Shown in pieces: positions 1 to 54,419 of a DNA stretch of 54,419 bases. Each line of letters starts with the position of its first letter. Within the stretch, counting starts at the first letter, position 1. This DNA comes from a bacterium (GTDB lineage: Bacteria > Latescibacterota > Latescibacteria > Latescibacterales > Latescibacteraceae). The stretch covers positions 1 to 54,419 of the forward strand of contig JAJFUH010000049.1 of NCBI GenBank assembly GCA_021372535.1. The letters run 5' to 3'. The position numbers and the translations under genes are program-made. Below the pieces are notes generated by a model, which made no database searches, was not told where the DNA came from, and worked only from the letters and a program-made list of their open reading frames with translations.

Positions 1-19
1 CTCTCTTGAGGCAAGAGAG
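1..19. repeat. Short perfect hairpin at the window edge
   Basis: CTCTCTTG (1-8) and CAAGAGAG (12-19) form a perfect 8-bp stem with a 3-nt loop. No T-run follows on the + strand, so it is not clearly a terminator. It may be part of a repeat that continues beyond the window. Confidence 0.4.
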
Positions 20-200
20 GGGATTGAGGGGTGAGTTCGGGTTGAGAAAAGGGGCAATAACCAAATCAAAAACAATACACATGCCGGTAAAAGCCCTATT
101 TACAAGATTTTTCAAATATTTATAGCAATTTTAACCGGACATTACTGGTATGAACTATTAAAAATAGCTCAATACTGTATAAAAAAATGTTATATCTTTT

Positions 201-228
201 TGTCCCTTTGTTCCTCTGTCCCTTTGTT
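201..228. repeat. Two-copy 12-bp direct repeat before rarA
   Basis: TGTCCCTTTGTT occurs at 201-212 and 217-228 (period 16) within the leader just before the rarA start. It looks like a simple pyrimidine-rich tandem repeat. No function is evident. Confidence 0.55.
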
Positions 229-245
229 ACAGGAAGTCGATATCC

Positions 246-1595
246 ATGCCCGACGAAATGAACCTGTTCGGTGAGAGCATTCCCGATCCGGGAAAGCCGA
301 TTAAAAGTCAGCCGCTTGCCGACCGTTTTCGACCTGTCAGCCTCGATGAATTTGTCGGGCAGGAACATCTTGTCGGCGAGGGAGGATACCTCCGGGAAGC
401 CATCGCAAACGATCAGATATCGTCCATTATTTTCTGGGGGCCTCCGGGCTCTGGTAAAACAACGCTTGCGCGTATCATCAGCAACTCGACCGATGCCGAG
501 TTCGTTTCGTTTTCCGCCGTGTCGAGCGGCGTCAAGGAAATCCGTGAGGTTGTCGCACAGGCACGGATGCGCCCGAACAAGACTATATTATTCATAGACG
601 AGATTCACCGGTTCAACAAGGCACAACAGGACGCTTTTTTGCCCTTTGTCGAGGATGGAACGATCGTTCTCATAGGGGCAACGACCGAGAATCCTTCGTT
701 CGAGGTGAACTCGCCGCTCCTTTCGCGGTCGCGGGTTCTTGTGCTCAATTCCCTTACGGACGACAATATCCGCACGATCGTCCGGCGGGTCATCGAAGAC
801 ACAGGTCGCGGTCTTGGCGGGACTGTCGGCGATATCGAAGAGAAAGCGCTCGATGCCCTCGTATCGTTCAGCGGCGGAGACGCGCGCCGTGCGCTCAATG
901 TGCTCGAGCTTGCTGCCGGAATGGTGAAAAAGGCCGGAAAAGGCGGCGCGGTAATAACCCTCGGGGATGTGGAAAAAGCCTCCCAGCGGAGGATGCTCCG
1001 CTATGATCGTGCTGGCGAGGAGCACTATAACATCATCTCCGCCATTCATAAGAGCATGCGTGGTTCCGATCCCGATGCCGCGCTCTACTGGTTCTGCCGT
1101 ATGCTCGAGGGAGGCGAGGACCCGCTCTATATCGCGCGCCGTGTCGTCCGGTTCGCCACGGAGGATGTGGGAAACGCCGACCCGCAGGCGCTCCAGGTGG
1201 CAATCGCCGCCACCGAAACGTACCGCTTTCTCGGAACGCCGGAAGGAGAGCTGGCAATCGCCCAGGCTATCATATACTGCGCGACTGCGCCGAAATCCAA
1301 CGCGATCTATACGGCGTATTCCGAAGCGCGGGGGGATGCCCGTAAATACGGGGAGCTGCCGGTTCCCATGCATATCAGGAACGCTCCGACCCGTCTTATG
1401 AAGAATCTCGGGTACGGCAAGGGATATGAGTACGATCATAACTCCGAGGACAGTTACTCAGGCCAGGATCACCTGCCGGATAAGCTCCTGGGAACACATT
1501 ATTATATACCTTCGAAGTACGGCTTTGAAAAGGTTATCTCCGAACGCCTCAAGTGGTGGGAAGACCGTAAACGCGAAAGAAAGAACGAAACATGA
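246..1595 (+). CDS. rarA: RarA/MgsA-type AAA+ recombination ATPase
   Basis: This 449-residue protein matches the RarA (MgsA/WRNIP1) family, clamp-loader-like AAA+ ATPases that act at stalled or gapped replication forks in the cytoplasm. Walker A is GPPGSGKT (65-72), Walker B ILFIDE (114-119), sensor 1 GATTENPSF (144-152), and the arginine-finger region LLSR is at 158-161. The C-terminal half holds the tetramerisation part, with EDVGNADPQAL and a RMLRYDR segment typical of the family. Length is normal. ATG 246 is preceded by AGGA about 11 bases upstream; Met5 (258) is an alternative start. The stop overlaps the next start by four bases (ATGA), so the HAD gene is probably co-transcribed and translationally coupled. 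No link to the flagellar genes is evident. Confidence 0.95.
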   Translation: MPDEMNLFGESIPDPGKPIKSQPLADRFRPVSLDEFVGQEHLVGEGGYLREAIANDQISSIIFWGPPGSGKTTLARIISNSTDAEFVSFSAVSSGVKEIREVVAQARMRPNKTILFIDEIHRFNKAQQDAFLPFVEDGTIVLIGATTENPSFEVNSPLLSRSRVLVLNSLTDDNIRTIVRRVIEDTGRGLGGTVGDIEEKALDALVSFSGGDARRALNVLELAAGMVKKAGKGGAVITLGDVEKASQRRMLRYDRAGEEHYNIISAIHKSMRGSDPDAALYWFCRMLEGGEDPLYIARRVVRFATEDVGNADPQALQVAIAATETYRFLGTPEGELAIAQAIIYCATAPKSNAIYTAYSEARGDARKYGELPVPMHIRNAPTRLMKNLGYGKGYEYDHNSEDSYSGQDHLPDKLLGTHYYIPSKYGFEKVISERLKWWEDRKRERKNET

Positions 1596-2467
1596 TAAAT
1601 ACAGGAACAGAAAAACCCGCCGGGCTTCTGGGAATCGATGTGGACGGTACCCTGATCACCGATGACGGACATATTACTGAAGCGGTTTACAAGGCGCTCG
1701 AAAAGGCTGTGTCTGCCCGCTGGGAATTTGTTATCGCGAGCGGCCGCACGTTTTATGCCGCCAAGACGGTGATCGACCGGCTGCCGTTTCTCCGCTATGC
1801 GGTGCTCAGCAACGGATCGTGTATAGTCGATGTCAGGACAGGTACGGTGCTGCATCTCGAAAAACTGCCTTCCGCCGTGGTAAGGGAGGTTGTGAGAATA
1901 ACCCGTGAGCTCGGTGCGATACCAACCCTGTACAGCACCGACATTCATCACCAGACGGTCTATTACGATACGCTCGAGGGAGCCTGCGATTATTTCACCT
2001 GGTATGTTACCAACGATAAGCGGTGTACGATGATCGATGATGTCATGACCGTTACCGATGATGTCCTCCAGATCGGGATGATTGCCGCGCGGGAGATCAT
2101 TTTTTCCATTCGCGATGCATTGAAAGAGGTTACGGCCAAGGTAATCGCTCTTCCGTTCGAGAGCGTGCATTTCGGCGGGAAAAGCGATGAATTCTGGTTT
2201 TTGCAGGTTGTGACGGAACAGGCGACAAAACACAATGCGCTCCGCCGTATCGCCGGCTGGCTCGATGTTCCTCCGGGGCGGCTTGTCACGGTCGGCGATA
2301 ACTACAACGACGCCGATATGATAAGCCTTGCGGATGTGGGCGTGGCCATGGGAAACGCGCCAGATGAGATAAAAAAAATCGCCCGCGAGGTTGTCGGCTC
2401 GAATAACGGCTCCGGGCTCGCGGAGGTTGTCGACCGCATCATACTGAACGAAGATTATTTTCGCTGA
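1592..2467 (+). CDS. Cof-type HAD-superfamily phosphatase
   Basis: A 291-residue HAD hydrolase of the Cof/YbiV (IIB cap) type, which usually dephosphorylates sugar phosphates, flavin precursors or other small metabolites; the substrate cannot be read from sequence. Motif I DVDGT (16-20) gives the nucleophile Asp16 and acid/base Asp18, motif II is SGRT (50-53), the motif III lysine is probably Lys213 in TKHNAL, and motif IV is GDNYND (235-240). The cap lies between motifs II and III. The start overlaps the rarA stop (ATGA). It converges on bioY, with only 42 bp between the two ends. Confidence 0.9.
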   Translation: MINTGTEKPAGLLGIDVDGTLITDDGHITEAVYKALEKAVSARWEFVIASGRTFYAAKTVIDRLPFLRYAVLSNGSCIVDVRTGTVLHLEKLPSAVVREVVRITRELGAIPTLYSTDIHHQTVYYDTLEGACDYFTWYVTNDKRCTMIDDVMTVTDDVLQIGMIAAREIIFSIRDALKEVTAKVIALPFESVHFGGKSDEFWFLQVVTEQATKHNALRRIAGWLDVPPGRLVTVGDNYNDADMISLADVGVAMGNAPDEIKKIAREVVGSNNGSGLAEVVDRIILNEDYFR

Positions 2468-2509
2468 ACAATCAGGGTGCGTCCGGGGTAAGTGATGCCG
2501 AAAGGTGCG

Positions 2510-3058
2510 TTACTGACCGGCAGTGAGACGTTTCCTGATCCGTACGGCGATAAAAGCCGCAGGTATGGTGGTAATGAGGTCGCCGATGAGAGGGATAAAC
2601 AGGCCGACCTTCAGGAGGGTATATACGGAAGCGGGGACATCGGCGATCCAGTGCATTGCAACAATGAGCCACAGGACTCCGGGAACGTAGATTCCGGCAA
2701 GACCGGCGATCATGATAAATAAGGCGAATATAACCGATCCCCGTCTGTTGAACCGGGCAAGGAATCCTGTCAATGAAGCGCATACGGTGAATCCGAGGAT
2801 ATATCCGAAGGTCGGGGAGAGAATGTAGGCCGGACCGCCTCCCGAGGCGAAAACGGGAAGACCTGCCAGCCCGACGATCATATAGAGTGTGCAGGCTGCA
2901 GCGCCCTGCACCGGCCCGAGACAGTAGCCTGTAATAAGAGCCGCGGAGGATTGCAGGGTCAGCGGAACGATCCCGGTGGGAATCCGTATGAACGCAGAGA
3001 CCGCCATGAAGGCGGCAAACAGGGCTGTCCGTGTTATGGTTACTGTTTTCGTTGTCAT
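2510..3058 (-). CDS. bioY: BioY, biotin ECF transporter S component
   Basis: A 182-residue, strongly hydrophobic protein with about six membrane segments, matching BioY, the biotin-binding S component of ECF transporters. Family features include the N-terminal AAFMAVSAFIRIP segment, the PLTLQSSAALITG segment, the GLPVFASGGGP loop and the FGYILGF helix. BioY normally works with EcfA ATPases and EcfT, which are not in this window; some BioY proteins may act alone or share a distant module. It is the only housekeeping gene on the minus strand here. No clear ribosome binding site precedes the ATG at 3058, and I see no BirA operator. Confidence 0.92.
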   Translation of the reverse strand: MTTKTVTITRTALFAAFMAVSAFIRIPTGIVPLTLQSSAALITGYCLGPVQGAAACTLYMIVGLAGLPVFASGGGPAYILSPTFGYILGFTVCASLTGFLARFNRRGSVIFALFIMIAGLAGIYVPGVLWLIVAMHWIADVPASVYTLLKVGLFIPLIGDLITTIPAAFIAVRIRKRLTAGQ

Positions 3059-3084
3059 AGCCGATCGTAAGATTTAATGGAACA

Positions 3085-3118
3085 CGGATTTACGCGGATC
3101 GGACGGATTTACGCGGAT
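3085..3118. repeat. 15-bp direct repeat CGGATTTACGCGGAT, two copies
   Basis: Identical copies lie at 3085-3099 and 3104-3118 (period 19) just upstream of bioY, in a context of further CGGA-rich units. It resembles a dispersed intergenic repeat rather than an operator, but the copy number elsewhere in the genome cannot be judged from here. Confidence 0.6.
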
Positions 3119-3347
3119 TTTTATTAATAAGCATATATTTTAAGTGTTTACGGTAAGGATTCGCTAACAATAGCATAAACAATATATTATATCTTTAAAC
3201 GACTTAAAACGATATTTTTATTAAACCAATCGGGAATTGTGAAACAAGTATACTGTCTGACCATATGATGTGCAAATACTTTCGGGTTGTCGCCGGAATC
3301 CGTGGTATTAAAAACAAGAGAACAAAAAATCGAAGCAGGATATTGAT

Positions 3348-4403
3348 ATGAAAGCAGGAATAACAGGACTTCCGTACAGCGGAAAAACAACGCTCTTCTG
3401 TGCGCTTACGGGGCAGAATTATGAGCACCTTGCCCATGACAGGGATATTCACATCGGTACGGTCAGGGTTCCGGATGCCCGTCTTGACGCCCTGTTCGAA
3501 ATGTTCAAGCCGAAAAAGATAACGTACGCCGCCATGGAGTATTTCGATGTGGCAGGGCAGGCCGTGGCACAGGAAAAAGGGATGGAGCCGAAAGCGCTCC
3601 TGACACTCAAGAGCGCCGATTCGCTCATTGTCGTTCTCGATGCATTCGGCGTTAATGCCGATCCCGGCGCGGATTTTAAAACCCTTATGGATGATCTGGC
3701 TCTCAACGACCTGATCGTGGCGACCAACAGGCTCGAACGTCTCGGAAAGGAGTCGCGAAGCGGTAAAAGCGACGATCAGACTCATGAAAAAGCCCTGCTC
3801 GAACGGTGCCGTGATACGCTCGAAAGCGGGGACATGCTCCGCGACATGGAGCTATGTGAAGAGGAAGAAAAGGCTCTCCGCGGATTCCAGTTCCTGACCC
3901 GCAAACCGCTCCTCATAGTGATCAATATCCCGGAGGCGCTTCTTGCCGGGAACAATGCCCATGAGATGGAACAGCGCTTCAGCACCGTCAAAAACGCCCG
4001 GTGTGCGGCGATCTGCGCCCAGATCGAGATGGAAATTGCCGCGCTCGATGACCCCACGGAGCGCGTGGAATTCCTCAAATCCATGGGAATCGAGGAGCCT
4101 GCCCTCGGCCGTCTCATACGGATGAGTTATGAAAGTCTGGGGCTTATGTCGTTCTTTACCGCCGGCGGAACCGATGAGGTGCGGGCATGGACTGTCCGAA
4201 AGGATTCCCATGCCCCCGAGTGTGCGGGAGTGATCCATTCCGATCTGGAACGCGGCTTCATCAGGGCCGAAACCATTTCGTACGAGGATCTCATGAGCGC
4301 CGGTTCGCTGAAGGTTGCCCGCGAGAAAGGATTGCTGCGCATCGAGGGCAAGGATTATATCGTTCAGGACGGCGATATTCTGACCATCAGGTTCAGTGTG
4401 TAA
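3348..4403 (+). CDS. YchF/Obg-like P-loop NTPase with TGS-like C-terminus
   Basis: A 351-residue protein of the YchF/OLA1 branch of the Obg family, cytoplasmic translation-associated NTPases. The P-loop is GLPYSGKT (7-14; the usual form is GLPNVGKS), the G3-like segment is DVAG (67-70), and the G4 position reads VINIPE (191-196). The last fits the NxxE form that makes YchF proteins prefer ATP over GTP. A coiled-coil stretch fills about 115-180 and a TGS-like (DUF933) domain ends the protein with the usual YIVQDGDIL segment. The unusual P-loop and diverged middle suggest a side branch rather than canonical YchF, so no gene symbol is given. The start has a GCAGGA site about 8 bases upstream. 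Confidence 0.8.
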   Translation: MKAGITGLPYSGKTTLFCALTGQNYEHLAHDRDIHIGTVRVPDARLDALFEMFKPKKITYAAMEYFDVAGQAVAQEKGMEPKALLTLKSADSLIVVLDAFGVNADPGADFKTLMDDLALNDLIVATNRLERLGKESRSGKSDDQTHEKALLERCRDTLESGDMLRDMELCEEEEKALRGFQFLTRKPLLIVINIPEALLAGNNAHEMEQRFSTVKNARCAAICAQIEMEIAALDDPTERVEFLKSMGIEEPALGRLIRMSYESLGLMSFFTAGGTDEVRAWTVRKDSHAPECAGVIHSDLERGFIRAETISYEDLMSAGSLKVAREKGLLRIEGKDYIVQDGDILTIRFSV

Positions 4404-4486
4404 TACCAGGGCATATCACTTTTCGACGAATTGGAATCTATGAAGTATAATTAGGATTAATAATGACCTGTCAAGCTGAAAAATCG

Positions 4487-4507
4487 ATCCCCGATCGATT
4501 CGGGGAT
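4487..4507. repeat. Palindrome between the ychF-like gene and greA
   Basis: ATCCCCGA (4487-4494) and TCGGGGAT (4500-4507) form a perfect 8-bp stem with a TCGAT loop. No T-run follows, so it is more like a REP-type intergenic palindrome than an intrinsic terminator. Confidence 0.5.
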
Positions 4508-4567
4508 TGAAATCGTATAGTGTAAATGCAGCTGGTTTTTGAATGCAATTTGATAAAGGAGTGTCTA

Positions 4568-4573
4568 TATAAT
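4568..4573 (+). promoter_or_regulatory. Possible -10 element of a greA promoter
   Basis: A perfect TATAAT lies 58 bases before the greA start. No good -35 hexamer is found at 16-18 bp, so this is only a candidate housekeeping promoter. Confidence 0.3.
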
Positions 4574-4630
4574 GATGATTTATAGTGTGGTGGTATGTAT
4601 TTCAAGGCGTAAAAGATCGGGAGTTCATCA

Positions 4631-5101
4631 ATGGACCATATAAACGTGACGAGGGAAGGTGAAAAAAAACTCCATGAAGAATTAAAATATCTCAAGGAGG
4701 TTCGAAGACCCCAGGTTATCAATGCTCTCAAGGAAGCCCGAAGAAAGGGCGATCTTTCTGAAAACGCCGAGTATGATGCCGCCCGCGAGGAACAGCGATT
4801 CCTTGAATCGCGTATCCATACTCTTGAGGTTATGGTCCGTAGCGTTCGGATCATCAATGAGTCAAGGATACCCGATGACAAGGTATATATCGGCGCCCGT
4901 GTCGGTCTCGAGGATATCGAATCCGGAGAGGAGCTTTTTTACATTCTGGTCAATGAAATCGAGGCGGATTTCAAAGCGCGGAAGATATCCACTACTTCTC
5001 CCATCGGCAAGAGTCTCCTCGGCAAAAGTGTCGGAGATGCCGTCGAGATAACTATTCCGAAAGGGACGCTGCGATACAGGATTACATCGATATCCAGATA
5101 A
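4631..5101 (+). CDS. greA: Transcription elongation factor GreA
   Basis: A 156-residue GreA, the secondary-channel factor that stimulates transcript cleavage by backtracked RNA polymerase. The N-terminal coiled coil holds the RRKGDLSENAEYDAARE segment (about 37-53), including the conserved acidic tip residues Asp and Glu of GDLSENAEY. The C-terminal FKBP-like domain ends with SPIGKSLLGKSVGD followed by a short basic tail. Length is standard. A GGGAG site (4619-4623) sits 7 bases before the ATG. It stands alone, with gaps on both sides. Confidence 0.97.
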   Translation: MDHINVTREGEKKLHEELKYLKEVRRPQVINALKEARRKGDLSENAEYDAAREEQRFLESRIHTLEVMVRSVRIINESRIPDDKVYIGARVGLEDIESGEELFYILVNEIEADFKARKISTTSPIGKSLLGKSVGDAVEITIPKGTLRYRITSISR

Positions 5102-5439
5102 ATTGGTATTGCCTGCCGGTATTTCCGGTATTTTAAGAGAGCTCGGTGAATTATACAGACGCATATATTCAGAAATGTATTGAATCAGTGTTACGGATGA
5201 GTTATATTAAAGCATGGAAACCTGCATTTTATATCGGTATATGAGGCACATTCCAAACATCCCGCCGTTTGTTCCGATTTTATGATGATACATATATGTT
5301 GTATAGAATCATAAAATACTTGTGTTTTTCCACAAAATATTGTATATATCAAATTACTGAATCATAACCGGGGGACAGGTATATCCGGTCACTACCGAAG
5401 AGTATTACCAAAATGTGTAAAAATAAGGAGCCGGCAGGC
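5102..5439. other. Intergenic gap after greA
   Basis: This 338-bp AT-rich stretch has no supported gene. It holds a perfect 10-bp inverted repeat (listed separately) and, near the start, two copies of CCGGTATTT. No clear terminator or promoter could be assigned. Confidence 0.5.
5277..5317. repeat. Perfect 10-bp inverted repeat
   Basis: ATTTTATGAT (5277-5286) is matched by ATCATAAAAT (5308-5317), with a further inner TACA/TGTA pairing in the 21-nt loop. It lies about 120 bp upstream of the next gene and could be an operator or a cruciform. Function is unknown. Confidence 0.5.
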
Positions 5440-5796
5440 ATGGATGAAATCGAAGAGCTTTTTAAAAAGTATACTGTTCTCCTCGATCTCTATGCCGAAC
5501 TCGAATCAGTTTCGGAGAATATATGCCGTGCTCTGGAAACCGGGTCATCTCTTGCGGGTATTGCCGGGAATCTCCGTGAAAAAAAGGAGATAGTCGAACG
5601 GATCGGTCATGAATCGGAAACGATCGCGTGCCTTAAGAAAACCATAGCCGACCGCAAGCTCATATCCGATGCAGAACGTGTCATGGTCAGGAACGCCGAG
5701 GAAGACCTCACCGAGGCGGTCAGCCGTGTTGTCGACCAAGGGCAGAGAACCTGTGAACTCATGATGAAACAGGGTGTAAAAGTATCGAGGAGATGA
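5440..5796 (+). CDS. Small helical protein, possibly FlgN/FliT-like
   Basis: A 118-residue, almost wholly alpha-helical, charged protein that I do not recognise with certainty. The ATG at 5440 is chosen because AAGGAG (5425-5430) lies 9 bases before it; an upstream ATG at 5413 in the same frame has no such site. The pattern of a long N-terminal helix, a stretch 'NLREKKEIVERI' and a second helical half resembles export chaperones of the FlgN/FliT type, but this is inference from general character. It lies just upstream of the histidine kinase, so the two may be co-expressed. A clear flgN gene exists elsewhere (51353-51868), so this would be a second chaperone such as FliT. Confidence 0.65.
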   Translation: MDEIEELFKKYTVLLDLYAELESVSENICRALETGSSLAGIAGNLREKKEIVERIGHESETIACLKKTIADRKLISDAERVMVRNAEEDLTEAVSRVVDQGQRTCELMMKQGVKVSRR

Positions 5797-5806
5797 TACG
5801 GCGGGA

Positions 5807-7273
5807 TTGATAAGTGCGACAGGCAACAGAAAAAAACACTGTAAGAAAACGATGACAAAAACCGGTAAAAATACTCCCGGGGGAAAGACGGCTGAAGGAG
5901 CTGTTCAGCATGTCCCGACGCCGGACATGAAAAGTGAATTGCCGTTAAACGGCGCTGTTCCGGGCGATGTGAAACCGGAAACCGTCGACTTCATGCGGGG
6001 GCTCATCGAGTCGTTCAATGCTTCCGCTGCGAAACTCAAGGAAGCGTATTCCGCGCTTCAGGAAAAGTTCGACAGGCTCAATCTCAGGCTCGAGGAAACG
6101 AACCGTGAGCTGACCATAAGCCTCGCGGAACAGGAACGTCTGTCAAACTACCTGACCAATATTCTCGAAAGCCTCTCTTCAGGTGTGCTGGTCATCGATA
6201 CCGGCGGACGGATAACACTTTTCAACCGCGGAGCTGAAACCATAACGGGTATACAGACGTCTGATGCTCAAGGAAAACAATACAGCGAGGTAATGGGAGG
6301 GACAACCCCTGTCGAATTGACGCCGCTCCGGACGCTCTCGAACGGCGAACGCCGCTCAAACATGGAAAAACGGCTGACAGCCCGGAACGGGCAGCAGATT
6401 CCCGTGGGATTTTCCACATCTCCGCTTCTCAATAAAGCGGGAGAGATGATCGGCGCTGTGGAAATTTTCATGGACCTGAGCAGGATAAAGGCTCTCGAAG
6501 AAGAGATTTCCCGGATGGACAAGCTGGCGGCTCTCGGCCAGATGGCTGCGACCATGGCTCACAAGATACGGAATCCCCTCGGAGGAATTGCCGGTTTTAC
6601 GGGCCTTCTCCAGCTCGAACTCGATGAAAATGACAACGGGAAGCGTCTTCTCGGAAAAATAACCGAGGGAGTTGACAAGCTTGACAGAATTATCACGAGC
6701 CTTCTCTCGTACACCGCGCGGCTCAGGCTCAATACCCGTCTGGTCGATCTCGGAGAACGCATGACCCGTGTGATCGAGGTGCTCAGGGATGAACGTCCCG
6801 GAGATACCGAAGGCGTTGAGTTCGGGCTCGATTTACCCGCGGGCCCCGTATCGGCGGAAGTGGACAGCGAGCATTTCACCGGAGCGATGCTCAATATTGT
6901 CCGTAACGCCGTTGAGGCCATCGATGGTGACGGGAAAATCACGGTGCGGATATGTCACGGCGGATTCGATATGAAACCCGCGTGCCCGCTTACCGTAAAG
7001 CTGCTCGGGAGGATACGGGAGTCGTCCGGACTTGCAAAGACCGGGCTTCCGGGCGCAATAATAACGGTGACCGATACCGGAGCCGGCATGGATGACGATG
7101 TTATCGATAAACTGTTCGTGCCGTTCTTCACAACGAAAGAAAACGGCATTGGATTGGGGCTTGCAGCCGCACGGAAGGTTATCGAGGCGCATCACGGGGA
7201 AATATGGATTGAAAGCGAATCCGGCGCAGGAACCGCGGTGGGGGTAGTACTGCCCGGAACGAATATGGCATGA
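5807..7273 (+). CDS. PAS-domain sensor histidine kinase (FlrB/AtoS-like)
   Basis: A 488-residue soluble kinase with no membrane segment. The order is a low-complexity N-terminus (1-60), a coiled coil (about 66-115), a PAS domain (about 116-225), a DHp domain with the phosphorylated His252 in MAHKIRNPLGG, and an HATPase domain with N-box NIVRNAVEAI, G1 DTGAGM, the PFFTTKENGIGLGL G2 region and a final GAGTAVGVVLP strand. The NtrB-like H-box and the NtrC-class regulator at 8835-10226 make a pair likely. Such soluble pairs beside flagellar genes (FlrB/FlrC, FleS/FleR, FlgS/FlgR) sense basal-body or export-gate assembly; that role is inferred. The start is uncertain: TTG 5807 follows GAGGAG at some distance, and ATG 5852 (residue 16) is an alternative. 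Confidence 0.9.
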   Translation: MISATGNRKKHCKKTMTKTGKNTPGGKTAEGAVQHVPTPDMKSELPLNGAVPGDVKPETVDFMRGLIESFNASAAKLKEAYSALQEKFDRLNLRLEETNRELTISLAEQERLSNYLTNILESLSSGVLVIDTGGRITLFNRGAETITGIQTSDAQGKQYSEVMGGTTPVELTPLRTLSNGERRSNMEKRLTARNGQQIPVGFSTSPLLNKAGEMIGAVEIFMDLSRIKALEEEISRMDKLAALGQMAATMAHKIRNPLGGIAGFTGLLQLELDENDNGKRLLGKITEGVDKLDRIITSLLSYTARLRLNTRLVDLGERMTRVIEVLRDERPGDTEGVEFGLDLPAGPVSAEVDSEHFTGAMLNIVRNAVEAIDGDGKITVRICHGGFDMKPACPLTVKLLGRIRESSGLAKTGLPGAIITVTDTGAGMDDDVIDKLFVPFFTTKENGIGLGLAAARKVIEAHHGEIWIESESGAGTAVGVVLPGTNMA

Positions 7274-7364
7274 TAGGAATGAATCCCCGTACTGGTGAAT
7301 CATTACAGGCGGGCGATGCATGGTACAGATGATTATGAAGACAGTGTACGGAACGGGGAATTCG

Positions 7365-8756
7365 ATGAAAAACATGGTTGGCATCCTTGTTGTAATGGCA
7401 TGTGTATCCGGTTTCGTTCCGGCAGCGGTCGCTGAAAACGCCCCCGTATGGAATCCCGCATGGAAATTCAGCATGGAGGTCATTGTTCAGGAAACCGCGG
7501 GGATCGACCGTATACAGGAGCCTGTCGAATGTGAAATCGCGCTGGTTCATCCGATGAAAAGCGGCGATGTTAAGACTGTTCCCGCCGATATACGCCGCGA
7601 GGTGAGGGTTGTCCGCTGCACCGCCGAAAAGCGTTTTATCGAGATTTCATCGCAGGTATATGATATCCGCGCGGGCGCGAAAAACGTGAAGAGCGATCCA
7701 CCGACAGTCGCCGTGCGGGCTCGGGTTGTGTTCATGGCCGATGTCAAGGCTCTTTCATCCGAGCGGTATCTTGTCTGTTGCGGCAATCCCGAAGCGAAAC
7801 CGCCGCAGTATGATACGCCGATGACCGTGACCGGGAAGGATGTATTTTATACGATCGACAACCCGATGTACCGGATCATCACCGAGGAAAAGAGCGGGCA
7901 GATCGACGAGATCGATCTCAAATTCGCCACGAAGCCCTCGCTGCGGTTCAAATACGGCACTCTCCACTGGAATCCCGACTTCATTGTTGTTCCCGGTGAT
8001 TTCCCGATGACGGGGTATACGTGGTGGTATGCCCACCATTTCGACAAGCCGGAGTATGAGGTCGAATCCGGCCCCGTATTTTTTTCGATAAAGCGACGGC
8101 AGCTCATTCCCGGGCAGGACACCGCATATATGGAGGTGTATTACCGTTTTTATGCGGGGCTTCCGTACTTTATCAGCGAGACGCTCATCGAGGCAAAGAA
8201 GGATACGCGAACTTTCGCCATCAGGAACGACGAGCTTGCATTCGGGAGAAACGATTTCAACCTTGTCGGCTGGCGGAACAAGACCCCCGACATGTTCGAG
8301 AGTCACCTGGGAGAGATCGGCTCGACCGGCCTTTATTACGAGGGCTACCACAGCGGCCATGTCCTGGGAAGCGCGCTCCCGCCCAACATGGCATGGATCA
8401 GCATGTTTAACCGCAACAACGGCTACGGGGTCGGTAGCATTCGCCTCGAATGGGAGAATATAAACCGTCTGACCGGCGAACCCTCGCCGCTCTATAACTC
8501 GCACACCGTCATCAGCGAGCATGACGAGGGCCTGTACTGGTTCAGGAGCCTCATTTATTCGCCGAGAGCCATTGAAGGTGTCAGCACGGACGAGCTGGAG
8601 AAATACCTCGTCAGGGTTCCAAAAGGCTCGTCCTACCGTGAAAAGAACGCCTATGTCATGTATGCATCGGATAAGGACAATCCCTTCGGGCCTATAGACG
8701 ATCTCTGGATGAAACTTCGGAAACCGTTGCAGGTGAAAGTAATACAGCCGAAATAG
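7365..8756 (+). CDS. Secreted protein of unknown function, mutarotase-like sandwich features
   Basis: A 463-residue protein with a clear signal peptide: basic start, hydrophobic core, and a likely cut after AVA in VPAAVAENA. ATG 7365 is chosen because the signal sequence starts there and a GGGGA site lies just upstream; an in-frame ATG at 7320 would add 15 residues. The body is rich in beta strands and aromatic residues (YTWWYAHHF, VYYRFYAGLPYFISE, YDTPMTVTGKDVFYTIDNP). This is reminiscent of the beta-sandwich (galactose-mutarotase-like) domains of polysaccharide-processing enzymes, but no catalytic motif can be named and the family is not recognised. It sits between a kinase gene and its probable response regulator gene, which is odd for a periplasmic or secreted protein. 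It could be a periplasmic input to the pathway or an unrelated insertion. Confidence 0.75.
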   Translation: MKNMVGILVVMACVSGFVPAAVAENAPVWNPAWKFSMEVIVQETAGIDRIQEPVECEIALVHPMKSGDVKTVPADIRREVRVVRCTAEKRFIEISSQVYDIRAGAKNVKSDPPTVAVRARVVFMADVKALSSERYLVCCGNPEAKPPQYDTPMTVTGKDVFYTIDNPMYRIITEEKSGQIDEIDLKFATKPSLRFKYGTLHWNPDFIVVPGDFPMTGYTWWYAHHFDKPEYEVESGPVFFSIKRRQLIPGQDTAYMEVYYRFYAGLPYFISETLIEAKKDTRTFAIRNDELAFGRNDFNLVGWRNKTPDMFESHLGEIGSTGLYYEGYHSGHVLGSALPPNMAWISMFNRNNGYGVGSIRLEWENINRLTGEPSPLYNSHTVISEHDEGLYWFRSLIYSPRAIEGVSTDELEKYLVRVPKGSSYREKNAYVMYASDKDNPFGPIDDLWMKLRKPLQVKVIQPK

Positions 8757-8834
8757 AATTAATGTGTAGAATATCGTAACTGCGCCGGATACACGCGATA
8801 TCGTGGTTTTAATGACCGAAAGGAACTGACGATC

Positions 8835-10226
8835 GTGAGCAGAATACTCGTAGTCGATGACGAATCTCTCATGAGGGAATTTATTACCGAGTCGCTCATA
8901 TCCCATGGCTATGAGGTCGATGACGCCGGGGACGGCTCGCGTGCCCTCGAGTTCATGGGAAACGAGACCTACGATATAATCCTGACCGACTTCAAGATGC
9001 CCAAGGTCACCGGTATGGATGTGCTCCGGCGCGCCCGTGAAAAAATGCCCGATGCCAAGGTGATAATCATGACCGCTTACGGCACGGTGGAGAATGCGGT
9101 GGAAGCAATGAAACTCGGCGCATTCGACTATATAACAAAGCCTTTCAGCGTCGATGAAATTCTCATTCTGGTCAAACGGGCGCTCGAATTCACCAGACTT
9201 CAGAAAGATAACGTCCGGCTCCAGGGCGAGCTCGAAGAAGTATACGGCTCACGGAATATTATCGGGAAATCGACCTCGATGAAAAAGATTTTCGAGGTTA
9301 TCGATACGGTGAGCACATCACGCTCGACGGTGCTCATTACCGGTGAGTCGGGCACCGGCAAGGAGCTTGTGGCGAGGGCGGTTCACTATTCGAGTCCTCG
9401 GCAGAGAGGACCGTTCGTGAAACTGAACTGTGCGGCGCTCCCTTCGGAACTCATGGAAAGCGAGCTTTTCGGGCACGAGAAAGGCGCTTTTACCGGTGCG
9501 GTGAAAAAATATCACGGGCGGTTCGAACGTGCGAACGGTGGCACGCTCCTCCTCGATGAGATCAGCGAAATGAGCCCGCATCTTCAGGCAAAACTTCTGC
9601 GGGTGCTCCAGGAACGCGAGTTCGAGCCGGTCGGCTCCGCGGAAACCATAAAGGTCGATGTCCGAATCGTGGCCACAACAAACCGCAGCCTGTCCGAGCT
9701 GATCGATAAAGGTGAATTCCGTGAAGACCTCTTTTACCGGCTCAATGTCATCAATATTTCACTTCCCCCTCTCCGTGAGCGGCGCTCGGATATACCGATG
9801 CTCGCCGAACATTTTCTCAAGAAATACAACGCTGAAAACGGAAAGGCAATCGAGGGTATATCCGACGATGTACTCGATGTATGGCTCGAATATAACTGGC
9901 CCGGAAATGTCCGGGAGCTCGAGAATGCTGTCGAACGCGGGGTAGTTCTGTGCAAGGGGAAAATACTCGAGGTTGGCGATATACCGTCCGTAACGGCAGG
10001 AAACGGCAGATTGTCCGAGTCCTTTGACGCTCAGCCCGCGGGTGGTATTTCATCTTCGTTCGGGCCGGGAACGACCCTGTCGGATATGGAGCGCGAGCTT
10101 ATCATGAAAACCCTCCAGTCACAGGGTGGCAACCGTACCAATACCGCCGATGTACTTGGTATCAGTGTGCGGACGCTTCGTAATAAACTCGCGCTGTACG
10201 GGGAGATGGATGCCTTTAAAAATTGA
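8835..10226 (+). CDS. Sigma-54-dependent response regulator, NtrC class (FlrC/AtoC-like)
   Basis: A 463-residue activator with three domains. The receiver (1-120) has the acidic pocket Asp8/Asp9, phospho-acceptor Asp52 in ILTDFKMP, a Thr in IIMTAYG and Lys in ITKPF. The AAA+ domain has Walker A GESGTGKE, the sigma-54-contacting GAFTGA loop inside ELFGHEKGAFTGA, Walker B GTLLLDEI and the NWPGNVRELEN sensor 2 region. A Fis-type helix-turn-helix closes the protein (NRTNTADVLGISVRTLRNKL). It should bind upstream sites and open sigma-54 promoters when phosphorylated. Three sigma-54 promoters in this window (before flgB, the motE-like gene and flgF) are the natural targets. GTG 8835 is preceded by AAGGA about 10 bases upstream. 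Confidence 0.95.
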   Translation: MSRILVVDDESLMREFITESLISHGYEVDDAGDGSRALEFMGNETYDIILTDFKMPKVTGMDVLRRAREKMPDAKVIIMTAYGTVENAVEAMKLGAFDYITKPFSVDEILILVKRALEFTRLQKDNVRLQGELEEVYGSRNIIGKSTSMKKIFEVIDTVSTSRSTVLITGESGTGKELVARAVHYSSPRQRGPFVKLNCAALPSELMESELFGHEKGAFTGAVKKYHGRFERANGGTLLLDEISEMSPHLQAKLLRVLQEREFEPVGSAETIKVDVRIVATTNRSLSELIDKGEFREDLFYRLNVINISLPPLRERRSDIPMLAEHFLKKYNAENGKAIEGISDDVLDVWLEYNWPGNVRELENAVERGVVLCKGKILEVGDIPSVTAGNGRLSESFDAQPAGGISSSFGPGTTLSDMERELIMKTLQSQGGNRTNTADVLGISVRTLRNKLALYGEMDAFKN

Positions 10227-10305
10227 GTAAGGTATATAATTACACTGTTTATTCGGGAAATTCATCGCATAAATGATATGGAATATCATAATTGAGACCG
10301 TGAGT

Positions 10306-10336
10306 GGGCAAATATTTCCTGCCCGGTGATTTTTTT
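10306..10336 (+). terminator. Weak terminator-like hairpin after the activator gene
   Basis: GGGCA (10306-10310) pairs with TGCCC (10320-10324), and TTTTTTT follows at 10330-10336. The stem is only 5 bp and the T-run starts 5 bases after it, so termination is uncertain. Confidence 0.35.
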
Positions 10337-10464
10337 ACATTACAGGGTGTTTTTTGAATTGTTTTACAGTCGATTCTGAAGGGATAACGAACAAGGATAA
10401 ATCAGTATAAGTTGCTGTAAGTATAGAAGTAATTGTGTATTCGCTGTGCGCTGCGGATCCCTTT

Positions 10465-10480
10465 TGGCACATACTTTGCA
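10465..10480 (+). promoter_or_regulatory. Sigma-54 promoter of flgB
   Basis: TGGCACATACTTTGCA carries the invariant -24 GG (10466-10467) and -12 GC (10478-10479) exactly 10 bases apart, within the consensus TGGCAY-N5-TTGCA. Transcription should start near 10491, giving a leader of about 65 bases before flgB. Confidence 0.85.
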
Positions 10481-10555
10481 CCAATAAACCGGCGGATACC
10501 TGTATACAATGAGATTTACAGACACATACATGGTCAGCAGCACGGGAAGAGACAA

Positions 10556-10963
10556 ATGATAAAAGAACTGCTTTTCAATCAGAAACCGGATATTCTCCTG
10601 ACAAAGATGCTCGACAAGTCAGCCCTGAACCAGCGGGTGATAGCATCGAATGTGGCGAATATCGGTACACCGGGTTATGAACGGCTCGGAGTCAGTTTCG
10701 ATGAGAAGCTTTCCCGGGCTATGAGGCTGAGCAAAAAAATAAAAATATCGGATCCCCGTCACATACCGTCGCCGGACTGGGTCAAGGAAATAAAACCCGA
10801 GGTTGTCAAGATTGAAGACGGATACTGGAACGGCATCAACAATGTCAATATAGACGAGGAAATGGTCGATTTGGCGAAAACACAGCTCGATTTCAACAGC
10901 GCCGCACGTCTCATGAACCTGCGGTTCACCCAGCTCAGAACAGCGATCAGGGGGAGGCGGTAA
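10556..10963 (+). CDS. flgB: Flagellar proximal rod protein FlgB
   Basis: A 135-residue FlgB, the proximal rod subunit that joins FliE to the rod in the periplasm. The N-terminal helix carries the rod/hook signature SALNQRVIASNVANIGTPGY (about 20-39), and the C-terminal helix contains the conserved NNVNIDEEMVDLAKTQLDFN segment. ATG 10556 is chosen over an in-frame start at 10433 because homology begins here, GGGAAGA precedes it and the promoter lies at 10465-10480. flgC follows after 3 bases. Length is standard. Confidence 0.96.
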   Translation: MIKELLFNQKPDILLTKMLDKSALNQRVIASNVANIGTPGYERLGVSFDEKLSRAMRLSKKIKISDPRHIPSPDWVKEIKPEVVKIEDGYWNGINNVNIDEEMVDLAKTQLDFNSAARLMNLRFTQLRTAIRGRR

Positions 10964-10966
10964 TCC

Positions 10967-11494
10967 ATGAAGATAATACCCCTCAAAGACCATATGTTCC
11001 GGGGTAACATCTACCGTTCAATCGATATAGCCGCTTCGGGAATGACGACCCAGCGGCAGCGGATGGACGCCATCGCCTCGAACATCGCTAACGCCCAGGT
11101 GACCAATGTGGACGGCAACGGCAGCCCCTATCTCAGGAAACATGTTGTCATGAGTAAAGTGCCCGATCGGACATTTGAAGCGACCCTCAGGGAATATATG
11201 ATAAAGCCGCGAACGACCGAATCCGGTCATATTCCGGAAATGAGTGGCAGCAGCCGGGTCAAGGATGTGACTCCTCTGGTCGAGGGGAGTGAAATCGAGA
11301 TACCCAACATGAGAAAGAATGTCGTCTATGATCCTTCGCATCCTGATGCGGATGCCGATGGTTTTGTTGTATACCCTGACATCAATGTCATCGAGGAGAT
11401 GACCGATCTCATGGTTGCAAGCAGGGCATTCGATGCAAATGTGACCGTGGTGAATGCCGCGAAGCAGATGATCATGAGGTCGCTCGATATTTAA
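10967..11494 (+). CDS. flgC: Flagellar proximal rod protein FlgC, long form
   Basis: A 175-residue FlgC. The N-terminal SIDIAASGMTTQRQRMDAIASNIAN signature and the C-terminal INVIEEMTDLMVASRAFDANVTVVNAAKQMI helix are diagnostic of the rod-protein family. The usual length is about 134-150, so this copy has an extra 30-40 residues in the middle (about 60-105), rich in charged and serine residues. A GGAGG site precedes the ATG. It is translated just after flgB. Confidence 0.95.
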   Translation: MKIIPLKDHMFRGNIYRSIDIAASGMTTQRQRMDAIASNIANAQVTNVDGNGSPYLRKHVVMSKVPDRTFEATLREYMIKPRTTESGHIPEMSGSSRVKDVTPLVEGSEIEIPNMRKNVVYDPSHPDADADGFVVYPDINVIEEMTDLMVASRAFDANVTVVNAAKQMIMRSLDI

Positions 11495-11611
11495 TGAGTC
11501 GTTACATGATATACTGTCTGATGATTATTTTTGAGGGAATTTTATAGAGTGGAGTTTTCACGGTTTATGAATGACGAACAGGATTCCGGGACAGCTTGAT
11601 TGGAGCCGGAC

Positions 11612-11881
11612 ATGCTTGATGTAGCGAAAGTTGCCGAATACGGTTCATATTCATACAAACGTGATACACGAACGGGTAAAGACAATCCGGGCGTGAATTT
11701 TAATGATATCATGACAGGTTCGGGCGCCATGCCCGATAAACCCGAAGCACCATTTGTCCGTATGGGAAAGGAAACGGAATTAGCCGCTGATTCTCCGGTG
11801 GAAGTTGAGATGTATAACCGGAGCGGTACGATTTTCAAGTATAGTTCATATGTCGGCGTAAACCTTGATTTAATCGCATAG
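11612..11881 (+). CDS. Small protein of unknown function between flgC and the transglycosylase gene
   Basis: An 89-residue protein I do not recognise. ATG 11612 follows GGAG (11602-11605) with good spacing; a TTG four codons upstream is less likely. It has no signal peptide or membrane segment. It is polar, with the acidic/proline stretch MPDKPEAPFVRMGKE, and ends in a hydrophobic strand-like tail (TIFKYSSYVGVNLDLIA). The position inside the rod operon, 10 bases before the transglycosylase gene, suggests a flagellar role, but none can be assigned. Confidence 0.6.
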   Translation: MLDVAKVAEYGSYSYKRDTRTGKDNPGVNFNDIMTGSGAMPDKPEAPFVRMGKETELAADSPVEVEMYNRSGTIFKYSSYVGVNLDLIA

Positions 11882-11891
11882 TGAGGTAATT

Positions 11892-12542
11892 TTGGTACGG
11901 AAGATCAATCGCAGCACAGTGTACAAAATGCTTATTGCTTTCGGTAACATCTTATTTGTTTTAACAGGGCTCTATATAATAAACTATGATATGGCAACTC
12001 CAGTCAATGCCACGGAAGACCGTGAGATACCCCGTGAGGCGGTCATTCCGTTCAGGCAGCTGACGCGAGAGGAGAAGACGCGACAGTTTTTTGAGGATAT
12101 GGATATCGATACATCGCGGCTGACATCGCATGATATTCATCAGAGTCTTGGGCCATGGGAATCATACATCAGGCAGTATTCCTCCCAGTATAACGTGGAT
12201 CCCGATCTCGTGAGTGCGATTGTATATGCGGAGAGCAAGGGCGATCCGTTCCGTATTTCAAAAGATGGCGCGCTCGGGCTTATGCAGATTATGCCTGAAA
12301 CCGCCGGTTTCCTTGGGTTTGACAATGTTCTCGACCCCGAGGAAAACATCCGTGCGGGTGTCATGTACATAGCATGGCTGCTGAGCCGTTACGGCGAGAC
12401 GCATGCTTTATGGGCATGGAACGCAGGTCCCGCCCGGGTGGATATTAAAGTGATGCCGGGCGAGACACGTAAATTTATCGTCGAGGTCCTGACGGTCAAG
12501 AGATTCCTGAAAGAAGCCCATGCGCGGGACGGTTTAAGCTGA
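11892..12542 (+). CDS. Periplasmic lytic transglycosylase (SLT domain)
   Basis: A 216-residue protein with an N-terminal membrane anchor or uncleaved signal (about 10-32) and a C-terminal SLT (family 1) lytic transglycosylase domain. The catalytic glutamate is probably Glu114 in VYAESKG, followed by the motifs GLMQIMPETA and AWNAGPARVD (the usual form of the last is AYNAGP). It cuts peptidoglycan, and in the rod operon it probably opens the wall for the growing rod. The FlgJ homologue at 50891-51322 lacks a muralytic domain, which fits this division of labour. TTG 11892 is chosen because GAGGT lies 5 bases upstream. Confidence 0.9.
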   Translation: MVRKINRSTVYKMLIAFGNILFVLTGLYIINYDMATPVNATEDREIPREAVIPFRQLTREEKTRQFFEDMDIDTSRLTSHDIHQSLGPWESYIRQYSSQYNVDPDLVSAIVYAESKGDPFRISKDGALGLMQIMPETAGFLGFDNVLDPEENIRAGVMYIAWLLSRYGETHALWAWNAGPARVDIKVMPGETRKFIVEVLTVKRFLKEAHARDGLS

Positions 12543-12692
12543 TTGCTGTAAAAGGATTCCGGATGCCCGACAGCACCCGTGATTGTCCGGATAATCCACA
12601 ACGGCAATAATAACGGTTTTTTATGCATATTATACTGTTTTTATAATTGTTCTGAATTTTAAAGAAAAATATATGTTTGCAGATGATTTAAG

Positions 12693-12721
12693 TTGACAAG
12701 TTGAATAATTTACCCTAATTT
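12693..12721 (+). promoter_or_regulatory. Possible sigma-70 promoter of fliE
   Basis: TTGACA (12693-12698) is followed after 17 bp by TAATTT (12716-12721). The -10 match is moderate. It lies in the 217-bp gap before fliE and could drive fliE-fliF-fliG-fliH separately from flgB. Confidence 0.4.
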
Positions 12722-12759
12722 TATAAAGGATAATAAGAACCATTGAGGAGGAATGGGCA

Positions 12760-13062
12760 GTGAATACTCCTATTACCCGTGTCGGGGGACAGGGTATAGC
12801 GCCTCTCAAGCCGCTCGCTGATGGTAAAGTGAAAGACGGCGATGCCTCGTTTGCCGGAACTCTGGAGAAATTTGTCAACGATGTGAATTCTCTCCAGAAC
12901 CGTGCGGATGAATCGATCGAAAAACTGGCGACCGGAGAAATATCCGATGTTCACCAGGTTATGATCGCGGTTGAGGAAGCGAATACCGCTATGGAGTTCA
13001 TGCTCGAAATTCGGAACAAAATAATTGAAGCTTACCAGGAAGTCATGCGAATGCCTGTGTAG
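12760..13062 (+). CDS. fliE: Flagellar hook-basal body protein FliE
   Basis: A 100-residue FliE, the adaptor between the MS-ring/export gate and FlgB. The C-terminal half has the family pattern: VNDVNSLQNRADESIEKLATGEISDVHQVMIAVEEANTAMEFMLEIRNKI in several segments, ending with YQEVMRMPV. GTG 12760 is preceded by a strong GAGGAGG site 8 bases upstream. fliF follows after about 90 bases. Length is normal. Confidence 0.95.
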   Translation: MNTPITRVGGQGIAPLKPLADGKVKDGDASFAGTLEKFVNDVNSLQNRADESIEKLATGEISDVHQVMIAVEEANTAMEFMLEIRNKIIEAYQEVMRMPV

Positions 13063-13156
13063 GTATTCATAAAATGCAGAACCGGTGACACTCTGAACTG
13101 TGACCGTTGGATGCTGGTTTAAAAGTGTACCGGATACAGTTCGTCGGATCGGTGGC

Positions 13157-14677
13157 ATGTTCGAATTATTAGAGAGAGTTCTATCGAGATTCAAGGATGT
13201 CTGGGTGAAGATGACGCTCAACCAGCGGGTTATAAGCGGAGCGGTCATTGTAGCCATCATAGGAGTTGCCATTTTTTTAGTTTCTCTCTCCGGCAACATG
13301 ATACAATATTCTCTTCTTTTTGCCGAGCTCAATCCCCAAAGCGCCTCTGAAATTGTATCAATTCTTGAACAGCAGAATGTTCCCTACAAATTGACCCGTA
13401 ACGGGACAGCGATTGAAGTTCCCGCCGACAGGGTCGACCGTCTCAAGATAGACCTCGTAACCCAGGGACTTCCATCGGAAGGCATTGTTGGTTATGAGAT
13501 TCTTGACACTACCAATTTTGGCATGTCCGATTTCCTCCAGAAAGTCAATTACCAGCGCGCTCTCATGGGTGAGCTCAGGAAAACCCTCAGAACGCTCGAT
13601 GAAATCGAGGACGCCAATGTGCATCTCAATATACCCGAACCGACGCTTTTTACCGAAAATGTACAGAAACCGACCGCTTCGGTGACTCTCAAGCTGCGCC
13701 GTGGCCGCACCCTTGCACCGAGCACCGTACAGGCGCTCACGAACCTTGTCGGTTCAGCAACCGGTATCGCTCCGGGGGATGTAACGATCGTTGACACGAG
13801 AGGGACGCTTCTGACCAAGCCTTCCATGGATGAAATGGCTATGCTTTCCAGCACACAGATGGAAATGAAGGTCAAAGCCGATCAGTATCTTGCCGAAAAG
13901 GTCAAAACCATACTCGACGGTGCTTTTGGTGCAGGGATCGCTCTCGTAACCGTCAATTCCGAGCTCAATTTCGACCGTGTGGAGCGGACAACAACCACAT
14001 ACAGCCAGGATACGAGCGCCATTCTCAGCGAGGAACGCGAAGAGGAGACCAATCCCACAACCGAGGGCGGAGGTCGGGAACATACGGTAACGAATTACAA
14101 TACGGGCAATACGGTGGAGAATTTTGTTGTCAGCCCCGGAAACATCAGCCGGCTCACCGTAAGTGTCATGATAGACGCGAAGGATTCCACATGGGTGGAT
14201 GAGAACGGGGAACGCCAGGTTGCCAAGGTATCGTGGACCGATGCAGAGCGGTCGCAGATACGCACGATCTGTGAGAATGCGGTTGGGTATGACGCGGGAC
14301 GCGGTGACCGTCTTGAGGTTGTTGCGCTTCCCTTCGGGACTCGTGAATACGAGGAAGCGGCCGGAGAGCGCCTGACATTTCGGGCCGCTATCATTGACAG
14401 CGTCCAGGCAATCGGAATGATTGTTGTCATCCTTGTGGGACTCCTTATATTCTACGTTTTGCTTCGTCAGATAGCCCGTTCCCTGGATCCTTCAAAAGTT
14501 TCTCTTCAGATCGATAAAATTCTCGAAAAAGAAAAGAAGGCTATTGTGGAAGAAGAGGAAGTCGAGGTCGAATCTGAAAAGGCCACGCTTATCCGGAAAA
14601 TTATCTCGAAAGCGTCCATGGATCCGGAAATCACCGCAAAAACGATCAGAACCATTTACCGTGAGGGCAAGGAATAA
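13157..14677 (+). CDS. fliF: Flagellar MS-ring protein FliF
   Basis: A 506-residue FliF, the inner-membrane ring protein. The N-terminal membrane segment is about 26-46 (ISGAVIVAIIGVAIFLVSL), followed by the ring-building domain with the LLFAEL-NPQSASEIV segment, the long periplasmic RBM domains, and a second membrane segment about 418-440 (AIGMIVVILVGLLIFYVLL). The cytoplasmic tail (about 441-506) is highly charged and holds the FliG-binding end. ATG 13157 is chosen where homology starts, with GGTGG just upstream; an in-frame GTG lies at 13100. Length is slightly below that of enteric FliF (about 550). Confidence 0.95.
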   Translation: MFELLERVLSRFKDVWVKMTLNQRVISGAVIVAIIGVAIFLVSLSGNMIQYSLLFAELNPQSASEIVSILEQQNVPYKLTRNGTAIEVPADRVDRLKIDLVTQGLPSEGIVGYEILDTTNFGMSDFLQKVNYQRALMGELRKTLRTLDEIEDANVHLNIPEPTLFTENVQKPTASVTLKLRRGRTLAPSTVQALTNLVGSATGIAPGDVTIVDTRGTLLTKPSMDEMAMLSSTQMEMKVKADQYLAEKVKTILDGAFGAGIALVTVNSELNFDRVERTTTTYSQDTSAILSEEREEETNPTTEGGGREHTVTNYNTGNTVENFVVSPGNISRLTVSVMIDAKDSTWVDENGERQVAKVSWTDAERSQIRTICENAVGYDAGRGDRLEVVALPFGTREYEEAAGERLTFRAAIIDSVQAIGMIVVILVGLLIFYVLLRQIARSLDPSKVSLQIDKILEKEKKAIVEEEEVEVESEKATLIRKIISKASMDPEITAKTIRTIYREGKE

Positions 14678-14702
14678 TCCGGGATTGGTTAATGGAGATT
14701 GG

Positions 14703-14720
14703 TTCATAGTTCATAGTTCC
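14703..14720. repeat. Tandem TTCATAG repeat in the fliF-fliG gap
   Basis: Two perfect TTCATAG units (14703-14716) are followed by TTCC within a T/G-rich 158-bp gap. It is a simple repeat, and no promoter or terminator is clear here. Confidence 0.4.
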
Positions 14721-14835
14721 TGGTTTGTGGTTTATTGTTTTTGATTTATGGTAGTGAATTCGTATTTGTCTGTTGATATTGAATTAACCGGAAATCTGTT
14801 CCTGGTGAATATTGATTGAGAAACAGGGATAAAAA

Positions 14836-15873
14836 ATGTTAGAGCCAACCAGAGCCGCTGCAAAAACTTTTGATGAGCTGACGTCCTATGAAAAAGCGGC
14901 TATTGTCCTTGTAGCACTTGGTAAGGACGTTTCCTCACAGGTTATGCGTAACATGCCTGACCGTGAGATAGAGCGTCTGACTGTTGAGATTGCCCGCCTG
15001 AAGCAGGTAGACCCGAAGACCGAAATGCAGATTCTGAAGGAGTATTTCTCCATGCTTCAGGCTTCGGAGTATATTTCCGAAGGCGGCATCGATTTTGCCA
15101 AGGAACTTCTCGAATCATCGCTCGGAAAAGCCCGGGCCGATGGCATACTCAAGAAGATATCCGAATCCCTGAATCCCGGCGGCTTCGAGCTTCTCAAGGA
15201 TGTTGACCCTATTCATCTTCTCGAATTTATCAGGAACGAACACCCGCAGACAATCGCGCTCATTCTGTCCCAGCTCAATCCCGGCCAGGCCGCTCAGGTT
15301 CTCGGCCAGCTGCCCGAGGATATCCAGACCGATGTTTCCATGCGGATAGCGACAATGGAAAAAATCTCCCCGGAAGTTATCCGCGAGATAGAGAGCGTTC
15401 TCGATGTACACCTCAAGGAGGTTATTTCCGGTAACCTGTCGGCTTCGGGTGGTATCAAGGCTATTGCCTCCATTCTCAACCTCGTTGACCGTTCGACCGA
15501 GAAATCGATTCTCGGTAACCTCGAAATGGAAAATCCCGAGCTCACCGCAAACATCAAGAACCTCATGTTCGTTTTCGAGGACCTGCTGATTCTCGATGAC
15601 CGCGGCATCCAGCTTATCCTCAAGGAAGTCGACACGAAAGAGCTCGCGATTGCGTTGAAGGCGGCTTCGGAAGAGCTCAAGAACAAGATTTTCAAGAATG
15701 TTTCCGAACGTGTGGTTACCATGATCCAGGAGGAAATGGATTATGCCGGCCCCATGCGTCTGAGCGTTGTCGAGGAAGCCCAGCAGCGAATCGTAGAAAT
15801 TGTCCGTCGTCTCGAGGAAGAGCAGCAGATCGTTATTGTCCGCGGCGGCGAAGGCGGCGAGATTTTTGTCTGA
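14836..15873 (+). CDS. fliG: Flagellar motor switch protein FliG
   Basis: A 345-residue FliG, the rotor protein of the C-ring that contacts MotA. The N-terminal domain (SYEKAAIVLVALGKDVSSQVMRNM) binds FliF. The middle domain has the diagnostic EHPQTIALILSQLNP segment (about 135-149). The C-terminal armadillo/charged helix domain (MFVFEDLLILDDRGIQLILKEVDTKELAIALK) holds the MotA-facing charged residues, and ends with the acidic/hydrophobic tail QQIVIVRGGEGGEIFV. Length is normal. fliH starts 41 bases downstream. Confidence 0.97.
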   Translation: MLEPTRAAAKTFDELTSYEKAAIVLVALGKDVSSQVMRNMPDREIERLTVEIARLKQVDPKTEMQILKEYFSMLQASEYISEGGIDFAKELLESSLGKARADGILKKISESLNPGGFELLKDVDPIHLLEFIRNEHPQTIALILSQLNPGQAAQVLGQLPEDIQTDVSMRIATMEKISPEVIREIESVLDVHLKEVISGNLSASGGIKAIASILNLVDRSTEKSILGNLEMENPELTANIKNLMFVFEDLLILDDRGIQLILKEVDTKELAIALKAASEELKNKIFKNVSERVVTMIQEEMDYAGPMRLSVVEEAQQRIVEIVRRLEEEQQIVIVRGGEGGEIFV

Positions 15874-15913
15874 CAATTCCGGTGTCACTCGATATTTTTC
15901 GCGGGAGTGTCCT

Positions 15914-16618
15914 TTGTCGAATGTCATTAAAAATCCAAAGAATGCCAAAGACCCTTTCATTCTCGATTCTCCGACCGATTCTTCCGGCGCCCGTAAAAAA
16001 GTACGCAAACGGAATCCCGATTCTCTCGATTTTTTGAAGACCATATCCGACGAGATTGCCAGTCTCAACGAATCGTTTTCCCGGGCTGCAAGAAGGCAGT
16101 CGGATGACCGGAAAAAAGAGCTGGACAGGATATATAACGAAGCGAAAAGCAAGGGTTTTCAGAAGGGTTTTGACGAGGCCCTCGAAAAAGAGCGGTCTGA
16201 GAAGATGATCGCCGTAGACATGCTCCTCAAGGATGCTAAGAAAAAGAATAAAAATGCCATCCGCGGGCTCGAACTCAAGGTGATTGACCTTGCTGTCGCG
16301 CTCGCCGAGCAGATTACCCGCAAGACCATCGATACGTATCCTGAAATAGTCGAGGATATAATCGAGGAAACCATGGCGTATCTTATCGGGAATGAAACCC
16401 TCATGCTCAGGGTTTCCGAGCACGACTTCAAAATTATCAACAATAAATACGACAAGTGGCTTGATCTTGCGGGAAGCGCCAAGGAATTCCGTCTCGAAGT
16501 CGATCGCCGTCTCAAACCCGGCGACTGCATCATCGAGACCGAGGGCGGCATTATCGACGCTGTTGTTACGAACCGCCTTGAAACACTCGCCGAGGAACTT
16601 ATCAAGGTTTCGTCGTGA
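15914..16618 (+). CDS. fliH: Flagellar export ATPase regulator FliH
   Basis: A 234-residue FliH-like stator protein that links FliI to the C-ring. The N-terminus is basic and disordered. A long charged helix follows (RRQSDDRKKELDRIYNEAKSKGFQKGFDEALEKE), then the C-terminal FliH/YscL domain with LAVALAEQITRKTIDTYPEIV and LKPGDCIIETEGGIIDAVV. TTG 15914 is chosen: GGGAG lies about 7 bases upstream and it does not overlap fliG, whereas the frame stays open back to 15800 inside fliG. Its normal partner fliI is 3.5 kb away, separated by the island. Confidence 0.9.
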   Translation: MSNVIKNPKNAKDPFILDSPTDSSGARKKVRKRNPDSLDFLKTISDEIASLNESFSRAARRQSDDRKKELDRIYNEAKSKGFQKGFDEALEKERSEKMIAVDMLLKDAKKKNKNAIRGLELKVIDLAVALAEQITRKTIDTYPEIVEDIIEETMAYLIGNETLMLRVSEHDFKIINNKYDKWLDLAGSAKEFRLEVDRRLKPGDCIIETEGGIIDAVVTNRLETLAEELIKVSS

Positions 16619-16649
16619 GTTTGAAAGATTAATTCCACTTTATTTCATA

Positions 16650-18821
16650 TTATTTAATCATCACCATCCGTCCGACCATGCTATAATTGCGCATTTTGAG
16701 GTGTGAAATATAAATGCCTGAAGATACAGGATTGCCGTCGTCATCATCCCCGTACCATACAACCGAATGAGTTCCTGGTGTTAATGTTTTTGTGATAAGT
16801 TCTTTAATTTTCTGGCCTTGTATGTTATAAACAGTGAGCGTGGTAAAACCAATATCCGAGAGTGAAAACATAATTGTTGTTGATATGTTGAACGGGTTGG
16901 GCGAATTTTGTAATGTTATTGGAAATACATGGTTGTGATGTTTGTCGACATCCGATATTGTATCCTCATGGATGCCGTCGTATGAAGCAAACCCTGAGTC
17001 GGTAACTATCCATTTCACATTGTTATGGTCAATAACGACACTTCTTTCCGCAGCATATAATAACCACGAGTCGTCACGGTGAAATTTCCATGTGGAACCA
17101 TCAAAACTTGCCAATCCGGCCCCCGTTATACCTGAATTGTCATAAGCATTGTATATAAACCACAACACGCCATACCTATCAATAACCATTTTCCCCTTGA
17201 GATATATATCGGTCGGAGGTCTCATATAATTTTTCCATTGTGATCCATCAAAACTGAATACACCCGAATTATGGGTGTTGAACCACATGACAACATTATT
17301 ATCAACTGCAATTTCTGTAATTTGGTCGTTTATTTTTAGGTCTGGTATAGGATAATACAACCAGCTTGTTCCGTTAAAACGTACAACGCCGTCTTTCGTG
17401 CCGAACCATTTGTTGTTTTTAAGATCGACTGATACAGGCTCATGAATTTGATGACCTGCACTATCATCTCTGTAATTTTTCCACGAGACACCATCATAGC
17501 TTGAAACAGCACCGCTCGCGAACCATTTTACATTTTCTTGATCCACTGACATTGACGATATAAAATTATCATGAATTCCGCAATTTTCCGTGGAATATGT
17601 TTTCCATGATATTCCATCAAAGCTTAATATTCCTTTTCCTGCTAAAGTAGAAAACCATTTGATATTATTATTGTCAACAACAACTCTATATATATTATTA
17701 TCAACTAGTTCATTATCTTTTGTATAAGTTTTCCAGTTTGTGCCATCAAAACTTGACACTCCTTTTGTGGCTGTACAGAACCACATAACGTTATTTCTAT
17801 CAACTGCAATATCATGTACCAAATAACTTTTCGGTCCATTAATAAACCATGTTTCCCACCCGGAGCCGTCAAATCTGCTCAAACCGTTACCCGTGCTTTG
17901 TTCCCGTGCAGTGGTTGCAAGCCATGCTACATTATCATCGTCGATAACGACAGTCTTTACCCATTCATCGGGAAGGCCACTATTTTCAGGTATATATTTA
18001 CTCCATGATTTTCCGTTATTTACAAATAAGCCGGAACTTGTACAGCACCATACATTATTATTTCTATCGACTGCAAGTGAAGAGGCAGGAATTTCAAGAC
18101 TTCCGTATTTTTTGAAGGCAATATCATCATACCGGTAGATACTTTTATCTGCCAGTGCGAACCATTTTATATTATCAGAACTCACGGCTATTGCATTGAT
18201 TTGAACATTCGGTAGTCCGTCCTCCTCGGCATAGGCATTCCATGTTGTATCATTATAACTGGTAAGTCCTTTTGATGTTTTGAACCATTTAACATTGTTA
18301 TTGTCAACCGCTAATAATCGTATGAGAGATGCTCCGGAACTATCCTTGAGATATGTTTTCCACGAAATACCATCAAAGGAAATAATGCCGGTCTGTGTAG
18401 ACACCCAAAGAATATTGCTTTGGTCAACTTCAAGTGCTTCTATAGTCCCTTGAATGTGAGTAAGTTCCGGAGAATAAACGATCCATGAGCCATTACAGAA
18501 TAAAACCAATTCACTGGAATTTCCAGTGGTATTACAGCACCAGACAAAATTGTTATTGCCCATGGCTATTTTAGTGAACCTGGAGCGCTGATACTGGCAA
18601 CAACCTTTTTGTTCCCAAAAGAGTTTTTGTTCATATATGCCGTTGGAACGATTCCATATAATAAGCCCGCCAGTAGTTGCGCAATAAATAAAGTCTTCTT
18701 TGATGCATAAATCATTTATATCATTTCCATCAAAGTAATATGTCCATGTTCCTGCATTAATAGAATCTGTTTTGAAAAGTAGTATCAGAGCAATAATCAA
18801 TAAAAGTATATGTGATTTCAT
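16650..18821 (-). CDS. Secreted two-propeller-like protein with FlgD-Ig/type IX-like C-terminus
   Basis: A 723-residue secreted protein on the opposite strand to the flagellar genes. The signal peptide is MKSHILLLIIALILLF followed by DSINA. At least 13 repeats of about 45-50 residues follow, each with the core D-N-N-V-K-W-F then a short strand and S-F/Y-D-G-x-x-W-K-x-Y. This is typical of Reg_prop-like beta-propeller blades; 14 would make two seven-bladed propellers. The C-terminus has SPNPFNISTTIMFSLSD, YNIQGQKIKELI and a final SSGIYISHLK...GRMVMIK segment, as in FlgD-Ig-like and type IX sorting domains. ATG 18821 is chosen because AGGAGG lies a few bases upstream. It is AT-rich compared with its neighbours, and its stop is only 31 bp from the fliH stop. 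Confidence 0.85.
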   Translation of the reverse strand: MKSHILLLIIALILLFKTDSINAGTWTYYFDGNDINDLCIKEDFIYCATTGGLIIWNRSNGIYEQKLFWEQKGCCQYQRSRFTKIAMGNNNFVWCCNTTGNSSELVLFCNGSWIVYSPELTHIQGTIEALEVDQSNILWVSTQTGIISFDGISWKTYLKDSSGASLIRLLAVDNNNVKWFKTSKGLTSYNDTTWNAYAEEDGLPNVQINAIAVSSDNIKWFALADKSIYRYDDIAFKKYGSLEIPASSLAVDRNNNVWCCTSSGLFVNNGKSWSKYIPENSGLPDEWVKTVVIDDDNVAWLATTAREQSTGNGLSRFDGSGWETWFINGPKSYLVHDIAVDRNNVMWFCTATKGVSSFDGTNWKTYTKDNELVDNNIYRVVVDNNNIKWFSTLAGKGILSFDGISWKTYSTENCGIHDNFISSMSVDQENVKWFASGAVSSYDGVSWKNYRDDSAGHQIHEPVSVDLKNNKWFGTKDGVVRFNGTSWLYYPIPDLKINDQITEIAVDNNVVMWFNTHNSGVFSFDGSQWKNYMRPPTDIYLKGKMVIDRYGVLWFIYNAYDNSGITGAGLASFDGSTWKFHRDDSWLLYAAERSVVIDHNNVKWIVTDSGFASYDGIHEDTISDVDKHHNHVFPITLQNSPNPFNISTTIMFSLSDIGFTTLTVYNIQGQKIKELITKTLTPGTHSVVWYGDDDDGNPVSSGIYISHLKMRNYSMVGRMVMIK

Positions 18822-19515
18822 GACAACCTCCTGATAGTTATATATATACGTACACATAATTATTTCAAAAAAAGTTCATCAGTAAAATTACATTTACATT
18901 GCTTGATATGGCAACAAAATTCTCTATTCTGATTAGTATAATATATATGCTATAAAATACAAGTAATATATTATGCAAATAATTATCATGTAATAGTTTA
19001 ATATATTTAATAATATTAAATTATTTATAACATAAACAGAGATTACAATGTCATAAATTCTATAATAATAATTAATTATAATATAATAGTATATAATATA
19101 AAAATAATATCATAAATATGATATAAAAATGATAATAATATAACAATTATTAAATTATACGTGACAAAAAATCTATCATATATTATAATAATAACACCAG
19201 TGCTATTATAAATTACTTAAATTTTTAAAGGCTCATCCGAAAAATAAGTACCTTAAGGTATAAATATAAATAACAAATAGTTACACAGTTAATACCAGCA
19301 ATATCCGAAAAAAATGTTTTCTCCCAGAAACCACTTGAAAAAGTCTGTCTGTAAAGGCTTCGCCGTTGGCGAACTTGTCTTGGCTTTGATAGCCACGGTT
19401 TAAATGGGGATTTAGAATCTTTACCTCTCAAACCCCAATATAAGGGCATTTAAAGCAATTCATTATTGGCAAGGTACGCATTAATCGGATGAACCATTTT
19501 TAAAAGGAGAAAACA
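18822..19515. other. Very AT-rich gap in the island
   Basis: This 694-bp stretch has no supported gene. About 18880-19220 is almost pure A/T with many short ATA/TAA runs. The right part is the 266-bp mobile-element relic (19230-19495). The gap separates the divergent propeller gene and the small secreted protein, so it must hold the promoter of each; their -10-like sequences cannot be picked out from the AT background. Confidence 0.6.
19221..19504. mobile_element. MITE-like element with terminal inverted repeats and 9-bp target duplication
   Basis: The element spans 19230-19495 (266 bp). Its ends, 19230-19254 and the complement of 19471-19495, match at 20 of 25 positions; the outermost parts read GGCTCATCCGA and GGTTCATCCGA, and the inner parts share GTACCTT. 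The element is flanked by a perfect 9-bp direct repeat, ATTTTTAAA (19221-19229 and 19496-19504), as expected for a target-site duplication. It is too short for a transposase; a minus-strand open frame covers 19225-19449 but resembles nothing I know. It is best read as a MITE or a decayed insertion sequence. The AT-rich duplicated sequence somewhat weakens the argument. Confidence 0.7.
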
Positions 19516-20072
19516 ATGAAAAAGTACATGCTCATGGTAAATATTTTTGTATATCTTTATATTTTTCTTAATTTTACTTTTTGTAATGCTGATACATTGA
19601 TTCCAAATATTATCAATGGCAAAGTTAGTATTAACTCAGTTGAAATTATTTCATTAAGAGGTGAATGCTTAAAGATATTTGATAATAGAAATGGATATAG
19701 GTTTACTATAGAAAATACAACAAATTATATGAAACTAAATACTAATGAACTTGCCTTTACATATACTGCTGGTAGAAAAAAAGTCGTGGTATCGAAACAA
19801 GAACCTATTCACATTGATATCTCAGCATATCCAAACCCTTTTAATCCATTTACAACAATCAAATTTACTATTAACAATACTATTACTGCTCGTGTTACAC
19901 TTGATGTATACGGACTCAATGGCCAAAAATAACAACTCTGGTGGATGATTTTTTGGGTTCTGGTACATATTACAGGCAGTTTGATGCATCAAATCTTGCT
20001 TCAGGGATATATTTTTACAATTTAAATTGTAAAGGTATAATTAAAACAGGTAAAATATATTTAATAAAATAA
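19516..20072 (+). pseudogene. Small secreted protein with type IX-like sorting domain, frameshifted
   Basis: The first frame runs from ATG 19516 to a TAA at about 19930 (138 residues). It has a signal peptide (MKKYMLMVNIFVYLYIFLNFTFCNA), a short middle part and AYPNPFNPFTTIKF...DVYGLNGQK, the start of a type A sorting domain. The domain continues in the -1 frame right after a run of five A's: ITTLVDD, then LASGIYFYNL and a final TGKIYLIK, ending at 20072. One missing A in the run explains the break. The intact product would be about 185 residues. It may be a pseudogene, a sequencing error in a homopolymer, or, less likely, a frameshift site. Composition is AT-rich like the rest of the island. 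RBS AGGAG precedes the ATG. Confidence 0.7.
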
Positions 20073-20101
20073 AAAAATATTTAACATTTTGTAACAATAT
20101 G

Positions 20102-20134
20102 AAAAAGGCTTCTTATTTTTAGAGAAGCCTTTTT
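20102..20134. terminator. Bidirectional intrinsic terminator at the right end of the island
   Basis: AAAAAGGCTTCT (20102-20113) and AGAAGCCTTTTT (20123-20134) form a perfect 12-bp stem with a 9-nt loop. A-runs on one side and T-runs on the other make it work in both directions. It insulates fliI from the island. Confidence 0.85.
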
Positions 20135-20143
20135 TACTTATTT

Positions 20144-20171
20144 TTGACAATTTGTTAAAATCCATTATATT
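20144..20171 (+). promoter_or_regulatory. Sigma-70 promoter of fliI, apparently leaderless
   Basis: TTGACA (20144-20149) is followed after 16 bp by TATATT (20166-20171). The predicted start of transcription, about 7 bases after the -10, falls on or next to the fliI ATG at 20178. No ribosome binding site is seen before fliI. Confidence 0.55.
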
Positions 20172-20177
20172 ATTACC

Positions 20178-21494
20178 ATGTCACTGCCATTTGAAACATA
20201 CATCGAGACCATCAGGAACATGCCGGGAATCAGACGGTGCGGTATAGTAACCGAGACACGGGGGCTTCTGATCGAGTCGCGGGGGCCGCAGGCGTCCCTC
20301 GGCGAGATATGCCGTATCGATTACGGCGACAGGAAGAAGGTTCTTGCCGAGGTTGTTGGATTCCGTGATAACCGTCTCCTCCTCATGCCCCTCGGAGACC
20401 TCGGGGGAATCGCGCCCGGAATGACCGTTTCGGCCACCGGCAAGCCCTACATGGTCGAGGTCGGGCACGAAATGCTCGGACGGGTGCTCGATGGATTCGG
20501 CAATCCTATCGACGGCAAGGGCCCGTTTGAGATAGAGGAGACACTCCCGCTCACCGGCGAAAAAATCAATCCTCTCCACCGGAGACGGATCACCGAGCCC
20601 CTCTGGACGCAGATCAGGGCTATAGACGGCATGGCAACCATCGGCAAAGGCCAGCGTATCGGAATATTTTCCGGCAGCGGAGTCGGGAAAAGCATTACCC
20701 TCGGCATGATAGCCCGCAAGGTCATCGCCGATGTCAATGTCATCGCGCTCATCGGAGAGCGCGGCCGCGAAGTCCGTGAGTTCATCGAAAACGATCTCGG
20801 CGAGGAAGGTCTCAAGCGCTCTGTCGTTGTGGTGGTGACTTCCGAGCTTCCCGCAATTTTGCGTATCCAGGGCGCTAAAGTCGCGGTTACCATCGCGGAG
20901 TACTTCAGAAATCATTCCATGGATGTCGTTTTCATGCTCGACTCCATCACCCGTCTGGCAATGGCTCAGCGCGAGGTGGGGCTTTCGGCGGGCGAACCCC
21001 CGACGACAAAGGGATATACACCGTCCGTATTCGCGCTCATGCCGGCCATTCTCGAACGGGCCGGTACGACGGATAAAGGTACGATTACCGGTATTTACAC
21101 GGTTCTCGTTGAGGGTGACGATACCAACGAGCCGGTGAGCGATACAGTCCGTTCCATTCTGGACGGCCATGTCATCCTTACACGGAAACTCGCAAACCGG
21201 GGTCATTACCCTGCCATCGATGTTCTCCAGAGCCTGTCGAGGGTTCAGCGCGAGGTCGTTGACAAAAAACATCTCCGGATCATGAGGAAGCTGACCGAAT
21301 TGTACGCGACATACACGGACGCCGAGGACCTTATCAACATAGGCGCTTATCCCGCAGGTTCGAGCAAACGGATCGATATGGCAATCGACAGGATCGATGA
21401 CATCAACGCATTTCTCAGGCAGGATATCGACGAGGTTTCTTCTCCCGAAGAAATGCTCGGAATGTTTGAAAAAGCGGTCGGAGGGCTCACATGA
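20178..21494 (+). CDS. fliI: Flagellum-specific export ATPase FliI
   Basis: A 438-residue FliI, the hexameric ATPase that prepares substrates for the export gate. The F1-beta-like core has GRVLDGFGNPIDG (101-113), Walker A GSGVGKS (166-172), the GERGREV segment with Glu193, Walker B VVFMLD with Asp255 and the SAGEPPTTKGYTPSVFALMP signature (from about 270). Length is standard. There is no clear ribosome binding site before ATG 20178, and a promoter ends 6 bases upstream, so translation may be leaderless. The stop overlaps the fliJ start (ATGA). Confidence 0.97.
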   Translation: MSLPFETYIETIRNMPGIRRCGIVTETRGLLIESRGPQASLGEICRIDYGDRKKVLAEVVGFRDNRLLLMPLGDLGGIAPGMTVSATGKPYMVEVGHEMLGRVLDGFGNPIDGKGPFEIEETLPLTGEKINPLHRRRITEPLWTQIRAIDGMATIGKGQRIGIFSGSGVGKSITLGMIARKVIADVNVIALIGERGREVREFIENDLGEEGLKRSVVVVVTSELPAILRIQGAKVAVTIAEYFRNHSMDVVFMLDSITRLAMAQREVGLSAGEPPTTKGYTPSVFALMPAILERAGTTDKGTITGIYTVLVEGDDTNEPVSDTVRSILDGHVILTRKLANRGHYPAIDVLQSLSRVQREVVDKKHLRIMRKLTELYATYTDAEDLINIGAYPAGSSKRIDMAIDRIDDINAFLRQDIDEVSSPEEMLGMFEKAVGGLT

Positions 21495-21937
21495 ACAGAT
21501 TCAGGTTCAGGCTCGAAAACGTGCTTCGTCTTCGTACGGTCGAAGAGGAGAAAAAGAAACGCGAATTCGGTATTGCGCTGGGCAGGTTCAACCTCGAAGT
21601 GCTCGAACTCAACCGGATAAACGGCGAAATCGACAGCCATGAAAAAACGATGGAAGAACGCGGACAGGGAGCAGTTTCGGTGTCCGAGCTCCGGAGAAAC
21701 TTCAATTATGCCCGGGCGCTGGATAATAAATCCTTAAAACAGAAAAAGAAGGTAAAGGAAAAAGAGAAATTCAAGGACAAAAAGCGGGATGAACTTGCCC
21801 GTTCGACCCAGCGTAAAAAAATCATCGAGCGCCTGAAAGACCGTGACCGTGAGGAGTATGACCGTGCGGTAATAAAGGAAGAACAGGCGTTTATCGACGA
21901 ACTCACCACCGAGCGGTATCATAATCCTGATTCCTGA
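21491..21937 (+). CDS. fliJ: Flagellar export chaperone FliJ
   Basis: A 148-residue, highly charged coiled-coil protein in the usual place after fliI, with the start overlapping the fliI stop by four bases. It begins FRFRLENVLRLRTVEEEKKKREFG, the typical FliJ opening, and consists of two long helices rich in Lys, Glu and Arg. FliJ inserts into the FliI ring, like the gamma subunit of F1, and connects it to FlhA. Sequence conservation in this family is low, so position and composition carry the call. Confidence 0.9.
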   Translation: MNRFRFRLENVLRLRTVEEEKKKREFGIALGRFNLEVLELNRINGEIDSHEKTMEERGQGAVSVSELRRNFNYARALDNKSLKQKKKVKEKEKFKDKKRDELARSTQRKKIIERLKDRDREEYDRAVIKEEQAFIDELTTERYHNPDS

Positions 21938-22185
21938 ATCCTGCAATAAACACCGCAGTTTATTTTCCGCAGTACCATTCCCATATCACTTTATGTAAAA
22001 CGGATAATGACCCCAATAAAAATGGTCTTTTTCGTTATTTCAATAGTTTCATACAATAGACCTGAGTCTGCGGCGATTTATTATGTTAAATCTATTGCAG
22101 TTTTTCCTGTCGAAAATCGCTCATGACGGAAAAAAATGCCCCATAAGGAATAATTTCTCTGAGTTTCATGGAGAGGCCCTTTAGT

Positions 22186-22209
22186 GCATAATCATGTATA
22201 ACATTATGC
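22186..22209. repeat. 7-bp dyad upstream of a sigma-54 promoter
   Basis: GCATAAT (22186-22192) and ATTATGC (22203-22209) are perfect inverted repeats, centred about 45 bp before the -24 element. It could be a binding site for the sigma-54 activator, but such AT-rich dyads also arise by chance. Confidence 0.35.
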
Positions 22210-22240
22210 GGTACAATATGATATGGATAAATATATTTGT

Positions 22241-22256
22241 TGGCATATTTGTTGCA
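22241..22256 (+). promoter_or_regulatory. Sigma-54 promoter of the motE-like/fliK operon
   Basis: TGGCATATTTGTTGCA has GG at 22242-22243 and GC at 22254-22255, exactly 10 bases apart, and shares TGGCA-N6-TTGCA with the sites before flgB and flgF. The transcript should start near 22267, about 39 bases before the gene. Confidence 0.85.
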
Positions 22257-22305
22257 TAATTTTTTTCCCGGAAATATGTGTGCAAATCATGGAGGTATGT
22301 CCCGA

Positions 22306-22920
22306 ATGAACAAGACAATGCAAGTTTTCACCTTTCTTCTGGCGGTTATCATGCTGCTTGCCGTAATCGGGATATGTTTCTATTACGGCGGTATTCGCAA
22401 GTATGGCACACCGGCAGAATTCAAACGAAAACAGCTCGAAATAGCCAAGGCTCACCTTGATTCGATCAAGGCTGTTGAGAGTTTGCGGCTTTTACCGGAA
22501 AATGTTGCCGACTCGACTTTGTTCGGTATTGGAAGGCATACCGAACTATTTGAGGATGTTTTAAAATCGGAAAACAGGCTCGAAATGATCCAGGCTCTTC
22601 TCGATTCGGTCGAAAAGGAAAAGCAAGTGCTTGCGGATAAAGAAAAAGCGATAGATTCAAAAATCAGTCTTTTAACAACAAGCAGCACAACTTCCCGTGA
22701 AGCCAATATCAGGAAACTTGCCCAGATTTACAATGCCATGAAACCGCCTGATGCCGTTCCGCTGATCAGCGCCATGAATGACACGACCGCTGTTTCGATC
22801 TTAACCCTGATGAGCGAGCGTAATGCTTCACGGGTTCTCGGGGCGCTTGCTGAAAAGGATATTGAAAAGGCTACCAAGATAAACAGGCTCCTTGCTGACC
22901 TTGAAAGCATAAAACAATAA
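22306..22920 (+). CDS. MotE-like protein (MgtE N-domain), MotC/FliK-region chaperone type
   Basis: A 204-residue protein with one N-terminal membrane segment (about 7-27, VFTFLLAVIMLLAVIGICFYY), a long coiled coil (about 40-130) and a C-terminal MgtE-N-like domain (LAQIYNAMKPPDAVPLISAMNDTTAVSILTLMSERNASRVLGAL, in two segments). This order is typical of MotE/YlxF-type proteins encoded just before fliK; MotE is a periplasmic chaperone of MotC in rhizobia, but the role here is not known. ATG 22306 is chosen because GGAGGT (22291-22296) is 9 bases upstream; an ATG at 22297 is too close to it. The stop and the fliK start share one base (TAATG). Confidence 0.85.
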   Translation: MNKTMQVFTFLLAVIMLLAVIGICFYYGGIRKYGTPAEFKRKQLEIAKAHLDSIKAVESLRLLPENVADSTLFGIGRHTELFEDVLKSENRLEMIQALLDSVEKEKQVLADKEKAIDSKISLLTTSSTTSREANIRKLAQIYNAMKPPDAVPLISAMNDTTAVSILTLMSERNASRVLGALAEKDIEKATKINRLLADLESIKQ

Positions 22921-25900
22921 TGATTATACAACCACAAAGTGCCGGCTTTGAGAGTTTACTCAATCTTACTCCTGCCGCTAATGAAACGCCAGGATCATCG
23001 GGTGAGGCGGATTTTGCATCTCTGCTTTCTCAGATGATCGGGGGTACAGCCCCGCAGGTGACATTGAAGCAGCCGGTTACCGGGACACGATCCGGAAACT
23101 GCGCCGTTTCAGGCACTCCGGAACGTTTCCGGGCGAATCTCGTTGTTACATCGCAGGATGGTAAGGAAATGACCGTGCCTGTTATCATCACCGTAACCGA
23201 AAAAGGTGAGATTGTCATTACGCCGACAAACGAAGATATCCGGGTTGTTCCGGAATCATACCCCGGCGCAGTTGCTCAGGAGCAACCTGATGGGGAAAAT
23301 GTTACCGGTCTCCCGGGATATCAGGAAATATCCGCATATTTCAGTGATTCTGCAGCTCTTGCAGAACTCGTAACCGACGATAACCGTATGGTATTGATGC
23401 TGTCCACTGATACCGGAATCCTACCCGGAACGGATGGCGGAACCAGTCTGATTACCGATACTGCCCTGGCCGATGCACAACCTGCAGGATTCGGTCTCAT
23501 GTCATTCGGCGAAACAGCGTCCGAAAACAGCGATGCGACGGCAGTTACCGTCGATTCAACCGGTTCGGGTGAAAAAACCGGTTTTTCTGTTTTGAATATG
23601 GATACATTCAACGGCTCCATTCAGGAAAATAACGATATAATCGTTTCCGAAAACCAGGTGATCCCCGATACAGACAATACAGGCAAATCCGTAATGAATC
23701 AGTCAACGGAAACGGATCGTTCATTTACTACCTTCAATAATCCGGAGATACAGAACGCGACCATATTTACCGGGGACAGCGGCGATACCGGAATAATCAC
23801 CCGTGATGGAATGTTTTTCGGGAACCAGGGTAGCGCGACCGGCGCTTCCGGTATTTCAACGGAAAAACCGACACCCGTACTTGTACTCCGCACAGGTTCG
23901 GGAGATATTCCCGTAATCCTCAACAACAACGGAGCTGCGGCATCCGATAATACTGCCGTTACAATGCTCGCCGACCTTATCGATTCGGGAGCTCTTGTTG
24001 AAATTATTCTTGGAAATAATAGACCGGACGACTCAGAAAACATGACCGTAATTGAAGAGCAGACGGGCGAAAAGAGTGTCGATCCCCTGATCTTCGCAAA
24101 CCTTGCAGGCGATGAACGGGTGTCATTAACGGACACGAATTCTGAACCGGACAACACCGTTTTTGTTATGGGCGGACGTAATAAAAATATTCATCTGATG
24201 TCCGGAATATCGGGCAGCGATACCATCGCAGACATTACTGTGGAAGATGCTCCTGCGCAACCAGCGGAAAACACTCAGGCTGATGTTACCGCCGCCGCGC
24301 CGGATTTTTCAGGAAATATACAGTCAAACGCAAAAAGGCTGCCGGGGGGATTTGAGACGGTTTCAATCACAACCGACGCATACTACACCCCCTTAAACAC
24401 TAGTACGAATCCCCCCGAAGCCGAAATAAATCTTTCCGGATCGTCAGTCATGACGTCTGTTGAAATCAACAATTCCCCTGAAAATGAAGAAACCGTTGCA
24501 GTCATGATCTCACGTGTCTCCGGAACGGATTCCGATACCGGGCAGCCGACCGAGCTTCAGGATGGCAAGTCCGGGTATGTTGTGAAGCCTCTTATAACCC
24601 TGAACGTGACTGATGCTTCCCCTGCGGATAACCGCATGAATCCTGTGACTGTAAATGCCGATAACCATAAAACCGGTATCGATGGTATCCGGCTGCGAGA
24701 GGCAGCTTCAGAAGGAATAACCACCGAAACCGGAACTGACGGAACCGTTGAGTCTGATACTGAAATACCTGTCCGGGAATCCACGGTTTCTGTTAATGAT
24801 GGTGTGAGCAGCGCATCCGAACCGGAAGACACTTCAGTGAACAACCGGGTAAAAACCGTGGGAATCAGGATTACCAGGCCAGCCGGATCATCCCGTTTTC
24901 ATGTCAGCGATAGTGAAAGCGATTTACAGGGGATGATGTCTTCCGATGAAGGAGCTTTCCCTGTATTGTCCGAAAACGGGAACGGAACATCATTACTCAC
25001 ACAGGTTGACTCCTCCCGGGCCGGGCGAATTATTGTTCGGGAAGGCACAGTAAGAACATCCGGCGAGCTTAATAATGTCATGTCCGCCGACGGTGAAAAA
25101 ACAACTGTCAGGGAACCGGTGAAAACCGGCGGAAGTTTCGCGGCGGAATCCATTACGGCAGCACAGCAAAACGATACCGGAGCATCCGGTGTTATGACAT
25201 CCGGGTCCGTTCAGGGTGATTCCGAATTCAATCAGATCGTATCTTCGCAAGGCACAGCGGGACTGTCAGTTCAAACCACCGATCAGGTCGATGAAAACAG
25301 TACACGGCGAGAGTCGATTACCACGCAGACGGGAGAGGGGACGTTTTCCGAAACATCCGGAGCAGGTATGGCAGCCGAAACGGGTGAATCTGTGGAAGGC
25401 GCAGCTCGTAAAGATATGAAAACCACGGCAACGATTACCGTAACACCCGTGAAACACGAGAGAATTCGTTCCGATGCCACCGAAGCAACTGACGTTTCCC
25501 CATCAAAACAGACCATGATGAATGGTAGTGAAATATCCGATCTGTCCGGTTCGGTGAGCGGAACTGAAAAGCCTGATGATCAGGGGAACAGTTCCTTATC
25601 GTTTCAGGGAATCGCGGTTGATCACAAAACCGGGCATTCAACGGGAAAATACCATACCGGCGCGCGCTTTGAAAATACGACCGAACAAGCAGGAGCAGTG
25701 AATGGAACCGGAGTCGAAGCCGATGGGGGTAGCCCGGGGAATACAAACGGCGGCCCGATGGGCGGACAGGCGAAAAGTACAGCCCAAACCACCGGAACAG
25801 AGGTGATATTTGATTTTTCTCAGGAAAATGTTTCTGTCAGCACAAACGATTCAGCCAACGGTGATGATACAGCATCGGGCGGAATTATCAGGAACGACAT

Positions 25901-26423
25901 GCAGAGTGAGTTTGTTTCACTGTCGAAGCCGGGTTCTGCCCAGAGCGTCATGCCGCGATGGAATGCTTTTTCTCCCGAGACAGAATCAAAGATAATGAAC
26001 ACCGTGATACAGAATGCACGGTTCATGATCGCAAACGGGCATTCGAGCGCTGAAATAAGGCTCGAACCTCCGAATCTCGGGAAAATGAAACTCGATATCG
26101 TAACCGAAAACTCTAAAGTCACCGGTAAAATCACTGTCGAATCTCATGAAATAAAAGAAATTATTCAGAACAATCTGAGCGGTCTGAAAGATCAGCTCGC
26201 ACAAAGCGGTTTGAAGGTCGAATCGTTTGATGTTCAGGTAGGGCATAACAGCGGCGCCGATGCGTGGGCCAATCGTCAGAATGCCGAAAATATGAACTTT
26301 AATCTGCGCCGTAATGCGAATACCTCCGTAACCGGAACTGCTGAGAAATACGATGTTACCGGAGGAGAAACGGTACTGCGCGGAAAATCTATGAATTCGG
26401 ACTATCTTGATTTATGGATGTAA
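22920..26423 (+). CDS. fliK: Giant flagellar hook-length control protein FliK
   Basis: A 1167-residue FliK, about three times the enteric length (about 400). The first 1000 residues are low-complexity, rich in Thr, Ser, Gly, Asp, Glu and Asn, with no cysteine-rich or repeat structure that I can define. The C-terminal substrate-switch (Flg_hook) domain is at about 1041-1108 with EIRLEPPNLGKMKLDI, VESHEIKEIIQNNL and LAQSGLKVESFDVQV. FliK is exported during hook growth, measures hook length and then makes FlhB switch to filament substrates. It is followed 15 bases later by flgD, and overlaps the motE-like gene by one base. Confidence 0.93.
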   Translation: MIIQPQSAGFESLLNLTPAANETPGSSGEADFASLLSQMIGGTAPQVTLKQPVTGTRSGNCAVSGTPERFRANLVVTSQDGKEMTVPVIITVTEKGEIVITPTNEDIRVVPESYPGAVAQEQPDGENVTGLPGYQEISAYFSDSAALAELVTDDNRMVLMLSTDTGILPGTDGGTSLITDTALADAQPAGFGLMSFGETASENSDATAVTVDSTGSGEKTGFSVLNMDTFNGSIQENNDIIVSENQVIPDTDNTGKSVMNQSTETDRSFTTFNNPEIQNATIFTGDSGDTGIITRDGMFFGNQGSATGASGISTEKPTPVLVLRTGSGDIPVILNNNGAAASDNTAVTMLADLIDSGALVEIILGNNRPDDSENMTVIEEQTGEKSVDPLIFANLAGDERVSLTDTNSEPDNTVFVMGGRNKNIHLMSGISGSDTIADITVEDAPAQPAENTQADVTAAAPDFSGNIQSNAKRLPGGFETVSITTDAYYTPLNTSTNPPEAEINLSGSSVMTSVEINNSPENEETVAVMISRVSGTDSDTGQPTELQDGKSGYVVKPLITLNVTDASPADNRMNPVTVNADNHKTGIDGIRLREAASEGITTETGTDGTVESDTEIPVRESTVSVNDGVSSASEPEDTSVNNRVKTVGIRITRPAGSSRFHVSDSESDLQGMMSSDEGAFPVLSENGNGTSLLTQVDSSRAGRIIVREGTVRTSGELNNVMSADGEKTTVREPVKTGGSFAAESITAAQQNDTGASGVMTSGSVQGDSEFNQIVSSQGTAGLSVQTTDQVDENSTRRESITTQTGEGTFSETSGAGMAAETGESVEGAARKDMKTTATITVTPVKHERIRSDATEATDVSPSKQTMMNGSEISDLSGSVSGTEKPDDQGNSSLSFQGIAVDHKTGHSTGKYHTGARFENTTEQAGAVNGTGVEADGGSPGNTNGGPMGGQAKSTAQTTGTEVIFDFSQENVSVSTNDSANGDDTASGGIIRNDMQSEFVSLSKPGSAQSVMPRWNAFSPETESKIMNTVIQNARFMIANGHSSAEIRLEPPNLGKMKLDIVTENSKVTGKITVESHEIKEIIQNNLSGLKDQLAQSGLKVESFDVQVGHNSGADAWANRQNAENMNFNLRRNANTSVTGTAEKYDVTGGETVLRGKSMNSDYLDLWM

Positions 26424-26438
26424 AGGAGGATTTCAGGT

Positions 26439-27173
26439 ATGTCTTATATCGCAACGGATTATAAATCTAATTTATATACTCCCGAAACTTCTCAGAAATC
26501 GGGATCAATCTGGGGAACGACTGAAGAAACCACGGCAAGTTCCACCCTTAACACGGAAACCCTTGGGAAGGATGATTTTCTCAAGCTCCTTCTTGCACAA
26601 ATGCAGAATCAAGACCCCCTCAATCCCGCCGACAACACTGAATTTGTAGCCCAGCTTGCCCAGTTCAGCACGCTCGAACAACTTACGACCATGAATTCTT
26701 CTCTCACCGAGATGATCGATTTGAACAGCTCGATTACCGGGTCGATCAATAATTCGATGATGGTTAATTTCATGGACAAGTACATTTCCGCCGAATCCGA
26801 CGAATTTGCATATGACGGCAGCACTCCCGTCGATCTCAATTTCGATCTCGATGTGGACATCACGAACGGTAAGGTCGAGGTGCTTGACAGCAGCGACACG
26901 GTTATCCGTACCATAAACCTTGATGAAATGGATGACGGGCTGAATTCGGTGGAATGGGACGGGATGACAAACCGCGGACTTCCCGCCGCAGCGGGAACCT
27001 ATTCATACAAGATAACAGCGTATGATACGGTAGGAAACGATGCGACAGCAACACCAGTATTCATCGGCATGGTTGAAGGAATATCATATAAGGAAGGTAT
27101 GGCGTATCTTGAGGTGAACGGTATTCAGGTGCCGTTTGATAAGGTTAAAAGCATCGTAAATACTCAAGAATAA
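26439..27173 (+). CDS. flgD: Flagellar hook assembly (cap) protein FlgD
   Basis: A 244-residue FlgD, the scaffold at the tip of the growing hook. The N-terminal signature FLKLLLAQMQNQDPLNP and EFVAQLAQFSTLEQL lies at about 47-85. The C-terminal half holds the FlgD Ig-like/tudor part with NSVEWDGMTNRGLPAAAGTYSYKITAYD, a form that is also the source of the domains found in the island proteins. A strong AAAGGAGG site precedes the ATG. fliK, flgD, the TIGR02530-type gene and flgE are the usual order. Confidence 0.95.
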   Translation: MSYIATDYKSNLYTPETSQKSGSIWGTTEETTASSTLNTETLGKDDFLKLLLAQMQNQDPLNPADNTEFVAQLAQFSTLEQLTTMNSSLTEMIDLNSSITGSINNSMMVNFMDKYISAESDEFAYDGSTPVDLNFDLDVDITNGKVEVLDSSDTVIRTINLDEMDDGLNSVEWDGMTNRGLPAAAGTYSYKITAYDTVGNDATATPVFIGMVEGISYKEGMAYLEVNGIQVPFDKVKSIVNTQE

Positions 27174-27208
27174 CAAATAGTTGAGATATCGCCGGAAGGA
27201 GGTGAAAC

Positions 27209-27592
27209 ATGGTAGAGCGGCCGGACATAGCAGGATATGTGGGATCTCTGGGGACAGGCTCCGGTTTGACCAGGATCATACGCTCGGGCCGTGACCTGTC
27301 TTTTGTCGATGTACTCAAGGTACAGCTGGAACGCGAAACAGGAATAACTTTCAGCGCCCATGCGATGGAACGACTGAACGACCGCGGGATAACCTTTGGA
27401 AACAGTGAAATATCCAGGCTCTCCCAGGCTGTTGAAAAGGCTCAGGAAAAAGGAGCGGTTGATTCACTCATCCTTCTCAACGACACGGCTTTGATAGTCA
27501 GCATAAAAAACAAAACGGTTGTGACCGCTCTTTCGGGAGATTCGATAAAGGATAATGTATTTACGAATATTGATAGCGCAGTTATAGCTTAA
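27209..27592 (+). CDS. Flagellar operon protein, TIGR02530 family
   Basis: A 127-residue protein in the usual place between flgD and flgE. The C-terminal part FSAHAMERLNDRGITF...VDSLILLNDTALIVSIKNKTVVTAL matches the family of small flagellar operon proteins known from many Gram-positive and diderm flagellar clusters. Its function is unknown. The N-terminus is less conserved. GGAGG precedes the ATG by a few bases. Confidence 0.85.
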   Translation: MVERPDIAGYVGSLGTGSGLTRIIRSGRDLSFVDVLKVQLERETGITFSAHAMERLNDRGITFGNSEISRLSQAVEKAQEKGAVDSLILLNDTALIVSIKNKTVVTALSGDSIKDNVFTNIDSAVIA

Positions 27593-27679
27593 TAAAACAA
27601 CGGGCCGGACCTCGCGAGAAGGAGGCCCTGCACCGCCGATTGACAGACGCGGTGTTCAGCAAGAAAAGGAGATGTGAAC

Positions 27680-29764
27680 ATGCCAGGGCAGACAATGTCT
27701 ACTGCTGTGAGTGGAATACGAAACCAGCAGGTGTTTATGGATGTTATTGCGAATAACATCTCTAACTCCGGCACCATGGGATTTAAACGGGGCCGGATTA
27801 CCTTCGAGGAATCATTTTATCAGCTTCTTCAGGGTGCATCGAGACCGCCCGGAGATCAGGGCGGTGTCAATCCGCTCCAGCTTGGAAATGGTACATCCAT
27901 CGGCTCCATCGATACCATTCTCACCCAGGGACCGATACAGTCCACCGGCAACACGAGTGACCTTGCGATACGAGGCGACGGATTTTTTGTCGTTTCAGAC
28001 GACCAGCGTTATTTCTATACCAGAGCGGGTTCATTCCAGTGGGATTCCAAGGGCCGTCTTGTTATACCGTTTAATGGTATGAAGGTTCAGGGGAGAATGG
28101 CCGATGAATCCGGAGTGGTCGATGACGGTTCCCCGATAGCGGATATCTCTGTTCCCTTTGGCACCGTCGATCCGGCAAAAACGACAACGAAAGTCAATTT
28201 TGTCGGTAATCTCGATGCTTCGGCTACACCGGTCGGGAATGTTATCAGAACAGGACGTCTCTATTCCCGTGAGATAGCAGGAAGTGCCACCGATGTGAAC
28301 GGCTTATATGCCAGAGGGGATGCGAACCTTCAGATAAGTGGTATGTCTTCACTGTCGACAACCCTCACGGTTAATGTGAATGATGTCGCAACCGGTGAAA
28401 CATCAAAGACTTATACCTATGTAAAGGAGGATACCGGGGCATCGAGTATGGATTTCCACACACTCGACGATCTGATTGCAGAAATCAATCATGATTTCGG
28501 GACTCTTGTTACCGCATCTTTAACAAGCGCGGGAGCCCTTCAGTTTGCCAATAAAGGGAATGCAGCAAATACAATCACTCTGTCGAGCGTGAATTCGGTT
28601 CTCAATAAGGCTATTGCGACTGCGAACGGTGTGGTTGGTGCAAAAACAACCGATGAGTTTTCACATGTGGCAATGGCCGATGATGCCCTGACGACCCTCC
28701 GTAACTCCTCGGGCGTCGATCTGGGACTCAAGCTTACCGATGCAATCACCGTTGATGGCCGTATTGGCGGAGATTCCATTACCACCGCCACAATTAATGT
28801 TGATGACGGTAAGGGAGCAAGCATCACGTACGATGATTACGTAAAAAGCCTCAAGAGCGCGTTTAATATCACCAATGTCAATCCTGTGGAAATTGATCCG
28901 GTGAATGGCGCGCTCATAATCAATGCCGATGGCGGCCTTGACTATGCAATTTCGGCAGTGAATATCAGCACCGGGGGGACGGCAACGGAATTTGACAATG
29001 TTTTCGACGCTACCGTCGGTAACTGGTCTGAAACCCGTGAAGCCTCGGATGTCACTCATTCCGCATCAGTCCGCGTGTTCGATTCACTCGGAAACGCTCA
29101 TACGCTGACAGTTGAGTTCAAGAAGGATGTAACACTTCCCAACCGGTGGCAGTGGAACATATCCGTTCCTTCACCGGCAGAGCTGTCGGGAGGTTACACG
29201 GGATATGTGACGTTCGATAACAATGGCGTCATCGAATCGTTTTCCTATTCGCAGGGTGCGAGCTCGTTTACATTCGACCCCAAGAACGGAGCGGATGTCC
29301 CCGTTGATATCGTGCTCGATTTCGGTACACTCGGGTCGGCTGACGGCATCACCCAGTTTTCCAGCACCAACACGGTTATTGCCCGTGATCAGAACGGATA
29401 TTCTGCCGGTGTGCTGGACAATGTTGTGATTGGTGATGACGGTTCGATCACCGGTCTTTTCACCAACGGCAACTCCCGTAAGATAGCACGACTCGTGCTT
29501 GCCACCTTCAATAATCCCGCCGGTCTTCAGCGGGTTGGCGATAACACCTATGATGTATCGAGCAACTCCGGTCTTGCCATTTACGGATTTGCGGGATCAT
29601 CCATCACCGCTACCATAACTCCCGGCGCTGTTGAGATGTCCAATGTGGATATTGCCGAAGAATTTACCAACATGATCATGGCGCAGCGTATTTTCCAGGC
29701 GAATGCGCGGACTGTGGTGACAACCGATGAAATATTGCAGGAAACAGTCAATATGAAGCGGTAA
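27680..29764 (+). CDS. flgE: Flagellar hook protein FlgE, long form
   Basis: A 694-residue hook subunit, longer than enteric FlgE (about 400). The N-terminal helix TAVSGIRNQQVFMDVIANNISNSGTMGFKRGR and the GDGFFVVSDDQRYFYTRAGSFQWDSKG segment (about 95-125) are conserved, as is the C-terminal SNVDIAEEFTNMIMAQRIFQANARTV helix. The extra length lies in the surface-exposed middle (about 180-450), rich in Thr, Ser, Asp and Gly. ATG 27680 is chosen: AAGGAG is 8 bases upstream, whereas the GTG at 27674 is too close to it. A large dyad, possibly a terminator, follows the stop. Confidence 0.96.
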   Translation: MPGQTMSTAVSGIRNQQVFMDVIANNISNSGTMGFKRGRITFEESFYQLLQGASRPPGDQGGVNPLQLGNGTSIGSIDTILTQGPIQSTGNTSDLAIRGDGFFVVSDDQRYFYTRAGSFQWDSKGRLVIPFNGMKVQGRMADESGVVDDGSPIADISVPFGTVDPAKTTTKVNFVGNLDASATPVGNVIRTGRLYSREIAGSATDVNGLYARGDANLQISGMSSLSTTLTVNVNDVATGETSKTYTYVKEDTGASSMDFHTLDDLIAEINHDFGTLVTASLTSAGALQFANKGNAANTITLSSVNSVLNKAIATANGVVGAKTTDEFSHVAMADDALTTLRNSSGVDLGLKLTDAITVDGRIGGDSITTATINVDDGKGASITYDDYVKSLKSAFNITNVNPVEIDPVNGALIINADGGLDYAISAVNISTGGTATEFDNVFDATVGNWSETREASDVTHSASVRVFDSLGNAHTLTVEFKKDVTLPNRWQWNISVPSPAELSGGYTGYVTFDNNGVIESFSYSQGASSFTFDPKNGADVPVDIVLDFGTLGSADGITQFSSTNTVIARDQNGYSAGVLDNVVIGDDGSITGLFTNGNSRKIARLVLATFNNPAGLQRVGDNTYDVSSNSGLAIYGFAGSSITATITPGAVEMSNVDIAEEFTNMIMAQRIFQANARTVVTTDEILQETVNMKR

Positions 29765-29815
29765 ATTCATATGGTAGTTTAAAATTTTGAATGTATTTTA
29801 GTATAAACGATTAAT

Positions 29816-29859
29816 GGGAAGCCCCGCAGCGATTATGACCATGTCATAAGGGGCTTCCC
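29816..29859. terminator. Nested dyad after flgE, possible terminator
   Basis: GGGAAGCCCC (29816-29825) and GGGGCTTCCC (29850-29859) form a perfect 10-bp stem. The loop itself holds a perfect dyad, TTATGAC-CAT-GTCATAA (29833-29849). The only T-run (about 29874-29879) is some 15 bases after the stem, so termination is possible but the structure may instead be an RNA processing or regulatory element. Confidence 0.5.
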
Positions 29860-29957
29860 GGATACGGAAGAGCTTTTTTATTACCGGGCAGCTTGCAAAA
29901 ACATGAGAATTATGATATTTTACAGTATATGGCCATATTAATCAGTAAGGCGTGACG

Positions 29958-30155
29958 ATGATAAAATTAACACGTTTCAATAATTCGGTGATTGTTGTAA
30001 ATTCTGATCTTATTGAGTTTGTCGAGGAAACTCCCGATACTATTGTTACACTGACAACGGGACAGAAAATCATCATTAAGGAATCTGTCGATGAGGTAAT
30101 CGACAAGGTTACGGCCTATAAGAGACGGATCGCCCATGGGCCTGTATCGGAATAA
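29958..30155 (+). CDS. flbD: FlbD/SwrD family small flagellar protein
   Basis: A 65-residue protein of the FlbD (SwrD/YlzI) family: MIKLTRFNNSVIVVNSDLIEFVEETPDTIVTLTTGQKIIIKESVDEV in sequence, with the usual opening 'IKLTRFN' and 'LTTGQKI' strand. SwrD in Bacillus raises flagellar torque, and the family is usually encoded between flgE and motA, as here. ATG 29958 is chosen over GTG 29952 because AAGG lies about 7 bases before it. motA follows after 12 bases. Confidence 0.9.
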   Translation: MIKLTRFNNSVIVVNSDLIEFVEETPDTIVTLTTGQKIIIKESVDEVIDKVTAYKRRIAHGPVSE

Positions 30156-30167
30156 CAAGGAGCGGGA

Positions 30168-30941
30168 ATGGACCTTGCCACTGTTATAGGGTTTGTGTGC
30201 GGGATAGGATTTGTGCTGTATGGTATTTTAACTAGCGGAAGTCTTCTCCTGTACTGGAATATACCATCCGTATTAATTGTCGTTGGCGGAACCCTCGGTG
30301 CGACGTTTATAAACTACCCGCTCAAGGAGATTCTCGGTGTGCTTAAAGTCGTAAAGAATGCTTTTTTACATACTGAAAAATCCCCGAACGGTATTATTGA
30401 AGTACTGGTTGGTTTTGCTGAAACCGCCCGCCGTGAAGGAATTCTGTCTCTTGAACAGCAGGCGCAGAAGCTCGATGACGATTTTCTCAAAAGTGGTATT
30501 AATCTCGCAGTGGACGGCACCGAACCTGAATATATCAAAGAGATAATGACCACCGAACTTGATTATATTGCAGAACGTCACAAAACCGGAGCTGCAATTT
30601 TCGATGCAATGGCCATGTATGCCCCGGCGTTCGGAATGATCGGAACGCTTGTCGGTCTGATTGCCATGCTCGCGAAAATGGACGATCCTTCGACCATCGG
30701 TCCGAGTATGTCAGTGGCACTCATAACGACTCTCTACGGCGCCTTGATTGCGAATCTTATATGTACACCGATAGCGGGGAAACTTAAAAACCGGTCGGCA
30801 AATGAATTGCTGTTGAAACAGCTCAGTATTGAAGGAATCATGGCCATACAGTCGGGTGACAACCCGCGAATTGTCGAGGGGAAACTGAAAGCATTTCTCG
30901 CCCCTTCGCAGCGATCACAAATGGCAGCGAAAAAACAATAG
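30168..30941 (+). CDS. motA: Flagellar stator protein MotA
   Basis: A 257-residue MotA, the proton (or sodium) channel partner of MotB in the inner membrane. It has four membrane segments: two near the N-terminus (about 3-22 and 30-48) and two near the middle (about 145-165 and 175-200). The large cytoplasmic loop between the second and third holds charged residues that meet FliG, and MYAPAFGMIGTLVGLIAMLAKMDDPSTIGPSMSVALITTLYGA is the typical family stretch, given here in parts. A GGAGCGGG site precedes the ATG. The ion used cannot be told from the sequence. Confidence 0.96.
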   Translation: MDLATVIGFVCGIGFVLYGILTSGSLLLYWNIPSVLIVVGGTLGATFINYPLKEILGVLKVVKNAFLHTEKSPNGIIEVLVGFAETARREGILSLEQQAQKLDDDFLKSGINLAVDGTEPEYIKEIMTTELDYIAERHKTGAAIFDAMAMYAPAFGMIGTLVGLIAMLAKMDDPSTIGPSMSVALITTLYGALIANLICTPIAGKLKNRSANELLLKQLSIEGIMAIQSGDNPRIVEGKLKAFLAPSQRSQMAAKKQ

Positions 30942-30948
30942 GTTACGT

Positions 30949-31662
30949 ATGCCGAGGAAAAAAAAAGAAGATACTCCCCCCGCAGGTTCACCTGCTTATA
31001 TGACTACATATGGGGACCTGATGTCGTTGCTTTTATGTTTCTTTGTGCTTCTTGTATCATTTTCAACAATGGAGATCGAAAAGTTCAAAGCAGCGGCTGC
31101 ATCACTCAAGGGAGCCCTCGGCGCATTGCCTTATCAGACGAAAGTTACGCCCAATCCAATACAGATGCAGCGGCAGACGAAAGCCGGTGAAGAGAAAAGT
31201 CGCTCCAGGAAACGTGAACGTGCGGTATTACAGCTCAGGAAAATCATTCGGGATCAGAATATGAGCAGTATCATCAAGGTCAGTGAAACTCAGGCGGGTG
31301 TACATGTCACTATCGGTGATCCAGCGCTGTTTGACACAGGCAAAACGGAAATCAAGCCTGGTATATTACCTGTTCTGAATAAAATCGTCGAAGTTGTCAG
31401 TTCCGGAGAGGAAGTCATCCGGGTAGAAGGTCATACGGATAACGTACCGATCAAAACATCCCAGTTCAGGAACAACTGGGAACTCTCAATAGGGCGTGCG
31501 TTATCGGTCATATCGTATATCCAGTCGCAACAGGAGAATCTGGACCCCTCGCGGCTTCGTCCCGTAGGATGCGGAGAGTTTCATCCCGTGGCCGCGAATG
31601 ATACGCCTGAAGGTCGGGCATTGAACCGGAGAGTTGAAATTTTTATTGATTTTAATGAATAA
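30949..31662 (+). CDS. motB: Flagellar stator protein MotB
   Basis: A 237-residue MotB with one membrane segment just after the N-terminus (about 22-42) that contains the essential ion-binding Asp23 in TYGDLMSLLLCFFVLL. A linker and plug region follows. The C-terminal OmpA-like peptidoglycan-binding domain has VRVEGHTDNVPI, NNWELSIGRALSVISYI and GEFHPVAANDTPEGRALNRRVEI. It anchors the stator to the cell wall. motB starts 7 bases after motA. Confidence 0.96.
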   Translation: MPRKKKEDTPPAGSPAYMTTYGDLMSLLLCFFVLLVSFSTMEIEKFKAAAASLKGALGALPYQTKVTPNPIQMQRQTKAGEEKSRSRKRERAVLQLRKIIRDQNMSSIIKVSETQAGVHVTIGDPALFDTGKTEIKPGILPVLNKIVEVVSSGEEVIRVEGHTDNVPIKTSQFRNNWELSIGRALSVISYIQSQQENLDPSRLRPVGCGEFHPVAANDTPEGRALNRRVEIFIDFNE

Positions 31663-31728
31663 TTTCTGTCTATTACCGTAAGGGATAAACCGGTTTCCGG
31701 AGTATTATACAGGCTTGGAGGTATGTCC

Positions 31729-32220
31729 ATGGCGGATCGAAATACGATTTTGAAATATATCGTGATAATTCTTGTTATTGTCCTGATTGATATTATTGCC
31801 GGTTTTTTCATAGGCAAGAAGATACTGAACTGGGCATATAAAAGCGAGAATGTGACCGATGTTGCCGGTTCGGAGGATCAGAAAGCGCAGGAGAGCAATG
31901 CTATTCAGGAGCCGCCTGGAACCATGATCCCGCTCGAAGCCATCAATCTGAATCCCGCGCAGTCAAGCGGAGAAATATTTTCGTGCGATATTGTACTCGA
32001 GGCGAAAGCGCCGGAAGTCATTGCAGACATTGGGGTCAGGAATGCCCAGATAATGGACAAAATTTCGAGTTATCTGTCGATGAAAACTGTTCAGGAACTC
32101 TCCGATGCCAAGCAGTGGGAACAGTATCGGAAAGAGATGACCGATCTTGTCAATTCGACACTGACAAGCGGCTCGATCACCAATTTATATATCAAACAGC
32201 GAATTATCCAGTTTCCATAA
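31729..32220 (+). CDS. fliL: Flagellar basal body-associated protein FliL
   Basis: A 163-residue FliL, a single-pass inner-membrane protein (membrane segment about 8-30) with a periplasmic SPFH-like domain. FliL forms a ring round the stator and supports torque. The family-typical part is the IPLEAINLNPAQ stretch and the IMDKISSYLSMKTVQELSDAKQWEQYRKEMTDLVN region. ATG 31729 is chosen because GGAGG (31717-31721) is 7 bases upstream; the ATG at 31723 is too close to it. Confidence 0.9.
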   Translation: MADRNTILKYIVIILVIVLIDIIAGFFIGKKILNWAYKSENVTDVAGSEDQKAQESNAIQEPPGTMIPLEAINLNPAQSSGEIFSCDIVLEAKAPEVIADIGVRNAQIMDKISSYLSMKTVQELSDAKQWEQYRKEMTDLVNSTLTSGSITNLYIKQRIIQFP

Positions 32221-32236
32221 GAGGAGGTGATGTTCT

Positions 32237-33241
32237 GTGGCTGAGATTCTCTCCCAGGAAGAAATAGATGCGCTGCTTTCCGCAGTGTCATACGGGGAGG
32301 ATGTTCAGGTCCAGGCTGAGCCGACCAAAGCGGAAAAATTCATAAATACCTATGACTTCCGTCATCCCGCGCGAGTCAGCAAGGATCAGCTGCGAACTCT
32401 CCAGAACCTGCATGATAATTTTGCACGGCTTCTGAGCGCGACCTTTTCGACACTCCAGCGTGCAGTTATCGAAATCAACCTGGTATCGGTCGATCAGATT
32501 ACATACAGTGAATTCATCATGAGCCTTTCGTCGCCGAGCTGTACTTACACCTTCAGGATGGAACCGCTCGAAGGTGTCGCGATAATCGATTTCAGCCAGT
32601 CGGTGGTTTTCAGCTTTGTCGACAGGCTCTTTGGCGGCAGGGGCACCTCGATAGTCACGGAGCGTGAAATTACCTGGATTGAAAAAAGTGTCATGAATAA
32701 TATCATCAACCGGACTCTTCGTGACCTCGAACGTACCTGGGAAAGAATAATTCCGCTCGAATGTAATGTGGAGATGCTGGAAACCAACCCTGAATTTGTT
32801 CAGGTCGTGCCTGCATCGGAGACTGTCGTGCTTATTTCGTTCGAGCTTAAAAGTGAAAATGTGAGCGGGCTTATCAACCTCTGCTATCCCTATATAACGA
32901 TCGAGCCTATTGCGCTGCGTCTCGGCGGACAGAATCTTGTGAGCTCGGCGAAGGAAGTTCCGCGGGAGGAGCTGGAAAAAAACCGCAGAAGAATAAAAGT
33001 TTTCGATACCACGGTCAAGGCAATCCTCGGAGAGACAAAGCTCTCTCTCAATGAGCTGCTTGACCTCAAACTGGGTGATGTGGTGACACTCGGACGGCGG
33101 TTACATGAAGAAATCGATATTTATGTTGAAAATGAATTGAAATTTCAAGGTCGCGCGGGATTGGTCGGTAAATACAAGGGCATTGAGATTTTATCCCGTA
33201 TTTATAACAGGAAAATAGATCTTTCGGTACCGGAGGACTGA
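32237..33241 (+). CDS. fliM: Flagellar motor switch protein FliM
   Basis: A 334-residue FliM of the C-ring. The N-terminal segment LSQEEIDALLSAVSYGED (about 5-22) is the CheY-P docking motif. The middle domain with GGRGTSIVTEREITWIEKSVMNNII binds FliG, and the C-terminal SpoA domain with LGETKLSLNELLDLKLGDVVTLGR binds FliN. It is expected to transmit chemotaxis signals, although no chemotaxis genes are in the window. GTG 32237 has a strong GAGGAGGTGA site 6 bases before it. Confidence 0.97.
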   Translation: MAEILSQEEIDALLSAVSYGEDVQVQAEPTKAEKFINTYDFRHPARVSKDQLRTLQNLHDNFARLLSATFSTLQRAVIEINLVSVDQITYSEFIMSLSSPSCTYTFRMEPLEGVAIIDFSQSVVFSFVDRLFGGRGTSIVTEREITWIEKSVMNNIINRTLRDLERTWERIIPLECNVEMLETNPEFVQVVPASETVVLISFELKSENVSGLINLCYPYITIEPIALRLGGQNLVSSAKEVPREELEKNRRRIKVFDTTVKAILGETKLSLNELLDLKLGDVVTLGRRLHEEIDIYVENELKFQGRAGLVGKYKGIEILSRIYNRKIDLSVPED

Positions 33242-33245
33242 TAGT

Positions 33246-33890
33246 ATGGTACCCGATGAAAATGAAGAGGCGTTGGGCTCCGAAATTGATGATGCTGCCG
33301 GCGCCGATGAAGCTCTCGAACAGGGAATTCAGGATGTCGATCTGGGCGAGGATGATCTCGAGTCTCAAATGGCTGCGGCAATAGCTGCCGAAGGCGATCA
33401 GGGATTGACCGATGATGATCTGGAAACACAGATGGCCGCGACGATGGCTCTCGAAGGGGAAGCCGATGCCGGAGAGCTCGACCTGGAACAGCAGATGGCA
33501 GCTGCGATGAGTGAGGAAGATTTGGGCAGTATCAGTGAAGGATTGGATTTTGGCGGAGAGGATGAGGAAGCCCAGATTCCTGTAAAACCGCTCTCTTTTC
33601 AGCAGCTTCGGCCATCGGATGAAAGAGCGGACAGGGACAGTATAGACAGGCTGCTCGATGTTTCTCTCAATATTTCGGTTGAACTTGGCCGCAAACAGAT
33701 GCAGATTAAAGATATTCTCAGTCTCGGTCCGGGCAAGATCATCGAACTTGACAAGCTTGCGGGCGAACCGGTCGATCTTCTGGTGAACGGTAAGCTGCTC
33801 GCAAAAGGTGAAGTTGTTGTGGTGGATGAGAACTTCGGCGTCCGTATCACCGACCTGATCGACCCTAAAGACCGAATCAAGATGCTTTAA
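33246..33890 (+). CDS. fliN: Flagellar motor switch protein FliN with acidic 21-residue repeats
   Basis: A 214-residue FliN. The C-terminal SpoA domain (about 133-214) has RLLDVSLNISVELGRKQMQI, LGPGKIIELDKLAGEPVDLLVNG and GEVVVVDENFGVRITD. The N-terminal 130 residues are very acidic and contain three imperfect repeats of 21 residues starting at about 36, 57 and 78, each with the core DLExQMAAxxA. Such extensions are variable in FliN/FliY. No CheC-like phosphatase domain is present, so this is FliN rather than a full FliY. The gene lies 4 bases after fliM. Confidence 0.94.
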   Translation: MVPDENEEALGSEIDDAAGADEALEQGIQDVDLGEDDLESQMAAAIAAEGDQGLTDDDLETQMAATMALEGEADAGELDLEQQMAAAMSEEDLGSISEGLDFGGEDEEAQIPVKPLSFQQLRPSDERADRDSIDRLLDVSLNISVELGRKQMQIKDILSLGPGKIIELDKLAGEPVDLLVNGKLLAKGEVVVVDENFGVRITDLIDPKDRIKML

Positions 33891-34014
33891 TTAATTAGTG
33901 CGGTATGCAGGATATCGGGCACGTGCTTTCCTGTTTCCGCCCTAGCCCGCACAGACATGATGTGACCGGTCGCTGTTCTGATCGTTATTCGTGATTTCCG
34001 AGGAGCGTTCTGTA

Positions 34015-34641
34015 ATGCCGCATATTTCCCTCAGGTGGATGATACAGTTACGGCGGCTTGCACATTGTTCTGCGCTTCGGGATATATATGTTTTATGCGG
34101 ATGGGACAGTTTTTCCTTTCCATCCTTTCCTCGAAAGATTGTACTTCTCAGTTTTGTTTCCAGTGTGTATCTTATTTTATTCAGAATCGCAGAATGCTTT
34201 GCGGCTGTCGATCCCGACAGTACGATTGGTCTGTTGTCCGATTCGGCACGTACCGAAGTGAACCTTATCATGCAGACGATCAAAGTTCTTGTTGCGCTCG
34301 GGATTACGATTGTTCTGCTTGTTCTCGCCCTGTGGGTGCTTAAAAAAGTGATGAGGCTCAGGGGCAGTGGCGGAACTGATGGCAGAGTTGTACAGGTGCT
34401 TGAAATTCAGCATATCGATCCGAAAAAAACCATCGCGCTTGTCAGAATACTGGACAGGGTTTTTATTGTGGGCTGCACTGAGAATTCCATAACCGGACTC
34501 GGCGAGCTCACCGGCAGCGAGATGGAACGCCTGAATCTCAGGATGCCGGCCGAACAGGGTGTTTTCAAGAGTCTTTTCGACAGATTCACCGGAGAAGGCC
34601 GTACGCATGACGGGGATACAAGCTCGAAGAAAAGCCAATGA
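34015..34641 (+). CDS. fliO: Flagellar export gate assembly protein FliO
   Basis: A 208-residue protein of the FliO/FliZ family, which helps build the FliP/FliQ/FliR core. The recognised part starts with a hydrophobic signal/membrane segment (KIVLLSFVSSVYLILF), then a second membrane segment (about 86-105, ALGITIVLLVLALWVLKKV) and a cytoplasmic domain with VVQVLEIQHIDPKKTIALVRILDRVFIVGCTENSI. The first 45 residues are unusual in composition for the family. ATG 34015 is chosen because GAGGAG is 9 bases upstream, but a later start near the hydrophobic segment cannot be excluded. Confidence 0.87.
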   Translation: MPHISLRWMIQLRRLAHCSALRDIYVLCGWDSFSFPSFPRKIVLLSFVSSVYLILFRIAECFAAVDPDSTIGLLSDSARTEVNLIMQTIKVLVALGITIVLLVLALWVLKKVMRLRGSGGTDGRVVQVLEIQHIDPKKTIALVRILDRVFIVGCTENSITGLGELTGSEMERLNLRMPAEQGVFKSLFDRFTGEGRTHDGDTSSKKSQ

Positions 34642-34677
34642 TACATGCGGTGATGATTCCACGGGAAACAGGAGATT

Positions 34678-35427
34678 ATGGAACGTAAACTCATGTGGGC
34701 GGGTATTGTTTTCCTTGCGGTGATCCTCGCCGCGGGGAGCGTATACGCCCAGAACCTCCCGGGTTTGAACATCCAGATCGGAAGAAGCGACTCGCCGGAG
34801 GATGTATCGGTCACAGTCCAGATCATTCTCCTTATCACACTTCTGAGTCTCGCTCCGGCTTTACTGGTTCTCCTCACGTCGTTCACGCGGATCATCATTG
34901 TCCTCTCCCTGCTCCGTCATGCACTGAGCACCCAGCAGATGCCGCCCAACCAGGTTCTCATAGGACTTTCCCTTTTTCTGACCTTTTTTATCATGTCGCC
35001 AGTGTTCAACGAGATAAACAGCCAGGCCATACAACCGTATATCAAAAAGGAGATTACCCAGCGGCAGGCGTTCGAACGTGCTATTGTCCCGCTCAGAGTG
35101 TTCATGTTCAAACAGACGAGGGAAAAGGATATTGCACTCTTTATACGAGCGGGTAATTACCCCCAGCCCGCGAACGAATCCGAAGTTCCGACAGTTGTTC
35201 TTATTCCCGCTTTTGTGATATCGGAATTGAAAACCTCTTTCCAGATGGGATTCATGCTCTTCATACCGTTTCTCATTATCGATATGGTCGTGGCGAGCGT
35301 GCTCATGAGCATGGGAATGCTCATGCTTCCGCCCATCATGGTTTCGCTTCCGTTCAAGATTCTCCTTTTTGTGCTGGTTGACGGCTGGTATCTGCTTGTC
35401 CAGTCGCTTATAACAAGTTTTCGATAG
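34678..35427 (+). CDS. fliP: Flagellar export gate protein FliP
   Basis: A 249-residue FliP, the main part of the export gate core. A cleavable signal peptide (MERKLMWAGIVFLAVILAAGSVYA) is followed by four membrane segments. Family segments are VQIILLITLLSLAPALLVLLTSFTRIIIVLSLLRHAL, NQVLIGLSLFLTFFIMSPV, IPAFVISELKTSFQMGFMLFIPFLIIDMVVASVLMSMGMLMLPP and KILLFVLVDGW. Length is normal. fliQ starts 14 bases downstream. Confidence 0.97.
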   Translation: MERKLMWAGIVFLAVILAAGSVYAQNLPGLNIQIGRSDSPEDVSVTVQIILLITLLSLAPALLVLLTSFTRIIIVLSLLRHALSTQQMPPNQVLIGLSLFLTFFIMSPVFNEINSQAIQPYIKKEITQRQAFERAIVPLRVFMFKQTREKDIALFIRAGNYPQPANESEVPTVVLIPAFVISELKTSFQMGFMLFIPFLIIDMVVASVLMSMGMLMLPPIMVSLPFKILLFVLVDGWYLLVQSLITSFR

Positions 35428-35441
35428 CGGAGGATTTCGAA

Positions 35442-35711
35442 GTGACACCCGATCAGGCTATACAGATTGCACGCGAAGCGATGATCATTACGCTGCTCCT
35501 TGCCGCACCCATGCTCGGCTTCGGGCTTGTTGTGGGTCTTCTGGTGAGCATTCTCCAGGCGGTTACCCAGATAAACGAAATGACGCTTACCTTTATTCCG
35601 AAAATCATTGCAGTCGCACTCGCACTCGCGATTTTCATGCCGTGGCTTATACGGACGCTCGTCGATTTTACCATCCGTCTCCTGACCAGGCTCCCGAATT
35701 TTGCCATGTAG
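35442..35711 (+). CDS. fliQ: Flagellar export gate protein FliQ
   Basis: An 89-residue FliQ with two membrane segments (about 16-36 and 52-72). The family core is GFGLVVGLLVSILQAVTQINEMTLTFIPKI, here the first part of the protein. GTG 35442 is preceded by GGAGG about 9 bases upstream. FliQ wraps the FliP/FliR helix and binds the export ring; the length is standard. Confidence 0.96.
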   Translation: MTPDQAIQIAREAMIITLLLAAPMLGFGLVVGLLVSILQAVTQINEMTLTFIPKIIAVALALAIFMPWLIRTLVDFTIRLLTRLPNFAM

Positions 35712-35801
35712 GTGTTTCCGGCATTCACGAGCCGACCAATGGCGGGATAATCCGCGGATCACCCAATGGATGTTCCGCGGGTACATCGAAGAGAATACCG
35801 A

Positions 35802-36584
35802 ATGAATCTGTACACCATTTCGCTCACGGATATCTATCATTTCCTGCTTGTTGCGTTCAGAACAGGCGCCCTCTTCATGACCGTGCCCGTATTCGGTCAT
35901 ATGTCGATTCCCAGAGTGCTCCGTATCTGGCTGGTTCTGCTCTTTGCCTTTGTAATTATTCCGTGGATAACAACCCCCGTAATCGCGCCCCCGGCGACAC
36001 TCGTTCAATTTGTCCTCGTGATTCTGAACGAAATTGCAATCGGTCTTCTGATGGGATTCGGAGTCATCATCTTCTTCTCAGCCGTGCAGTTTGCAGGACA
36101 CCTCATCGGTCTCCAGATGGGACTCGCCGTTGCTAATGTCGTTGACCCCATGGGAGCGGGAGAAATTGCCGTTATCGGTGAATTCTATTATTTCTTCAGC
36201 CTTATCATATTCGTCCTTATCGACGGACATTATATCATCATCAATGCACTCATCAGGAGTTTCGAGCTTCTTCCCCCCGGCGGGGCCGTGATGAATCCGT
36301 CCATCGGAAATTATCTTATCACCCTGTCCGGCATGGTTTTCGTTGTCGCTGTAAAGCTCGCTGCCCCTGTTATCATTACCCTGTTCATCCTGAATGCGAT
36401 ACTCGGAATCATCGCCCGGACAGTACCCCAGATGAACGTCTTTATCGTCGGATTTCCCCTCGCGATCGGGGTAGGACTGGCCCTTATCGCCTTTACGCTT
36501 CCCGTATTCGCTCTTATCATCGAGCGTGTGTTCGGCGGTCTCCAGACGCATTTCTTCACGATCATTCGTATGCTTCAAGGTTGA
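35802..36584 (+). CDS. fliR: Flagellar export gate protein FliR
   Basis: A 260-residue FliR with six to eight membrane segments. Family features include FGVIIFFSAVQFAGHLIGLQMGLAVANVVDP and APVIITLFILNAILGIIARTVPQMNVFIVGFPLAIGVGL. FliR sits in the FliP-FliQ-FliR complex and touches FlhB. ATG 35802 is chosen because homology begins there; a frame open to 35766 would add 12 residues of poor match. flhB follows after a 152-bp gap that holds a promoter. Confidence 0.95.
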   Translation: MNLYTISLTDIYHFLLVAFRTGALFMTVPVFGHMSIPRVLRIWLVLLFAFVIIPWITTPVIAPPATLVQFVLVILNEIAIGLLMGFGVIIFFSAVQFAGHLIGLQMGLAVANVVDPMGAGEIAVIGEFYYFFSLIIFVLIDGHYIIINALIRSFELLPPGGAVMNPSIGNYLITLSGMVFVVAVKLAAPVIITLFILNAILGIIARTVPQMNVFIVGFPLAIGVGLALIAFTLPVFALIIERVFGGLQTHFFTIIRMLQG

Positions 36585-36622
36585 AATATTGCAGTAAGCC
36601 GATGTTTCCGGGCGGATTTTGG

Positions 36623-36651
36623 TTGAAAAATTTTCATACCCTGTATATATT
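36623..36651 (+). promoter_or_regulatory. Sigma-70 promoter of flhB
   Basis: TTGAAA (36623-36628) is followed after exactly 17 bp by TATATT (36646-36651), in the 152-bp gap before flhB. It would start the flhB-flhA-flhF-flhG-fliA series near 36658. Confidence 0.45.
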
Positions 36652-36736
36652 TATCGCTGTATATAGTGTTTGGTCATACACTTCGACACCCGGAACGCGC
36701 CCGGAATTTTTCCGCGCTACGGGGAGGTGAGACAGT

Positions 36737-37804
36737 TTGCCCGAGGATACCGGTCAGGAAAGAACCGAACAGGCGACTCAAAAACGCCGTGAAGAAACGC
36801 GTAAAAGAGGGCAGGTAGCCCGTTCCACCGAGGTAAGTTCGGCCATCATGCTTCTCGCTGGTTTCAGCGTTCTCATGCTGTTCCGCCGCCACATACTCCA
36901 GGGACTGGAACGCTATGTAACGGGAGTGTTTACCCAGAGTTACACGTACGATCTCGGCCTATCCAACATCCGTGGTCTTCTCATGAATGCGATTATCACA
37001 TTTTTTACCATTCTCCTGCCGGTATTTGTGGTCATGGCTATTGCGGGAATTGCGGTGAACGTTCTTCAGGTGGGATTTCTGTTTACCGGTGAGCCGCTCA
37101 TGCCGAAAGCCGAGAAAATCAATCCGTTCGAAGGTGCGAAACGTATTTTGTCGAGAAGATCGTTCGAGACGCTCGTACGAGATGTCATAAAAATTATTGT
37201 CGTGGCATGGATCGGTTACCGGGCGCTCAGGGGATTCATGAACGATATCATGATTGTTTCGGATTCGACGGTCGGGAATATTTTTGCATTTACCGGATAT
37301 ACCGTGTTTTCCATTGCACTCAAGATACTTATCGGATATGCGGTGATTGCTATACTCGATTACGGTTTCCAGCGCTGGGATTACGAACGGTCGATGATGA
37401 TGACCCGTCAGGAGCTGAAGGAGGAGATGAAACAGGCCGAGGGCGATCCTCTCCTGAGAGCGCGGATACGGTCTGTTCAGCGTGAGCTCTCACGGCGCCG
37501 TATGATGGAAGAGGTCCCGAAAGCCGAGGTGGTGGTTACCAACCCGACGCGGCTTGCGGTTGCGCTTTCCTATCAGCCCGGCATGACTGCTCCTGTCGTG
37601 GTGGCGAAGGGCAAGAACCTCATTGCGGAAAAAATCCGCACAATAGCCATAGAATCGGGTGTGCCCATCATCGAAAACGTTCTTCTTGCACAGGCGCTCT
37701 TCAAGGCCGTGGAAATAGGCAATCCTATTCCTCCCGATCTCTATACCGCAGTGGCCGAGGTTCTTGCATACGTATACCGTCTCAAAGGGAAAAAAGTGGT
37801 ATAA
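36737..37804 (+). CDS. flhB: Flagellar export gate switch protein FlhB, NPTR variant
   Basis: A 355-residue FlhB with four membrane segments (about 35-50, 83-112, 147-168, 183-210) and a cytoplasmic C-terminal domain. The self-cleavage site normally reads NPTH; here residues 269-272 read Asn-Pro-Thr-Arg, with CGG as the codon of the fourth. The C-terminal domain then runs LAVALSYQPGMTAPVVVAKGKNLIAEKIRTIAIESGVPI, ending in the acidic/basic tail. FlhB sets the switch from hook to filament export after FliK acts on it. TTG 36737 has a strong GGGGAGGTGA site upstream. Confidence 0.96.
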   Translation: MPEDTGQERTEQATQKRREETRKRGQVARSTEVSSAIMLLAGFSVLMLFRRHILQGLERYVTGVFTQSYTYDLGLSNIRGLLMNAIITFFTILLPVFVVMAIAGIAVNVLQVGFLFTGEPLMPKAEKINPFEGAKRILSRRSFETLVRDVIKIIVVAWIGYRALRGFMNDIMIVSDSTVGNIFAFTGYTVFSIALKILIGYAVIAILDYGFQRWDYERSMMMTRQELKEEMKQAEGDPLLRARIRSVQRELSRRRMMEEVPKAEVVVTNPTRLAVALSYQPGMTAPVVVAKGKNLIAEKIRTIAIESGVPIIENVLLAQALFKAVEIGNPIPPDLYTAVAEVLAYVYRLKGKKVV

Positions 37805-37872
37805 ATCGAAATATGATACTATATTGCATGAAAGAAACGTGCAGCACCTGATGGAATGATCTCCTGGGCTGC

Positions 37873-39975
37873 ATGGATATGGTTTTCTTGAGATTATCCG
37901 GAGAAACCGATTTGGCGGCGCCAATCCCGACGACGAGAAGATTTTCCTTTATATCCGATGCTATCCTCGCGATACTGGTGATTGCGATCATCGGTGTGAT
38001 GATCGTTCCCATTCCGACCGGATTGCTGGATATTCTGCTGAGTTTCAATATCGTTTTCTCCATTGTTATCCTCCTCGTCACCATGTACGTTACCCGTCCC
38101 CTCGAACTATCGATTTTCCCCGGACTGCTCCTCATGACCACTGTATTCCGGCTTGCCCTCAATGTTGCAAGCACACGTCTGATTCTCGGCAGCGGGAATG
38201 CGGGTAATGTCATACGGTCGTTCGGGACATTTGTCGTTCAGGGGAACTATGTGGTGGGATTTATAATATTCGGCATCATCGTTGTTATCCAGTTTGTGGT
38301 TATAACACGGGGAGCGAGCCGTATTGCTGAGGTTTCGGCCCGTTTTACCCTCGATGCGATGCCGGGCAAACAGATGGCTATAGACGCCGACCTGAACGCC
38401 GGACTTGTCGATGAGGACGAAGCCCGCCGCAGAAGGACAGAAATCAGCCGTGAGGCGGATTTCTACGGAGCGATGGACGGTGCTTCGAAATTTGTCCGCG
38501 GCGATGTCATTGCCGGTTTGATCATAACGATTATCAACATTATTGGGGGTTTCATCATCGGGGTTGCGCAGCGCGGTCTGCCCTGGATGGAGTCGATACA
38601 GGTCTATACCATGCTCACCGTAGGAGATGGCCTTGTAACACAGATACCGGCGCTGCTCATGTCCACGGGAGCAGGTATGATCGTGACGAGGGCGACCTCG
38701 GAATCGAATCTCGGGCAGGATATCCGTGATCAGATATCCAAGAGGCCCATCGCGATCGTCATGTCAGCCATTATGATCGCGGTGTTCGGAATCATTCCGG
38801 GTCTGCCCACAAAACCGTTTTTCATACTGGCAATCGCCACGGGTATGTATGCGGCGATTCTTCTCAGGCAGAGTACCCTTGCCGAGCGAAAGCGTGTTGC
38901 CGAGGAGAAAAAACCTTCCGAGCTCCCGCAGGAACGTATCGAGGATTACCTCCAGGTGGATATTCTCGGCGTGGAAATCGGGTATGGCATAATACCGATA
39001 GTCGATGAAAGCCAGGGGGGGGATTTTCTCGACCGGGTAACCACGTTACGGCGGCAGATTGCCCAGGACATGGGGATTATCGTTCCGCCTGTCAGGATTC
39101 GCGACAACATAAAGCTCAATGCCAACGATTACACGATCATGATACGGGGGAATGTCGTGGGGAGGGGACAGATAGAACCCGATATGTTTCTCGCCATGAA
39201 TCCGGGTTTTGCGGAGGAGGAGATAGAGGGTAAGGATACCATCGAGCCTGCGTTCGGGCTCAGGGCGAAATGGATAACCGCACAGAGCCGTGAAAAGGCC
39301 GAATTAAGCGGATATACCGTCGTCGAACCATCGAGCGTGCTCGCAACGCATCTGTCGGAAACCATCAAGCGGCATGCCCACGAAATCATCTCGCGCCAGG
39401 ACATACAGGCGCTTGTGGATAATATCAAGCGCGATTATCCGGTGCTGGTGAATGAGCTGATTCCGCAGAGCCTGAGCCTCGGTACGCTCCAGAAGATTCT
39501 CCAGCATCTTCTGAAAGAACGTATACCGGTTCGTGATCTCGTGACCATACTCGAGGCGGTCGGTGATTATGCCGCGACAACGAAAGACCCTAATACGCTC
39601 GGTGAATTTGCGCGAGCGGCACTTTACAGATCGATTACAAAAATGTATATTGATGAAGATGGCAGGCTGACCGTATTCACCCTGTCGCCGAAAGTCGAAC
39701 GTATGATTCTGGAAAATACGAAATCCTCTCCGCATGGACTGATGATCAACCTCAGCCCGGAGATGAATGAGGAATTGCTGAGTCGGGTTGGCACGCTGGT
39801 GGAACAGATGATTACCAACGACCAGCAGCCGGTGGCGCTGACATCTTCGAGCATCAGGCTGGGATTCAGGACGATGACAGAAATCAGTTTCCCCAATTTA
39901 GGGGTTGTGTCATATAATGAGGTTGCACCGGAAGTTGAAATTTTTTCAGTGGGTATGGTGAAGGCTGAATCATGA
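37873..39975 (+). CDS. flhA: Flagellar export gate protein FlhA
   Basis: A 700-residue FlhA, the nonameric export platform that receives substrate-chaperone complexes and couples export to the proton gradient. Eight membrane segments fill about 25-330. The FHIPEP family segments are [39 protein letters not shown] and [39 protein letters not shown], here in parts. The C-terminal cytoplasmic domain (about 350-700) is complete. ATG 37873 has no strong ribosome binding site. The stop overlaps the flhF start (ATGA). Confidence 0.97.
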   Translation: [700 protein letters not shown]

Positions 39976-41219
39976 TTATCAAGAAATTCACAGCCCCGAC
40001 AATGACCGAGGCGCTTTCGAAAGTACGCGAAGAGCTGGGCACCGATGCGATCATACTGAGCACCCGGAGCGAGAAAAAGGGCGGGATGCTCGATTTGATC
40101 GGCCGCTCGTCGGTCGAGGTTACCGCCGCCATCGACGATAATCCGACGAACGGTGCGAGCTCTGCTGGGCGACCGTCAGGCGGTGATTCGCGTTCACGTC
40201 CGATAGGACCCGGTGAAGCGCGGCTGTATCCTCCCGACCATTCGGGTGTATATAATAAACCCTCTTCGGGAGCAGCGATACCTTCAAGGACGGCCGAAGT
40301 CACAGTCAAGGAGCTCGACGACCATGTCCATGTTGACCGGATCGTAGAGGATATCAAGGAGCTGAAACGCTCGATCAGGGAGCTTGCAGATTCCGCCCTG
40401 ACTGGTGAGATGGACGGCCTTCCCGCGCAGCTTGCGGGTCTTCTCAAACGCATGCGCGATTCAGGAGTGGATGAAAAAATAGCGAAACGTCTTACACGGC
40501 AGCTTCTCCATGATCTGAACGGCGGCGAGCTCGTGAACGGAAAAGTGATTATCGAGCGGGCAAAGGACATCCTTTTAAGCGGCCTGGGGCAGCCAAGTCC
40601 GATTCTGCTTGCTGGCGCGAAACCGCGGGTCATTGCTTTTATCGGACCCACCGGTTCGGGAAAAACGACGACAATCGCGAAACTGGCCGCCGATTTTTCA
40701 CTCAACCAGGAGAAAAGGGTGGCGGTGTTGACCATCGACACAAAACGAGTCGATGCCGTCGGGCAGTTGAAAGCATACTGCAGGATTATAAATATTCCCC
40801 TATATATCGCCTACAGTCCGGACGAGATTCCGGGTATCATGCCCGGCCTTATGGACAGCGACATTACTCTCGTGGATACACCGGGCTCGGGTCCCATGGA
40901 TAAAGCGCAGATGCTCGAAATGGTGGAGTTCCTGCAGAAACTCATACCCCAGGAAGTGCATCTCGCCATGAGCATCACCACATCGTTTTCCGAGATGAAA
41001 CGTGTATTCGACAATTTCGGGATTCTGAAGCCGAACCGTATTCTTTTCACCAAGCTCGATGAGAGCGACCAGTACGGATCTATGGTTTCGTTTGCGCTGA
41101 TTTCGAAAAAAACGCTCTCCTATGTCACATTCGGACAAAATGTTCCGGGGGATTTTTCCATAGCCGATCCCGGGAACCTCATAACAAGTATCCTCGAGGG
41201 AAAGGGAGCGGCGCGGTGA
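39972..41219 (+). CDS. flhF: Flagellar SRP-like GTPase FlhF
   Basis: A 415-residue FlhF, the SRP-family GTPase that sets where the flagellum forms. The N-terminal B-domain (about 1-110) starts MIIKKFTAPTMTEALSKVREELG and continues into a disordered, Pro/Ser-rich stretch. An N-domain follows, then the G-domain with GPTGSGKT (225-232), TIDTKRVDAVGQLKAY and TLVDTPGSGP. The last reads DTPGSG where DTAGR is usual, a common variation in FlhF. The start overlaps flhA by four bases. flhG follows after 39 bases. Confidence 0.95.
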   Translation: MIIKKFTAPTMTEALSKVREELGTDAIILSTRSEKKGGMLDLIGRSSVEVTAAIDDNPTNGASSAGRPSGGDSRSRPIGPGEARLYPPDHSGVYNKPSSGAAIPSRTAEVTVKELDDHVHVDRIVEDIKELKRSIRELADSALTGEMDGLPAQLAGLLKRMRDSGVDEKIAKRLTRQLLHDLNGGELVNGKVIIERAKDILLSGLGQPSPILLAGAKPRVIAFIGPTGSGKTTTIAKLAADFSLNQEKRVAVLTIDTKRVDAVGQLKAYCRIINIPLYIAYSPDEIPGIMPGLMDSDITLVDTPGSGPMDKAQMLEMVEFLQKLIPQEVHLAMSITTSFSEMKRVFDNFGILKPNRILFTKLDESDQYGSMVSFALISKKTLSYVTFGQNVPGDFSIADPGNLITSILEGKGAAR

Positions 41220-41258
41220 AGATAATATGCAGGGAAAATAACCGTTTGGGAATACACG

Positions 41259-42065
41259 ATGCAGCGAGATAAGGAACTTCATCTCAAGTCTAACCGGGCC
41301 AGGGTGTTCGCCATTACGAGCGGGAAAGGTGGTGTGGGAAAAACATCCATTGCGGTAAATCTCTCGATTTCGCTCTCGAAAGCCGGAGCCCGCGTGCTGT
41401 TGATCGATGCCGACATGGGTCTGGCAAATGTTGACCTGATGACCGGTATTTCCGCCACCCGTACGATCGAGCAGGTTTTGAACGGCCAGGCAAGTATCTT
41501 CGATGCTCTTACCGAAGGGCCTGAAGGATTGACCATACTGCCGGCAGGCTCGGGGATGGGGCATATTCAGGAAATGGGACCGGATGGGAAAATCCAGTTC
41601 AAGAAGGAACTTCTCAAGCTCGAAAACGCGTTTGAGCTTATATTTATAGATACCGGCGCGGGGATATCGGCCAATGTGGTCGATTTTGTTTTCATGGCTG
41701 ACGAGGTGATTGTGGTTATGACACCCGAGCCGACGGCGTTTGCGGATGCGTATGCGATGGTGAAGCTCGTAACTGTGCAGAAGCCCGACATGAAGATCGG
41801 GGTCATTGTCAACATGGTCAAGAATGATGAGGAAGCCGAGCGTATTTATACAAAATTCAACGAGATCACCCGGCGTTTTCTCGAACGGGCGACACAGAAC
41901 CGTGGCTCGATAGTTCGTGACAATGCGGTCGGACAGGCGGTGTTACGCCAGATTCCCCTTGCATTATCCGCGCAATCGTCGCCGTCGATGAAGTCGATTC
42001 GGAAAATTGCTAAAAATATCGTCGGAATAAATTCAACTAATAAAGGACGTCTTTTCAACCGATAA
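41259..42065 (+). CDS. flhG: MinD-like flagellar number regulator FlhG (FleN)
   Basis: A 268-residue MinD/ParA-like ATPase, the usual partner of FlhF that limits flagellar number and is also called FleN or YlxH. The deviant Walker A is SGKGGVGKT (21-29), and LLIDADMGLANVDLMTGI holds the signature Asp residues. ELIFIDTGAGISANVVDFVFMADEVIVVMTPEPTAFADAYAMVK covers switch and Walker B. No helix-turn-helix is present. ATG 41259 has only a weak site upstream. It precedes fliA by 16 bases, the common order. Confidence 0.94.
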   Translation: MQRDKELHLKSNRARVFAITSGKGGVGKTSIAVNLSISLSKAGARVLLIDADMGLANVDLMTGISATRTIEQVLNGQASIFDALTEGPEGLTILPAGSGMGHIQEMGPDGKIQFKKELLKLENAFELIFIDTGAGISANVVDFVFMADEVIVVMTPEPTAFADAYAMVKLVTVQKPDMKIGVIVNMVKNDEEAERIYTKFNEITRRFLERATQNRGSIVRDNAVGQAVLRQIPLALSAQSSPSMKSIRKIAKNIVGINSTNKGRLFNR

Positions 42066-42081
42066 AATAAAGTAGGGCGGC

Positions 42082-42981
42082 ATGAATGATAAAAGAAATC
42101 AGGTCGACAGAAGACTCCTGAGTGAACGAAGAGCTCAGGAGGAGCGGAGAGAACGTCCCGAAAGAAGGATCACCAACGACCGCAGGATTCAGGGTGATCG
42201 GAGAAAACAGTGCATCGGCGGTCAAAGCGGACGGAAAGGCCTCGATACTTATAAGAAGTTTTCCCAGAACCAGAAACGTGACGAGCTGATAAAGAAACAT
42301 CTCAAACTGGTCAATTTTATCGTGGCCCGGCTGTCGATCGGATTACCGAACTGGATTGACAAACGTGATTTGATAAATACGGGAGTGATAGGTCTCATCG
42401 ATGCGGTCAATAACTTCGATCCCACCAAAGGAGTCAAATTCGAGACTTATGCCTCTACCCGTGTCAGGGGAGCGATAATAGACGAACTCCGGGCTCTCGA
42501 CTGGATACCACGGTCGACACGCGCCAAATCGAAAGAGATCGAGGGCGCTATCTCCACTCTTGTCAACAAGCTCGGACGTCTTCCTACCGATGAGGAGATA
42601 GCGGTAGAGCTCGACTGGGACATGGACAAGTATTACAAGGCGCTTGACCAGGTCTCCGGGACGACGCTCCTGTCGCTCGATGAACAGGTGGAGTTGACAG
42701 GCGGCGGTGAGCCGGTAAAGAGAATCGATACCCTGGTGAGCGGTAATGAAAGCGCGCTCCAGTCCATAGAACGTAAGGAACTCATCAGCAATGTTGCCAG
42801 AATTCTGGGCACACTGCCCGAGCAGGAGCGGCTTGCGATAGCGTTGTACTATTATGAAGAATTGACCCTGAAGGAAATAGGTATGGTCATGAATGTCTCG
42901 GAATCGCGCGTTTCACAGATTCATACATCAGCCATACTCAAATTGAGAGTCAAACTGCGTACCCAGTATTACGGTGCGTAA
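42082..42981 (+). CDS. fliA: Sigma-28 factor FliA (WhiG/FliA family) with arginine-rich N-terminal extension
   Basis: A 299-residue FliA. The sigma-70 core starts near residue 66: region 2 includes LVNFIVARL, DLINTGVIGLIDAVNNFDPTKGVKFETYASTRVRGAIIDELRALDWIPRS (about 96-145, in parts), and regions 3 and 4 follow, ending in a helix-turn-helix (LTLKEIGMVMNVSESRVSQIHTSAILKLR). Residues 1-45 are unlike any FliA I know: they contain RR or ERR/DRR about every 4-8 residues (RRLLSERRAQEERRERPERR and so on). FliA drives late flagellar genes, and FlgM is not seen nearby. The ATG at 42082 is supported only by a weak AGGGCGG site, but the frame is continuous. Confidence 0.94.
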   Translation: MNDKRNQVDRRLLSERRAQEERRERPERRITNDRRIQGDRRKQCIGGQSGRKGLDTYKKFSQNQKRDELIKKHLKLVNFIVARLSIGLPNWIDKRDLINTGVIGLIDAVNNFDPTKGVKFETYASTRVRGAIIDELRALDWIPRSTRAKSKEIEGAISTLVNKLGRLPTDEEIAVELDWDMDKYYKALDQVSGTTLLSLDEQVELTGGGEPVKRIDTLVSGNESALQSIERKELISNVARILGTLPEQERLAIALYYYEELTLKEIGMVMNVSESRVSQIHTSAILKLRVKLRTQYYGA

Positions 42982-42996
42982 AACGAGAGCTGCGTC

Positions 42997-43344
42997 ATGG
43001 TACGACCGATTGAAATAACCGATTCACTGTCGAAAGTTCAAGCCGTCGAACGAATGCAGCAGGACGCGAAATTGCAGCCTGAGGTTCTTCAGCAGTTTCA
43101 GAAGACCCTGGCGGGAAAACAGACGGAGAAAAGGATTACATCACCGAATCCCGTTCCTCAGGGCGATCTGGTCGTTCTTCATACCGACCAGCAGGAAAAA
43201 GAAAAACGAAAAACCGCAGAAGACGAACAGCCTGAACATGAAAACCGTGAGAACACCGGGGAAAGCCCGGAAGAATCCGACCACAAAGATGGGAAAAGCG
43301 GCGACGAACACATCCCGCCGGCTCATATCGACATAAAAGTGTAG
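42997..43344 (+). CDS. Small acidic protein of unknown function between fliA and the second FliK-like gene
   Basis: A 115-residue protein I do not recognise. The first 60 residues contain a helical stretch (SKVQAVERMQQDAKLQPEVLQQFQ), and the rest is highly polar, rich in Glu, Lys, Asp and Gln (about 63-100), so probably disordered. There is no signal peptide. It starts 15 bases after fliA, so it is likely co-expressed. Possible roles as a regulator or export partner cannot be tested here. Confidence 0.6.
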   Translation: MVRPIEITDSLSKVQAVERMQQDAKLQPEVLQQFQKTLAGKQTEKRITSPNPVPQGDLVVLHTDQQEKEKRKTAEDEQPEHENRENTGESPEESDHKDGKSGDEHIPPAHIDIKV

Positions 43345-43431
43345 TCTCGCTGTTTTTCCTCGTATTGAATCACGTACCCATACTATGAATCAGCCTGATT
43401 TCCCGTTTTTTCACTTCCGGGGGTGTTTATT

Positions 43432-45054
43432 GTGAGGATAACCGGTACGGGCGCGCCCAATGTCAACCGGCCGGAGCATGCCTCACGTTTCCCGGCTTCA
43501 TCACAGGTTACCGTACCCGTACAGACACCGCATACACCTGAAGAAACGTCAGTTTCCGGTCTCACATCGATTTTTTCCCGGAAACATGTCACAGTTTCAC
43601 CGACCGAAGTTCAGGCTCTCGTAACAGAGCTCCTTTCTCTCGGCATCAACCCCTCTGACATGGATGCAGAGAGCTCCCTGCGCGCCCTTGTTCTCCGACG
43701 TAACAGTATACCACTGACCGCAGAACTGGTGAAAAACGCTACCGATGATGAGAGTATGGTTTTTACCCGACTCGGTTCTCTGGGCGACAGCGTTCGTTCG
43801 ATTCTTTCCGGAAAACGGCTGCCGGGTGAAATACGCGCTACACTTGAACGTTTTATCGCCGATCTTGACTCACTGTTCACAACCGAAGCCATGAAAGGAT
43901 CGCCGGGCAGTATGATCGAGGACAGCATTACCGCATGGACCCGGAACATCGAGCTACGGCTTGTGCATGCGCTGGCGGGTGAACGCGACGGTATGCCGGG
44001 ATTTTTTACCGGCGCTGCGGGTGTAAGTCCTTCAGCTGCAAATGACTTCGGAACGTTATTCGAGGTGTTGAACAACAATCCGAAACTGGCCGGCATGTTT
44101 GAAAAAATCGAAACAGCGGCGGGAGAAGTCATATCATGGATTCAGGGTATCGAATCCGGTCAGGGCAGTACCACCGGAATAATCGATGAAGCCGTCGCTC
44201 TGATGGGGCAGCGTTTGAACACGCTTGCGGCGGAACTGAATGTATATCTGACAGAAGCGGGAGTGAAGGGTCTGACTGACGGAATGGTTGCGGAATTTAT
44301 GCGCGGACAGGTGCAAACGCTTGAAAACATCCTCCTTGACAATTTTGCCACTCCGGTTGCTGCAAACGGCAAAACGGGTGTATTCTGGGAAGCCGGAGAA
44401 GAAGCGCTCTCCGTTCAAAACATACTTAAAAACAGCGGTATCGCTTTTGAATGGCGCCTTCTGGCATGGTACCGCTCCGGCAGGGATCCATCCCGTCTTC
44501 AGGAGCTCATTCGCAGTGATGTCAAGGGCATCCTGACATCATTACTGACACGCCTGAAACACCATGAAGGGGAAAGCCGCAGCTCCGGTATGCTACGAAC
44601 CCTCAATCAGGAAACCAGATCGCTTCTGGACAGCATCTCCCGGCGCCAGATTTCTTCCATTCTCCAGAGCCAAGAGAACATCCATGGGATGTATTTCGAT
44701 CTGCCCTTCGGTGATGTCCGTAATAAACTGAATGCCCGGATATGGGTCAACGGCAGGAATAAGCCCGGCGGGAATACTATCGATTCAAGGAATTTCACGT
44801 TTTCATTCGATGCCGAAACCGTCAATCTCGGTCGGGTGAAAGTATTTATGAATGTGCTTAACGGCGTGATGTCGCTCCGGTTCTCAATGAGCGACGAGGA
44901 TCAGACCGATCTGGTCCGCGAGATGCAGCATGAGCTTGTCGATTCGCTGAGTGCCCGCGGATTCATTATCGGCTCGGTCAGTGCCGGCGTCCGCAAAGAA
45001 GGTGAGGGAGACGGCGGTTCCGCGCCCGGAGGCAGTCTGGATATCGTGAGATGA
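43432..45054 (+). CDS. Second FliK-like protein (flagellar hook-length control C-domain)
   Basis: A 540-residue protein with an alpha-helical N-terminal part (about 1-400) and a C-terminal domain (about 452-520) of the FliK switch type: RNFTFSFDAETVNLGRVKVFMNVLNGVMSLRFSMSDEDQ followed by LVDSLSARGFIIGSVSAGV, given here in segments. This is the same fold pattern as the C-terminus of FliK at about 26043. GTG 43432 is chosen because GGGGG is 8 bases upstream; GTG 43423 is an alternative. The stop overlaps the next gene (ATGA), which encodes a FlhB C-domain homologue, so the pair is likely to function together, as YlqG/YlqH-type pairs do. The call as FliK-like rests on the C-terminus alone. Confidence 0.75.
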   Translation: MRITGTGAPNVNRPEHASRFPASSQVTVPVQTPHTPEETSVSGLTSIFSRKHVTVSPTEVQALVTELLSLGINPSDMDAESSLRALVLRRNSIPLTAELVKNATDDESMVFTRLGSLGDSVRSILSGKRLPGEIRATLERFIADLDSLFTTEAMKGSPGSMIEDSITAWTRNIELRLVHALAGERDGMPGFFTGAAGVSPSAANDFGTLFEVLNNNPKLAGMFEKIETAAGEVISWIQGIESGQGSTTGIIDEAVALMGQRLNTLAAELNVYLTEAGVKGLTDGMVAEFMRGQVQTLENILLDNFATPVAANGKTGVFWEAGEEALSVQNILKNSGIAFEWRLLAWYRSGRDPSRLQELIRSDVKGILTSLLTRLKHHEGESRSSGMLRTLNQETRSLLDSISRRQISSILQSQENIHGMYFDLPFGDVRNKLNARIWVNGRNKPGGNTIDSRNFTFSFDAETVNLGRVKVFMNVLNGVMSLRFSMSDEDQTDLVREMQHELVDSLSARGFIIGSVSAGVRKEGEGDGGSAPGGSLDIVR

Positions 45055-45347
45055 AAAAACTACGTAAACGCGTCCTGACCGACCGTAAAACCGCAGCTGC
45101 ACTCAGATACCGTCAGCATGAGGATCGCGCTCCGAAGCTCGTAGCGAAAGGCGCAGGAGTAATAGCCGAAAAGATAATCGCGGCGGCCCGCGAAGCAGGA
45201 GTGCCGATCTATGAGGACCCCGATCTTCTCGCCCTCCTCATGACCCTCAACATTGGTGAGGTTATTCCGCCCGAACTGTATACAGCCGTTGCGGAAGTCC
45301 TCGTGTTCATCTACCGGATGAATAAAAAAGCTGTCGGGTTCCCCTGA
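45051..45347 (+). CDS. FlhB C-terminal-domain homologue (FlhB2/YlqH/FlhX type)
   Basis: A 98-residue protein matching the part of FlhB after the cleavage site: LVAKGAGVIAEKIIAAAREAGVPIYEDPDLLALLMTLNIGEVIPPELYTAVAEVLVFIYRMNKK, shown in parts, lines up closely with FlhB residues about 295-355. It has no membrane segments and no NPTH. Such proteins can partly replace the FlhB C-domain in Salmonella and may bind export substrates or FliK. The start overlaps the preceding FliK-like gene by four bases. Confidence 0.92.
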   Translation: MKKLRKRVLTDRKTAAALRYRQHEDRAPKLVAKGAGVIAEKIIAAAREAGVPIYEDPDLLALLMTLNIGEVIPPELYTAVAEVLVFIYRMNKKAVGFP

Positions 45348-45649
45348 GTGACTATGCATTCATGTAAAGAATATAGTTGACCTGTATTGGTTTTTGCTCA
45401 ATATTATCACAAGCCGACATGGTTTCTGTAAGACCACATTGAGATCATTGGTATAAGATACAGACGTTTATTTTTGTTGTTGTATAGACCCTGAAACGAG
45501 TTCAGGGTGACATTACAAAATCAAGTTGTCATGCTGAAATAGTTTCAGCATCTGTCATCAGTTATCCATAATTTTTACTTGTATAACTGCGACTTGTTGT
45601 AAAACAGTGTATCAAAAATTACTATTTAAGGCGGGAACAAGAAAAAAAC
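45348..45649. other. Intergenic gap with palindromic repeats
   Basis: This 302-bp stretch has no gene. It contains an extended -10-like TGGTATAAG (45449-45457) with no clear -35, and two REP-like palindromes (45488-45508 and 45531-45551), listed separately. Confidence 0.55.
45488..45551. repeat. Pair of REP-like palindromes
   Basis: The first, ACCCTGAA-ACGAG-TTCAGGGT (45488-45508), has an 8-bp stem. The second, ATGCTGAAA-TAG-TTTCAGCAT (45531-45551), has a perfect 9-bp stem. Both contain a CTGAAA/TTCAG core. Two linked hairpins of this kind are typical of dispersed intergenic REP/BIME elements; other copies in the genome would settle it. Confidence 0.55.
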
Positions 45650-46489
45650 ATGAAAAAAACATCCACGGTCATAGAGAGCATTCGGATGCTGTACGAGATC
45701 AGTACGCTCATACGGTCCGATTCGAAACTCGAGGAGAAATTTCACCTGGCGATTGAAAAGGTCAGAGAGGCTGTCGGCTGCCATTCCGTAAGCCTTTTTA
45801 TCGCCGGTAAAAAGGACGGCAAGCTGGAAGAGGCTGCAACAGTCGGTACGCGTGTCGACCTTATAGAATCCATAGACTTTGATATGGGAAGCGGCTTCAG
45901 CGCATGGGTGGCAAAACACCGGCGGGCAGTGCTCATCCCCAATCTCAGGCAGAGTCATCACAAGCATTTCAGATCGTTTGTCTCCACTCCGCTCATATCG
46001 GGGGATACTCTTATCGGCGTTATGAATCTCGGACATAAGCAGCCGGATGCGTTTACCGAGGAGAACCTCCAGTTCCTCGAAATTATCGCAGAACAGCTTG
46101 CCCTTCTGATCGAGCGGACTCATTACGAAAAGGAGCTCATAAGTAAAAACAGGGCGCTCGTCAAGGCACAGGGCGAAATAAAAAAGCAGCACATACAGAT
46201 CGTTGAGATGGAAAAATATCAGGTGCTTGCGCAGATGGCCGCATCCATCAACCATGAAATCAACAATCCCCTCACCACCATCATCGGAAATATCGAATTG
46301 CTGCTCATGATCAGGACCGATCTTGACGAGACTGTCAGAAAAAAACTCACAACAGTGCTTTCGGAAGCCAAGCGTATTGCCGAGATAACCCAGAAGCTCC
46401 GAAACATGAAAAGGGTTGTTGTCGAAAACTACCTGGAAAGAACCCAGGAGAAAATGATAGATATCGACTCTTCGAGTCAATCGGAATAG
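45650..46489 (+). CDS. GAF-DHp protein lacking the kinase ATPase domain
   Basis: A 279-residue protein with a GAF domain (about 25-155), a coiled-coil linker (about 160-190) and a histidine-kinase DHp domain whose His202 is in the H-box SINHEINNPLTTIIGN. The DHp second helix follows up to about residue 250, then a short polar tail and the stop. There is no HATPase domain here, and the next 177 bases hold no continuation in any frame. It may therefore be a phosphotransfer or dimerisation partner for a kinase such as that at 5807, or a GAF-type sensor with no kinase activity. It is not preceded by an overlapping gene. Confidence 0.85.
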   Translation: MKKTSTVIESIRMLYEISTLIRSDSKLEEKFHLAIEKVREAVGCHSVSLFIAGKKDGKLEEAATVGTRVDLIESIDFDMGSGFSAWVAKHRRAVLIPNLRQSHHKHFRSFVSTPLISGDTLIGVMNLGHKQPDAFTEENLQFLEIIAEQLALLIERTHYEKELISKNRALVKAQGEIKKQHIQIVEMEKYQVLAQMAASINHEINNPLTTIIGNIELLLMIRTDLDETVRKKLTTVLSEAKRIAEITQKLRNMKRVVVENYLERTQEKMIDIDSSSQSE

Positions 46490-46590
46490 CCGGAAAATCT
46501 TTCCCGGAACGGGAAGAATCTTCTCGTATATTGTGTTTCGCCCGGATTTACCGTTGCATTCATGTCAGGGCTGTTATCGTTAACATATTG

Positions 46591-46607
46591 TATAATAATG
46601 TATTATA
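46591..46607. repeat. 7-bp dyad upstream of the flgF promoter
   Basis: TATAATA (46591-46597), ATG, TATTATA (46601-46607) is a perfect dyad centred about 44 bp before the -24 element, a similar spacing to the dyad before the motE-like gene. It could bind the sigma-54 activator, but it is AT-rich and overlaps the terminator. Confidence 0.35.
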
Positions 46608-46640
46608 AAGGTCGGCATTTTTCTGTGCCGCCTTTTTTTT
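46607..46640 (+). terminator. Intrinsic terminator before flgF
   Basis: AAAGGTCGGCA (46607-46617) pairs with TGCCGCCTTT (46626-46635), with one bulged base, and a run of T continues to 46640. It should end transcription from the GAF gene, directly before the flgF sigma-54 promoter. Confidence 0.75.
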
Positions 46641-46641
46641 A

Positions 46642-46657
46642 TGGCATGAGTGTTGCA
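46642..46657 (+). promoter_or_regulatory. Sigma-54 promoter of flgF
   Basis: TGGCATGAGTGTTGCA has GG at 46643-46644 and GC at 46655-46656, exactly 10 bases apart. The predicted start is near 46668, about 40 bases before the flgF ATG. It shares TGGCA-N6-TTGCA with the other two sites. Confidence 0.85.
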
Positions 46658-46707
46658 GTTATCAAATGACGAAGTTAACCGTACAACGATCAACGGAGAA
46701 CGGCTTC

Positions 46708-47451
46708 ATGGTTAAAGGACTTTATCTATCGGCATACGGCATGATCCCGCGGATCATTCAGCAGGACGGCATAGCTAATAATCTGGCGAACACTTCAACG
46801 CACGGTTATAAGAAGGGCGATATCTTTCTCCGTCAGCTTATCACAGCCGACAATGCCCTCAATCATGCGCGCGGAACTGACCGCTCCCAGATATCCGAGG
46901 ACAGGCGAATCGATTTTACTCAGGGTACCCTCGACAGAACGGATAATGATCTTGACCTTGCATTGAACGGGCCGGGTTTTTTCAGGGTGCAGGATGCGAG
47001 CGGGAATATATCCTATACCCGTAACGGGAGATTCTACCTTGACAACAACGGTTATCTCATCACAAAAGAAGGAATGTATCTCATCAACGACCGTAACAAC
47101 CGAATCATCATTCAGGGCGGCGATGTAGCGATTCAGGGTAACGGTGATATCGTGGTGGACGGGATACTGGCGAATACCATCGGACTGGCGGATTTTGCCC
47201 CGACCGATTATCCCGCACTCGAGCCGGTCGGCAAGGAGCTTTTTCGTAAACCCGATACGATTAATGAGATAAAGCCAAGCGACGATACGGTTTTCCTCCA
47301 GGGTTATCTCGAATCATCGAATGTCGATCCGATCAGGTCCATGGTCGATATGATAGAAGTCTACCGGATGTTCGAACTGGGACAGAAATCGATACAGATA
47401 CAGGATCAGACTTTACAGAGAGTTGTGACTGAAATCGGAACTATACGATAA
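46708..47451 (+). CDS. flgF: Flagellar distal-rod-type protein FlgF
   Basis: A 247-residue rod protein. The N-terminal helix has GLYLSAYGMIPRIIQQDGIANNLANTSTHGYKKGD, and the C-terminal helix has YLESSNVDPIRSMVDMIEVYRMFELGQKSIQIQDQTLQRVV. The middle part includes DLALNGPGFFRVQDASGNISYTRNGRFYLD. The order flgF-flgG supports the FlgF call over a second FlgG. ATG 46708 is chosen because homology starts there and GGAGAACGG precedes it; the frame is open to 46666 but that would place the start upstream of the transcription start. Confidence 0.92.
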   Translation: MVKGLYLSAYGMIPRIIQQDGIANNLANTSTHGYKKGDIFLRQLITADNALNHARGTDRSQISEDRRIDFTQGTLDRTDNDLDLALNGPGFFRVQDASGNISYTRNGRFYLDNNGYLITKEGMYLINDRNNRIIIQGGDVAIQGNGDIVVDGILANTIGLADFAPTDYPALEPVGKELFRKPDTINEIKPSDDTVFLQGYLESSNVDPIRSMVDMIEVYRMFELGQKSIQIQDQTLQRVVTEIGTIR

Positions 47452-47469
47452 CTACATAAGGAGCTATCC

Positions 47470-48258
47470 ATGGTACGGGCAATGAGAACTGCGGCGAGCG
47501 GCATGACTGCTCAGAAACTGAATGTCGATACCATATCGAACAATCTTGCAAACGTCAACACCACGGGCTATAAGAAATCCAAGCTCGAATTCCAGGATCT
47601 TCTGTACCAGACCTATCGTATGGCCGGCGCCACCTCGCAGGTCGGCTCGGAAGTGCCGGTCGAGCTTCAGATCGGATACGGCACCCGCGCTGTCGCCTCA
47701 CAGCGTATTTTCAGTCAGGGAAACCTGAGCCAGACATACAACGCGCTCGATGTCGCTATCGACGGGAACGGATTCATTCCGATAGAATTACCGGACGGCA
47801 CCGAAGCATACACCCGTGACGGCGCGCTCAAGCTCTCCCGTGAGGGAGAGATAGTGACTTCGGACGGTTACCGTCTTACCGCGGCAATCACCATACCGGC
47901 AGAGGCCGAGGAAATTTCTGTCGGCGTGGACGGCACAGTGACGGTTCGTAACGCCGGTGAGACCGAGGTGACGGATATAGGCCAGATTACCCTGGTCAAA
48001 TTTCTCAACCCGGCAGGTCTATCGGCAATCGGGCGGAACATGTTCGTCCAGACGACCGCTTCGGGTGATCCCATTGAAGGTATTCCTGGTGAGAACGGCC
48101 TCGGACAGATCAGGCAGGGATTCCTCGAACTGTCGAATGTCGAGACGGTTGAGGAGATGGTTAACCTCATTATTGCCCAGCGCGCGTATGAGATCAATTC
48201 AAAAGCGATTCAGACCGCCGAAGACATGACCCAGATAGCCAACAACCTGAAGCGATAA
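47470..48258 (+). CDS. flgG: Flagellar distal rod protein FlgG
   Basis: A 262-residue FlgG, the main distal rod subunit. It begins MVRAMRTAASGMTAQKLNVDTISNNLANVNTTGYKKSKLEFQD (in two parts), has the DVAIDGNGFIPIELPDGTEAYTRDGALKLSREGE middle, and ends with FLELSNVETVEEMVNLIIAQRAYEINSKAIQTAEDM. Length is the enteric standard. A TAAGGAG site precedes the ATG. It lies 18 bases after flgF. Confidence 0.97.
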   Translation: MVRAMRTAASGMTAQKLNVDTISNNLANVNTTGYKKSKLEFQDLLYQTYRMAGATSQVGSEVPVELQIGYGTRAVASQRIFSQGNLSQTYNALDVAIDGNGFIPIELPDGTEAYTRDGALKLSREGEIVTSDGYRLTAAITIPAEAEEISVGVDGTVTVRNAGETEVTDIGQITLVKFLNPAGLSAIGRNMFVQTTASGDPIEGIPGENGLGQIRQGFLELSNVETVEEMVNLIIAQRAYEINSKAIQTAEDMTQIANNLKR

Positions 48259-48264
48259 GAATGA

Positions 48265-48990
48265 ATGGCCATGAGAACGAAGGATAATAACATTTTGATG
48301 ATGCTGGCTTGCATCATGGTTTTCTCTCTTGCTGTCGGCACAGTACATGCGACGGTGATTCCCGCTGAAAAAGTCAGAGTTGCCGTAATCGAGCAGGTAG
48401 AGAAACTTGCCGTGGAGTCGGGCCTCGAAATTCTGGCCACTGTACCCCAGATGGGCGATATCGATGTCAGGGATGTCGAGAATCCCGTCATGACCGTAAG
48501 CGTACCGGGGGGCCGTAAAATCGATGCTCGTGTTCCTGTCCGTGTGGAATTCTCCGATGACAGAGGGCATGTGGTAAAACGTGTCCAGCTTACGGCAAAG
48601 GTGCAGATTTTCAAGATGGTCGCCGTCGTTCGTTCCGATATGAGCCGAGGTCAGCAGATAGCTCCCGGTGATATGGAGCTTGCCAGAGTCGATGTGGCAG
48701 GACTCGATGGGTATTTCGAGGATACCGCTCCGCTCGAGGGTATGCTGACAAACCGTATCCTCCGTGCCGGATCGGTACTGACGAAACAGCAAGTCAGAGA
48801 GGTCCCCGTAATCCTCAGGGGCGACAAGGTGGTTATTAAAGCCGTTGCAGGGAATGTCATTGCGTACAGTGAAGGTGTTGCCCGTCAGGACGGCGGAATC
48901 GGTGAAAAGATCAGGGTATATCACGAAATGACCAAAGCGCAGCTCGATTGTGTCGTTTTGGACAATAAAACGGTGCAGGCCGGTAAGTAA
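48265..48990 (+). CDS. flgA: Flagellar P-ring assembly chaperone FlgA
   Basis: A 241-residue FlgA with a signal peptide (about 1-30, ILMMLACIMVFSLAVGTVHA). The SAF-like domain and the C-terminal beta-sandwich have VVRSDMSRGQQIAPGDMELARVDVAGLDGYF, TNRILRAGSVLTKQQVREVPVILRGDKVVIKAVAGNV and EKIRVYHEMTKAQLDCVVLDNKTVQAG, shown in parts. FlgA helps FlgI form the P-ring in the periplasm. It lies 6 bases after flgG. There is no strong ribosome binding site, so translation may be coupled; the third codon (48271) is an alternative ATG. Confidence 0.93.
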   Translation: MAMRTKDNNILMMLACIMVFSLAVGTVHATVIPAEKVRVAVIEQVEKLAVESGLEILATVPQMGDIDVRDVENPVMTVSVPGGRKIDARVPVRVEFSDDRGHVVKRVQLTAKVQIFKMVAVVRSDMSRGQQIAPGDMELARVDVAGLDGYFEDTAPLEGMLTNRILRAGSVLTKQQVREVPVILRGDKVVIKAVAGNVIAYSEGVARQDGGIGEKIRVYHEMTKAQLDCVVLDNKTVQAGK

Positions 48991-49001
48991 GGAGGATATT
49001 C

Positions 49002-49610
49002 GTGAAAACAGGATATATATTTCGGAGTCTATGGTTCGTTTTTCTCGTTCTCTGTCCGGTTTTCTGCGGGTTTGTATCGGCTGAAGAATCTCTTTCTTCG
49101 GGATGGTCGGGTTCGCTGTACAGCGATGTCAAGGCGTACAAAGTGGGAGATGTGATTTCGGTAATAATTTCGGAATCCAATTCTGCCACAAAGAACACGA
49201 AAACAGACACCAAGAAGCAAAACAAATCGGATGCCAAAGGTGAAGCGTCTGGAGGTGCACTGCGTGGTCTTTTCCCCGGGGTGAGCGGTTCCCTGGACGT
49301 ATCCAACCAGTACGGCGGTCAGGGATCGACTGTCCGGAACGGTTCGCTGTCGAGCCGGATCACCGTCAAGGTTATTGATGTTCTGCCTGACAATAATCTG
49401 GTCATAGAGGGTTCAAAAACGCTCGAACTCAACGAAGACATAGAAGTGATCAATATTTCCGGGCTCGTCCGTCCCCAGGACATAAGCTCGCAGAACACGG
49501 TTTATTCATATCAGGTTGCCAACGCGAAGATAACGTATAAAGGAAAAGGCAGCGTATCCGATGCGCAGCGCCCCGGTTTACTCATGAGAATAATCAACTG
49601 GATTCTATAA
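49002..49610 (+). CDS. flgH: Flagellar L-ring protein FlgH, apparently not a lipoprotein
   Basis: A 202-residue FlgH, the outer-membrane ring protein. The SLYSDVKAYKVGDVISVIISESNSATKNT segment and the C-terminal EINISGLVRPQDISSQNTVYSYQVANAKITYKGKGSVSD region are typical, here partly altered (EVINISGLVRPQDI). The N-terminus is a signal peptide with cleavage near VSAEES; the cysteines at 18 and 22 are not in a lipobox, so it is probably not lipidated, unlike the enteric protein. GTG 49002 follows GGAGG. Confidence 0.94.
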   Translation: MKTGYIFRSLWFVFLVLCPVFCGFVSAEESLSSGWSGSLYSDVKAYKVGDVISVIISESNSATKNTKTDTKKQNKSDAKGEASGGALRGLFPGVSGSLDVSNQYGGQGSTVRNGSLSSRITVKVIDVLPDNNLVIEGSKTLELNEDIEVINISGLVRPQDISSQNTVYSYQVANAKITYKGKGSVSDAQRPGLLMRIINWIL

Positions 49611-49621
49611 CGAGGTATTCA

Positions 49622-50713
49622 ATGAAAAGAGCGCTTGTATACTGTACAATACTCTGTGTCTGTCTGGCTCATGTTCCCTGCACGCCGGCACAGGTCAGGC
49701 TGAAAGATGTGGCGATAATCAAAGATCAGCGCGAGATTCAGCTTCTTGGTTATGGACTCGTGGTCGGGCTTGACGGGACCGGGGACGGGAAAAACACCCA
49801 GTTCACCATCAGGACAATCGGAAACATGCTGAAGCGCATGGGTATCGAAGTTTCCGCCGCCAACATCAAGGTGAAGAATGTCGCAGCGGTCATTGTTACT
49901 GCGACAGTGTCACCCTATGTTAAAACCGGAGGAACATTTGATGTAACTGTCTCTTCCATGGGCGATGCGTCGAGTCTCGAGGGGGGAACGCTTCTTCTGA
50001 CGCCGATGTGCGCCACGGGGGAGATGCAGTATGCCACGGCGCAGGGGCCGCTCAGTGTGGGCGGTTCAAACAGGAATTTCGGCGGGCAGACAGGGATTGT
50101 GCAGAATAAACAGCTTGTCGGTATGGTGCCGAAGGGAGGAATACTGGAACGCGATCTTCCTACCCTCGGCGTCGAGGAGCGAAGCCTCATGGTAACGCTC
50201 CGAAATCCCGATTATACAACCGCTTATCGCCTTGCTACCTCAGTAAACAGTACTTTTCAGAATACCCTTGCATCCGCCCGTGATGCGGGCAGTATCGTGG
50301 TAAAGATACCTCCGGAGTATGCGGATAGCGGTGATATCGTCAGGTTTATCTCCGAAATGGAACTGGTCACTTTTATCCCTGACGAAAAAGCGAAGGTAAT
50401 CATCAACGAGCGCACCGGTACGATCATTGCAGGCGGGAATGTCAGCCTGAGCCCTGTCGCAATCATGCACGGCACGCTCTCGGTGGTAATCAGCGAGCCG
50501 CAGGCAGCCGGCGCTCAGCAGCCGCCCGGTCAGGCTGCACAACCGGGCCAGGTATCGACTACCGAACGAATGGTGGCTTTCAATGAGACGGCGAATGTGG
50601 CGGAAGTGGCAAAGGCACTCAATGTGCTCGGAGCAACACCCCGTGATCTTATTGCGATATTCCAGGCACTCAAGACAGCCGGATCACTGAGAGCAGAGCT
50701 GATTGTAATTTAA
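49622..50713 (+). CDS. flgI: Flagellar P-ring protein FlgI
   Basis: A 363-residue FlgI that forms the periplasmic P-ring. The signal peptide is about 1-24. The N-terminal core VRLKDVAIIKDQREIQLLGYGLVVGLDGTGDGKNTQFT is diagnostic, as are NMLKRMGIEVSAANIKVKNVAAVIVTA and KAKVIINERTGTIIAGGNVSLSPVAIMHGTLSVVI, in parts. The C-terminus has a Gln/Ala/Pro-rich loop (about 300-318). Length is normal. It lies 11 bases after flgH. Confidence 0.97.
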   Translation: MKRALVYCTILCVCLAHVPCTPAQVRLKDVAIIKDQREIQLLGYGLVVGLDGTGDGKNTQFTIRTIGNMLKRMGIEVSAANIKVKNVAAVIVTATVSPYVKTGGTFDVTVSSMGDASSLEGGTLLLTPMCATGEMQYATAQGPLSVGGSNRNFGGQTGIVQNKQLVGMVPKGGILERDLPTLGVEERSLMVTLRNPDYTTAYRLATSVNSTFQNTLASARDAGSIVVKIPPEYADSGDIVRFISEMELVTFIPDEKAKVIINERTGTIIAGGNVSLSPVAIMHGTLSVVISEPQAAGAQQPPGQAAQPGQVSTTERMVAFNETANVAEVAKALNVLGATPRDLIAIFQALKTAGSLRAELIVI

Positions 50714-50742
50714 GAGGGCAGTGAAAAGAACTTTTTCACGCG

Positions 50743-50750
50743 CCCGATAA
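50743..50750 (+). promoter_or_regulatory. Possible sigma-28 -10 element upstream of flgJ
   Basis: CCCGATAA resembles the sigma-28 -10 consensus GCCGATAA, and TGAAAAGA (50722-50729) lies upstream at a spacing of 13 (consensus 11). The match is imperfect, so this is only a candidate FliA-dependent promoter for flgJ-flgN-flgK-flgL. Confidence 0.3.
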
Positions 50751-50890
50751 TGAAACGTATTGTTTCGTTGTTGTCAAGGGCATGAAAACATGTTCCCGAA
50801 TCATTAATCGGGGATCGGCACTCCGTGCAGACCCTTGACAGATTGTATTACCGAAAACTGTGTTTTATACCACGCTTTTTAAGGAATTTT

Positions 50891-51322
50891 ATGGATCCGG
50901 TATCGAATATGACCGCTGTTTCCCATGAAGGGATTCAGCTGCAAAAACAAGGACAGGCGTTTATTTCTCTCGAACGTGAACAGGGTATGTATTCCCTTAA
51001 AAAAACCACGACCGATGATGACACCGTCAGAAAAAAAGCCCGTCTTCGTGAGGCTGCAGAGGGATTCGAGGGGATATTCATCCGGAAGCTGCTGAGCACC
51101 ATGCGCTCGACAATGTCCGAGAACAGCATGTTCGGGACCGGACCCGAAGGAGACATTTACGGCGACATCATTGATAATGCTCTTGCGGATGTTATGGCGA
51201 AACGCGGTATACTCGGTCTCGGAGATAAGCTTTACGACTCGATGGCGGCACGGCTGGAGAAAAAACCGGAGACCGAAACAAATCATATTCCAAAAGCGGA
51301 ATTCCTCAAGATTAGACGATGA
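50891..51322 (+). CDS. flgJ: Rod-binding FlgJ N-domain protein, no muramidase domain
   Basis: A 143-residue protein matching the N-terminal rod-cap domain of FlgJ: LREAAEGFEGIFIRKLLSTMRSTM followed by GPEGDIYGDIIDNALADVMAKRGILGLGDKLYDSM, in parts. The C-terminal glycosidase domain of enteric FlgJ is absent; the transglycosylase at 11892-12542 probably does that job. ATG 50891 is chosen because AAGGA lies 5 bases upstream; the frame is open to 50825. Confidence 0.9.
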   Translation: MDPVSNMTAVSHEGIQLQKQGQAFISLEREQGMYSLKKTTTDDDTVRKKARLREAAEGFEGIFIRKLLSTMRSTMSENSMFGTGPEGDIYGDIIDNALADVMAKRGILGLGDKLYDSMAARLEKKPETETNHIPKAEFLKIRR

Positions 51323-51352
51323 GATGACGATATATAAGAAAGGGAAAAACAT

Positions 51353-51868
51353 ATGGAATTGAATGCATGCATAGAAGAGCTGCTGGATATTCTGAAGAGA
51401 GAAATCCAGTCATTTAATACGGTGAGCGAATTATTGATTCTTGAAGAGAAAAGCCTCATCGAGTTTAATACGGCAACGCTTGCTGAAAATCTCGAACATC
51501 AGGAAGATGTGTTTTCCAGCATCGCCTGTCTGGAAAAAAGCAGGATAAATGTTCTGAACAGAATCAGCAGCATACTGGGCGAAGAAACGGATTTATCGAC
51601 TCTCGAAACACTTTTCCCTCTGGTGGATGCCACATACAGAAAAAAGCTCCAGGAAACGGGGCATGTGCTCAATACCATCTATGAGAATATCAAAAAGAAA
51701 AAGATCGCCAATTCGATACTGATTAAACAGGGAATTATTCTTGTGGAAAGCGATATACGGGTAATGCTGAATGTCCTCGGGAAAACCGCGCAGAAGAAGC
51801 ATGGATATTCTTCAAAAGCCGAGCTCCAGCATAATTCGGGCGGCGTTTGTATAGACGGAACAATGTGA
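51353..51868 (+). CDS. flgN: Flagellar export chaperone FlgN
   Basis: A 171-residue helical protein immediately before flgK, the usual place for FlgN, the chaperone of FlgK and FlgL. Its pattern (ELLDILKREIQSFNTVSELLILEEKSLIEFNTATLAENLEHQEDVFSSI and a C-terminal NSILIKQGIILVESDIRVMLNVLG, in parts) fits the family, which is weakly conserved in sequence. AAGGGA precedes the ATG. flgK starts 10 bases later. Confidence 0.88.
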   Translation: MELNACIEELLDILKREIQSFNTVSELLILEEKSLIEFNTATLAENLEHQEDVFSSIACLEKSRINVLNRISSILGEETDLSTLETLFPLVDATYRKKLQETGHVLNTIYENIKKKKIANSILIKQGIILVESDIRVMLNVLGKTAQKKHGYSSKAELQHNSGGVCIDGTM

Positions 51869-51877
51869 GAAGGTGAA

Positions 51878-53272
51878 ATGAGTACTTTATTTTTTGGATT
51901 GAATGTCGGTAAAAATGCACTTGCCGCTCAAACGTACGTTCTTAACACCATTTCCCATAATGTGGCAAATGCCAATACACCCGGGTATTCACGCCAGGAA
52001 GTACAGCTTGTGTCGGCTGAAAGTGACTTGTCGAGCAGCAGGTTTGGCGGTGGCATCAAGCTTGGAGCCGGCGTCGATGCAACGACGGTCACACGGTCAC
52101 GGTTCGCCCTGTATGATGAAATATATCGCTATGAAAATCAGGATTTCAATGCGTTCAGTAAAACTGAAGACCTTGCCCATCAGGTTGAACTCCTCTTCGA
52201 TGAGCCTTCGGATCGCGGATTTGGTGAGATAATCAACGAATTTTTTAATGCATGGCAGGACCTGGCCAATTCACCACTTAATATGGCGGCGCGCCAGAGT
52301 CTCAAATCCATCGGAGATGAGCTCACAAGCCGTATGCAGCGTATTAACAACCAGCTCATCATCATGCAGCAGGATATCGATACCGAGATTACCACTATTC
52401 CAAAGCAAATCAATGAAATTGCCAGCGAAGTCGCCAAGCTGAACGCCTCTATCCGTATCGCGGGGGCACAAGGTGGCGAGGCAAACGATCTTCGCGACAA
52501 ACGTGATACCCTCATAGATGAGCTTTCCAACCTGGTCGAAGTAAGGACTGTGGAGCAGCAGGACGGCACCATGACGGTCCTTGTCGGTTCCAATGTCATG
52601 GTCGAACGTGATTCATCTACTGAGCTCACTCCAGTTTCACAGTCGGGGGGTGACCGTAATATCAAAAAGACAGGGATTATTTCAACCGAGGGAGATGAAT
52701 TTATACCAGAGAGAGGCAAGCTTGGCGCTCTTATGAATTTTCGGGATGAAGTAATTCCGGGTATTATTACACGGCTTGACAAACTGGCGGAATCCTTAGT
52801 GACACGGCTTAATTTCGAACACCGTAACGGATATGGTCTCGATGGTGAAACGAACAGGGACTTTTTCGATCCTCTTAAAACCCAGGCTTTCAATATTTCG
52901 CTTTCGGCGGATATTGATGATGTAGGTCATATCGCGGTCTCCGGGGACGGTACAAAAGGTGATAATTCGAATGCCCGGAATATCGACATCATGAAAAATA
53001 CCAAAATAGTCGATCAGACTTTCACTCTTTCCGAATACTACAATTCCCTTATTGCAGATATCGGTATCATCGGGCAGGAATCATATAACGGTCGTGTTAA
53101 TCAGGAATTGCTCGTCAACCAGATTGACAGCGCCCGTGAACGGGTCAAAGGTGTAAGTATTGACGAGGAACTCATCAAGATGATTCAGACACAGCATATA
53201 TACCAGGGTGCTTCACGGTTAATTACAACGATGGATGAACTGCTCGATACCGTAGTGAATATGAAACGATGA
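51878..53272 (+). CDS. flgK: Hook-filament junction protein FlgK
   Basis: A 464-residue FlgK, the first hook-associated protein. The N-terminal signature LNVGKNALAAQTYVLNTISHNVANANTPGYSRQEV (about 8-42) and the C-terminal SIDEELIKMIQTQHIYQGASRLITTMDELLDTVVNMKR helix mark it. The middle has the RMQRINNQLIIMQQDIDTEITTIPKQINEIASEVAKLNASI coiled coil. It is shorter than enteric FlgK (about 546), with part of the middle domain missing or diverged. It lies 10 bases after flgN. Confidence 0.96.
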   Translation: MSTLFFGLNVGKNALAAQTYVLNTISHNVANANTPGYSRQEVQLVSAESDLSSSRFGGGIKLGAGVDATTVTRSRFALYDEIYRYENQDFNAFSKTEDLAHQVELLFDEPSDRGFGEIINEFFNAWQDLANSPLNMAARQSLKSIGDELTSRMQRINNQLIIMQQDIDTEITTIPKQINEIASEVAKLNASIRIAGAQGGEANDLRDKRDTLIDELSNLVEVRTVEQQDGTMTVLVGSNVMVERDSSTELTPVSQSGGDRNIKKTGIISTEGDEFIPERGKLGALMNFRDEVIPGIITRLDKLAESLVTRLNFEHRNGYGLDGETNRDFFDPLKTQAFNISLSADIDDVGHIAVSGDGTKGDNSNARNIDIMKNTKIVDQTFTLSEYYNSLIADIGIIGQESYNGRVNQELLVNQIDSARERVKGVSIDEELIKMIQTQHIYQGASRLITTMDELLDTVVNMKR

Positions 53273-53308
53273 GTCTCCCGGTAATAAAGTGAAACGGAGT
53301 TTCATGAC

Positions 53309-54211
53309 ATGAGAATTACCGATAAAATACTCCATAACAACTTTATCTATAATCTTGCTTATGCTTCCGAGCGGTTATATGAGTCTGAAACGAAGGTCCT
53401 GACCAATAAAAGGCTGAATAAACCATCGGACAGTCCTGTTGATGTGATGACCGATCTTGCCATCCGGACAAAACTTGATGAGATAACCCAATTTCAGAGA
53501 AACATCTCGCGGTCTCAGACGCTCCTTCAGAACACAGAATCGATTACTTCCCAGATGCAGGAGATATTTCAGAGGGTGAACACGCTGACTATCCAGGGAG
53601 CTTCGGATTCTTATGGCCCGACCGATAAACTTTCCATATCGTACGAAGTCAATCAGCTTCTCGAACAGGTTTACAGTTACGCCAACAACAGGTCCGAGTC
53701 AATCTATACATTCAGCGGAACTTACAGCGATACTGCACCGTACATTGCAATCCGTAATTCCGATGGCGAGATTGAATCAGTCAAAAGCGCGGGTTCTTCG
53801 GGAGATATTATTACTACTATCGGTGAAAACATCAACATGAAAGTAAATATTAATGGTGAAGACCTGTTTGAATCCGGAGAAAATCTTTTCAATGTCCTCA
53901 TCGATATCAGAGACAGCCTCAGGGCGAACGATTCCGATTCCTTGAGAAATGACATCGGAAAACTTGAAACGGCAAGTGAAAAAATCATTAATATTCAAGC
54001 AGTTATAGGTTCACGTCTCAACCGGATAACCGCTGCTGACTCACGGGCAGAAAACGATACCATCAGTTTTACCGAGTTTCTTTCGAATACCGAGGATATC
54101 GATGCTTCTGAAGCAATCATGGATTATCAGTTGCAGCTCCTCACGCTTCAATCCTCGCTTCAGGCGGGATCACGGTTGATACAACCGAAACTATCGGATT
54201 TTCTGTCATAA
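53309..54211 (+). CDS. flgL: Hook-filament junction protein FlgL
   Basis: A 300-residue FlgL, the second hook-associated protein. The N-terminal flagellin-like helix has LAYASERLYESETKVLTNKRLNKPSDSPVDVMTDLAIRTKLDEITQFQRNI, and the C-terminal helix has ENDTISFTEFLSNTEDIDASEAIMDYQLQLLTLQSSLQAGSRLIQPKLSDFL, shown in parts. Length is normal. GGAG precedes the ATG. It is the last complete gene; the next gene begins 153 bp later. Confidence 0.95.
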   Translation: MRITDKILHNNFIYNLAYASERLYESETKVLTNKRLNKPSDSPVDVMTDLAIRTKLDEITQFQRNISRSQTLLQNTESITSQMQEIFQRVNTLTIQGASDSYGPTDKLSISYEVNQLLEQVYSYANNRSESIYTFSGTYSDTAPYIAIRNSDGEIESVKSAGSSGDIITTIGENINMKVNINGEDLFESGENLFNVLIDIRDSLRANDSDSLRNDIGKLETASEKIINIQAVIGSRLNRITAADSRAENDTISFTEFLSNTEDIDASEAIMDYQLQLLTLQSSLQAGSRLIQPKLSDFLS

Positions 54212-54364
54212 TAAGGCCATGAGTGGCTGAGGGAGAAGATATTCATGGCAACAAACCTATAATAAACCGGAAGATTGAGCTGATATTCGAGTTTTTTATT
54301 CTTGTAATTTCCGGATTCACCATGTATACTAACAAAGTGATAACGTTACCGAGGAGATAGTGTT

Positions 54365-54419
54365 ATGACGAACAACTCAAAGAGCAAATCAGTGACCTTC
54401 AAAACATCGCGGGGGCTCA
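54365..54419 (+). CDS. Partial CDS, cut by the window end
   Basis: ATG 54365 follows a good GAGGAG site (54351-54356) with 8 bases between. Eighteen codons can be read (MTNNSKSKSVTFKTSRGL) before the sequence ends. The position after flgL would suit fliW or csrA, but the residues are too few to identify the product. Confidence 0.5.
   Translation, partial: MTNNSKSKSVTFKTSRGL

Follow-up and report, generated by a model that had tools for sequence, protein, structure and literature searches.

The window, the whole 54,419-nucleotide stretch of Latescibacteraceae DNA analysed here, carries a flagellar gene cluster in which a second protein with a FliK-type (T3S4) switch domain is encoded directly before a free-standing homologue of the cleaved FlhB C-terminal domain. 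These two proteins, of 540 and 98 residues, are labelled FliK2 and FlhB2 in this analysis. FliK2 adjoins FlhB2 in 96 of 122 distinct loci, from several phyla. From domain identities, pairing, co-occurrence, and retained or lost residues, all of them computed, we tentatively favor, at a little short of an even chance, the reading that FliK2 and FlhB2 form a second specificity-switch pair, a lock and its cognate partner, that would act in trans on the same flagellar type III export gate. The features concerned are these:

22920 to 26423, forward strand: canonical FliK, 1167 residues, with a C-terminal Flg_hook match (E 5.5e-20) and the tail YLDLWM
36737 to 37804, forward strand: full-length FlhB, 355 residues, with NPTR at the autocleavage site instead of NPTH
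42997 to 43344, forward strand: orf115, 115 residues of low complexity, after FliA and directly upstream of FliK2, ending HIDIKV
43432 to 45054, forward strand: FliK2, 540 residues, with about 36-413 predicted helical, the T3S4/Flg_hook switch domain at 420-520, and a C-terminal tail ending SLDIVR
44806 to 45000, forward strand: Flg_hook (PF02120) match in FliK2, residues 459-523
45051 to 45347, forward strand: FlhB2, 98 residues with an ATG start, a free-standing homologue of the cleaved FlhB C-terminal domain, without NPTH

In the ORF listing, FliK2 can start at a GTG at 43423 (543 residues) or at a second in-frame GTG at 43432 (540 residues), the latter directly preceded by a G-rich stretch, and its stop ends at 45054. 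An ATGA overlap joins it to FlhB2, which begins at 45051, just as an earlier note on this DNA had described. The same note placed a full FlhB and a giant FliK in the cluster, and the ORF listing and Pfam results confirm both.

The C-terminus of FliK2 is a genuine FliK-type switch domain, as the note had also claimed; Flg_hook, hhalign and Foldseek agree on it. The Flg_hook match in the called protein has E 1.4e-6 and 28.5 bits, below the curated cut-off of 29.8, so annotation that relies on cut-offs would overlook the domain in the called protein; in a six-frame scan the match reaches 31.1 bits and exceeds the cut-off. Among the window protein and 23 relatives, 21 of 24 have a Flg_hook match with E no higher than 1 (best 4.9e-17), while NCBIfam FliK models match none of the 24; FliK2 differs from FliK in often falling below a Pfam or NCBIfam call. 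Similarity to FliK, whose absence had been named beforehand as the outcome that would count against this reading, was found by profile-profile comparison: hhalign of 23 aligned FliK2 C-terminal domains against 37 from canonical FliK gave probability 97.4 and E 1.5e-11 over 77 columns. An attempt to use our own canonical-FliK profile with long flanks was abandoned as too insensitive.

Structure comparison with a single-chain model of FliK2 points the same way. AlphaFold2 gave a model of the window protein with low overall confidence (mean pLDDT 66.7, pTM 0.34), with blocks of the C-terminal domain mostly at 64-90. Its top-ranked Foldseek match is the switch domain of PscP, 5cuk, with probability 1.00, E only 0.055, and rmsd 1.7 over 68 columns; the FliK C-terminal domain, 2rrl, appears at rank 50 with probability 0.95. 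VIA aligns 79 residues of the model with 5cuk at Z 6.1, while other parts of the model give helical matches of higher Z. Both solved T3S4 folds were recovered with two models, that of the window protein and that of a Thermoclostridium relative (locus L018), at modest scores, Foldseek E-values for the domain being 0.04-0.66 across the two. Searching PDB sequences with a profile gives weak matches in the same direction (5cuk E 0.035, 2rrl E 0.56). A whole-length profile of the window protein, run against PDB, returned nothing beyond chance matches, helical or otherwise (FAK, spike, S1-type). The VIA matches of the helical middle (9exk, McpS, talin; Z 6-9) are to helical bundles, and we do not interpret them. 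FliK2 thus shares with the FliK C-terminal domain (PF02120; PDB 2rrl) the domain core, the positions of the V302/I304 type, and a tail resembling h-D-h-x-[AV]. Its best solved-structure match is to an injectisome ruler of the PscP/SctP type, from which it differs in its flagellar gene context and to which the sequence link is weak.

FlhB2 matches columns 261-335 of the 335 in PF01312 with E 4.4e-20, and also TIGR00789 (flhB_rel), with E 2.7e-28, short of the cut-off set for that model. Its alignment to Salmonella FlhB 273-352 puts its start close to that of the cleaved fragment, and it has no transmembrane part. NPTH occurs in none of the 122 distinct free-standing FlhB2 loci. In Salmonella, according to sections 11-14 of PMC13344023, A286, P287, A341 and L344 make up the early-substrate pocket, and the early mode is locked by the cleaved FlhB domain, whose loss is FliK-dependent. 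The window FlhB2 keeps these four residues as A27, P28, A81 and L84, and they are kept in 106, 121, 120 and 108 of the 122 loci, respectively. Judged by its sequence, FlhB2 resembles a pre-cleaved FlhB with the early-substrate pocket retained. Free-standing FlhB domains are already known: FlhX/HP1575 of Helicobacter and other Campylobacterota is the same kind of protein, the FlhB C-terminal domain alone, of the TIGR00789 type.

As a separate observation, the full-length FlhB of the window carries NPTR, and FlhB of relatives that have no FlhB2 carries NPTL, NPIR or NPVR. A trade-off between FlhB2 and loss of the cleavage histidine was considered and rejected: NPTH is present in five FlhB2-bearing genomes (G007, G018, G025, G026 and G027), and NPTL, NPIR or NPVR occurs in several genomes without FlhB2.

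That the FliK-like gene belongs with the FlhB C-domain homologue, as the earlier note supposed, is borne out by adjacency in the distinct loci and by a Pfam-based count. Scanning genome contigs with FlhB2 found 29 loci, of which 28 are free-standing; with samples of Latescibacterota, Bacillota-type and Desulfobacterota-type genomes the set grew to 125 loci, 122 of them distinct. Three pairs of loci are the same genes and were counted once (L006/L039, L018/L140, L010/L185), L014 and L015 are two loci of one genome, L153 was replaced by the longer L230, and L034 and other full-length FlhB loci were left out. FliK2 is a neighbor in 23 of 28 loci of the initial set, 3 of 9 from Latescibacterota, 54 of 62 from the Bacillota-type sample, and 19 of 26 from the Desulfobacterota-type sample. 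An iterated FliK2 profile matched 99 of 941 ORFs, and all 99 adjoin FlhB2; the profile was seeded with 15 members from the initial scan and each round added neighbors only, which somewhat favors the final count, but the first round, from the 15 seeds alone, gave 93 matches, every one a neighbor of FlhB2.

The Pfam Flg_hook count is independent of our own profile. Of the 101 Bacillota-type genomes, 59 carry free-standing FlhB2, 62 genes in all. For 38 of the 62, a Flg_hook domain lies no more than 1.2 kb away on the same strand, upstream in 35 cases and downstream in 3. Every one of the 37 genomes in which Flg_hook occurs at least twice also has FlhB2, and each of the 38 additional domains adjoins it. 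None of the 27 FlhB-positive genomes without FlhB2 has a second Flg_hook (Fisher p 3e-9, with kinship ignored). Long open frames at L172, L187 and L194 were inspected as possible FliK2-FlhB2 fusions of the Rosetta stone kind, and looked like GC-rich read-through.

FlhB2 lacks an adjacent FliK2 in 26 of the 122 loci. In two clostridial genomes (G084, G090), FlhB2 is unpaired and a second Flg_hook lies elsewhere in the genome. The FlhX-type gene of a Campylobacteraceae genome (locus L031, genome G088) has no adjacent FliK2, unlike the window, and a whole-genome search found a single Flg_hook match there, so FlhB2 is probably able to function in the absence of FliK2.

The window's own phylum shows that the two genes may be separated and still be kept together. 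Among 64 Latescibacterota genomes, 25 have FlhB-type matches and nine have a free-standing FlhB2. FliK2 adjoins it in three of the nine: the window's own genome (G000, 5.35 Mb), G006, and the same-genus genome G007, where the gene order is that of the window. In the other six FlhB2 lies away from FliK2, in four of them beside a gene that may be serS, and a FliK2-type gene was found in all six. In five of these (G018, G024, G025, G026, G027) that gene stands behind flagellar or accessory genes; in G017 it was identified from Flg_hook and the tail only. Six of the nine FlhB2-bearing genomes have at least two Flg_hook matches, and G017, G024 and G025 have one each, assigned to FliK2 by tail or context; none of the 16 phylum genomes with FlhB but without FlhB2 has two. 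The third match in G000 (contig C18, 24013-24186, E 2.4e-4) is spurious, its ORF being read as ribosomal protein S9 from sequence and neighbors, so, in other genomes, matches of about 1e-3 to 1e-4 are individually weak.

FlhB2 also tracks FliK2 rather than FliK. In 18 genomes, with short sequences and with kinship ignored, FlhB2 distances correlate with FliK2 distances given FliK (partial rho 0.49, permutation p 0.001), and hardly at all with FliK distances given FliK2 (0.03, p 0.38).

Parts of the switch domain that have been connected with FlhB are kept in FliK2. In Salmonella FliK, V302 and I304 crosslink to the FlhB C-terminal domain, as reported in PMC6972891, and section 14 of PMC13344023 presents a proposal that the last five residues act on the FlhB domain. 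The positions of V302 and I304 are kept in the window protein (LGRVKV, in the alignment view). A permissive form of the tail pattern fits 88 of 99 profile-positive FliK2 sequences, 34 of 37 FliK and 5 of 240 background ORFs; the window tail SLDIVR, ending in R rather than A or V, fits only this permissive form.

One position sets the two families apart. The proline four residues before the glycine of the LG motif, which corresponds to Salmonella P296 by its spacing to V302/I304 in 2rrl, is present in 37 of 37 canonical FliK and in 4 of 98 FliK2, a count that includes the window reference, may include the three duplicate genes, and omits two of 100 rows that lack G in the reference column. The FliK2 residues at this column are T (49), L (22), M (14), S (4), P (4), V (3), K (1) and I (1). 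PscP (LPQLG) likewise has no proline there, and the P296-type proline is a FliK-specific feature rather than one found T3S4-wide. According to section 13 of PMC13344023, P296L in Salmonella FliK causes a premature switch, and P296S and P296T are suppressors. Given the early switching of P296L, loss of the proline suggests that FliK2 may act independently of length; its absence from PscP means that proline loss alone is no proof of this.

The N-terminal part of FliK2 is less disorder-prone than that of FliK (TOP-IDP propensity 0.09 against 0.19). The model of the Thermoclostridium relative (mean pLDDT 81.3) shows an OB-fold, a helical part, the T3S4 domain and a floppy tail; its residues 18-90 match OB-fold proteins (eIF5A, S1, IF1) with VIA Z up to 6.7, where Z below 8 may reflect a common arrangement only. 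An OB-fold, as in this model (L018, 2714-4270), is unusual in a FliK-like protein, and a small beta-rich N-terminal region seems common in FliK2 relatives outside the window's family. The window FliK2 has no OB part, and its N-terminal portion is predicted to be mostly helical. The models suggest that FliK2 is folded, unlike a disordered ruler.

The gene directly upstream of FliK2, orf115, may be a third member of the module. It ends HIDIKV, a C-terminal tail of the FliK/FliK2 type. The family is found in 23 of the 64 phylum genomes, one further match (L254) being spurious, and every member read has an h-D-h-x-[AVI] tail at its end except L249, whose reading frame diverges from the rest. In a set of 18, no column is invariant but that of the tail Asp. 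The Desulfobacterota-type sample of 59 genomes gave seven matches, six of them credible, with ends of the form h-[DN]-h-x-[AVI]. At two loci (L255, L256) orf115 lies two genes before FliK2; it is also present in genomes without FliK2 and FlhB2, and so is not restricted to the pair.

A relative of the pair occurs in Bacillus velezensis (L262, 2283-3986), where the gene for a 567-residue protein overlaps an FlhB-like gene; the protein is recognized by the FliK2 profile (E 3.7e-16) and has KVDVKI as its last residues. The gene order is ylqF, RNase HII, the 567-residue protein, the FlhB-like protein, and sucC, with no flagellar operon genes among the listed neighbors. We take this locus to be ylqG-ylqH, although the record itself names only ylqF. 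The RefSeq-derived record annotates the 567-residue protein as "glycosyl transferase"; a Pfam scan of it returned no Flg_hook match and no support for that name.

How the pair might work can be outlined. FlhB2 would be made already "cut", with its pocket intact, and could replace the domain borne by FlhB, so holding the gate in the early (rod/hook) mode or returning it there. The T3S4 domain and C-terminal tail of FliK2 would engage FlhB2 and control whether it remains at the gate. With its mostly folded build and without a P296-type proline, FliK2 is probably not a second ruler; it would more probably be cytoplasmic, or make a pause independent of hook length. Binding between FliK2 and FlhB2, exchange with FlhB, and the order of events are what we infer here.

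Three other accounts are ranked below a pair acting in trans. HP1575, the Helicobacter homologue of FlhB2, is reportedly called a "spare part" for the FlhB C-terminal domain in the title of Wand 2006, and both parts of the switch domain are kept in FliK2, so the pair might be duplicate switch parts used if FliK or the FlhB C-terminal domain fails, a backup that the earlier note had also entertained. We consider it unlikely, since FliK2 differs systematically from FliK, with no P296-equivalent proline in 94 of 98 and a folded, less disorder-prone N-terminal part, since FlhB2 follows FliK2 and not FliK, and since a mere spare would not be expected to be widely conserved. The ATGA overlap in the window, close linkage elsewhere, the folded non-ruler build and the cognate distance signal would also suit an anti-factor or chaperone that keeps FlhB2 cytoplasmic until a signal releases it and never acts on the gate; we judge this improbable to the same degree, the tail kept by FliK2 being the part of FliK that is proposed, in section 14 of PMC13344023, to act on the gate. 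Much less probable still is regulation outside export, in which a presumed N-terminal OB-fold of most FliK2 proteins, as seen in the Thermoclostridium model, would bind RNA or another ligand and the pair would couple gene expression to the state of the gate: OB folds bind many things, the Z values may mean a common arrangement only, and the window protein has no such domain.

The note's further suggestion that the FliK likeness is unannotated in such pairs largely holds. The NCBIfam result and the B. velezensis annotation agree with it, but a "flhX-fliK" pair is written for Nitratiruptor in the text of PMC9321776 (PLoS Genet 2022). In the passages of PMC3708937 examined, no such pair is described. 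As far as titles and abstracts of the open-licence literature show, there is no relevant pairing of "FliK-like" with "FlhB-like" or of FliK2 with FlhB2; in that literature we found no paper naming both YlqG and YlqH, and no account of a general pairing rule, retention when unlinked, the kept tail, the proline difference, or the B. velezensis case.

Returning to FliK2 and FlhB2 as a second switch pair on the gate, the pair probably gives the export machine a second way to time its change of cargo. The Salmonella switch was described in 2026, in the abstract and sections 11-14 of PMC13344023, as irreversible, through FliK-driven loss of the cleaved FlhB domain. A wider and doubtful extension is that the switch is reversible in many bacteria: FlhB2 would re-cap gates after FliK removes the FlhB domain, FliK2 would load or eject FlhB2 independently of hook length, and the FliK tail would be a general ligand of FlhB domains in at least three families (FliK, FliK2 and orf115). 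The Bacillus relative makes the pair testable in a laboratory strain, and a misleading "glycosyl transferase" annotation is corrected. A widespread pair that supplies a free FlhB domain together with its own FliK-type partner would either break the rule of irreversibility or reveal a second layer of control.
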